Shown here: one piece after another, positions 1 through 64,000 of the stretch
Layout of the letters: each line of letters starts with the position of its first letter
Position numbering within the stretch: the first letter of the stretch is position 1
DNA from: Epinephelus fuscoguttatus
Taxonomy: Eukaryota; Chordata; Actinopteri; Perciformes; Serranidae
NCBI RefSeq assembly: GCF_011397635.1
Contig: NC_064754.1
Location: 30,298,543 to 30,362,542, forward strand
DNA length: 64,000 nt
Direction: 5' to 3'
Program-made: the position numbers and the translations under genes
Notes under the pieces: model-generated
Database searches by the model: none
Told to the model about the DNA's origin: nothing
The model's input: only the letters and a program-made list of their open reading frames with translations

Positions 1-894
1 CAGCGGATAAGGAAAAACTCCCCAAAAAAACAGTAGAAACCTCAGGAAGAGCAACTGAGGAGGGATCCCTCTTCCAGGACGGACAGACGTGCAATAGATG
101 TCGTACAGAACAGATCAGCATAATAAATTAACAGTAATCCACATGACACAATGAGAGAGAGAGAGAGAGAGAGAGAGAAAAGTCATTTTGACACAGTAGG
201 AAAAACACAGGCATAAATACCAAAACAAATGAAGGTCCGATGATGTCATTGTACATAATAATTTGCCACGTGCTTTTGTTTGGGAGAGTGCCGTTGGGGA
301 AGCTGCCCTCCGGTACAATGGGCAGCCCCTCTGCAACATATGAGGAATTGTCATCATCCTCCACATTTGCACTGCTGTGTCATACATGTGTTCCCCATAT
401 GTCTCTCACAAATGTGACATTTTTTGCTTTAAGTTGCGAGGCAGAAAGATCGGTCTGGGGAAAATAATCGAAGCTGAGCATTAAGCACTGTAACGTGAAT
501 GTAGCCAAAATGTCTGCTGTGAAAAGGGCCTTAAATTCAGCCATCAGTCATTTTCTTATGTACACTGCTGCTTTGCCTTTTGTGACATAAAAAATATCTT
601 CAAAAGGCTGTGTGGGTAATTGTCATTTCTGTTAAGTGTTTGTTTCAGATAAATTCAGTAGTAGTATTAAGTATTTTTGTTGGTTAAAGTTTCATAAATT
701 TGAGTGGCACAGGTTTTTTATTGCAGTAAACTCTCAGTAAACACTGAGATTAGTCTTAACATACGTTGGTCTCCTGTTTTTATGACAAAGGTCCCAGCTA
801 CTGTTGGGATGTTTTACAGTCTTGCAAACTGTTATTTTGATTGTTTGTCTACATGTGTTTTTGGGGATAATATCACTCATCTTCTCACCTGTAG
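1..894 (+). other. dcaf15: Last intron of dcaf15 (3' part)
   Basis: No coding exon is visible here. The stretch ends in a pyrimidine-rich splice acceptor (CAG-like TGTAG at 890-894) directly before the terminal dcaf15 exon, so it is most simply the end of that gene's last intron. It holds a GA dinucleotide microsatellite at 153-178. The penultimate exon expected from the human protein was not found and should lie left of the window. Confidence 0.6.
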
Positions 895-950
895 GCTCGT
901 CCCTTCAAGTGCTGGCAGACAGTGACCGATGCACCTGGATTGTATTATGA
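895..950 (+). CDS. dcaf15: DCAF15, terminal coding exon (partial gene)
   Basis: DCAF15 is a substrate receptor of the CUL4-DDB1 (CRL4) ubiquitin ligase and is the protein engaged by aryl-sulfonamide degraders. Only the last exon is present. After the acceptor at 893-894 the frame reads GSSLQVLADSDRCTWIVL and then TGA. This matches the recalled human C-terminus SLKVLADSERYTWIVL closely, in the same frame and ending at the same residue. The exon begins with two bases that complete a split glycine codon. The neighbour supports the call, because in human 19p13 DCAF15(+) lies tail to tail with RFX1(-), as here. The match is short (17 residues), so the call rests on that similarity plus gene order. 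All upstream exons lie outside the window. Confidence 0.85.
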
Positions 951-1324
951 AGAAAGAAGAAGTGTCAAAGCAATGGAAACAAAAGCACACACAGATATAC
1001 GTCGACATGGCCTCATCGTCAGTACAGAGCTCAACCTTAATCTGAGCAAAACTGCACATGTTCAGCGACTGCCCTCGGGTAACGTGTAGTTTAAACGTGT
1101 CTAATTGGAATCATAGAACGCTCTAAATGCTGTAAAGATGAAGTTTTTTTTTTTAGGTGGTCTGTTTAATCTTTACAGGTTTCATTTTTTCTTTTTTCTT
1201 TTTTTGTAACTGTGTACTGTATTATTTCTACCACCAAAACAAAGAGCTGGACTGAACGAAGATTTAGTTTTTACTTTTAATTTTTATACATAAAGGCGTA
1301 CTGTTATTGTAGTGCGAGTGTTTC

Positions 1325-1356
<32 letters not shown>

Positions 1357-1415
1357 GAGTGTATGTAATAAACTGCACCTGTGTGATGTTCACAAGGGGA
1401 TTTCATCCAGAGAAA

Positions 1416-1461
<46 letters not shown>
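1325..1461. repeat. Paired GT microsatellites
   Basis: Two (GT)n tracts (1325-1352 and 1419-1461) separated by about 65 bases of unique sequence inside the dcaf15 3' UTR. They are probably length-polymorphic. ORFs across them encode only alternating residues and are not genes. Confidence 0.9.
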
Positions 1462-1463
<2 letters not shown>

Positions 1464-1764
1464 CTGTATGAGTGTACGCATGTTTAATGTGTATGTTACA
1501 CTTGACAGATTCTGCTGCTTCTGGACCAGTTCAGTCTAGCTGTGTTGAGTCATAAGGCTGCAGTATTTAAGACACGAGACAAACTGAACCCAGTACTGCA
1601 TCACTTGACTCTAAACATCTTTTTTTTTTTTTTTTTTTTTTTTTTTGTAAACCTATGTCATGGAAGTAGAGCATTGTTGAGGGGTAAGCTGCTCAGCCAG
1701 TTGACGTGCTGTATGTTTACTGGCATGGAAGTAAGACTACGTTGTATTTGGGATATTTTGTGAA

Positions 1765-1770
1765 AATAAA
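1765..1770 (+). terminator. dcaf15: Polyadenylation signal AATAAA, dcaf15
   Basis: Canonical AATAAA about 0.8 kb after the dcaf15 stop, followed within about 20 bases by a T/GT-rich stretch typical of a cleavage region. A second AATAAA at 1367-1372 could give a shorter transcript. Confidence 0.5.
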
Positions 1771-1833
1771 ATGTTAAAATGTTTTTGTGAGTTTGTTGAA
1801 TTAACGGCTGGAGACTCGGTCTACAGTGAAGGT

Positions 1834-1910
1834 CAGTGGTTCCCAACCTGGGGGTCCTGAAAACTGCATTTGTGGTGCTTGAACCCCATTAGCTATATTA
1901 TTTATTTTTA
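1834..1910. mobile_element. hAT/Charlie-like terminal fragment
   Basis: The sequence CAGTGGTTCCCAACCTGGGG beginning at about 1834 is the typical start of many vertebrate hAT (Charlie-type) non-autonomous elements. The opposite end was not found, so this is a fragment or a very decayed copy just past the dcaf15 poly(A) site. Confidence 0.5.
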
Positions 1911-2090
1911 GCCTTTTCCTAACATTGACATTTATTTACTACTACCAGTGCTATATATTGACAAAACTGACAATTATTACATTTTACTGAAATAATATTT
2001 TATCATTTCATGCAAGAAATAAATTGACCGATTAGTTGCTTTAATAAAACAAGGAAAATTAAACAGTTTTTCCTTAAACTAGTTACAACT

Positions 2091-2631
2091 CAGGGTTCCC
2101 ACAGATCATTAAAAAAACTTGAAAGCCATTAAATTAGTTAATCTAAAAATAAGGCCTTAATTGGCATTAAAATGTCTTAAATATGCTAAGATATTGGGCA
2201 TATTAATTTATGAATCTTCGTTCTGACATTGCATTGTAAATCCTGAAATAATTAGTGACATTATTTTCCTTTAAATAATTATCGAATGCCCCTCACATTA
2301 TTGTAATGCACATCAGGATAGCCAAACCAACAACACGTATACTTTAACCACATCCGATCAAATTACAAAAAGCTCCCTTCAAATCAACGTTTATGATAAT
2401 ATGTTTATTGTTTTACAATTGTTCCACTCTAGATTTTTTGTTTTTTGCCTGCTTGCTTGACTAAAAAAAGTCATGTTTTATGTTACAATTAAAATGTGGA
2501 CAAAAATGTTCGTAATATTCAGTAATTGATTTCAGTTCTTTTTTTTCCTGTTCAATTTTGGGTTAATTTAACTCCGAATGGCATTTAAAAAAAGTCCTAT
2601 ATCTAACTTGCGTTAAGATGTAGGAACCCTG
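2091..2631. mobile_element. Non-autonomous DNA transposon (MITE), CAGGGTTCC termini
   Basis: An AT-rich 541-bp unit begins CAGGGTTCCCAC and ends GTAGGAACCCTG, which are inverted copies of each other with one mismatch. The five bases CAACT lie directly outside both ends and may be a remnant target duplication. The interior has no ORF and carries the 'cattaaa...cttaa' motifs common in fish MITEs. It lies between the convergent dcaf15 and rfx1 genes. Confidence 0.7.
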
Positions 2632-2973
2632 CAACTGGTAGACACTAGCAACCTGTAACAAATGGTTCCAGATACTGTAGGCTTCATTTAAATCAACCTA
2701 ACATTTTACAGAAGTTCAGTTTTCTTGTCAAGAGAATACTACTCAGGCTGTAAAAACAGTAACATAATGTCTTCTGAGGCTGTGGAAGAGGTTTCTAATG
2801 CTTAAAAGAATAAATCTGACCATCTCATCAACATTAACTGTATTTGATACTTGACATTTTAACAGAAAGCTTGCCTTACAAACTGGAGGTGTAGGGTGTT
2901 ATAAAAGTGGGCATTTAAATGGCAGCAAAGGTGAAACAAAAGCATGGGAAATAAAAGATCTAAAGACCTGTCC

Positions 2974-3011
2974 TATCCTGTCCTCTAGTCTAAAGACTAG
3001 AGGACAGGATA
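2974..3011. repeat. Perfect inverted repeat / hairpin
   Basis: Arms 2975-2990 and 2995-3010 are perfect reverse complements (ATCCTGTCCTCTAGTC against GACTAGAGGACAGGAT). One extra pair on each side of the arms gives an 18-bp stem with a two-base AA loop. As RNA or cruciform DNA it would be very stable. It is too short for a typical microRNA precursor. Confidence 0.85.
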
Positions 3012-4014
3012 TCTCAGTCTTATCTGGGACATGGTTCAGAACCTCTGGTGTAGGTGATGTGGTGCAGAAACCAACAACATTGTCTAGAGTGATCCCATGG
3101 AAGAATAAAAAATTCTGGCACAAGTTTGAGAGCAATCACATCCTTTTAGTTAACAGAATAAAGCTACAAACAATGATGACAGATTTAAGTACAAAGGTCT
3201 TCAGAGTAACATCAAGAGGACCTCATTTAGAAAAGGTTCAGCAGCACAAGCTAAGGACAGAATCCAGGTCACCATGTTTATAACAGTGACATCGCAGTTC
3301 GCAGTTGATTTCATTTTATAGTCTGCCCTCACCATGTGAGTTATAGTAAATATACCCTTGTTTTCTGTTTAGTGCTCTTTGGTGGGATCTTGGTAGTCAG
3401 ACCATCCAACACTTCATTAAATCAACATCTGCTCATGCCAAGTGAGAAGCTGCTGGTTGAGCAGGCGCTCTTTGGAAAGGGTCCAATCTAGAAAGTCACC
3501 ATATTCACATGCTTGGTCCATCATCACAATAAAAATATAGTTCAATAATCTGGAGAGTGGACATGGCACGACATGTTTAAGGCAATAATGGTCAAACAAC
3601 ATACAAATAGTTTAGCTATATGACAGTGTTCACAAAAGGTACAGAATATCTACAAAATGTTCAACAGTGATACCCCAGAAAATACACGTCTACTTTTACA
3701 CTACAAAAATTTTGAGATAGCTGTAGCCGGTACATCTAAATGGTACAAAGGTTGCCATGGATACTGTGTAGTAAGTGATTGGGTGGGGTAAGCTTTGACC
3801 TTGTCCTGTAGCCCAGTAACTTGCACTGCACTGCAAGACCACGGCGTGTCTTTCCAGTATGTGTAAAAGAGATTATGATGACCTTGAGAGAACAAATGGA
3901 TGATGAATAGATAAAAGGGATGGATGGATGCAAACTGGGCCGACTCCTCACAACTGACTGTCACCATTTCATCTTTTTTAGTTTTCACAGCTAGTAAAAG
4001 TTCATGACGACACC

Positions 4015-4784
4015 GAGACTACTTCACAGGAACTTCATTTATTAATCCACCGATACAGAATATATAGAATACAAGCTTCTTTTTTTCCAGGCTAGAAATC
4101 TCTCAAAGGCACAGGGTTATCAGTTAATTGACCAAATTAATGAGAAATTACAAGTAAAATATGGCATCTACAAATAGCTGTCAATCAACATCCATGTGCC
4201 GACAAAAATCCATGGTGCAGTATCATTCCAGATGCTACTCTGAGATTAAAAAAATGTGTATTTCAGACAGTGCTGTTTGTTTAAGTCCAGCTCCCCTGCA
4301 TAGTCATTGCTTTAAAGGCAAGGTAAGTGATATTTTCGAGTTTAGAATACAATAAAGAACACTGGAGTCTCCTCATCTCTCCACAGCAATCAGGTCAGTG
4401 GTTAAGGCGGGGCAGGAGGGAATCAAGAATATATATGTGTATAGATATATATACTGTATACAATACAGTTGAGGCTGGACAGGAGTGGCTACTGGCATCT
4501 AGCCACTGGATAAACAGGGAAGGCACAGGGAACGAGGAAAGGACTGTAAAATAGCAGGTGAAGGCAAAGAGAAGAAGAATGGCAGCACAAAAGTACAAAA
4601 TTGGCAAAGGGCGCTCACGCTTTCTCACATGCTTGTGCACACACACCAGACGACCGCACACTCAACACCGAACATCACCTGTTTTGCAAACCTGAAGCGT
4701 ACACAGTGTGACAGGATGGGATGACTGGATGTTAAAGCGGAGGTGTGTGTGAAATGTGTGTGTGATAGTTAAAAGAGCGAGCGG
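4015..4784 (-). other. rfx1: rfx1 3' UTR
   Basis: Sequence downstream of the rfx1 stop on the minus strand. The first reasonable poly(A) signal is AATAAA on the minus strand at 4038-4043, giving a UTR of about 770 bases. The end is inferred from that signal, and the transcript may be longer. Confidence 0.5.
4038..4043 (-). terminator. rfx1: Candidate polyadenylation signal, rfx1
   Basis: TTTATT on the plus strand reads AATAAA on the minus strand, about 740 bases after the rfx1 stop. No closer canonical signal was noticed. Confidence 0.4.
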
Positions 4785-7700
4785 CTAAGGTGGTGTGCTG
4801 TCGGACAGAGCGTGCAGGTTGAAACTCGTCCTGGGCAGCTTGGCGGGCGGCTCTATCGAGTCCTTGTCGTCGTCGACCGCGCTCAGAGAGCTGGACTGCA
4901 GCACGAGATCTCCGCCCTCCTCCTCACTCTCGTCTTCATCGTCGTCTTCTTCTTCTTCTGATGAAGAAAGGCACTGACATTAAGCGACCTGATAACTTGA
5001 AACTAAACATGTGAGGATAAACGCACTGGAATTACCTTTCTCCATGTCTGGAGAGATTCGGCTTTTGATGGTACTGGCAAACTGCAACACAGAGCAAGGA
5101 TTGGAGCATGTTATAAACATATATCATCAAGTGCTGACTGCTACTATGCAACTGTAAGTGAAAACATACTTCTCCCATGACCGCAATGGGTGTCACTCCT
5201 TTAGCCTGGGCCACCCTGTGTTCTATCAGGTAGTACATGTACTCATCATAGAGCAGGCGGATCAGGTGAAAGGAGCCAAAGCTGGCAGCACTGCGCAGAG
5301 TCAGGTCCCTGATCACCATAGAGCTGATGAGAAAGAAAATAAAGACAATTTCATACCAAGTCATTTAATTGGATAAGAGGCATTCCATAAGTGCCAATAA
5401 AGAGTATAACAGCACTCGGACTTTTAACTATACGTATCACTCCACTTTACAGGTGTTCTAAGCCCTTTTCAAACGTTCAGGTTGTTATCTAACGTTATTT
5501 TAGATCGTAACAAATTTAGCACTACAAAAATAAACACATGTTGCCACGGAGATGGTAGCTTTCAATCAACACCAACTCCAACCTGCCTCTGTCCACTGGG
5601 GCAGCCGTCTGTCAGCAGCTGCTCCTGGGGAGCTGAGAGGACAGCGGCCAGCTAAATTGCCCTCACCAGGCTGACTGACAACAGACATTTACTGAACTTA
5701 AATATTTTTCATGTCAGCTCCCCCGGAAGAAATCGACAGTATTTGTATCTATTGATGCATTCATTCATTTCACAGCCCACAGTAGTGAGTGAGGGAAGTC
5801 TGCCGCTCTGGGACTGGGAGCTGATTAATCAGTGCAGATGCAGTTAATAAATTAAAAACATAAATAGCAGGATATCTGTTTAATTTAAACAGCTTTCAGT
5901 CCAGATTACGCTTCACTAAACGCAACAGAAATAGACTTGTAGTGTAAAAAAACGTACGGGGTCTCTGCAGGAGTCAACTAAAACCTTTCGCTGAAGCATA
6001 TGATGAAAACAACGCAAACTATTTGATTTCTGTCAAGTGACACTAATCAAGTGTTGAGTGTTCTACCATGTATTAGGATTGACTAAAGACCAAGCTTACA
6101 CACAGCAGCTAGTTAATGCTAATGTGCAGGAGTGTTTATGCATGCTAGGCAGCAGTTCAGTCCCATCAGCTGTGGAGTTATTTGTGAAATGAAATGCTTA
6201 AATAAACAAAGAAATCATAATCTGTTGTCCCTTATTACTGTTAACTGATAGATGGTGATTGTAGAACTGTTATCACACTCGAGGTCATGCTGTACTGACT
6301 GTCATCACCAGATCACAGCCGAGATGATATTCAGTACAAACAGCACTCCCTCTCATGTGGTATTGCTTAATTATCTTTGACATAAAATCAGATATTTATA
6401 TACATCACGTTTTATTTTCTTCCCCTCACCTATAGAAGGACCAGTTGAGCAGAAAGACCTTGGCGGCCTTTGGTAGAGCGACAGGGTTGTGCTCGTAGGG
6501 CTTTAGGGCCTGAGAGACAACACTGTCCAGCCAGGTGGCCCACTGCTCCAGAGAGTTTTGCTGCTGCAGAGTCATTTTAAAATCTTGCTCCAGTCGCTGC
6601 ACCACACGGTCTTCACACTGACATACCCAGGATGCCTGCTCCTGAGGGGGGGACACAGCTGGATTGTGTCAGAGTTCTGCTCTATTTCACATAAAACACT
6701 AATGTGCAGTAAGAGATGGGAGGTGGGAGACAGTGGAACAAACCTGTACGTTAGTGAAATCAACCCTGTTGAGGTCTGAGAGCATCTGGTTGATCTGTGC
6801 TGAGTTCTGCAGGACAGCGCGGGCTGCTTGGGCCAGGTGGTTCAGGCTGGTATAGCGGCGAAGTGTCTGGGAGAAGGAGCCCACACACACCACCTGAAGG
6901 ACAGACGGAGGAGAAAGGATTATGGCTATAATAAGATGGTGCATGTCAGAGGGAAGGCACTATACGGCCCTGTTCACACTCAGTTTTTAAGTCAGTCCCT
7001 GCAGGATGTTGTGATGGCAACATTTATCAACCAACCCTGTGCATTTTGTGCACCTAGAAATTTTGTCCAATCACCACAACTTCACTGCAAATCTGTCTAT
7101 TTATAATGGGTAAAATCTGATTTCACTGAAGAGCTGGGCTAACTGTTAGCATCACACAGCTAATGTTACCCAACAATTATTGGTGGATTTAAGAACAGAG
7201 TTGAGCCATTTTGGTGTCAGTGTGAGGTTGCTGGAACCATTTAATGGCTTGGTGTTGAATATTAGTCGCTGCTGCATTAGCTGGTGCTAACTAGACAGAC
7301 AGAGCAGGAGCAGAGCGGCTCATGGAGATGGTCTCTCAGTGCTGCATTGAATGGCAGCAGATCGTCGCTGATCAGCTGTCAGCCCCCACCCACCATCACG
7401 AATAGATTCTCATTCTGTGGGAAACACAAACTGCTCATAATAGCAGGCTCTGGATCCGAGATAGTATGGCAACTACTTTTTTCAGTGTTCATCTGCCCCA
7501 GCAATTACACTGTAAAAAACCCCGCCTATATTCACTGCAAAATGCATCAAATTTTTTTAGAAAAGCTGCTGTGAAATCAGGCATTTCAAACCGCAACAAC
7601 CTCAAAAAATCCTGCAGGGACTGTAAAGTGCCTCCTGGGTTTTCCAATTATGGGAGAACAGCACTGAAAATGTGAGAGTGCATACAACAACATGTTTCAC

Positions 7701-10700
7701 CAAGCTACAGTGAGATCCCATCAAATATAATGAGAAAGCAGTCACAAAGCAGGAGATGTTTAAGATGATTGCCATGCCAGGTGGGAACTGTCTGAACAGG
7801 ATCTAGACATCATCTGGACAGTTTACATCTGACCATGTAAAGGTATGAAACAGAAAGATCTAAAAACAGATGCAAAGCTCACATACCTTTATGCGAACCA
7901 TCTCCTCTGGGATGTTCATCATGGCGCCTGTCAACCAGTTCTCAAGACTCTTGGCAAAGTTGCGGATGGCCTGAGTTAAGGCACCTGAGGGAGGGGTGGT
8001 GGTGATGTGGAGAGGAGAAAGAGATAGGGAGAAAAAGGTTTACATTTATATTTCAACACGCAGGTGTGTAGGTAGGTAAAACCTCAGATTGAGACCTGCA
8101 TGCTGTAAATCTGTCAATTAGTTTTGATTTTCTCACTGAACAGTTTTGTACCTAAGACCCATTATGGCTTTATTAACTTACTGGGGATGGGTCTCAGTAC
8201 ATCAGGGATGAGGATCTCCACCAGAGTCTGGTAGAGCAGGTTGTCGCACTCTTTCGTCCAGCGCAGCACTGGCTCATACTTACACAGCACCACCAGGCAC
8301 GATTTGGGCAGACGCTTCTCAGACTCATTGTGCCTAGAGGTGGAGAGGACGGACCATCCACACTCAGTTACAGCACTGGATGAGACATGTGCTGGTATTT
8401 CTTTCATCAGATTGCCTGAGTGTATTAATGACACTTACAGGTTGAGCGATTCTGTGTCACTGCTCTGGCTGAACCTCCAGAAGGATTTCCACAGCGTCTC
8501 CACGAGGGTGAACTGAAGGTTGACCATCACGTCCAGAATGGCCTGTAGGGATCACACAGAACACCACAGGGGTGTCTAAACCGTCTCCACACTTCTGGCA
8601 TCGTGATTGCTTTACATTTTGATAGTAAAGAATGTTTTTCTTAACATGTAACACTTCTGTGCTATACAACAATGTCACTTCAACTTTGACAACATATAGC
8701 CACCTGATATTAAATCTGGGTTTCAACAGTGTCTACATCAAGGGCAAAGAACAAAGTTAACATCAGTGTGCATTGGTGCTGGGCAATTAATTTAACTTTA
8801 TTTTCCAATTACCGTTTTGGCTTCCAATAATTATGAAAACAAAATAATCAAGGTGGAGCAGCTATTACGCCGCATTCTGTTTTGAGATGATGCTCTTGTT
8901 TTGTCTTGCGTTATAAATTTGGCATACCACTTTCTCTTAAAGCGATGTTTTCTTGCTAGATTTTGTGACTTTTCAGACCCTCTAGTGACTTTATTCCTGG
9001 AAATAACACTGCTACTACAACTACTGCAGATGTGCTCTCATTTAAGAAATATTTCACTGGTGGAAAGATGGCCTTTTCATAAAACTAGGCTGTCTATGCA
9101 GCAGAAAGACACAAATACTTTTAGAATTGGCACTCCATGACCAGAGAAAACAGAGAAAAGTGCTGTGGCATTTGCTTTTGCTCAAAAGGTGCATATTAAA
9201 ATGGTACAATTACCAGGATGCACTGCACCTCAACGGTCCAATAAATTCTCCTGCTGGTAGGTGACATAATGCAGTGGTGGTGGGCTGGTAACAAACGATC
9301 TCTATTACAGTTAAACAGTAAGCTTAAATATGTTTCTGAAAACATTCGAGACGAGAAATCGGTAACACAGTAACAGAATCTTGGTTTATAACTGATGTTT
9401 TGCTGGGAGGAGAGCAGGGAGATCTAGGCACGGGTTAGAAGGAGGGAAGTTTATCACTGCTCATTTACACATACTACCCATATTGTTATAATGTAAAGCT
9501 GGTTGAAAATGGTGAAATATCCCTTTAAGTTATGAGGAAGAACTCTCAGCTTGGCTGTAAAAGTATTGACTAATGCTGCAGAGTGCTACTTGCTGAGGAT
9601 ATCTAACCACACTCAAACATACTGTGCGTCGTAGAAAAAAACGAATTACGGCATACGGTCTAAGTGCTTGAGCTACAACATGCCGTCATGTGTGCATTTC
9701 AATCAGTTTGTTGTGCCTGCTCTGTATGAAGGAGTGCAAGCTACAGGTTTGCTATTATCAACAGGTCAGAGTCTTGCAATGAAGAACTACATTAAATTAC
9801 TGACATTTTTGTCATTTGTTTTTATTCCAACATGCCAGTATATGAGTGCTTTAACTGTTACAGTCAGAATTACGTCCAATGAGCCACCTATAGTTGAATT
9901 ACATTCAAAGTTCAAGAAAAGCCTCTGTTAGAAATACTTTTTTTCCCCAAGTTCAATAAATGCACGATGTTTCAAATGTCAATGACTCATCAGGTTTAAT
10001 AAATGTAATTTTAATGTTGACCAAAATATCTGTGATTTTGATTTTTGCCATAATCGAGCAGCCCTATTGTGCATGACGTGTCTGTATCCGTGACTGCCTA
10101 CCTCACAGTGTTCTCTGTAGAGATTCTGGAAGGCCTTGAGGTGTTCTAAAAGGATCCCGTCAGGCAGGGTTCGATCTTGCACATCAATGTCAACAAAGTC
10201 TGGCAGCGGCCGTGATGCCTCTGAACAAGAGAAAGCAGCTGTTCATAGCTTGTATAGGGGATTACCAAGAACACAGGTTGAAAGTATTCATTTGTTAATG
10301 TACTGCTGGAAAAAAAAAAGGTAAACATTTTTCAGAGTGCAAGTGTTGCTCACCCAGAAACTGCTGATACTGTTGCACCTGCGCCGAAATATCACAGAGT
10401 GCTGCCGCCTGCTGCTGACCCATCCCACCTGATGTCCCATTAGTGATCCCCTGTGCCTTCTGTAGTGGCTTTATCCTATTGGACAAAGTGCCCATCAATC
10501 AAAACAAAGCTTATGCTGCAATTAGAGCACTTAAAACAGACTGCAGTAATATCGTGAACATCAGGACACCAGCAATCAGCCCCGTGTGGATACCTGTTTT
10601 TCTGTGAGAAAGGCTGCTGCCTCATCGCCATGTGCTGTTGTTCATCCATCAGTCTGAGCAGCGGGGAGCCAGATTTGATCCTCAGACCATAGTAGTGGTA

Positions 10701-13700
10701 CTTAGAGTTCCCTCTGAAACACACATGAAGAGTTATGACAATGCCCTCATCTGGCAAAATCAATGTACGTGTGTGTGTCTATGTGCGTGTGTATATACCT
10801 TGTCCCTAATCGTCGTGTGCGTAGCCCCATGAAGACAGACCTGATGAGTTTACCGAAGGATGCAGCATTAACAGGTTCTAGTTTCTGCTCCTGGCAGTGC
10901 AGCAGGTAGTGGTAATAGAGGGTGCAGCGTGGTAAGCTCACCCCCTCCGCCCCCTCGTAGTTGTCACACAGCCACTGCACCTGGGGAAGATTGACGGTCG
11001 CAGAATTTCATGTTATTTCTCACTTTCATATCATAGAATGTAACCCAATACAGTGTTCACTTTGAACACGAGTACTCACAGTAGCAGGTGGGGCACGAGA
11101 GTTAGGGCTGGAGTAACTCTGTGCTCCTCCTCCTCCTCCTCCTCCACCTCCACTTGCTACTGCTGCTCCTCCTCCTCCTAACACATAACCTCCTTGAATG
11201 ACGTAGCCCCCTCCACCCGCAGCAGCTCCTCCACTATTGGCTCCTGCTGTTGCCACAGTAACAGGCTGCGAGGTCACAGAGCCGGTGATATCTGACTCGG
11301 TGCTGGGCGTGGCCTCATAGTAGGAGGAGGAGGAGGTGGGAGGGGTCTGGGAGTAGAGGGGCGAGTCGGAGAAAGGGTAGTTGTTCGATCGACTGGACAG
11401 AAAAAGACAAGACACACACAGAAATTAAAAATGTACAACAGGCACAGATGTGTGATGTAGTCTTTGTTGTTTTAAACATAACTTTAAGTCAGACTTCCTA
11501 CTGACACTTAAATTTACCCTTTGCAGTAAGCTTCCCTGTGAGTGTTGTGACTAATGTTGTAAAGCAATTTGACTATATTGAAATATAATGAAATGTGGCA
11601 ATGTCCAGATATATAAACAATCAACAGTGGACTAAAGGAACCTAACTTCTTGTATAGCTCTGTCATCAGGGATGGTTTAATACTGTCTATTGGAGCTACA
11701 CTGAATGGTAGCATGTAGTTTACACAGCAAATCTCTTCCTATCAAATCAAGTTGGCTCTTCTCAGAGACTGAAAATAAATGTTGCACATCTGATCTGAAC
11801 CTTCAACTGTTAAAATAGATGTTCGTGAGAATGGCTCTTCAACAGGAACACCTGTGACCCCCAGAGTGGTAACAAAACTGGATGTTGTTATATGTTGTTG
11901 TTCATTAGCTCTTACGGCTCAAAAGGGGGCACCACTATCCACCAATATGTCAACAGTGTTACCATTAACTTTAACTGGAGTAATTGGGTCTTTAGCAGAA
12001 CAAGTAGAAAGTCAAATTGTTCTAAGAGATTCTTGCTCTGCACAGTGTTCTTATCCTTTTTCTCCATGGCTTACCTATGCAGGGACAGAAGTGGCTACCT
12101 TTCCCACCTAAAATTAGGTCTGTCTTACCTGACATTCTTAAACCAGTCTAAATCTTAGACTAGTACTCAGCTGGGTTGATAAACCTGGCCCCAGGAAAGT
12201 TGTCAACATGCACACAGAGCAAGCTCCTTTCTACTCACATGGTGGACGTGGTAAAAGTCGTGTCTCCTCCTCCGTCCACATACTGCACCTGGCCAGAGTA
12301 AACATGCTCCACCTGGACAACAAGCAAACAGGAGACTTGAAGCAGCATTCACTGATTTTATTTGGTCACTTGGAGGCAGCACAAACTGTAAACACAATAT
12401 TGACATATTGGACCATATGAAGTTATGGCAAAAGTGTTAGCAAACAATTGTCTATTACACATCCAGGAGCATGGCGCATCATTGGCATTCAATATTCACT
12501 CTCCTTTTAGCTCTGTTTTGGTCTGCATCAACTCTTAAGCTGTTCACCAGTAAGTCACTAGTTGCCTCTGTGTCATTATGTGCAAGTTAATGGGTTTTTA
12601 GAGCTTTCTGGGTGAGAACAGCCGCCTGCTGCTGCGACTGGAAATATATCATGCATTCAGAGAGATGAGAATGAACCCAAAAAGTGAAGGTGGAAGCTGT
12701 AAAAACCCAAACAATAAACTGAATGATGCTAAAACGTGCCATAAAAGTGAGGTGAACAAGAGTCCTGCATCAGGTCTGGTACCTGGCAGGTGACCTTCAA
12801 AAAAGGTGATTGGCAGGTGGTATTTTGTCTTAATTGTATGTCTGGATTTGGTTCTGGGTGAAACAAACAACATATGGGTCGGATTGTGGGAATTGGACAA
12901 TAAATACACAACAAAATAATGAATGTAGTAATAATTCAATGTTTTAACACTTTAATCCTCTGACTGCTGTCTCTGTGAGTCAGATCTGTCTTCTGCACCA
13001 ACTGGGATATGAGAGCCGCTTTCATCAGGTGCGTTACTAACAGGCATGGTAACTGTGGAGATGTGCTGCTTAACATTATGAGAATAAGCAAAAAATATTC
13101 ATTAAAATTGTATTTCTTGAATTACATTCGTTTTAAAATACATTATCTCAGTTTCACATGAATTAAATGTTGCAAAATGATCATTTAAAAATTTAAGGAG
13201 AGCATGGTTTTTATGCGTTTTTTGGTTTTGGGTCATACACCAAGCTGTGTAGGCAGCTTGGGTCGGGTCAGGTTGCAGAAGTAATTGGTTATATGTGCGA
13301 GTGGCGGGGCAGGTGCAGTGTTGCACGTTGTGGTTATGTTTCAAGAGCAAATCAGACCGCTGCAGGACTCTGAGATGTACTGCAGAGCTGGGCATCAATT
13401 CTCTGTGGGTTCATAACAAGCAGCTACAAGTGTCAACATACATTGTTAATATAAAATCACATATTAGAGCTTCACTAGAGGCTTTAAACAAACAGCAAGA
13501 CTGGAAAAAATGAGAAATAGCTACCATTTTTCTTTTAATACTATTCACACCACATCGTGTCGTCCTACTGAATAAAGAATGCTGTGCTCCATAACTGTGT
13601 CAAAAGGGTTTTTGTTCAGAGGAGTCGAGCAGGCACAATGTCTGAAACCTGTTTGACAGCTCACAATCATTACTGTATTATTATATTCAGACATAAATAG

Positions 13701-16700
13701 AAGCTAAGTTGTTGAGAGCATTTCTTGGTAGACGTGACAGTTTAAGGGTGGGTTTTAAGGAATACAACGAGGAAAACAAAGAGGTAGCGGGGTTAGTAGT
13801 CTGCCATTACAGATGAATGTAAGTGGTGGTCCAAAAAAAATCCTCATCATTCATTGACACCCGTACACAGCATGACCTGCAGAGTTCAGTGTTTAGGTAC
13901 ATCTCAGACAGCCCCTGGAGGCAGTGGTGTTGGAGGTGAAAAGACATGCAAAGCAGGTGGGGAATTACTTGTTTCATCTAAAGGGCACTAAGGGCTTTCT
14001 CTCCTACATCCCTCTCTTTCTATCTTTGGACACTGGACAAAGCCATTACTAAGACATGCATGATTAAATTACCTTGATACGTCACAATTACCTCATGATA
14101 AGAGGAAATGGTTTGTATGTCTGTTTACCTCCTGGTTAATGTGCACAGACTGTAGGTTGTTGATGTGGCCAGCCTGAATCCTCTTGGCTGCCTGCGAGAC
14201 CGCTTGCAACACTGACCTCTGCAGGTGGGTAAAGCCACAGTGTCAGATGGAACCATGGGTGCTCAACCGTTTGTTGTGACTCGCTGCTCCGTAGTCAAAC
14301 GGTAAATTAATAGTGTTTGTGTATATGTGTGCATCTTACCTGTTGGGTGGTCTGCACTGGTTGGACCACCTGAGTAGGAACACCTGGGGCAGGTGGGCTG
14401 GAGTCTGACAGACTGTCATTGGAGTGAACAGAGCCCTCTAGAAATGGTAGAGGGAGAGAACTTTAATCAGATGATGGAACAAATTTCAACAGAAAAGCCA
14501 GCCACCGTCACCACAAGTTCAGTACTCACGACATACTGCTTCCAAATCATAATAACAGCCACCGCAGAACATCCTGCAACTAAGTTTACTGTTTTTGCTC
14601 AGCTGAGGAGAGACTGATAGACGGGATGAGAGAGAATGTGTCTGTCCATCTCTGCTTTCATCCTTATATCTTGCATGCAGAAGGACAGCCTTGGACAGCT
14701 AATCTCCCAGATGGAGGGAGAAATCACTCCATCTTGTAAACATGCAGATCAAATGAGAGAGGGAAATGAGAGATACACGAGGGATGATGGATGGAAGGAG
14801 GAAACAGAGGATGGAGGGTGGGCGGAGGAGTGGGTAATATTCACTTCCTTATACCCTTCAGGTGAGAAAACATTTTACTTTAACTGTTTTTGCACTGCCC
14901 TGCTCTCACTGTTACTTCAACCAGCTTTAACTGTAAACATACCCAAAGTTACACTTGAGTTAGCACGACTCTGCACAGCCCACCACTCAATCTAATTTTT
15001 CATTATAATATGTGATGTAAAATGAGATCTAAAATGAGATGTAACTGGCAGTTTGGAAAGTTAATAACTTTTTGTTTGAGCAACTTTAAATTTCTCTCAT
15101 GACATAATTCAAGAGCAAAGAATACTTATTGTTAGAGGTTACATGGTGATTCCCATGGGCTTCTAGCTAAATAAACTAAGCTATCTGGTGGCAACTTTTA
15201 TACCTAAATTAATGCATTTGAGGGGGAAATGCCTAATGAGGGTGCTGACTGGATAAAATAATGAAGGCAGTCTCTTATAATGCAAGCCATTCTGGTCCAT
15301 GGTTCTGATTAGTTTTACCAAATTCTGACAACTGCAGCTAGGACCAGAATACAGAACTCTGGGGCGTGCCAACATGACAACCAACCAAATGTTGTCAATA
15401 AAACAGACACATTTAGCACAGGTTTACAAGTTTTACAGTTTTCATCATGTGATATAGGCAGCACTTACAATTATAGTCAATTTATTGATAAGTTAAAAGG
15501 GTGTCTACCGGTACCAAACACTCAAATTTAATGCTTTTAAGACTTTTTCAAAATCATTTTAATCAAATTTAAGATAAAGTTTGGACAAATGATCTTTTTC
15601 TTATTTAAGAATTGCAGTAAAGTATACAGCTAATTACTGTACATGTGGTCCTGTGCAGAGGTAGGTTTTATGAAGGAATATGGTTATTAAGGTGAGTAAA
15701 GTTAATCTATATTTTGCCGCAACGTAAGCAAAAGTATAATTAAAAAGACAGTATTTGGTCCAGTGGCAGCATTTATGATTTACACCATAAGAACTGTGGA
15801 ATTTTATGCAGAAAAGCTTGACTCATCTTGACAAAAAAAGATGGATAAATGAAATTAGATAAAATGTTTGTTGTGATTAGTACCTCACAAATTTCAATTT
15901 AGGACAATTTAATCACTTCAAGGCCTAATGCTTGCATAATTTAAATTTTTAAGGACCTGCGGACACCCCTGTGTGATCGACAAAAAAATGAAACTATTAC
16001 TTTTTCAATCGCCTCTACATTAAAAACAGAAAAATATCAAATATTTGTTGGTTAAAGGAGCCAAAAAAAAGCAGTCTTAAGATTTCTATGGGGAAATAAT
16101 CAACTGACTGATCAATAAGATATCAAATCTAGCGAGCTACTTTCAACAGCCTGCTTCTACACAATCCCGCAAAATGTATTTATATTTAAAACAGTTATTG
16201 ATAGTATGAAGTCCCAGCTGAACAGAAAAACAATTTTCCCTTTCTATGTTACATGATACCGTATTAAACCCTTGTGTATAGTTATACTGTATTCACTGGA
16301 TGTCTTTAAAGACATCACTTTAGCCTGCTTTCATAAATATGGATAAAGAGAAACAAAAAATCACAATAGCTTAAGTGTACCCTCTTTTATGAAGCACAAT
16401 ACAAAGTAAGAGCCCAGGTCTTTTTACTGCAGTCTGTAGATATGAGTGAATGCCAGCTTTTTAATAAGCACAGTTATTCAGTTACCTCAGTTCTACTTCA
16501 CGAGAGTGAGACAAGCCTGAGGCCTGTGAGTCTGACTCTGGGTGAAAGTGCAAAGTGTTACTTGATACCAGCAGGCAAAAAGATCTACTAATAGACATCC
16601 CTAAAATAAACTTACAGATAGACACCGGTGTTGGGGTCGATTCTCTCATTTCCGCTAGTTAAAACCATATTTTAAAAATACTGACGAAACTCAGTACGGC

Positions 16701-18425
16701 TGAGAATTTTTTTAATGCATGACACAGTTTGAAAAAGCATTCATCTAAATGAATTTGAACTACTACATGGAAATGGTCTAGAGCCTTGTATGAACACATT
16801 TAGCTACCATTGAGACTGGCTTGCACACTCAAAGCCATGTTGATGAAATATAATTGAAAACAACAACAACGACATTATATCACAGACTCTATAAGAGCAA
16901 AAGCAGAAGAGCAGAAGTGAAGTCAGGTTCTATCCATCAACCATCCACGCTCCCACATTTGGGACTACGCAGCCTAGCAACCAAGTCCATCAGCTTATTT
17001 TGTCCTCATAATGTATGCACCATCTAACCAGACAGGCAAACTACATCAGGGGTTTTTCGATCAAGGTGGGTCTTAGATCTCTTTCAAGCCATCTAATTAG
17101 ACTGTTATAAAAATGGAATGCAACTCTGTGAGGCTGAAAGCCTGCAGCCTTCATGACCGAGAAACACTGAAATAACAAACATCATCTTCATAAGTAGTAA
17201 CTGCAAATAGTTATATCAAAATTCAGTCGGAAGGTTCCCAAAATGTCTGTTGATAGCACTCAAACGTGTTTCTGTGAAGTGAAATCTAGGCTTGGAATAA
17301 AGATCAGAAATTGGCTGTGCACTTGTGTATTTAGGGGCTAAAATTATGACCTGGATCAACTACTATAGAGAAGATACTCTAATTTTGATTACTGATTACT
17401 GGTGCTAGTTATTCATCAAGTAAAAAACATCAACTGAATAATTGTTTACTCTATAAAATTTTATGAAAATAGTGCAAAAAAATCTATTTCGATTTAGTAG
17501 AGCCCGCAGTGGCATTATCCAGTTCATTAGTGAAGTCACACCAACAGTACAAAGATCCCTAAAGATATTTAATTTGCAATGATGCAAAACAGGAAAGCAG
17601 AAAATCCTAACTACTAAAACCCTGAACCAGCAAATATCTGGGTTTATTCTTTCATAAATGACTTAAACAATCACTCCACTATCAAAGTTGTTGAGAAATT
17701 TCTGTCAATAAACTAACGGATTAATTGCTTCAGCACTGTTGGACACCACTTTGATTTAACCATCAAGAGATCGTGATGGACCCTGGCACTTAAATGACGA
17801 GCATTTCTCATCATTTTAAAGATGTATAAACAAACATTTATAACCACCTCTGCTCTGTACTGATAACTGGAAGCCGTCACTATGTGCCAGACAAACTGCC
17901 GGTCTCCAACCTGACTCCAGCCTGTTGCTTCCACCCAAGATACAGACTCGTGAGACAAACTGCAGCTCGCTCAGACTGCATGCCCTATCATGCCCTCCTG
18001 CTGCTGGAAAATGTGTATTATGTGTACATGCACAGTGTGTATTATGTAGGTATGTGTCAGTCATTCCCCTGTGTCTCACCTGTCACAGTGACTATGATGT
18101 ACTGGGGCGAGTTGCTCTGACCATTACTTTTCTGGACTGCAGAATGCTGGATTTCTGGGGTTACATAGTGCTGCGTGGGAGTCGTCAGAACCACTGCCTT
18201 CTGGCTCTGGGTGGTGGGCGGCGCTTGAGAACAAAGTGCATCCTGTCCTGTTTTTGAGGCAGCGGCCGATTGGTTCGCCGATGCAATGTTTCCAGAGGTC
18301 GGTGGGATCTCGGACAGGAAGTGTGCCGTCTTGGCGGATGAGGGTGTGGTGGCAGCAGGTGTTGCTATGGTTACTGCGTTGGCCTGCTGAGGCTGAAGGT
18401 CCTCCGAGTATCCAGAAGTTGCCAT
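4785..18425 (-). CDS. rfx1: RFX1 winged-helix transcription factor
   Basis: RFX1 binds X-box DNA as a dimer in the nucleus. Seventeen in-frame coding exons give 850 aa: 18425-18080, 14437-14340, 14218-14129, 12312-12239, 11392-11080, 10980-10799, 10713-10594, 10475-10354, 10220-10102, 8542-8439, 8333-8182, 7984-7887, 6893-6744, 6641-6430, 5323-5170, 5081-5036, 4957-4785. Residues ~240-290 are Gly-rich. The RFX DNA-binding domain is ~307-383 ([40 protein letters not shown]). The dimerisation/extended region follows (~450-780) and the tail is acidic ([14 protein letters not shown]), a feature of RFX1 rather than RFX2/3. The start ATG gives MATSGY, like human MATQAY. Human RFX1 is 979 aa; the missing length is in the Gln/Pro-rich N-terminal half. 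Extra exons in the long introns 14438-18079 or 12313-14128 cannot be excluded, but the visible exons join in frame. Confidence 0.95.
6993..7623. mobile_element. TIR element in rfx1 intron
   Basis: The ends CAGTCCCTGCAGGAT (6993 onward) and ATCCTGCAGGGACTG (to 7623) are perfect inverted repeats of 15 bp around about 600 bp without a convincing ORF. This marks a non-autonomous DNA transposon in the intron between rfx1 exons 12 and 13. Flanking bases are similar (TAAGT and TAAAGT) but give no exact target duplication. Confidence 0.7.
8774..10067. mobile_element. hAT-like element in rfx1 intron 9
   Basis: About 1.3 kb bounded by the direct repeat TGTGCAT (8767-8773 and 10068-10074), with imperfect inverted ends (GGTGCTGGGCAATTA against AGGGCTGCTCGATTA). 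The 7-8 bp duplication suits a hAT element. The right-hand ~100 bp has a clear second copy at 48063-48177. No intact transposase is visible, so it is non-autonomous or decayed. Confidence 0.65.
15496..15971. mobile_element. MITE with CAGGGGTGTC ends in rfx1 intron 1
   Basis: The right end GACACCCCTG and left end AAAGGGTGTC are inverted copies with two mismatches at the outer left bases. The 476-bp interior is AT-rich with AAGACTTTTT/AATTTAAG motifs. This is a common type of fish hAT-like MITE. No target duplication is preserved. Confidence 0.55.
17600..17740 (-). repeat. Fragment of a fish interspersed repeat (first copy)
   Basis: On the minus strand this resembles part of the repeat at 59393-59718 (shared runs around CAGCAAAT, TTGATA and TTTCTGTCAAT-like sequence). 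It is degenerate and has no coding potential. Confidence 0.4.
18361..18374 (-). promoter_or_regulatory. rfx1: X-box (RFX site) inside rfx1 coding exon 1
   Basis: On the minus strand it reads GTAACCATAGCAAC, which fits the RFX consensus GTNRCC(N0-3)RGYAAC with no mismatch and a 2-base spacer. It lies 44 bp from the X-box over the start codon, inside codons for V-T-I-A-T. Use as a binding site is inference. Confidence 0.55.
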
Positions 18426-18431
18426 GGCAAC
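18418..18431. promoter_or_regulatory. rfx1: Palindromic X-box centred on the rfx1 start codon
   Basis: GTTGCCATGGCAAC is a perfect 14-bp palindrome and a perfect symmetric X-box (GTTGCC, AT, GGCAAC). Its central ATG (minus strand 18425-18423) is the rfx1 initiation codon, and GCCATGG is also a strong Kozak context. Binding by RFX1 to its own gene is inferred. Autorepression of RFX1 has been reported in other species. Confidence 0.6.
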
Positions 18432-19032
18432 CAATGCTTTGAGGCACTGGTTCTGTGGATAAAAAAGAGACGGTGCTCATTAATGAAAGTGGTGCAAACA
18501 CACATAACAACACACTTGTTTGCAGGTTATTTCACCTCTCTGATTTGAACGCACGGACCTAGAGTGTGTGAGCTTACACGTGTGCGTGCACGTGGAACAT
18601 AAACCAGAGGAGGAAGTAGAGCTTTTGTCCGAGAATAACAGTAGTCTAGGGCTTTTCCTGTTTGCTCCAGTATGAAACACTGCCATCTTAAACACCCACC
18701 AATAAAGCAATTAATTAAAATTTCCAAAACAAGTTTCACTGACTGTGACCATGGTGTTTCAAGTGAAATAGAGCAACTAAATGACTGAATAAATATTTGA
18801 AAATATGCCACCAGATATCACCTTTGGATATAAACTCATAATAATCATTAAACCCACTGTCAGTCAAAACTTTAGACCTTCCCACTGTAAAATAAGCCAC
18901 TCCTGCATAAACCAACACGGCAAACAATCAGATGATCATCCGGCACACCGTGTTCATGGGAGTGACTTGCCGAATTCAATGTCAGAGCAAAAACTTTTTC
19001 AAAGTCACAAAAAGATTATGAAACACACTACA

Positions 19033-19400
19033 CTCATACCGCAGGGTTTACAGCTCACACGCGGATGAGTCGCGTGGGCTGTTTCGTGTGCTTTTCTGTA
19101 TCTAACGATTCTGGATAGCTTGCTTTAGAAGTGAGTTCAGAAGGCGAGAGTGATAGCTTCCCCCTGCTAGCAGCTCACGTTGACTTGTGACGTGAAACAC
19201 AGCTACACATTAGCTATTGCTAGTTACTCGTGTTGAACAGTAACTAAATCCACGAACACGCCACCGGACACGTCTTCTTAAAATTTCACCGTAAACGAAA
19301 CTATAACAGAAAATATGAACATTGTAACAAATGAGCCAGAAAAAGTACGATTGGCACTACAACACACCCGCCATCTTGTGCTCTTATCAAAGATCTGACA
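19033..19400 (-). promoter_or_regulatory. rfx1: Candidate rfx1 5' UTR exon and promoter
   Basis: The coding exon starts after an acceptor at 18443-18445, so at least one untranslated exon must lie upstream. A minus-strand donor (CG|GTATGAG, boundary 19040/19039) is a good candidate for its end. A YY1-type motif (CAAGATGGCGG on the minus strand, near 19368-19379), which often sits just after TATA-less start sites, suggests transcription starting near 19380-19400. CCAAT-like ATTGG motifs occur further upstream near 19747-19805. Confidence 0.4.
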
Positions 19401-21897
19401 TCGCCATAACAACGGTCTGCGTTTGGAAAGAAGCTAGCAACCACTTTCATCACCGACACGTTCCACCAACCTCACGTTAACGCGGACGGTTGTACAAACA
19501 AGCACACGTACACAATAGGAGATAATGAAATGGTAATTCAGAGATATTTTACTTTTTCACCTCTAGTTTATCCCAATATTGTCCTTTTTAGTCGTTGAAG
19601 TTTTTTTTTCCTTAGATTTAGCTAGGTTGTTGTTGTTGACTCCCGTTGCTTGGTTCTTGTCGCCAGGACTACCGTGACTATGGCGCCTTGCCTTCACCGG
19701 GGCAACTGTTGCTACCCTCTGGTCTTCGCCCCGCCCTACACTAAATGCTGATTGGCTGACGTGGGAGGTGGTCGTAGCGTCAGTAAATTAATCTCTCACT
19801 CATTGGTGGACAGTCCCTGTCTATCACTTTCACCACAGCCGAACGTCAAATGACCACTTCTAATGTTACTTGTTTTATTACTCAAAATGTCAAGAAGATA
19901 GATGGAAAATGAAGGAATTTCATCTCATTCACTGCACATAAAACACCGCCACTTATCCCCGCCCCCTCTATAGTCTCATATTAATAATGAATATTGCACA
20001 TTTAGGCTTGAAGTTGACAACATATACATTGATTGATTTCTTTATTCTGTGTCATGCAGAGAACCGTGTGCCCAACCCTCATGAGTTTACAAGACACCAT
20101 ATCGTTGCAGTGATCAATCCAAAGTACATGTTATCTTACTGCCCAGTCCCCAAATTAAATACTTTTCTTTTTATCCAAGGCCCAGCAAACCAATGGTGAT
20201 CAACCAAAAGAAATCAACATAAATGGAGGTCATTTTACTGAAAAGTGCATCCCTTAGGAACTGTTCTGTACTTATCAGAGGAGGTTGGCTGGGGTGTCAC
20301 TTTTTTTATCCTTTCAAAGGCAACAAATATTTTTCTTTGAGCCTCCCTGAGACTGACAGAATATGCAGGACACTCCCTCTATCATAAATTACTTGTTAGA
20401 TTTTTAAGACTTACTCTTTGATGTTTGAAAGTAAGGAGTTGAAGACAAAATCCTGAAGTTAACAAAAAGCCTTGTTTTTCCACAATCGTCATGCATACTG
20501 GTTAGTTCGTTCGAACAGTTTATTTTTTGGCAAAATTTTAAATGAGACATAGAATCAAGTGATTTCAAACAAATATCACTATTTCAAGCTCAGATTTGGT
20601 TGTTTTTTTCTGACAGAAGCATTTATTGACATGATGTGTCCAAGGATCATTGGAAATTTCAAAATCCGACAATTATTTCTGTTTTTACAATTATTCTGAG
20701 ATAAATGGTATGATTTTGGCAATTTTTAAAGAAAACACTCCAAACCCTGACATTGTTGCTAAAATAAATACAAAATACAGCCATTTATATTTGTATGCCA
20801 CTCCGCTAAGTGCAAAATAAAAAACATAAGTCCCTCCCCCAGTGTTTAACAAATTATTTGACATGCCTGCACCTTATTGCACCACCCTCTCACCTTCATT
20901 AATAACAAACAATCTCGTATGTCTTCATATGTGAGACAGTAAAACAAAAAATGAACTCCATTCTCAATATCACCTATGTTGCACAGCAAACAAAGTCTGT
21001 CCCCCTCTGGAGTGGCATTAAGCCTACTGGTCTATAAGGCTAATGGTAATGTTCCTGAGCGTAACTAGGCACATAAGGATCTTTGTCTATTTTTTAAATT
21101 ATACTTTCCGTAAGGCTCTGTATTGGAGCTACAGTCTGGTTGTAATTTTGGTTTATACCACACATAAACAGACCATTTTTCTCCATACATGAGGAACTTT
21201 AGAAACCTGTTTTGGAATATAAATAACATGCTGTTCAAATAAAATAAGGATTTTAACTCACTGGCCCATGGGAGTCTTTCATCAGACATCTTCACAAGTC
21301 TATTCCAAAGCCAAAGCATTTGACATATATATCTGATGTTTGGAGGTTGCCATTCTACATCTCCATTAATGGCCAAAACCATTAAAACACTAAATTTATG
21401 GACTCACAAAAAGGATGGAATCTGGTGGAATTCTGGTGAGTGGGGTTTCTGAGAACATACACGTTGTAACACTGCGCATCACAGAGTTGACAATAGATTT
21501 GAGTCACAGTAGTATCACCCATTGGCTTCTGTTATCTTTGCTTGGTGTGCCTGTGTGTGCCACTTGTAGTGAACATCAATGTTTAGCACCCTAGTTATCT
21601 TTGAGGTGAATGGATAGTGATCTCCATCCAATGCACAGCAGAGCAGATAGCAGATAGTGTGGTGACACACAGCCCAGCCCAACTGATGTAAGGGACAAAA
21701 AGGCCAGCAAAAGGTCACAGGTGATTAGAAAGCCAAGAGCTCTGTTGACATCACCTCTGGCATCATTTGCTACTTTATCACATCTTTTCATTTTCTCGAT
21801 GTGTAGCCTATTGTTGCCCCTAAAGGTCTCCGGTCTTATCTCTAGGTGTGACGGAGAGTGGAGGTGAGTTGAGCTCCTTCTCTGAGATGCTGAGGCC
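19401..21897. other. Spacer between divergent rfx1 and rln3
   Basis: About 2.5 kb between the presumed rfx1 start region and the rln3 TATA box. The left 400 bases are relatively CpG-rich and promoter-like. The centre is AT-rich, and the right part contains a minus-strand LINE relic. No other gene is supported. Confidence 0.55.
20870..21390 (-). mobile_element. Decayed non-LTR retrotransposon ORF2 C-terminus
   Basis: On the minus strand, 21382-21250 encodes NGDVEWQPP...MLWLWNRLVKMSDERL. Farther along, 21030-20900 encodes CLLCNIGDIENGVHFLFYC, a Cys/His motif. Both resemble the region after the reverse transcriptase in fish LINE ORF2 proteins. The frame is broken between the two parts, so this is a dead 3' fragment. 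Confidence 0.55.
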
Positions 21898-21904
21898 TAT
21901 ATAA
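21898..21904 (+). promoter_or_regulatory. rln3: TATA box of rln3
   Basis: TATATAA lies 84 bases before the rln3 ATG, within GGCCTATATAAGG. This places the expected transcription start near 21930 and gives a 5' UTR of about 55-60 bases. It is the only clear TATA promoter among the genes here and suits a peptide-hormone gene with restricted expression. Confidence 0.75.
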
Positions 21905-21987
21905 GGTGGGAGCTGTCCAGAAAGAAAACACAAAGCAAACACCTCAAGAATCCTTTTAGACACTTAGAGCATTCTTTGACTCTTACC

Positions 21988-22543
21988 ATGTGGAAGGCAG
22001 CACTCTTGACCTTTGGCTTGTTGGTGGCACTAGTAAGCAGGGTACAGTCGACTGACGGTCATCCCTCTTTCTATGGGGTGAAACTGTGTGGAAGAGAGTT
22101 CATACGAGCTGTCATCTTTACCTGCGGTGGTTCTCGCTGGAGGAGAAGCATAGGAGACTCAGGTAAGAGTGTGTATGAGACTATGGATACTTTTGTATGA
22201 TGTACCATGTTTTCCTGGAGTCAAACAGTAATATTAAGAGATTTTCCCTTGCTTTTTGTAATTTCTTATGGGAGTAGAAGCCTTTGACCCATGGAACATG
22301 AATCCCATCCCTCAACTTTCCGGTAAGCAGGATCCTGCAGAGGCCCAAACGTGGAGAGATCAGACATTGAATGAAGAATCTGTGGCTGCTGGATTCGGCC
22401 GCTCGGCTCGCTCACCAATCTCAGAGGAGGTGCTGGAGGCTCTACGGAGTACAGACAGGAAAGGACGGGATGTAGTGGTTGGACTGTCCAATGCCTGCTG
22501 CAAGTGGGGCTGTAGCAAGAGTGAAATCAGCTCCCTGTGCTGA
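21988..22543 (+). CDS. rln3: Relaxin-3 preprohormone
   Basis: Relaxin-3 is a secreted insulin-superfamily neuropeptide acting through RXFP3-type receptors. Exon 1 is 21988-22162 and exon 2 is about 22278-22543, with a phase-1 intron as usual in this family. Order: a hydrophobic signal peptide (residues ~1-21, AALLTFGLLVALVS); the B chain with CGREFIRAVIFTCGGSRW, which carries the RxxxRxxI receptor motif, two cysteines and the terminal Trp; a C-peptide; a basic processing site RKGR; and a 24-residue A chain with CCKWGCSKSEISSLC. All six family cysteines are present. The A- and B-chain cores are nearly identical to human RLN3. The upstream in-frame TTG is ignored because ATG at 21988 starts the signal peptide. 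Which teleost rln3 paralogue this is cannot be settled here; the rfx1 neighbour favours the human orthologue position. The exon 2 acceptor is a GAGTAG tandem site. Confidence 0.97.
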
Positions 22544-22749
22544 ACCTTGTTTCCTTAACATGTGTCTTGTCCTGTCACTAATGCAGAGCTCTATTCTATA
22601 CTATGTGATTCCTTTATTTGTTCACACGTAGAATTCTTAAAACTCTATGTCCTATCCATCACCATCCATGTGTTGACAGCTGATACAGGAATGTAAATAT
22701 GTACTCAAGATGTGTTTTCTGTGATTATCACATGTTGACAACTATGTTT

Positions 22750-22755
22750 AATAAA
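22750..22755 (+). terminator. rln3: Polyadenylation signal AATAAA, rln3
   Basis: Canonical AATAAA 207 bases after the rln3 stop, followed by TTGGTATG and a T/GT-rich stretch. This gives a short compact transcript that should end near 22775. Confidence 0.75.
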
Positions 22756-22775
22756 GCTTTATGTAGTTGGTATGA

Positions 22776-24591
22776 AAGTCTCTGTTCCTCTTGTGAAAGA
22801 TACTAAAATGATATTTCATGCGGCTGGAGCACTTCCACTTTTCTAAAGCCCTGTTTCAGAAAAACAATTTTGTCAAGGATTTCGAAATGAAAGGAAGTGA
22901 TGGTGACTATGAACACAGAATGTCCTCATATTCCCTGAATGAGAGCTGCTTTCAATGATTTTACCAGAGTAAGACGCTACATGATTATTTACTCACTGAT
23001 TTACAAAGCACTGTGGTGGTGTAGTGAATAGTATTCATCAAAAAGCCATTGAAATATATATAAGAGAGTGTACCCACTTTCTCCTTGGTTATCTATCCAT
23101 CTACCTGGTAGTACACCAACCTCATCAACTACCACTACACCACTGAGTACAATGGACCAGCCACATACTGTCTCTGTGAAGCCTATACTGTTGGACTTTG
23201 GTTGTTTATCAGTGTGTTCATGGGAATTAGCTCACCTTCCTATCAGAGATTAATCATCACAGTCTAGTTGAGACATACTGTAATTAAAACTGATTGCAGT
23301 ATGTTGTATGTTGCTGTTAGCTGGCACTGGTGGTGTTCATGTTAGTGTGTCCACGCCCTGTAGCAGTTCATGCAATTCACTTATACAGTAAAAGGCTGTA
23401 GAAATTTGAAGCTGACACCATCTGGTGGTCAGATATGAAACATGACACAAACATAACACATAACATGTCTGTTCACAGAATTTAAATATGTGCTGCATTT
23501 TGATTATTTGATTTAAGACAATGGCGAACACTGATACTATATGCAGGCTGTCTCAGATACTGTAACGCAAACCAAAAAGTTGCTTACATCTCCACACGTT
23601 TACCTCGCCAGACAGTTTGTCCAGTACGGAAGCCGAACATGATCAAACCGATCACCCGGCTTGATTGCAAGGCATGCAATCTCTGTCACATACCAGCTAG
23701 CATATCAACCGCACCGATCCACAGAGATCAGAAGTTTGTATTTAGTCACACGAATAGCAGTCATATTGTATTTAATGTTCGCCGCTACAGCGTAACTGCA
23801 TTGTTGTCTATAGAAATATAGATCTACCACATCGGAGTGACCAGGTAAAATCCTTCGCGGTACTTTCAAGATGATGCTAGCTAGCACGCTACTAGTAGCT
23901 GCTGGGGGGTTGATATGCGACTGATCTGTTTTGAGGAATAATGCGCTTCATTTGCGCCGTCTTTGTTGCTTTGGTTATTAACACTGCTTTGACATTGCTA
24001 CGTGGCATCCTGATAATTAACGTAAGATAGCGTTTAGCAGCTGTGTTTGTGTGAATGTGGTACGTGTGAAGTCACAGAGCGATGCTAAGCTAGCTTGCTA
24101 GCTGAATGAGCCAGACGTTTGCGTCTGTGCCGTCTGGGCCTCATGTGGAAAAGGTTGTTTGGCTCGCGACTGATAGTTGGTGTGGCTGCTTATCAATGCA
24201 ACTGTTACTTACTAAGCAATTAGCGACCGCTTTGTGGTACTTTGCGGTTTCATGAAGCCAGAAACGGAAAATGTCTGTAAACATGAGCGCTGTCACGGCA
24301 GTGCTAACTTACACAGTGGACAATTATTCACACTGAGTGTAGTATTTTTATTAAAAGTAAGATGGTGAGGTTAACGGCTAACGAATGTGTTTCACAGTGT
24401 TTTGTTATAAATAACGACAGCCAGCGCGTGCTGCTTGTTCTTTATTCGTTACTGCGTAGCTAACGTTACTTCTACGTGACTTGAGTAGTAACGTACGCAG
24501 TGCTGGGGTCACAGGTGGGGCCAGCTGGCTGTGAGAAGTATGTGCGATGCATGCTTCAGAGACAGGTAATGTGTGTGTTTGTTTCCTGTAG
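22776..24591. other. Spacer and tnpo2 promoter / 5' UTR region
   Basis: About 1.8 kb between rln3 and the first tnpo2 coding exon. The left half is AT-rich. From about 23560 to 24500 it becomes CpG-containing and TATA-less, as expected for a housekeeping promoter and untranslated first exon of tnpo2, whose coding exon has an acceptor at 24590-24591. The exact start and first donor could not be fixed. A weak exon-like stretch at 23112-23265 is discussed under findings. Confidence 0.5.
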
Positions 24592-24592
24592 G

Positions 24593-35573
<10,981 letters not shown>

Positions 35574-35595
35574 ATTCTCTACACCCACCCAACAG

Positions 35596-35695
35596 GTAAC
35601 CCCACACACATCATCATTTAAACTCCAAGGTATCCAAATGTCCATCTTGAAATTAACGTCATTGTGTCCGCTCTCCCTTTTATCTGTCCTCCCAG
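35596..35695 (+). other. tnpo2: Candidate intron in the tnpo2 3' UTR
   Basis: CAACAG|GTAACC stands 22 bases after the stop codon, and a pyrimidine-rich TTTTATCTGTCCTCCCAG| acceptor follows 100 bases later. A junction this close to the stop would not be expected to trigger nonsense-mediated decay. Splicing is inferred from the signals only. Confidence 0.45.
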
Positions 35696-36664
35696 GTGAG
35701 CCAGCAGGAGGAGGGTGAATGGGAAACTCATCCATCTGTGTATTGCACTGCCCTGATCTGGGGGGAGGGAGAGGGACGCTATTGGCCGCTCCCCCTGACG
35801 GACGGCCCCCACGCCCTATGTGTTTGTCCATAGAGGGAGGGTGGGCGGGTGGGAGGGTGGGACAGAGGGACACCTCTAGATTAACTAGGCAGGGACCCGA
35901 CACAGAAAAACTAACTGGTAGGGACAGATAGAGAGGGACAGAGAGAAGGACATGGAGGAGAGACAGAGGGGATAGACAAGTTGGGACGGAGGGAGACCAG
36001 CAAGAGAGAAAGTTCAGGGAAAGAGAGGGAGGGATATCAGTAACAAAGCAGGGAAAAGAGCCACAGAAAGGTCTGTTACTGGGAGGACAGGGACAGTAGA
36101 GATTTTTAACGGGATTCTTAAACTCATGATAGCTTGACCGACAGAGACAGACCAACACAGACTCACACACATACACTTGCACACGCTGCACACGCAGTAC
36201 ATGGAACTGACTGTGGGCGGCACTATTATTTAGACTTTTTTGAGACCTACTACATGTAGTTAGGGACAGACAGACAGGGGTCTAAACTCTGTTCATTTTC
36301 TGGGTGATACTCTTTCTTTTCCGGGGGAATAGGATTCAATACGAATTACTTCATCTGTAGTCACTGAATTCTACTTAGCTGTAAGATAATCTTGCTATCC
36401 GCATCTGTGTTTCCTATCCTTTTTCTTTCATTTCGAACCAGAGTGCTGCTTCACAGAGCTATCCATCTATCAGACATATTCCTGTCACATTTTCTACCTG
36501 ATCAAAACAGAGAGAGAAATAAGAGCAAGTGTCTTTCCTCGTGGCTTCACAGAAACCATTCCTCTAGGAGGGGAGGATTAGGGCTAACACATTTGTTTTC
36601 TCACCGGAGGGGAGAAAATCGTAGAAAGAAAAAAAAATCACATCCTTAGTTGTCCTCTTTGAGG

Positions 36665-36668
<4 letters not shown>

Positions 36669-36742
<74 letters not shown>
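36669..36742. repeat. Long GT microsatellite
   Basis: A nearly uninterrupted (GT)n of about 74 bases in the tnpo2 3' UTR, followed by shorter GT-rich runs up to about 36770 and again at 36898-36935. Likely highly polymorphic. Confidence 0.95.
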
Positions 36743-36746
<4 letters not shown>

Positions 36747-37373
36747 GTGTGCGTGTGTGTGCATGTGCAGTTTATAAATCCTCACTTTGGCATTCTGTGT
36801 TAACAGTGTGTGAAATATGTATTGTTTTTGATATGGTACCGAGCTAAAACTTGACTCCCACCGCAATGTCCTTGGCACCTGTTAACTGTGACCAAGTGTT
36901 TGTGTTTGTGTGTGTGTATGTGTATGTGTGTGTTGCGAAAGAGTGAGCGTGTGTATATGTTTATGTCTACATTCGTACTGATATCCATTTGATGCCATAT
37001 TGATATCTTAAGTAAAACAGTGATTGGCAATGTCATTGTGATCTTTATAATGTTTTAAAAATGGTCCATATTCTTTTTTTTTTTGTTTTGTTTTTTTTTT
37101 GTTTTGCTGCTACTGATAATTTTTGTTTCTATAGTGGACTTAAATTCGCACAATAACGCAAAAATATTTGAATTAATGCTATTTTCAGTGACTGTTGTTT
37201 TTGCACTTTTTTATTTTATTTTACTTTTTTCTTTTTTTTTTGTATGGACTTTTTTTTTTTTTAACCTCACCCATATGATATGTCTTGACCCTAATGTCAG
37301 TGTTTGTCATACTGTGTTGCACTGTGAAATTAAGTGTCTTTGACTGGCAAAAATATTCCAATACTAAATGGCA

Positions 37374-37379
37374 AATAAA
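37374..37379 (+). terminator. tnpo2: Polyadenylation signal AATAAA, tnpo2
   Basis: Canonical signal 1.8 kb after the stop codon. Further AATAAA motifs at 38565-38570 and about 38626-38631 could mark a distal end of the transcript and extend the UTR by another 1.2 kb. Confidence 0.5.
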
Positions 37380-38730
37380 AACAACTTTGTGAAACTGGGA
37401 CTAATCCGCACTTTTACAATGACTAACTTTGCCATATTGCTGAGGTGTGTGTGTACGTGTGTGAGATCCCGCATGTGTGTGTGAGATCCTGCATGAGTAG
37501 GTGCGCATGAGAACCCTTTATATTTTTTGGCGTATGAGCATGTGATAGCTAGATGGCGTTCATATGATGTGTGCACAGTAAAGGGGTGCAAACCAAGTGT
37601 TGTTTGGAAGGGTGTGTAGCCTGCCCCCTCAGCCTACTTTGTGTGCATGCTTTGTGTCTGCGTTTTCACTGCGTGTGTGTGCGCGAATGTTTGTATGTGT
37701 GTGTTGACGTATATTTTGGAGTAATATGATTGCCCTTTACACACCAACACACCACCTCAATTCACGAGAGGAGAGCACAATATACTTCAAAAAGAGAAGA
37801 GCTAGGACACTGCCAAAGAGCAATAGCCACTGAAATTTAAAGAACAAAGTAGATAAGCGCTGCTATTTCAATATTCAATACGTGCGTAATGATATAAAAG
37901 TACAGGCAATGAAGGGCTTTTCAAATTAATCACGGAATAAGATTTTGCCAGCAAAATTGACTACAGGGATCTCTATTTTTTTCATTGACATTCTGTGTTT
38001 TCCAGCGTGCAGACATTTGGAAACAGTCAGACGTTGGCACTTGATTTGACCTCGACTGTGACCACTGAGATAATCAAATCAATCATTAATCACTTCAAAC
38101 ACAAGACAATCTGAACCCCAGTCTAGTTCTATTTCCACAGTCTCCTAGTTCGAAGCTTGTACGAGAAAAATGTATTTGGTTGCTCGTTAATTTCAGTGTT
38201 TGTTGTTTTTAATTATTTGTGTAACTGATGCTTTTAGTTTCACAGACAGTGTTTGTATCTGACGGATCAGTGTACATTATTCTTTGGATGATACTGTGGT
38301 CGCCTGCTTCAGTGACAGATTTATGAATGCAACCAGTTTGAAGGAGAGGAGTGGTGTGACAGCTTTTTGAATACGTGCAAGACGATGGGAACAACGGAGG
38401 CATGAAAGGAGATGAAGGAGGAGTGATTATTTTTTTTCTAAGTTCTGTTTATATAATAATGAGCATGATAGTGTTGCAGTTTGGCTGACAGACTTTGGTA
38501 CCTTTTGTTTTCCTGTGGGCTACTTTCGCCAGTCATGTTCCCTTTTTTTGAAGGTGGGAATGGAAATAAAATGCTTTCTTTTATATGATTTATAGTTTAT
38601 GTGTGTAAAATCTCTGGATTTTTGAAATAAATCATGTCGTGCATGCTGAAGGCCGGATGATAGCGTTGCAAGTCTGGAGTTTTTTTTGTGAGAAAAAGCA
38701 ATTTTGTGCAATTTTGAGCAAGGCCTCAGT

Positions 38731-38800
38731 TAAAGGAACAGTGTGTTAGTGGCACCTAGTGGTGAGGACTGCAGATTGCAACCAGCTGAAACTTCTCCGC
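38731..38800. mobile_element. Fragment related to the TTAA-flanked MITE
   Basis: TTAAAGGAACAGTGTGTTAG...CACCTAGTGGTGAGG resembles the end motifs of the complete element at 41195-41557 (TTAAAGGTCCTGTGTGTAGG and TTCACCACTAGATG). Only a terminal part seems to remain. Confidence 0.45.
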
Positions 38801-41194
38801 TATGCCAAGCGTCAACTCCCAGTTAGGATTCCTTTAGTGATCATTGTTCAGGAGGTTTTTCCAGGAGCCAAATTATTTGCAGAGGTCTCTTCCTCTCAAA
38901 AAGGTGGACCCTGTGATTAAAACTGATAAAACGTCTGAATGAAGCCGTTTCATGTCACAAATAAGTGTTTCTCTGATGCCGCTGGCACATTGCAGACAGG
39001 TTGCTAGCCCAGCACCCGCCAATATGGGCTCATCTTTCTTCTCTGATAACTTAAGTTTCAAGGCACCATTGTTTAGAAGTAATCTGATCGGATGTCAGAT
39101 ATCAGACAACTCTTGAAAATGGGTTGTTCAAAAAGAAAAATGTGATCACATAATCCATTCTTCGTTTTGCTCTGGACTAAACCTTAAGCATGTGTTATTC
39201 GAAACTCTTTGGTAAGATCAGGAAACTTCTGTTCCAAAAAAACACGATTATCACGATTATTTAACTGTTACATCAATAAAGTAGATAGCAGATTATCCAT
39301 AAAATTATAAAAAAGGATGCTGTCCCCAAAAAATAATCCCCTAAATGGCTTTCAAAACCAAACATTTTTTTAAAGTTATAACCTCAAAGATCTCTGTTTT
39401 CTACTCTTTGGCAGCACCTATGGCGATAAGTGGTAACTGCAGTGTGTTTATTGGCAGGCTGTCCAGTCCCACATAGAGGCGTGGTTATCCGGATTTGGTA
39501 ATCTTGAGAAGTTTGTATCTGGATCACTGTGCTCTAATCTCATGTTAATTTAAAAATCTACTACAACAGTAAGATGTATTGACTGATCCTGGATAGCAAA
39601 ACATGGGATTTCCAAAACTTATTTTGATCCAGATTTTTGATACACAAATAAAATAAAAATCTCCACGAGGAACCAACTTTACTCCAAACAGACACACATT
39701 ACACGTATTTGATATTCCAGTGGTTTCCACTCTGTACTGAGTGGAGTTTTGTGTGTGTGAGATGAGACACTGAAACTCTCCACAGATGCTCAGCAGCAAC
39801 TGAATCATCACCTCCATGTACATGCATACTGCATGATGTAACTTTGTGTTTTCTCCCTAAAACCTGAGCTGCCACTTGCAGCAGTTCCAGTTATGGGATA
39901 TTACTGGAAATATGCTTGAGTCCAGAATGTGGTTAAAGGACAAGGACCGCACACAGACTTGTTTGTTTCATCAGTCTCTTTCTCTTTATTTTAACAGCAC
40001 AATGCTGTACTACAGATGCCTCCATGTAACGAGCCAAGCAAAATGCTGATTGCAAACGCTTTTTGTACTTTTCCAAACATTTTCAATCATAAAGCATCCT
40101 AAAGGACAATCACATCATTGCTGATTAAGTCATCATCTGCACCACCTACACTGCCGTCTGTGTCTGCTTCACATATTATGGCACCATCTTGTGGTCAAAT
40201 TGAAATAAGATCAAATCCAAATACATCAGTCCAGCTAAAAGATAAACCAAAACTCAAAGTCCAATATAATTTCAAAACGAATTGTATAAAAAAAAAATAA
40301 AGACAATTAGTTTAACTTCTAAGGATCTGTGTCCAGGGTATGCCCCCATTGTTACAATGGCTGCCCTCCCTCTGGCAAAAATAATTGAAGGCTGATATTA
40401 CTGTCTTTAAGAGGCTGTGGCACACTCACTTTAAGCTAGCATGAAGATAGTGGTATCTTGTCAAACTAGGCAACCTAAGGCATCCATTAGTACAAACCCT
40501 GTGAGCATAGCTTGTCAGGAAGGGTGCTAAATAAAACTCCAAATTTAGGCTAAATTTTGGTGAGGGGACAAACAGCATGGCCATTTTCAAAGGGGTCCCT
40601 TGAACTCTCTCCTCAAGATGTTTGAATGAAAATGGGTCCTATGGGTACCCACAGGTCTCCCCTAAACTTAAGATGACTTGTTCTCAGTAAATGTTTTGTT
40701 CCTTACAATCAATGTGCTCCTTCAAATTAAAAATTAAAGTATAGTTGTCTTGTTAAGTAAAACAGCAACCAGCCTATTTGAAGAACCATGAATCATCTAA
40801 ACATATATAGGTATATAACATTAAAACAGGATTGTTGTGGAACTCAAAATTTTAACTGTACTGGTATTAGTCTATGTACAACAGATAATTAGTAATATTA
40901 ACCGTAAAATAAGAAACCAAGTTATATCAGTATGTAATTCCCTAACTCTCTATATAGTTTTTAACTAGCCTGTATACTTCAACGGCATAATAGAATCCCT
41001 GAAATGTACTTATGCCCTTTGGTTTTGGTGTGCCACCCCAAGATTTTCACTGATTGTCACTCCATCTGGCACTTCTGTGAAAAAAAGGAAAGCAGTGATA
41101 TATGCTTAAAAAAACCATTGGCACAGGTTTTTATCATTGGAGACAGCTCTGGATGAGTAAAGAAATGATGTTTGATTTTTAACGTTTCTTTTAC

Positions 41195-41557
41195 TTAAAG
41201 GTCCTGTGTGTAGGATTCATCAACCTCTGTTGGCAGTAAAGGTATATAATAATCATAACTATGTTTTCATTAGTTAACATTCACCTGAAAATAAAAATCA
41301 TTGTGTTTTTGTTACCTTAGAACGAGCTGTTTATATCTACATATGGAGTGGCTCCTCTTACACTGAGTACACCATGTTGTTTTTACAGTCTCCCAGAGTG
41401 GACAAATCAAAGTTTGGCTCTAGACAGGGCCATTCATGTTTTCCTGTCAGCTACCTTAATTCTTATATTCACTTGGCACACTGGAGAAGTTTTAGTTGGT
41501 TGCAGTGTTGCAACTTCACCACTAGATGCCAGTAAACCCTCCACACTAGACCTTTAA
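41195..41557. mobile_element. TTAA-flanked MITE (piggyBac-like)
   Basis: Bounded by TTAA at both ends with inverted termini: TTAAAGGTCCTGTGTGTAGG at the left, and TTAAAGGTCTAGTGTGGAGG when the right end is read inverted. The interior has no ORF. TTAA target sites are the hallmark of piggyBac insertion. The sequence also matches a repeat I recall as abundant in percomorph genomes. Confidence 0.65.
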
Positions 41558-42657
41558 ATCAAGAGCTTGAACCTATGACAGACTAAATCTGGATATTTGT
41601 GATCATCTGAATCAAAATTGTTACCACTTCATAATACTCACACTCAGAGGTATTCTGTTGTTCATACAGCAGCTCTACAATCTGAGAAACTATCCAGTGG
41701 AAGCTTTTTGTATCTGCACCAAAGGTATTTGCTGTTTTGTGTGCACTCAGGCCATCTCTCCAGGAACAGGGATTTGTTGTCGGCCATGTCTCCACAGCTA
41801 CTCTGAGACCACATACACAATGTGAATAAGCTGTAGGTCTGTCAGAAATCTCCCACAAACCACAGATCTGATTCATCTCCAGTGCCATAATTACAGGTTT
41901 CTATTACAGTGGATCTTTTCATCCCTGTCATGACATTAGGCCACTTGTGAATACCTCAAGGCTCGGGGTGGAGCTGGGGCAGTGTGAGCTCAGGAAAATC
42001 CCTAAGTTGAGACCTCCTCACCATCTCCACCCCAATATATCACTATATCAGTCCTGTATTCAGATATCGCTATAAAGCACACACCATCACATGCAGTATA
42101 GAAGGTGAGTTTTTGGTTACTATTTGAGACAAAAATGTGGTGCATCTGATACAGTCATGTTTTGATATCAGATATTGTTTAGAGAGATAAAAAAAATCAG
42201 GGCACAGGAGATGAAGATAACATCTATATGCCTTTATTGTGCACGTCCCTGTTTTATAGCTGCTGTATAAACTGATATGAACAGGCCTCTCTTGTTCTGC
42301 ACCCACGTTGAGCCTTTTGTTTACATCTCAATGGATGTTGGCTATTGTTGCTGTTGGAAAAAGGGAGTAACTTCCTGAACGGCCCTCCTTGTGGCCAAAG
42401 ACAGCTATATGATCTGATATAAATCAGTGTCCATCATTAGAACATTTTCAGGTCACTTGCAAACAGAAAAACAGAAGCACACAGCATGTTAACCAGAATG
42501 AAAGAGCACCACGCCCTGAAAACGTAATAATCATTCATGATGGCTAGCAGGTTGTTAGCTGGTGCTGTTAGCTGTTAATGTCACAGACAGGAGTGCTTTG
42601 TTACTTGCTAAGTTGAGGTAGCTGAAGATGATTGTTAGTGTGTTGCTTGGTGGGTTG

Positions 42658-42815
42658 CAGTGGTAGAAGAAGCATTTTCTAATCTTATCTATCTTTTTAC
42701 GTAGGTAAAAGTTGGAGTACCACACTGTAAAATTACCCTGTTACACATCAACATTCACAGTCAACCGATGTAAAATTTCAAGCAACAAAAAGTACTTTAA
42801 GAATCAAAAGTAAAA
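42658..42815. repeat. Fish repeat fragment (GTAAAAGT-rich)
   Basis: AGTGGTAGAAGAAGCATTTTC and the repeated TAAAAGT/AAAAGTACTTTAAG motifs resemble the element split around 59185-60395. Non-coding. Confidence 0.4.
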
Positions 42816-42839
42816 GCGCTCAGAAGCAGCAGATCGGCC

Positions 42840-43018
42840 CCTGACACCTTACTTATGGTCATGAGCTCTGCATATCTTGACTGGCCTGGGAACGCCTTGG
42901 GGTCCCCTATGAGGAGCTGGAACGCGTTGATGGGGAGAAGGATGTCAGGAATGCATTGCTTGGCCTGCTGCCCCCGCAACCTGGCTTTGGATAAGAAAAT
43001 GGATGGATGGATGGATGA
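42840..43018. mobile_element. LINE 3' tail with ATGG microsatellite
   Basis: TGGTCATGAGCTCTG, GGGAACGCCTTGGGGTCCCC, GAGCTGG and CTGCTGCCCCCGCAACC lead into GGATAAGAAAATGGATGGATGGATGG. This is the standard 3' end of a widespread fish non-LTR retrotransposon, in plus orientation, truncated at its 5' side. Confidence 0.65.
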
Positions 43019-43088
43019 GACAATTCCCCCCAAAATCCCTAATACATATTTTCCTCTTACTTGAAGTGTTATTTATCAAGCTAGAGCA

Positions 43089-43170
43089 GGGGTGTCTAAA
43101 CTTTTTTTGAATGGGGGCCAGATTAGATAATATAGAAATACCTGGGGGCCAGCTGCTTCTCGCATCATAT
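43089..43170. mobile_element. hAT-like end, CAGGGGTGTC
   Basis: CAGGGGTGTCTAAAC followed by GGGGGCCAGATTAGATAAT and a second GGGGGCCAG is the typical start of a common vertebrate hAT-derived repeat. The matching opposite terminus was not found, so its right end is undetermined. Confidence 0.5.
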
Positions 43171-44009
43171 GAGTCATAAAAAAAAAACCACACCAAAAAT
43201 GAGACAAATGCAACTGTATCATCTTTCAGTGAAAAATGATTGAACTTTCCGCTGCTCCTGAAAGCAGCGGCCCTTATTGTTGACTTTATGCTTCTTTGCT
43301 GTAGCCATGTCTGCTACCTAGCAGGAAACGTCTGTTAGGTAAGCCTTTGTTTGCTTGTTTACCGTCTGTCTAGGAAAGCACATTAGTTCCACCTGCGTAG
43401 TTCCTACTGCAAACTATATGACAGTCCTGCCATCATGAGGTGAATGGAAAAAATCCAGTGACCTTGCTTGTTTAACTAATATGGTGTGGTGGGCCAAATA
43501 AAGTATATTTTGAACAAGTTGACAATATTTTGGACATGTCTGAGCTCTTGGAGATATCAGCCTTAGAGATGTCTGCCTTCTCTTGAACATAAAGGAACTA
43601 GATGGGACCTGGCTTGTGATGCTCAAAGAACAAAAACATAAATTTGAAAAACACAACAGCAATGTCTCTTTCCAGATGGCATGACCCAATTTCTCAAGAT
43701 AATCCACAGACCTCATTGTGAGCAGTTTCATGAAGGAACTATTTTCTTTCTGCCAAACTACATCCGCCAACTGTATCACCATGAAGAAGGAAGCTTACGC
43801 AGGACTTCATATTGAAACCATGGTCATTTGGTCCCGGCTGCCTATCAAGCAAGTAGGGTTAGCCAATGTAGTTTAACCTACTATGACAGGCTACAGTGTG
43901 GATACAAGGCCGGGTGAAGGACCTCATGATAGGCCAAAAGATTGCTCACCCAACAACACATTTCACGATATACTGATAACTGACATTCAACGGTGGTATT
44001 TACACATGT

Positions 44010-44794
44010 TCTGAAAGTTTATTTCACATTGTGAGAAGATTCAGCTCAGCACATTTGAGAGAAAAATCCTCAAAAAGCTACAACAAGAGATCAGAGGGCC
44101 TACAGTTTTTTTCCTATACCATCTGTCTTTAAAACGTTTCCCCTTTGCAGAAATCACTCTAACATCGAAGAGAAGCACTGAGGTGATCCAACATCAAACA
44201 TTTCATAACTTAAGCCTGTACCATTTCCTTGTATTTACATTTTAAAGTGACATGCTACGTTAAATAAAAGCTAATATGACTACTCCAGTACTCAGCTGTT
44301 ATTAGCTCATTGTAAAGTGAGAAGAAACCATGACTTCAAAAAATAAAATCTAACAAAGTTACAACAGAAAAGCGTATCTACAGAAAACATGCTGTAATAG
44401 ACTCATCGTCACTATGGCTCTGAAATGATTAGGATTGGATAAAGAGAAACAATGTGCACTGACCAGGCACCATATGAATGGGTGAGTCTCTCAGTTGATG
44501 GTCTGCCAGTCATTAATGTCATTGTTTAATGCAGTGTATTGTAAGATATTTGACACATCCACAGAGCATGTCTTTGTCCTTACAGATACTGTAAAATAAG
44601 CATCTAGAGCATACTATCAGACATCTTATAATGTAGCTTTACACAGCACAAAATTTAGGAGTACTACTACCAGTGTTACTACCTTCGTCTTTTTCCTTTT
44701 CATCACTCTTTCTTTGACTGTGCCTCTGCAAGATCAAGGTACAGTATTTCTATCATTCCTCATTCTAGGCCGTTCTTCTCCTTGTGTTCTGGGA
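44010..44794 (-). other. slc9a3r2: slc9a3r2 3' UTR
   Basis: Sequence after the slc9a3r2 stop on the minus strand, with a minus-strand AATAAA at 44029-44034 as the likely end. The limit is inferred from this signal only. Confidence 0.45.
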
Positions 44795-47594
44795 TCAGAA
44801 GTTGCTGAAGATCTCTTGTTTCTTATTCCAGTCCATAGCAGGTGCTCTTTTCCTGTTGCGGCTGGCGAGGGCCTTTTGTCTAGCCTCAGCAGCTGTGGGG
44901 CTTAAACGCAGGCCACTTTCCACAAAAGGGTCCGAAACACGCCTGTCGTCCTCATCAGGAACCTGCAATGCCCACAGATGTACATGTGTTACGCACACAC
45001 TCACTGAGGTCTTACTTTTTTTGACTGCTTTGTTTCTCCTACGCCTCTTCTCTCACCTGAATGCTCATGTCCGAGCTGCTGATCTCTGATTGGGTGGTGG
45101 AACTTCTTGAGGACTGAGATGCTGAGCTCCCATTGGTGCGGGACTTTGGGGACGAATTTGTGATCGGGGAGTCTGTCAGTGTGACATTTATGACTGGTGG
45201 ATCTGTAGGGGGGAGTTCAGTGGTTGGAGAGGGGGTGGGTGGGATGCTATCTGGGGGTGATTCATCCAGGTAGACCTCTGTGGAAGAGTAAAGAGAAACA
45301 TGTGAGATGTTCTGTCTGAAAAGAGAGAGCTGTGTAAGTGTATGTGTATGTGTGCGAGTGTTTGTCTGTGTACAATTTGACCTTTGATATGGCTGGAGGA
45401 AGGTGTGACCCCAAGTCTGTGGAAGAGCTCGTCCGTCTCCTGGTCAACCACTAGAAGGCGCACCTCCTCCCCTTCAGCCCTGATGAGCGCCACCACCTCT
45501 GAGTGCCTCAGGCCCTCTATGTTTACTCCGTTCACCTGAGCCAGAGAAAAAGGAGATGTCAGAAGAAACAGACACAGTGGAGGGAAGTGAAAATGTAGAA
45601 GCGATGCAGAAACAATAACTGAGAGCCCTAATACAACCGACAGGAGACAGGGCAGAGATTAAGAAGTAGCCATAACACAAGCAGAAGGTACAGTATGTCT
45701 TGCCTCACGGACCATCAACAGATAGAATCTGTGATTTGAGTAGAAGCCAGTTTATTTGCATGAGTTCCCTTCCTGCTGCCACTCTTCCTCTACATAACAT
45801 TAACTGTACCTCATTCAGATGGAAAAGGAAAAAAAAGTCTGAACCATGCAAGCACACATTTCTGACAGCATGTGATGCACAGGAGCGTAAATGTAAACAG
45901 TGCTGGCATATTGGTTGCACTGGGGCCTGCAGGGTTTGTGAGGGGCCCTCTAACAGTAGCTCCTTTTACACTGCATGTTTGAGGCAGGAATATTGCAGCG
46001 TTAAACCGCCTCGCCATTCTGTATATAGGGTACGATGGTGGACCAGAATTGTCTCACCTTTCAGCCTGCAGTGGACGTAGTTACATCACCAAATCTATGT
46101 CTGTGTAAAAGAGACAGCTGACAGGACATGACTGTGCATGGGACAGGTGTGACTTTTTTTGCTGTGTTGTGTGTAGAATTAAAAAGCAGCTAGCAGCAGT
46201 TAACAACTGACAGTGACTGAAAATGTCCGCAAATTGGGAAGACAATGAGATCATCTGAGCAGAGGACGAGATCAGTCGGCATATAACAGAGACAGTAAAT
46301 GATTGATACTGCCTTGTTATGCCATTGGTATTGTTTAGAAAGTACTGCCAGTGTGTATATGTGCACTACTTATGCATCACACGAGATGCTGATGCTGTTG
46401 CGTTAAATGTTATGCCTGTTACATCTCTTTTATTTCTATGTTACTGTATAAAATCACACACTGGAGCGGCATGATGCTGCTGTTGTTTGGTTCTGTGTAA
46501 AAATGCACAGGTGGCATGAGGAGGTACTTCAGCAGCCCTGTAGCACAATCTCTGTGTAAAAAGGGCAAATGTGTCGGGTAAAGAACAGCCCCTTGCAAGT
46601 GATACAGAATGCTACCTTGTAAATACACCTGTGTTTTAAGAAGAGCTTTTGCTGCTGTTGTCCAATGTTCAGTTTCTATTTCATCATGCGATGAGACAAG
46701 ACGATACAAAGTGCTGCAGAGATGATGTATTTCTGTAGGCTGATGTGAAAGTCAGCACCGCCCTGGTTCCCTCATCATGGGCATGGTAGTGGGGGGAAAA
46801 GTGGACCTGACTACCCAGGGCCCGAGTAGGGAGAGGGGCCCATGAAAATCCTAATTTTTTTTTTTTTTTTTTTTGTGATGTTTTTATTTCAAATGAATTG
46901 GGCCCTCCAATTAACTGGTGTCATAATTTATTTCAAATATATTGATAACATCAACTGAGAGAATGAACTTTATGTCACAGTCCTCCCACATATTGGACAT
47001 TCTGGGGGCCCCCTCTTGGAGGCGCAAAATGGTTTAGTCCCCGACAGTGACCGGCGACAAGTGTAACGTCAGTGAGCCCAGATTGAATGACCTGGGGGCT
47101 AGACATCATGCTGCCCAAAAAGCATAAATCGGGGTATCAAAAGAAGAAAGAGAGGAAAGAAAAAGAAAGAAGGCAGAATGAGGGGAGGCAGCTGTTGACT
47201 GCTTTCTTTCCCAAAGGTGAACTGAGTTTGCTTGTTATGCAAAGTCCAATTAAAGTTAAGGTAGTCCACTCCAGACAGCTGCTGATGTTTGTATGCTCAC
47301 GTGAAGTATTTAGCTTAGCTAGGTGCCAACCAGGCTGCTTGCTGCTGTAAGTATAAAGACAATTATGGGCCAGCTAACGTTAGTTGTCAACATTAACCAG
47401 TCTCAGAAACAAACAGTGGCGCTGGCGCAGCCGCTGCAGCTGGAGCAGCAGGAGCAGCAGTGGCCAGTCCTGGCGGCTCTTCTGAAGATGAGGCTGAGAT
47501 TAGAGATGAGCAAAGACAAGGTGAGATCGTTGTTCAAGTATTCAAGGGCGAGCTCCCCCCTCCGACCCCCCCTTACGTTGGTATGTTGGTTCGC

Positions 47595-47674
<80 letters not shown>

Positions 47675-48178
47675 ACGCTTCCCGACATGAGTGTTGGTTC
47701 ACACACGGAGAGAGAAAGAAAGACAGAGACAGAGACAGAGAGAGCGAGCTGCTGACTGGTAGAATTGCTGCCTAAATGCAAGTTGTTTACCTTAAGTTTA
47801 AAGTAAGTTAGCCTTTTGGTTCAGTGCGTGTGCTATAGCCTATTGGCTTCTAACACAGCAGAGCTGAAAGTGAAACTCCGTGCTGAGACTTAATAAATGA
47901 TCCACCTAGCAATATTTCTGCTGCATATATCAACATGTAAATAGCCTACCAATATCACTGTAGGCTCAAGTGCACACTAGTAATATATTAATTGAGCAAT
48001 AAAGCAATTTATTATTTTGTCTGGTAAAAAGCCTTAGCATTGCAGTGCAGTGCTGTGTTGTCAATGCTCAATAAATTCACGATGTTACCAAAGCCAATGA
48101 ATAATCATGTTAAATAACTGTGACCTCAATATCAATCAAAAATAATTGTGATTATGATTTTTGCCATACATTTTTGCC

Positions 48179-48277
<99 letters not shown>

Positions 48278-49272
48278 GGTGTAGGTGGTGAGAAGAACAT
48301 AGAAAAACAATAGGCTATTCCTCTCAATCCGGCTGAAAAATGGCTTAAAACATTTTTGCCTCTGCAACTTGCTGACCATGATGAATAATGTGTGTTATAG
48401 CAAATAATTAGCATATCTGATGTTTACTTCACGTTTGACTTTTAATGAACATATTTGCAACCTTTCACATTATCTTTGTACTTGTTCTAAATGGTAGATA
48501 TCAAGCGCTGTGAAGCGCCCTCTTGTGGAAAGTTACCAGTCATGACTGTTTGGTTGACAGCCTTAGAGCTCAGCCCATAGCAACACAAAAATGAGCCCCA
48601 TTTAAAAGACAATCTATCAACATAATAAGCAATGCTTGGCCATATGTTTCATTATTTTTAGCAGTTTATCTTGCACTGAAATGGCTCTAGAAATACAAAG
48701 TGAGCTTGCTTTAAAAAGTAGGTTGGGTTATTTGTATGTTAAGAGGCTAATACCAATTCTTTATTCTTGTAGATGTAGAGAGTTCTGCATCAGATGCTGA
48801 GGGCAAGGAAGGATGTAGCTTAAAACCCTATTTATGCTTTTTTATTTTAAATAAATACCCCTTTTTTTCCCTTTTTTTTTGCTCACACGCCTCGTGCGCT
48901 GGCATGGATAGGGGCCCACTGACATTGAGAGTGTACAGGGCCCAGAATTTGGTGCTGCGCCCCTGTCCCTCATCAAATAGCCAGTGGGATTTTTCCAAGT
49001 TTTGTTCAGCAAGATAATCTTCATAAATGAACACAACTTTTATGATGTACAGTAAAAACCTAAATTTAGGCTATAAACAAAGTACACCACAGTCGCATGA
49101 CATCAACATCGCCACCCCAACAAGGCCATGGAGCTGTGTTTGGCATGATGGCGTTTTTTAGTCTAATTTAGCCAGTTGTTAGCAATGGCCTTTTTTAAGA
49201 CACGTTAAAGCTTTAAAATTTAAGTGTGGGGTGTTTACTGATGTGTTTTATTTTATGAGCGAGCAGTCATGT

Positions 49273-49320
<48 letters not shown>

Positions 49321-51370
49321 TTAAGATTGGTAACTTAAGTGCACTGGTTCCCTTAATAAGTGCACTGGGGCTCTTTATAACTGTCTTAAACCACTGGTGA
49401 CGCACATGCAGTCATGCAGTCATGCAGCCATGCAGTCATGTGTACATGTCCACATGAAAGGACACAAACACACCTCTTCGACACCCCCATTCAAGATTAT
49501 CCCTGGTCTTCTTTTCTTCTTTTCCCCCTTTAAACATCACCCCTCTCTCCCTCCCACTCTAAACCTGAGTCCAGCTAATCTGCTCTAATCCAATCAGTGC
49601 ACAGACCTGATTAATGTGGGGAGTGTTGACATTGTTTTTTCCATCAGTTGCCTAAAATTTACCTCTGACAAGTGCACTGCATCAAGTCTGCATATGTACT
49701 CTGAAAAAGAGGACTGGGGGGTGTCATCCTTTCTGCCTCATTTATTTCAGAGTGTGTGTGTGTGCTCAGGTTGTACCTCCACTAGTCTGTCTCCAGGCTG
49801 GATGCCTGCACTCTCAGCAGCTGAGCCGGGGTCCACTGATCGCACAAACTGTCCGCGCCTTGTCTTATTGCTGTGCAAGTTGAAGCCATAGCCGTGTTCC
49901 CCCTTCACCAGGTGACACAGGCGGGGGATGAGCTCAGCTGTCGGCTCTGGTGAGGGCTGTGCTTGCAGCTGTGATGGGACATAAATGAGAACTTTAAAAA
50001 TCAGGATATTAGAGAAGAGGGCATTCAAATGTTCTCTGTAATTTAGAGTCAAATATGTTACCAACTTATTAGGTACACCTGTTCAATCGGTAGCAGCAAC
50101 AGATTTCAATTTATATCATGATATAAAACTAACAAACTTGATGTTTTTTTGAATTGATGTATTCATTACAGTATCTAACAAATCTGCATTTATGTTTTTT
50201 TATTAAAAGTTACATTACCAGTGGGTGGTGATGCATTTTAAGTGTAGATTGAGCTGAATTGTATGCACTGCTTTATCCTGCAAAAATAATGTAAACTTGA
50301 TTTTTTTTTTTTTTAAATGAATGCAAACTTGATGTTCATTTTGTGGATTACACAACTCAAGCAAGTTTCAAAATCCTCAGATTGTCATATCAGACAGAAA
50401 TTAATTGCTGCTTGTAACAGAATTAAAAATACATCCAGAAATATAAAGTATTAAGTATGCTGTGTCAACTTGCAAAAATGCCGCTCTGGTCATTTAAATA
50501 TATGATCATATTTGAGTCTGTAGATTGTGATGATGAGGATGTTGAATGTTATTTCCTCTCACAATAAAAAAATGCATTCTCCTAAAACACCACTGCGAAT
50601 TATGGCCAAAAATGACCATCAATCAGTGAGATTAATCAACATCTTTCTGACGAAGTGTCAACGAACATGAAAATCCTTTGTAACAGTAGGAGATACTGCA
50701 GCATTTCACTAGGCTGTGCAGATTATGCAGGTCAACTTTCAGTGCAGTTAAAAATTCTGTCCAGAATAATGATTCCAAGAATACTGTAATCTAACATAAA
50801 CAAAGCCCAACCACAGGTGTAACTATGAAATTGAGACATGTGTGACTGTGCGATGAAGGAGAAAGTGGCTGCCAGGATGAGCCGGTGGCCTTGGTGCTTA
50901 GCAGAGTGGGCTAAGTGGATCTGGTTGAGAGACATTAAGACTGATCCTGAGCATAATGACCGACGACAAGAGTTGACACACTGCATGACTCACTCGCCGA
51001 CCGGGCCTACACCTCCACTACTAGGAACATGCTGGCTGTGTGTGCGTGCTCTGTGCCAGGACCGTATTTCAGTCCCCATCCTGAGGGTAGCCTAGGATAG
51101 AGACTGTCTAGTGACATTGCTGTGACTGCGCCTTCACGGGTAAACTGACCTGACAGATCTCTGTGTCCTTTCTGCTCCATCAACAACAGACTCATCAAAC
51201 TCACACGAGCCATAGTGATGAAGCAGAACACCTTGGTCACAAATCACCATGGTGACAGGTCAGGTCACTGTGGTGACAGGTCACCATGTCTTCTACTGGT
51301 TTTAAAGATCTAAGATTTAATTTGCTGGCCTGTTTACTATATTTGTCACATCAGCCCAAATCAATTAACT

Positions 51371-51430
<60 letters not shown>

Positions 51431-54400
51431 ATGCTTTCCCTTGCTCTTTACCATCACTGTAAAGGTGCATTATTATTATGACAAAAACCCAAGTACTAAT
51501 TAACAGCAATACAAGAATATATAAAATTCTGCTGAAACTGAGACAGCCAGTTAGAGTAACACTGCTGTCTTATCTTCACACATGGCATCTACCTATAGTT
51601 TATATTACAACTTGCTTTACTCAGTTTTAATAAGACCATAGTAGCAAAAAAAAAAATAAAAAATCAGCAAACATCATATATCAACTCCATTTTGAATACT
51701 GTTTGGTAGGGGAGACCAGAGTTGGTTGGCTTCAAGGGCTGATGGGCACACAGCTATTTTCTGGTCACAGAAATGTGAATGTAACATCAGAATGTTTGGT
51801 TTTTGACGTGTATTCATGTAATATGTCAAAACATGTGAAAGTCACTAAACTTTTTTGGTGAGGCTAACATGGGTTTTATTGTATCAAAAGTGAAAAAAGT
51901 GGTCTGTGTCTAAATTAATTACAAGGGGAGAGTGATGAGTGATGGTGACTGATGAAATTCATTGAAAGGTTGGGTCAAATGTGAGTGGGGTTGGTTGGCA
52001 CACTGACTTTAGGGTTGTTTTTGGTTGGGACATGTGCCAACCATTGTAAAATTAAGAGCTGTAACTTAAACTGTATTTTGAGAATTTAAACTATCTTTAA
52101 GATTAAAAACCATTTTTATATTGTTTGTTTATTATTTTGAATGGTCAGTGACAAACATAATTAGACATTCCTACTGATAAATTGCTTAAAATGTTTCTGT
52201 TCTATTTAAAGTTCATGTTTTCTGGTTCTAAATTAAATTAAATGTTCAGATTGTTTTTTTGGTTGCTTCAATTTTTTTTTTTTTTGGTAACTATGGTATG
52301 CCAACCAACCCCTGTGATGTTACTGGTTGGCACAAGTGCACAATATGACTTTAATTACAAATCACTCAAGTTTATAAAACATTTGTATACATTAGAATAT
52401 ATTTGTTAACAGTTGAGGCCTTAACCTTTTATTAGTTAGAATATTCTAACATTAATTATGCCAGAGAAAAATGTAAAAAAGGGAAAAGTGTGCCAACCAA
52501 CCTTGGTCTCTCCCACAGTTTGTGTTGTCATTAGCTGCACCAAAGATTCACTTTATGTTGGACTGAGGGCAGACTGGATGCTAGAGTCAGTACATTTACA
52601 TGACATTGGAGGAAATCGATTTATTGTGTTAGTCTGACTAAAACTGGACTTTTAAAATGCATGTAACCATGTTAGTCCGACTAAAATTACACTAAATCAA
52701 ATTTCTCACTATGATAATGGATTTGGAAGTCAAATTACTCCTGCATGTATACCAAACCCAAACTGACCTAGGCACAGAGCTGTAAAATAAAGTTGTCCAT
52801 GATGGTACCAGTTTGCTGCTGACTAACTGTAGCTAACTTGTTTGTTGATTGTCTGGTCTGTGACATAATAGGTCAACTGGAAAAAGGTCCAATACAAACA
52901 AGCTGCAAGGGGGCATATTGCTACCTATTGTAGTGCAGTCAGGTATGCTTTGGTCAGTAAATCCATTCCTGTCCCATGTTTGTATACTGGGACAAGGCCA
53001 GTAGTCCAATTAAATGGCCTAGTTGAGCTATAATGGTAGCTTGACTTAACTGTGCATGTAAACGTACTGAGTGACTTACTATCACCTCTTGAGGTATAAG
53101 TAGTATTATATGTCAGGATGGGCCAGGGCTAGCTGGTAATCATACTCATTTCGGTAGATATCTACGTCGACATCTTTGACAAAACGTCAAAACTATTACT
53201 TCTTCGCATTTCTGTTAAATGCAGAGATTCCTTCTCTTGTCTTGCAGCATTTAACAGATGAGTCAAATACCATGAATTTAACAGGAGATTTAAAAAAAAC
53301 TGTGTTTGTTTTTAACTTTTTGAGAGAGTAAAAGCCATTCAGGAAGGTTAGTGAAAGTGTTGTATTTGTGTGTGTGTGAGTGACAGATCCAGGCTGTTGT
53401 GTGGCCGTGATAGCAGCCAACACCATGGTTATGTAAGACTGCTGTATATGGGTGTCTGCTGCCATAACAACATCATGCCACAATGAAATCGTGTCTGTAT
53501 TTACATGTACAATGTGAATGTCACAAGACAAATGACACTGGAGTGAAGAGATGGGAGAGAGAGATAACATGTGTGTGAGTGTGTGCCTGCTGTGTGTATG
53601 CTGACCGAGCGCGTAAAAGGCTTCAGTGGCGTCAGCCTGGGATTAATACGCCACAGTGGTTTCCTGATCTGAGCTGCTGAATTAGTGGACAAAAATAATC
53701 ACTCACTCATTTACATAACACTCAGTGACAATGTCTCAAAGCTGATTTTGTGTATAATTAATGCATTTTAATAGATGAAAAAAAACCCTCCCAAATTAAT
53801 TTCTGCTGAGCACTTTCACTCGCAGAAAATCAAGGTAAAGTTCAGGTGCTCTTGCAGATTAAAAAGTTTGTCACTAAAAGTCTCATTTTTCAAGCAATCT
53901 TTGGTAAAGCAAGGAGAAAAGTTCTGTATACAACATTCAGAACATTAATATATATAGCAAACAACTATTTGTTACGTAAAGACAGTGGGCTAGTGACGCC
54001 CTGAGCTAAGGCTGAAGGTACCTCTGTGTCTGTTGTAATCTGAACCTCTCTGTTTGTTGTTGTGATAGAGGGTCTGACTGTGCATGTTAGTGCATGTGTG
54101 CCCTTCTGTGTGTATCCCACTAGCTATTAGCTGCCACTCTGCTCCTCGTCATACAGTGGTTACCGCTGATGTTGGGACGGGTCGTTGCAGAAGCATTTAT
54201 AGCACCCAACTTCCAGTACATGGTGGCTGCATGGTTGAGTATGGGCATCAAAACTACTTGGTTAGGTTTAGAAAAATAACTATGTTTGTTGGTGGACATA
54301 AGTATGCAGTAAACTACATAACTACGTTGTGCAATGTGACCTAACTATGTTAAGGACATAAGTAAAGTTAAAAGAAGTTGAAGTTGACTTTTAGCATCAC

Positions 54401-57400
54401 ATGGGACAAAAACATTGTTAATCTGGGTTAAAGTCCTGTTTGTTGACCTATCCACAACTTTAACCTCCTCCTACATGGACTGTCTTGCTCTTTATATTAC
54501 CTATGGGGCCGTAACATTAACCAGTTGATTCATTTGTGTGTCCACACTAAAAAAGATTGTGATTTACTTTCCATTGTCACTGTTTCCATGGTGTCGGCAC
54601 GGATAGCTGTGGCTCAGAAAGTCGAGTGGGTCGTCCATCAACTGGAAGATCGGCGGTTTGAGTGTACATGCCAGAGCATCCTTGAGCAAGATACTGAACC
54701 CCAAATTGCTCCTGATGACTGTTTAATCAGTATGTGAGTGTGTTAAAAACTGAGTAGCAGGTAGCGCCTTGTATGGTTGCCTCAGCCACCAGTGTATGAA
54801 TGGGTGTGTGAATGGGTGAATGTGGCTCTTGCGTAAAAGTGCTATGAGTGGTCAGTCCATTTACCATCCAATTTTAATACCATCACCATGCAATGTGGCG
54901 TTAAGAAGTCACTGTCAGGGGTGTCGGTGGCTTAGTGGTAGAGCAGGCGCCTTATATACAAGGCTGTTGCCGCAGCGGCCCAGGTTCGAGTCCAGTCTGT
55001 GGCCCTTTGCTGCATGTCACTCCCCCTCTCTCTCTCCCCCTTTCACACTTAACTGTCCTATGAATTAAAGGCAAAATGGCCCAAAAAACCAGGTTGTGCT
55101 GTTTGCTCTGTCAGCACTGTTGCTGCTGTTAGCACCATTAGCTGCTAGCCACTGGCTGAGCAACCTCCATGTAGAGAGCCATGTGCAGACAACCTCTGAA
55201 TCATCATACAGAGCTCCTTCAAAAGCCTTTAGTTTGTCAGGTATATTAATGGTTAAAAGCTCAGACAATTTGTGTCCTCAACAGGGCTTCATAACAACGG
55301 AAATTATCTTAAAATGTCTGCCCTTCCTAATGGTGTTTTATAGAGTCAAGTGTTTCTCCATGTAGAGATGGACACGATATCACGGGCACATTATAATGTA
55401 ATTTGTTCATTTATACATTCACAACTGCCCTGTGATAAAAAAATAAAATAAAACATTTCTGACGCGTATTAAGTTTTGGTTAAAGCTTTAGTCGGCTCAT
55501 ATTTCCAGCCTGTGCTGGTTGTGATGTAATGTTGTGCGCACATGTAGCAGCGGGGCTGCTGTTTTTTGCGTATGATGCTGTTTGATCTGAACCTCTAACC
55601 AAAACTGATAAAGAGAGCTGTGATGGCCAGCCAAGGGGCAGCCTGTATTTACCCTGCTTTCAGCTAAACAGATGGCAGCCTGACGTGAGCAGTTGTTCTT
55701 GAAGATCCTGGTCCACTTTGTTTGGAGCCCAAACACTGAGCTCAATCTCCGACAAACAGTTCCCACTTAGTCCTGCAGCCGGGCTGACATTAAGTACATC
55801 ACAGTGATGTCTGCTTGGCACTTGTGGACATACTGTTTTGCTATGTTGCACTTGCTGGCACAGAAATGTAGAAATTTGGCTGGGCGTGTGCTTTAGTAAC
55901 AAAAAAGTTTCATTTTAGAGTATGAGGTTGCGTGCCTCCAGCCCAAATATACTACCTACGCAAAGAGTTTGACTGTGCAACATTGCTATCCTAAAATCTG
56001 ATCCCTCCTGTGTCTGCACGATATGTTCTTTCTTCCCTCGACACTCAAAGCCTGCTTTGTTGAAAACACTCAAATTAAAGCCAAGCAGACTGGATGAGTG
56101 ATAAAATCTGAGCTCGTACTGAACAGTCAAGCACAGTCTATGTCCGTTACAAAGCCCTGAGTGCAACACCTGCACCTGGACTGGTAAAGGAAGAACTCTG
56201 AACAGAAGATGTCTTACATTTTAATTAAACAACTTAACCTTTGTACGTTTTAATTTGACTGTTTAAAGCCCTGTATACAAAACAGGATAACACTGGGGAC
56301 AAGTGTTTCAGGCAAATTCAACTCCACCAAGTTCACATGTAATCACATTTCTTTTCATTCACTTTGACTGAACAATACCTACAGCTCTGTTTGTTTGTTT
56401 CTGCAGGAAATGTGGTCAGATGAGTAGGGTTTTGTCTCTGGTGTCTGCAGTCACGTGGGAAGAATCCTAAAGCCGTAAGCGTGAGGTGTTAACACTCAGT
56501 ATGCAAAACAGACAGCGCTCTTTAAACACAATATGCATCTGAAGTGTTCACACCGCTTACAGACTACAGTGGCTTGTAAAGCAGATGTTTAAGTGACAGG
56601 GAGAGTTAAAAACTGGATAATAAAACCCAGAGGCAGCTTCTCCTATAGGAGACATAGGTGACCACCAATGGCGCCACCCGAGGGTGGGGGTGGGTGAAGG
56701 GGTGGCACCATTAAAACTACAGAGAAGTAGTTTTTTTCCCCCAAAATGTTTCCTTTTATTATTAATTTTGTTTGTTAGCTAAGTTGTTCACTTGTGTTGA
56801 TTTCCAATTTTGCTCTTGTTCATAGTGAATACACTAAATAGAAATGATAACAACATTTATTTATTTATTTTGTGGGGGGTGGGTGTCACCAGGGGAAGCT
56901 TTACTGGGGGGCTGAATGTGTTTGATCCGGCACTGATAAAACCCATTGCTGCACTGTGGCGGAAAGAGGGTGCAAAAATACTTTTAATCCTGCTGCAAAT
57001 TTGTCCGAAAGAAACAGTGTTTTTGGTGCACATGTTGTATAGGTATTATGTCTTTGCAAGACACCTGGCTAAATAAAATAAAACATCCTTTCAAGCCACC
57101 CAACCTTTAACCTGCATAAACACCTCTACTTGGATGTTTTCAGTCCCACCTGCTCAGAGAAGTCTCCAGACTCTCTCTAAAAGAAACTACTTTGGGACTG
57201 AATCCAGCCAGCAGGACACCCAAGTGCTCAAATCCAGATTAGTGCTAGACAGACATCAGGTAAGAGTAAATAAGCTCACGGTCATGCGCAGTCTTAACAC
57301 AGTAACACACTGGCTCTCCGATGCCAGCCGGAGACGCCCATTAACCACTTCAACTCTTTGGTTAAAAACTATGCAGATAATCTGAAAATCTCTCTGAATT

Positions 57401-58335
57401 TTTGACTGTGTTGTTCAAGTGGTGTATGAGAGAGCACAAACAAGGGTCTGATGTATTGATGTCAGCTCTTACCTCTGTGTCTGTTGTTGTACTTGATGTC
57501 ACTGAGGATCTCTTGACCTTTTCTTGTGTGATGGTGTGTATGGGTGAGTCTGCAGCAGGAGGGTGAAATGAGTGAGTGTGGTTGGGTTTGGATGACAGGG
57601 GTGAGTTCCCTCTGGGTATGGGAGAAGCAGTAGGGGTGGGCCTGGGCGAAGGCCGCGGCGAGAGGGTGCCCATCTCGATGGCCAGGTCCTCCGTGCAGGC
57701 CAGGCCCTGGCTACGGAGGTAGTCATCCGTCTCTCTGTCCACCACCAGCAGCCTGGTGCGGTGGGCCACTGCACGGATCCGGTCCACCACCTGCAGAGAG
57801 AAGGGAGCAGAGGAATAACAGGGTAGGCTAAGACAAATGAAAACAGGATCTGTGTGAGGTTATTTAATGCATGTTTTCCCACCCTGAACCGGACAACACA
57901 TAACATTCTTTAAGCACAACAATGACACCCAGTGATTCCCATTACACAAAGCTCACATTGACCCATTTTAGTACCCCCCTCCTCCTCCTCAGGCAAAGGA
58001 AAAGTGGTCTAACAGGTATAGGACTCATTGTCTGTACCTCAGAGAGTTTATGCGCCTCTCCTAGCTTCTCTAACACGCAAGGACTTGTCTGTGATTTTAA
58101 AAAAGTAACTTATTGAGCCATCACTCACTTGATGGTGAGATGCGTTCTCCACATTCTCCCCGTTCACCTCCACCACCCGGTCTCCTGGTCGCAGCCCGGC
58201 CAGGTCAGAAGAGGAGCCGGGCTCCACTTTGCGGATGAACTGTCCGCCTCTATTCCGCTCACCGTGCAGATGAAACCCATAGCCGCGCTCTCCTATGGTC
58301 AGGAAACAGAGCCTTGGCCTCAACTCGCTCTCCAT
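44795..58335 (-). CDS. slc9a3r2: NHERF2 / SLC9A3R2 PDZ scaffold
   Basis: Scaffold under apical membranes that links transporters and receptors (for example NHE3) to ezrin and actin. Six in-frame coding exons give 419 aa: 58335-58129, 57790-57473, 49968-49777, 45535-45382, 45277-45057, 44962-44795. PDZ1 (residues ~7-88) has the carboxylate-binding loop GYGF, and PDZ2 (~189-270) has GYGFNLHSN. Each PDZ is split by an intron just after the VE/VEVNG region or nearby. A Ser/Pro-rich linker joins them. The C-terminus is an ezrin-binding domain with [11 protein letters not shown] and final [13 protein letters not shown], which favours NHERF2 over NHERF1 (human NHERF2 ends DWNRKREIFSNF). Human NHERF2 is 337 aa; the extra length is mainly the inter-PDZ linker and the linker before the tail. 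Introns 49969-57472 and 45536-49776 are large and full of repeats. Confidence 0.95.
47108..47350 (+). pseudogene. hAT transposase N-terminal relic
   Basis: From ATG at 47108 the frame reads [19 protein letters not shown]...LLTAFFPK and then diverges. A basic 'KSGxQKRKEKKE...L..FF' start is typical of the hAT transposases related to ZMYM/TTF zinc-finger proteins in fish. A probable second exon fragment follows near 47406-47570 (Ala-rich, then [12 protein letters not shown]). The catalytic core is absent, so it is non-functional. Confidence 0.5.
47598..47674. repeat. GA microsatellite
   Basis: (GA)n of about 77 bases with one CA interruption, inside the hAT copy. A GA-rich satellite continues near 47700-47745. 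Confidence 0.95.
48063..48177. repeat. Second copy of the 9950-10048 repeat end
   Basis: Aligned by eye with 9950-10048: shared TCAATAAAT-CACGATGTT, TAATAA/GTTAAATAA, and TGTGATT-TGATTTTTGCCAT. It is therefore a 3' fragment of the family of the hAT-like element in rfx1 intron 9, nested in a different hAT element here. Confidence 0.6.
48180..48272. repeat. Compound GATA/GA microsatellite
   Basis: (GATA)n at 48180-48219 followed directly by (GA)n to 48272. The GA part probably arose by loss of the T within the GATA units. It grew out of the repeat end just before it. Confidence 0.95.
49277..49319. repeat. GT microsatellite
   Basis: (TG)n of about 43 bases in slc9a3r2 intron 3. Non-coding. Confidence 0.95.
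51244..51288. repeat. Compact palindrome / AGGTCA repeat cluster
   Basis: TCACCATGGTGA (51244-51255) is a perfect palindrome. GGTGACAGGTCA occurs twice (51251-51262, 51272-51283), and CATGGTGAC / GTCACCATG form an outer inverted pair (51249-51257, 51280-51288). AGGTCA half-sites occur at 51257, 51262 and 51278. Located in slc9a3r2 intron 2. Confidence 0.7.
51372..51428. repeat. CA microsatellite
   Basis: (CA)n of about 57 bases in slc9a3r2 intron 2. Confidence 0.95.
51706..52516. mobile_element. TIR element with GGTTGG-rich ends
   Basis: The left end GTAGGGGAGACCAGAG, then TTGGTTGGC, is the inverse of the right end GCCAACCAACC, then TTGGTCTCTCCCAC. The inverted repeat spans about 25 bp. GTTTG directly outside the left end (51701-51705) and one base beyond the right end (52518-52522) may be a target duplication. 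The interior (about 810 bp) has four more TTGGTTGG or CCAACCA motifs and no ORF. The superfamily is not recognised. Confidence 0.7.
52587..53070. mobile_element. MITE with TCAGTAC(A/G)TTTACATG ends
   Basis: The left end TCAGTACATTTACATG and right end CATGTAAACGTACTGA are inverted copies with one mismatch. The 484-bp interior shows inverted 'GACTAAAACTGGACT'-type motifs and no ORF. It starts only 70 bases after the previous element. Confidence 0.65.
54120..54480. repeat. Fish interspersed repeat
   Basis: Contains ACTACTTGGTTAGGTTTAG and GGACATAAGTATGCAGTAA, motifs I recall as common in percomorph repeats. Non-coding; class and limits uncertain. Confidence 0.4.
54601..54869 (+). mobile_element. 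tRNA-derived SINE (first of two)
   Basis: Begins with a decayed tRNA-like head (TAGCTGTGGCTCAG, then CGGCGGTTTGAGTGT as a degenerate B box), continues with CCTTGAGCAAGATACTGAACCCCAAATTGCTCC, and ends GCTATGAGTGGTCAGTCCATTTACCATC. This is the body and tail of a SINE family widespread in spiny-rayed fish. Confidence 0.7.
54920..55089 (+). mobile_element. tRNA-derived SINE (second of two)
   Basis: An A box (TGGCTTAGTGG near 54928) and a B box (GGTTCGAGTCC, 54983-54993) of RNA polymerase III type are intact. They are followed by CTGTGGCCCTTTGCTGCATGTCA, a CT-rich run, and an AT-rich tail ending GGCCCAAAAAACC. The extended spacing and long body show that it is a SINE, not a tRNA gene. Confidence 0.75.
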
Positions 58336-59184
58336 CCCAACGCGTCAATAGGGTGGAAAACAGGTCAAAGTGTCTCAGGAGAATAAACAGGTGCTTGTCC
58401 AAAGAGCGGTGGGAAGTCTCTTGCTCTTAATCCAACGTACGGCTGCGCGCTCCAGTGACCAAAAGATCATCATCATCTATCATGATGCGAGTTCATTAAT
58501 AATCCACAATTGTTCAGAAAGCACAAGTCAGAAAACTGGGCTAAAACTAATGAGTGTTTAATCCATCATGCAATTACCAAAGGGTGCAAATGCGAGCGCG
58601 CAAAAGTGGTGCGTAAAATAATAGCCAAAACCCGCGGACAGGGGCTAAATCCCGACCATCGCGGGAATAATCCAAGAGATCAGAGATTAGAAAGCTTTTC
58701 CTCGCACGTAACACTTAATTCCCCTCGTCAGATGGGTGTGTGTCCTCCTGTCCGAACCGGCGCGAGAGTGAAGAGGCGTCAACAACAGATGCCACTAGAC
58801 GTCCCCCGCAGCGCACACCTGATGACGCAGCGCAGCCGCAATGTCCTGGCACAAATGATAGCCTGGGAAGAGTAATGAGGCTGTTAGATGTTTCTCTGGA
58901 GAAATTATTTGTTTAGTGATGAAATTAGCTCACAGCCGAGAGGCGTGTTAAATGTAGCCACTGACATTTGCTCCTAAAACAGTTCCTCTAGAGAGTGAGA
59001 GGTTTGTCGCAGGTGGAACCAGGCTGTGACCTAAGAACAGAAATCGTCTATCAGGAGAGCCAAGTTTAAGGGTGTGTATTGTTGATATTCAGGGAAGATG
59101 AGACATCCAGAGGCAAATATTAGTGAGGACAACATAGCTGCTCAGACAGCCAGTAGTGATATTCAGATCATTCACTAAGTAAAG
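58336..59184 (-). promoter_or_regulatory. slc9a3r2: Upstream region of slc9a3r2 (5' UTR / promoter candidate)
   Basis: The first 500 bases upstream of the start codon (to about 58860) are clearly richer in CpG than the surroundings (for example CCCGCGGACA, CCGGCGCGAG, GCGCAGCCGCAATG), as expected for a TATA-less promoter. No precise start site or untranslated exon can be fixed. Beyond about 58900 the sequence is ordinary AT-rich spacer. Confidence 0.4.
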
Positions 59185-59392
59185 GTGGCAATACCATCAA
59201 AATACTTACAAGTATTACAAGTAAAAGTCCTGCATTCAAAACGTAAGAGTGTGTATTAGTATAAAATGCACTGAAGTACACACTACTGTCAGTGTTATAC
59301 AAGTATATTATTGGATCATTTTTATTAATGTATTAATGTGCATTTGAACGATTTATTTGAAAAGTGACTATAGGTCTTCATAGAACTGCAAC

Positions 59393-59718
59393 TATTAATT
59401 GATTAATACATAAAAAGAAAATGAATCCCTTACTATTTTGATAATCAAATAATTGTTTCATTGATTTTTCAAGCAAAACTGTCACACATTTGCTGGTTCC
59501 AGCTTCTTAAATGTGAGAATTTGCTGCTTTTCTTTGTCATTTATGGTATTAACCAAATAATTTTTGGGTTTTGGGCTGTTACTTGGACAATTTAAGCAAT
59601 TTAAAGATGTAACTTTGGACTATTTTTCTACAATTTTTTTTTCTTTAAATTTTATATACTTGACGATTAAATGAATAATCTTGAAAATAACTGGCAGATT
59701 GCTGTGATCCGTAATGGA
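59393..59718 (+). repeat. Fish interspersed repeat (second copy)
   Basis: GCAACTATTAATTGATTAAT, ACTATTTTGATAATCAAATAATTG, GCTGGTTCCAGCTTCTTAAATGTGAG (in part) and the closing AATAATCTTGAAAATAACTGGCAGATT are hallmarks of a common percomorph DNA repeat. A degenerate copy lies at 17600-17740 on the other strand. Confidence 0.5.
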
Positions 59719-59944
59719 AATAATCTCAACTCAACTCAAATTTACTCATAAAGCACATTTAAAAACAACTCATGTTGACCAAAATGCTGCACAAAAGAAA
59801 TGACTTGCTAAAAACACATACAGGAGAGGCAACATAACTGTCAGGTAGACAGCTCACACATTTAGAGACACAACACACACAGGCATGCGTCACAGGGAAA
59901 ACCACATCAAGGGGACTCAAACACTAATGAACAAAAGTAAGTCT

Positions 59945-60345
59945 TAAATCTGGACTTAAATGAGTCAGTGGAGGGAGCCGATCTGATTGGGAGGGGGATG
60001 CTGTTCCACAGTTTGGGGGAGACACAGCAAAGGTACGTTCACCCCTGAGCTCAAGTGTGGAGCTGGGACAGCCAGGAGCCCCGGGTCTGCTGACCTGAGG
60101 GACCAAGACGTATAATAGGGGGTTAGAAGGTCTGCGATGGATAGGGCCAGACCATTAAGGGCTTTGTACACAAACAAAAGAACCTTAAAGTCAATGCTGA
60201 ACTCCACAGGCAGCCATTGGAGAGAGGCAGGTGTGATATGGTCTCTCCCCTGGGTACCTGTGAGGAGTCTGGCAGTGGCATTCTGAACCAGCTGGAGGCG
60301 GGAGCGGGACAATTGCAGTCCTAGCTCTTCAATAAATATACTGAA
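59945..60345 (-). mobile_element. LINE reverse-transcriptase C-terminal fragment
   Basis: The minus-strand frame encodes RSRLQLVQNATARLLTGTQG, then HITPASLQWLPVEF, IDFKVLLFVYKALNGLA and LRSADPGLLAVP. This is the well-known region after the reverse transcriptase in L2/Rex1-like LINEs of fish. It is 5'-truncated, as is usual for LINE insertions, and not functional. Confidence 0.7.
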
Positions 60346-60395
60346 ATAAAAAATGTACATGAGTAAATATGCGTAGTTACTTTCCACCACTGCTT

Positions 60396-61800
60396 ACATT
60401 AGGATTTTTGTTCTTCAAGTCACCTGTGGGAGAAAAATTCCTTAGCACTGCTGATGTTCTTTTGAGCAACACATCAGATCCATGTACAAGGGGTGAGTTA
60501 TGGCTTCTGGACCGCTCCTGTCAGGATGCCCTCAAGCAAGGCACTCACTCAGCTGCTCAGTGGCCACCAGTACCTGCAAGCTCAGTGCAAAATGTGTAGA
60601 AGTGTGAATTCTCAGTCAGCTCTCCCTACAGACACAGAGTTACACATTTAAAATCTAAAGCACACTGTCACAGACATTTCACAGTGTCTTCAGTCTTGCG
60701 TTTTAATATCTGTCACAAGCTTTTTCCACAGAAGACCGTTTGGCTTGAGGCAAGACAAACAGGCGTAACATACAACATCAACAATGCCCCGGTAAGCCAA
60801 GGCAGCCAGTCAACACGCAATGACACGCCTGATGACATGCAGTCATGTTATTATTAGTAACACCTGTGGTTTTCCTAATTTAACACACCTATTTCTCTGA
60901 GGTATTGTGTGAGCTAGGTATGTTTAAGTTAGGGGTGTCTGATATACCAGTATTGACAATAACTATGGTCTTGAATAATGAAGTACTGATATCATGTTAA
61001 TAATACACATGATAAGATTGTGTAATTAATCCAGCATCTCTTATATCACTCCTGTTTCTGTTCTTGCTGTGTGTCCCTCCCCTGATGCCATCTGGTTGCC
61101 CTTTCACTATGTGTTAAGTGTAAATGCTCTTCTTGTACAATTTATACAGTCATGGTTACAGGCTCTCTCCACCTCCCTACACTTGTGTTTTGAGTGTAAT
61201 TCATTTGCGCAAGAGAGACAAAATGCAAAGATGAATTTGACTGACAGCATTGTGAGTTAAGTTACGATAATCATGTAGTGAAAATCTGATAGAGCCAACC
61301 CCAGTTTAAGTTGTGACGCATTTTAAGCAGTAACTAACAGGCTGGTTGCACAAATCCACTCAAGGCTTTGTTTGAACTAATGTTATTTTTGGGTTCTTTC
61401 CCAAGTTAATTTCCTGTTCATCTTGCCTTTAAAATGTCTTTATGGACCCTTTCAATCTCGTTAAGAGGTAATGGTGTTTGGCCAGTTCTAATGAAGAGAA
61501 TTTAATCACCAATTTGGACTAACTTATTGCACAGTTAAAAGCAACATGTGACCTTGCAAGTCACTGCGCTGAGAAATACAACCAGCTTTTATGAATAAAC
61601 TGCTTTAGTATACTATATATATTCCAGGTTCAGCATTTATGGGGGACTTAAATATTAAAATGCTTACTGTTTACTGTTGATGCACTGAAGTTACACCCTT
61701 TCTAAAAGTTTAAGTTCTTGTTGTGTGTTCTCAATATGCATCAGGCAAACTCCCTCTGCTGGAATAAAGGGAAAACTTGAAACATGACCTTCACATCCAC
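60396..61800. other. Spacer left of nthl1
   Basis: About 1.4 kb of AT-rich sequence without recognised genes. A short stretch at about 60480-60600 (CTCAAGCAAGGCACTCACTC) resembles a SINE body fragment. Nothing else stands out. Confidence 0.5.
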
Positions 61801-61816
61801 TTTAAGTACAGACATT

Positions 61817-61822
61817 TTTATT
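61817..61822 (-). terminator. nthl1: Candidate polyadenylation signal, nthl1
   Basis: TTTATT on the plus strand reads AATAAA on the minus strand, about 200 bases after the nthl1 stop. This gives a short 3' UTR (about 61800-62024). Confidence 0.5.
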
Positions 61823-62024
61823 TGATATGAAAACACTAGCAGTACAAAAATATTTCATCTTATATAAAGTGTAAAAGGTGTCATTATAGTGTCAAATAAA
61901 ACTATTATGACAATATCTAGAACCATATTAACATCAAAGTGTAGCTTTGAGGTATGTTTTCAGTGTGTGCACAATAACATTTGTCCTTATCCAACATTTG
62001 GTCGCAGCTCAGACAAAAACTACA

Positions 62025-63953
62025 TCAATGATTAACCTTGCTTTTTAATCTCCGTCTCTGTGCGGTGGGGGAAACAGGTGTGGGCAGTGGCTCCGTCTTT
62101 GTCCTCTCGTGTTTAACAGCAGATTGTTGCTCAGGTTCGGTTTTTGTTGTGAGGGAGGAGGTTGGAGACCGAGGGGATCCAGCTTTAGGCCTCTTAGTAG
62201 GAGAAATCTTGTGGGCGGATGGACAGCTGTGCTGGTTCAGACACACAGAGCAGAGAGGGTTGACGGGGAGACAAACCTGCTGTCCGAAACCAACGAGCAG
62301 CCAGTTGATCTCACTCCACAGCTCCCTGTAACAGAGTGTGAGAGAGGAAGCTTGATATAAACCTGAGTTCTGTCAGTCAACACAACATGTATAAGAGCTC
62401 CTGTCAGTCAACAGAGTCAATGATGTGCTGTGTGCGCCCAGGTCAGTCTGGATGACTCTGATCTTTATAGACCTGCTGGTCCGTGTTAATCAGGTTGTGC
62501 GGGTCAGCCGTGAATAAGTCATGCTGTTACCTGGGTAACCACTCCTCCAGGGCCTTGCGTGTTTCCTCTGGGCTCTTGGTGGGTTTCTTGAGCCAGCCCA
62601 GTCGATTAGAGATGCGATGAACATGTGTGTCCACGCCTAAACAAAAAAACTGACATTATATAGAAGCACATACACACATATCATCCACTTTTTGTAATGT
62701 CTGGTGATCTGTAGTGTTTGTATTACAGTTTTCTTGTTTGGTTAAATGTTGTTTGGTCTTTGTGTATTGCTTTGTATTTATGTGAAACAGTTGATGATCT
62801 GTGACGCAAGAAAAAATTCTGATTTTGTTTCTGACAATACAGTGAAATCAAAGTCAAATCACTATGTCACATACACCTAGTCTACTCATAGCAGATATAA
62901 AGTATTTTTTCGGTTTCTATTCTGTGCTGCAACTTTATCAGCCTCTGGTTCCCCTGAAGAAATGTGTTAAAAAACATACACAGTTTAGTACAATGGAATA
63001 CACAGAGTAGTCTTGCATAGCCAGACTTTGTGCTGGAGAAAGGTCTGAGTAAACCTATCATAATTTCGCACTAAAGAAAATAAAGCTTTGGGTTGTTTGT
63101 ATTTGTTTAAACCAATCACAATCATTTTGGGCTGCACTAAGCCCAGATGCAGCGACAGTGCCCCGTGCGTGCCAGCAGCAAACTTGTTTTATTTGAGAAA
63201 AAGAGGCCACATAAAAACACAGTAAAAGATGTTTAGATGAGTGTAGGTTGCTAGCTTCGAGGTTGTTTTATTGTTTCAGGCAAAATGCTAACATGAAGTG
63301 TGGAGATAGGTCCAGCTATGCAAGACTAGCTCCATGTAGCAGCGTCGATTTTGAAAACAGTGACATGCAGATAGCAGATGGGGAGGACAATTCTGTCTGA
63401 GCGCAGTGACATGTTCTGACAGCCTCTTTGTTCTGCTCTGTTAGACGCTTTTTGTTTTATTCCATTTGATGTATAAATGATCGTGCATGCTTCCTGACTG
63501 TGTCCCCACCAATGCCAGACACCTGGTCCCAAGCGATGCCCATAGCCAAGTGAGCCATCTTGGGTCCAACTCCTGGCAGGTGGACCAGCCCCTCCACGCT
63601 GTCTGGGATGTCTCCTCCGAACTCTTTCTGCAGCATGGCCGATGTCAGCTTCAGATACTTCACCTTAGTCTGGAGAAGGTTGGGTGGGAAATCCATTCAA
63701 TAAGGAGAAAGAGTGAACAAAGAAGGAGGGTGAGAAGAGGGAAGCATGGCTCCCGTAATGCATAAACAGACTTCAGCTTTACCCTCCAGAAGCCGACAGG
63801 ATAGATGAGTTTTCCCAGTGTGTCGTCATCAGTAGCGAGTATATTTTCTACAGAGCAGCCATGAGCTCTGAGCTTCTGCATGGCTGCTGCTGTCACCTGG
63901 TCCTTGGTCTGACTGGACAGCATGAGTGACACCAACACCTGGAAACGTCTCAC
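62025..63953 (-). CDS. nthl1: NTHL1 endonuclease III-like DNA glycosylase (3' part)
   Basis: Bifunctional glycosylase/AP lyase that removes oxidised pyrimidines in base-excision repair, in nucleus and mitochondria. Four exons are present, in frame: 63953-63783, 63669-63510, 62636-62531, 62325-62025. The gene continues right of the window, so the N-terminus and targeting signals are missing. Exon 1 here begins [19 protein letters not shown]. The helix-hairpin-helix [13 protein letters not shown] carries the catalytic Lys, and [13 protein letters not shown] carries the catalytic Asp. The [4Fe-4S] ligands are C-X6-C-X2-C-X5-C ([17 protein letters not shown]). All active-site residues are intact. 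After the cluster the protein has about 65 extra residues, basic and Ser/Pro-rich ([26 protein letters not shown]), where human NTHL1 ends within a few residues. Adjacency to slc9a3r2 matches human 16p13.3. Confidence 0.94.
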
Positions 63954-64000
63954 CTGTGCAGACAGAGAAGAGAACAGACAGAACACGATAGATGAATTTG

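Follow-up and report, generated by a model that had tools for sequence, protein, structure and literature searches.

The window, that is, the whole stretch of 64,000 nucleotides that was analysed, carries a gene of the RFX family on its minus strand. The exon for the RFX DNA-binding domain (10798-10980, minus strand) matches the human RFX1 structure 1dp7 (E 1.1e-32), and 5035-5364 matches the RFX BCD domain, in a later exon; on both matches the gene is identified as rfx1. Its first coding exon (18080-18452, minus strand) appears to begin 27 nt before the ATG, behind a typical acceptor (tttttatccacag), and to end at a GT donor near 18080; the sister gene has a similar layout. The ATG (18425-18423) opens an ORF of 122 codons. 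Upstream of this exon, a CpG-rich stretch (18851-19900) is taken as the rfx1 promoter on account of its CpG content and of a match to the human gene.

Ten places with an RFX DNA-binding domain were found in the 1.05 Gb genome, the nearest relative of the window copy, judged by the residues that it has in common with the human RFX1 domain, being a copy on C19. Two more, on C10 and C18, look rfx2-like and rfx3-like, respectively, by their features and are so labelled here. The window's DNA-binding domain (10798-10980) has several changes with respect to the C19 copy in a stretch which the other copies keep, so this rfx1 copy may be the faster evolving. The likeness to C19 is not limited to rfx1: 10 of 100 random window pieces, located between 25.9 and 46.7 kb and so outside the gene, also find a counterpart in the C19 stretch, and for nine of them the order is conserved. 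This suggests that C3 and C19 are parts of an old duplicated block, whose origin would presumably be the teleost genome duplication. Regarding the neighbouring genes, Pfam matches comprised a HEAT repeat (27406-27837, plus strand, below the curated cut-off), PDZ domains (45191-45658 and 49750-50082, minus strand, the one at 45191 below cut-off) and HhH-GPD (63663-63998, minus strand), and these genes are presumably transportin-like, NHERF-like and NTHL1-like, respectively.

The palindrome on the rfx1 start codon

The first-pass annotation described a perfect RFX X-box palindrome centred on the rfx1 start codon, and this observation stands. The 14-mer GTTGCCATGGCAAC (18418-18431) is perfectly self-complementary and fits the RFX consensus, reading of the frame places the ATG (18425-18423, minus strand) at its centre, and it is the single exact copy in the window. 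An X-box is an inverted repeat of GTTGCC with a spacer of 0-3 (PMC2797782). A second full consensus X-box, absent from that annotation, lies in the same exon 57 bp downstream of the first (GTAACCATAGCAAC, 18361-18374, minus strand, in the coding frame as V-T-I-A-T); both are inverted repeats of GTTGCC-type half-sites with a spacer of 2. To judge by its letters, the start-codon 14-mer would be bound by RFX proteins, provided that they reach it.

The palindrome per se was rejected as a special feature: even base composition predicts 3.9 perfect 14-bp palindromes for the window, and five were found. The RFX motif identity of the 14-mer, in contrast, is more than chance. It has 173 copies in the 1.05 Gb genome, compared with a single copy of the same pattern read backwards (which contains CpG) and seven of one chosen control palindrome with the same core, TGTGCCATGGCACA. 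Similarly, the degenerate spacer-2 consensus gave 5,426 and 5,674 strand matches, against 1,169 and 1,192 for the backwards pattern. The copies were sampled by taking 25 of the first 50 places listed (C1-C7) among the 173, namely the window copy and 24 others, all on C1-C4. Five of these 24 belong to one repeat family, so the genome-wide excess is partly repeat-borne, and two more share a 98-bp match. A repeat origin of the window's 14-mer was discarded, since it has no repeat partner, unlike 7 of the 24 others. The longest ORF that starts at the ATG of any of these 24 has 89 codons, so none reaches 100. Moreover, a second spacer-2 X-box within 600 bp accompanies two of the 25 copies, the window's being the nearer.

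The sister copy on C19 allows the motif to be separated from the protein. Its exon is similar, starts about 20 nt before the ATG and encodes the same first six residues, MATSGY. Its start DNA is CTTGTAATGGCCAC, which differs from GTTGCCATGGCAAC at 4 of 14 bases (positions 1, 5, 6 and 12). Of the coding positions in the 14-mer, position 12 alone is synonymous; the second X-box, GTAACCATAGCAAC, was looked for in the C19 exon and is not present. In this one comparison, made with an old duplicate, the protein start is retained and the motif is not. The suggestion that the residues M-A-T are tied to a regulatory motif fails here, since MATSGY was kept while the DNA changed. Synonymous variation inside the palindrome, which had been named beforehand as an argument against its function, is also observed in this single comparison of old duplicates. 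Leaving aside Met and Trp, the two exons agree at 45 residues, and the codon is the same at 16 of them; synonymous sites are therefore near saturation, and the C19 difference is no proof against a function in the window's lineage. Searches for further orthologues gave no vertebrate rfx1 from a protein scan of viral_contigs, where the DNA patterns had 0 matches, and a text search of the literature with guessed letters of the start region also had 0 matches. The protein scan of genome_contigs returned one 29% match, to a Lachnospiraceae MAG, which was dropped as low-complexity in our judgement.

Recoding of the exon indicates how much of the palindrome follows from the start codon itself. When codons were redrawn for an unchanged protein and the 27 nt before the ATG were shuffled, 18 of 200,000 trials produced the palindrome; once the GCC before the ATG was retained (first ten codons only), it arose in 963 of 200,000, so the Kozak context provides part of it. 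A coincidence, in which a strong Kozak context (GCC ATG G) followed by Ala-Thr yields most of the palindrome and no regulation is involved, has close to an even chance of being the explanation. In addition to the rise from 18 to 963, the four differing bases of the C19 copy and the near-chance rate of 14-bp palindromes in the window speak for it, but it leaves unexplained both the second X-box and the fact that the gene is an RFX gene.

The second X-box is the main asset of the opposite explanation, according to which selection in this fish lineage maintains the start-codon X-box for autoregulation, and the two sites together form a dual-use element of the exon. Recoding yielded a pair of consensus X-boxes with spacer 0-3 in 19 of 200,000 trials, and a pair with spacer 2 in 11, in a test that is post hoc and draws its codon usage from the two rfx1 exons themselves. 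The perfection and high consensus of the palindrome, as well as the scarcity of such a neighbour among the sampled copies (two in 25), point in the same direction. As for position, the palindrome lies about 1.28 kb downstream of the promoter core that matches the human gene. Human X-boxes range from -2300 to +1400 around the start site in a permissive definition and over 500 bp on either side in a robust one (PMC5838959), so that, if transcription starts where the human match suggests, the palindrome is within the former range but beyond the latter. Together with its absence from the sister gene, where the protein start is retained, this makes a selected site somewhat unlikely. Pairing with the second X-box is the best argument for a function of the start-codon site, and the best arguments against it are the sister-gene absence and the Kozak contribution. 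The start-codon X-boxes are probably accessory or coincidental, and the site would be at best lineage-specific.

Finally, an RNA hairpin presenting the AUG in its loop could tune translation, given that GGUUGCCAUGGCAACU folds at -5.6 kcal/mol with the AUG in the 4-nt loop CAUG. The folding, however, is not unusual against shuffled sequences (z -1.61 for 16 nt, -0.98 for 52 nt and -1.86 for 87 nt; 10, 30 and 11 of 200 shuffles, respectively, fold equally well), the hairpin is reduced to 3 pairs in the 87-nt fold, and it is not shared by the sister gene. It was set aside as a weak candidate and is very improbable.

Half-sites upstream of rfx1, rfx2 and rfx3

Within the CpG-rich stretch, an upstream module, block A (19615-19717, minus strand), shares 87% identity with its C19 counterpart over 103 bp and recurs upstream of rfx3 and rfx2. 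On the minus strand it reads GGGTAGCAACAGTTGCCCC ... GCGCCATAG ... GGTAGTCCTGGCGAC ... AAGCAACG, in the order everted half-sites AGCAACAGTTGCC, then GCGCCATAG, then a distant half-site. The arms of the everted pair are AGCAAC (19708-19713, minus strand) and GTTGCC (19701-19706, minus strand), and they overlap a MYB-type CAACTG on the other strand. GCGCCATAG occupies 19678-19686 (minus strand) and is identical in four rfx copies, and the third half-site, AGCAAC (19645-19650, minus strand), is found in both rfx1 copies and is absent from rfx3. These three RFX half-sites thus fall in the stretch taken as promoter; at least three occur in 20 of 6,390 sampled 103-bp stretches of the window, some of which overlap block A. 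The coding sequence, with the same codon in 16 of 45 cases, is far more worn than block A at 87%, which was counted in favour of the module.

The match to the human gene comes from a study of RFX1 in glioblastoma (PMC11619449), in which a promoter segment of 59 bp with GGGTGGGTAGCAACAGTTGCCCC at its end is given for human RFX1. The last 19 nt of the printed text are identical to GGGTAGCAACAGTTGCCCC (19699-19717, minus strand), and the identity extends over 22 nt in the C19 copy. In a control set of 193 other random window pieces, each of 1,050 bp, no identity to the human text exceeded 11 nt. Over the 19 nt the window carries the same sequence as the human promoter. The printed text ends before GCGCCATAG, and the core is common to human RFX1 and both fish rfx1 copies.

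A second conserved stretch, block B (19357-19420, minus strand), has 77% identity to the C19 copy in a gapped alignment of 64 bp. Here an X-box-like 14-mer, ATCGCCATAACAAC (19400-19413, plus strand), is identical in both rfx1 copies and lies within a run of 20 nt, the longest over which the two upstream stretches agree exactly. It fits the nematode-type X-box consensus RYYNYYATRRNRAC, and an ATGGCGG nearby is YY1-like. The same CpG-rich stretch holds a spaced inverted pair of RFX-type half-sites, GTTACT-N10-AGTAAC, at 19223-19244, a place at which BLAST against the C19 copy gave no match. The CpG-rich stretch of the sister gene has a spacer-0 X-box, GTTACCAGTAAC, at C19 27026807. Consensus sites of spacer 0-3 number 11 in 264 kb around the four rfx genes, about one per 24 kb, so that this single site is weak evidence.

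The distribution of block A was followed by several searches. A similarity search of the whole genome recovered three places, namely the two rfx1 genes (E 4.1e-27 for C19) and rfx3; the rfx2 copy is below the reach of that search and was found by local BLAST and by pattern. Local BLAST gave 83% identity over 70 bp in the rfx3 stretch (E 6e-12) and 77% over 62 bp in the rfx2 stretch (E 4.7e-7), and block A read backwards gave no matches. When 100 random window pieces were compared with the C19, C10 and C18 stretches at 1e-6, 20 matched, two of them overlapping block A; 13 matched the C19 region only and five the rfx2 or rfx3 regions only. One of the 20 hits C19, C18 and C10 alike, and it overlaps block A. 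Within 264 kb around the four genes, a search for TAGCAACNGTTGCC that allowed one mismatch gave four matches, one at each gene. Furthermore, AGCAACNGTTGCC-N8-24-GCGCCATAG occurs at four places in the 1.05 Gb genome, which are rfx1 in the window, rfx1 on C19, rfx2 on C10 and rfx3 on C18, and at 0 places when read backwards. As the pattern was derived from these four copies, its informative part is that there is no fifth place; the exact pattern, searched through the whole genome, is found at none of the other six RFX places. This confinement fits RFX1-3 being one subgroup of the RFX family (PMC2533330).

In the alignment of the four copies, the everted pair and GCGCCATAG are unchanged, except for the centre base of the pair, and they are separated by 14, 14, 13 and 10 nt from AGCAACNGTTGCC to GCGCCATAG. 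CAACTG lies across the pair in the same orientation in all four fish copies, and it matches the MYB consensus YAACG/TG (PMC2797782). Only the two rfx1 copies retain the distant third half-site; in rfx2, additional half-sites occur that are spaced differently. The rfx3 copy of the module is located about 4.4 kb upstream of an open frame, MQTPEAGADSTSTVPLQTTVPVQ, taken as the rfx3 start, and, by the CpG criterion used here, is near no CpG-rich stretch; the rfx2 copy stands between two such stretches, 229 and 562 bp away. Since both copies lie outside CpG-rich stretches, they are treated here as putative promoter elements. Within the 70 kb upstream of each of rfx2 and rfx3, a search with two full-consensus patterns found X-boxes, none of them inside the CpG-rich stretches of these genes. 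A loose match to the nematode-type X-box, ACCCCTATGATGAC, was observed inside a CpG-rich stretch near rfx2 (C10 17587416).

Block A is conserved beyond its half-sites, and other factors probably bind there. It could even owe its conservation to something else, such as start-site architecture, MYB or other factors, or a 5' leader RNA, with the half-sites being incidental. The conservation of GCGCCATAG and of GTAG.C.TGG.GAC, well past the half-sites, would be expected in that case, and the mouse Rfx2 cluster has been studied as an A-MYB target (PMC2797782). Nevertheless, the half-sites of the everted pair are intact in four of four gene copies and in the human RFX1 text, and human RFX1 is reported to repress itself through half-sites (PMC2797782). 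An incidental role for the half-sites is thus distinctly unlikely.

A candidate route of self-control

Feedback of RFX1 on its own gene, which the first-pass annotation had mentioned along with its palindrome, is indeed in print (PMC8106159, PMC3174211 and PMC2797782), all three papers citing Lubelsky 2005. Human RFX1 is reported to repress itself through distant half-sites (PMC2797782, citing Lubelsky 2005), which, together with the conserved module, makes block A a likely feedback element. The gene would feed back on itself mainly through the old promoter module at 19615-19717 and not through the start-codon palindrome, a reading to which we assign a probability of about 0.7. The theme of self-regulation proposed with the palindrome therefore survives in part; with the site missing from the sister gene and conserved half-sites about 1.28 kb upstream, the start codon is probably the wrong place to look for it, and the promoter module appears to be the better candidate for self-control.

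The mechanism envisaged is as follows. Around the transcription start, dimers of RFX1-3 would occupy both the everted pair AGCAAC-N-GTTGCC and the distant AGCAAC, and once bound they would damp rfx1 transcription. The MYB-type site overlaps the everted pair, and it is probable that RFX and MYB both act on RFX1-3 through the module. The origin of the module would go back to the ancestor that RFX1, RFX2 and RFX3 have in common. The exon's two X-boxes, about 1.28 kb downstream, could be bound by RFX as well, either as lineage-specific accessory sites or by coincidence. Binding, the transcription start, repression and the age of the module are what we infer from these comparisons.

A broader version would hold that the module was present in the RFX1/2/3 ancestor, has been kept only in this subfamily since before the vertebrate genome duplications and forms one subfamily loop, to which this copy adds a second loop through its start-codon X-boxes. 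The chances of this version are evenly balanced, the second loop being its weaker half.

If the module works as envisaged, one self-sensing promoter element is common to the three general RFX genes. It would then be necessary to revise the view that only RFX1 regulates itself (PMC5838959), and searches with full X-box profiles could have missed the everted half-site pair. The module also offers a target of 70-100 bp for a direct test. As for the start codon, a striking palindrome can be the wrong spot to examine.

Comparison with known systems

RFX profiles have been reported as not over-represented for RFX1-8, with autoregulation uncommon and RFX1 perhaps the only exception (PMC5838959). This result is an argument against a loop across the family, except in so far as profiles of the full site overlook half-sites; a full X-box profile could fail to detect an everted half-site pair, which might reconcile it with the module. 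No paper describing the module across RFX1-3 was found in the open-licence literature searched, which does not include Lubelsky 2005.

The autorepression of Lubelsky 2005, known here through the papers that cite it, resembles the present case in having RFX half-sites in the rfx1 promoter, a distant pair among them, and differs in not being a palindrome at the ATG. Its half-sites may be the same as those of the module. Compared with the X-boxes of RFX target genes, the start-codon 14-mer and the 18361 site are likewise full X-boxes of spacer 2; however, it is the first coding exon that holds them, some 1.28 kb downstream of the putative transcription start, and not a proximal promoter. They also share with exonic enhancers and duons (PMC13216554, PMC4745165) the presence of transcription-factor sites within coding sequence; those systems are defined by enhancer activity or a chromatin mark on a coding exon, whereas the rfx1 exon sites are recognised as candidates from their sequence. 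The main text of PMC13216554 makes no mention of RFX.

In the mouse, the Rfx2 promoter contains three RFX half-sites, the upstream two of which enclose an inverted MYB site (PMC2797782), a layout like the one found here. The mouse description concerns one gene, whereas the fish module, compared with it by description, lies upstream of both rfx1 copies, rfx2 and rfx3.
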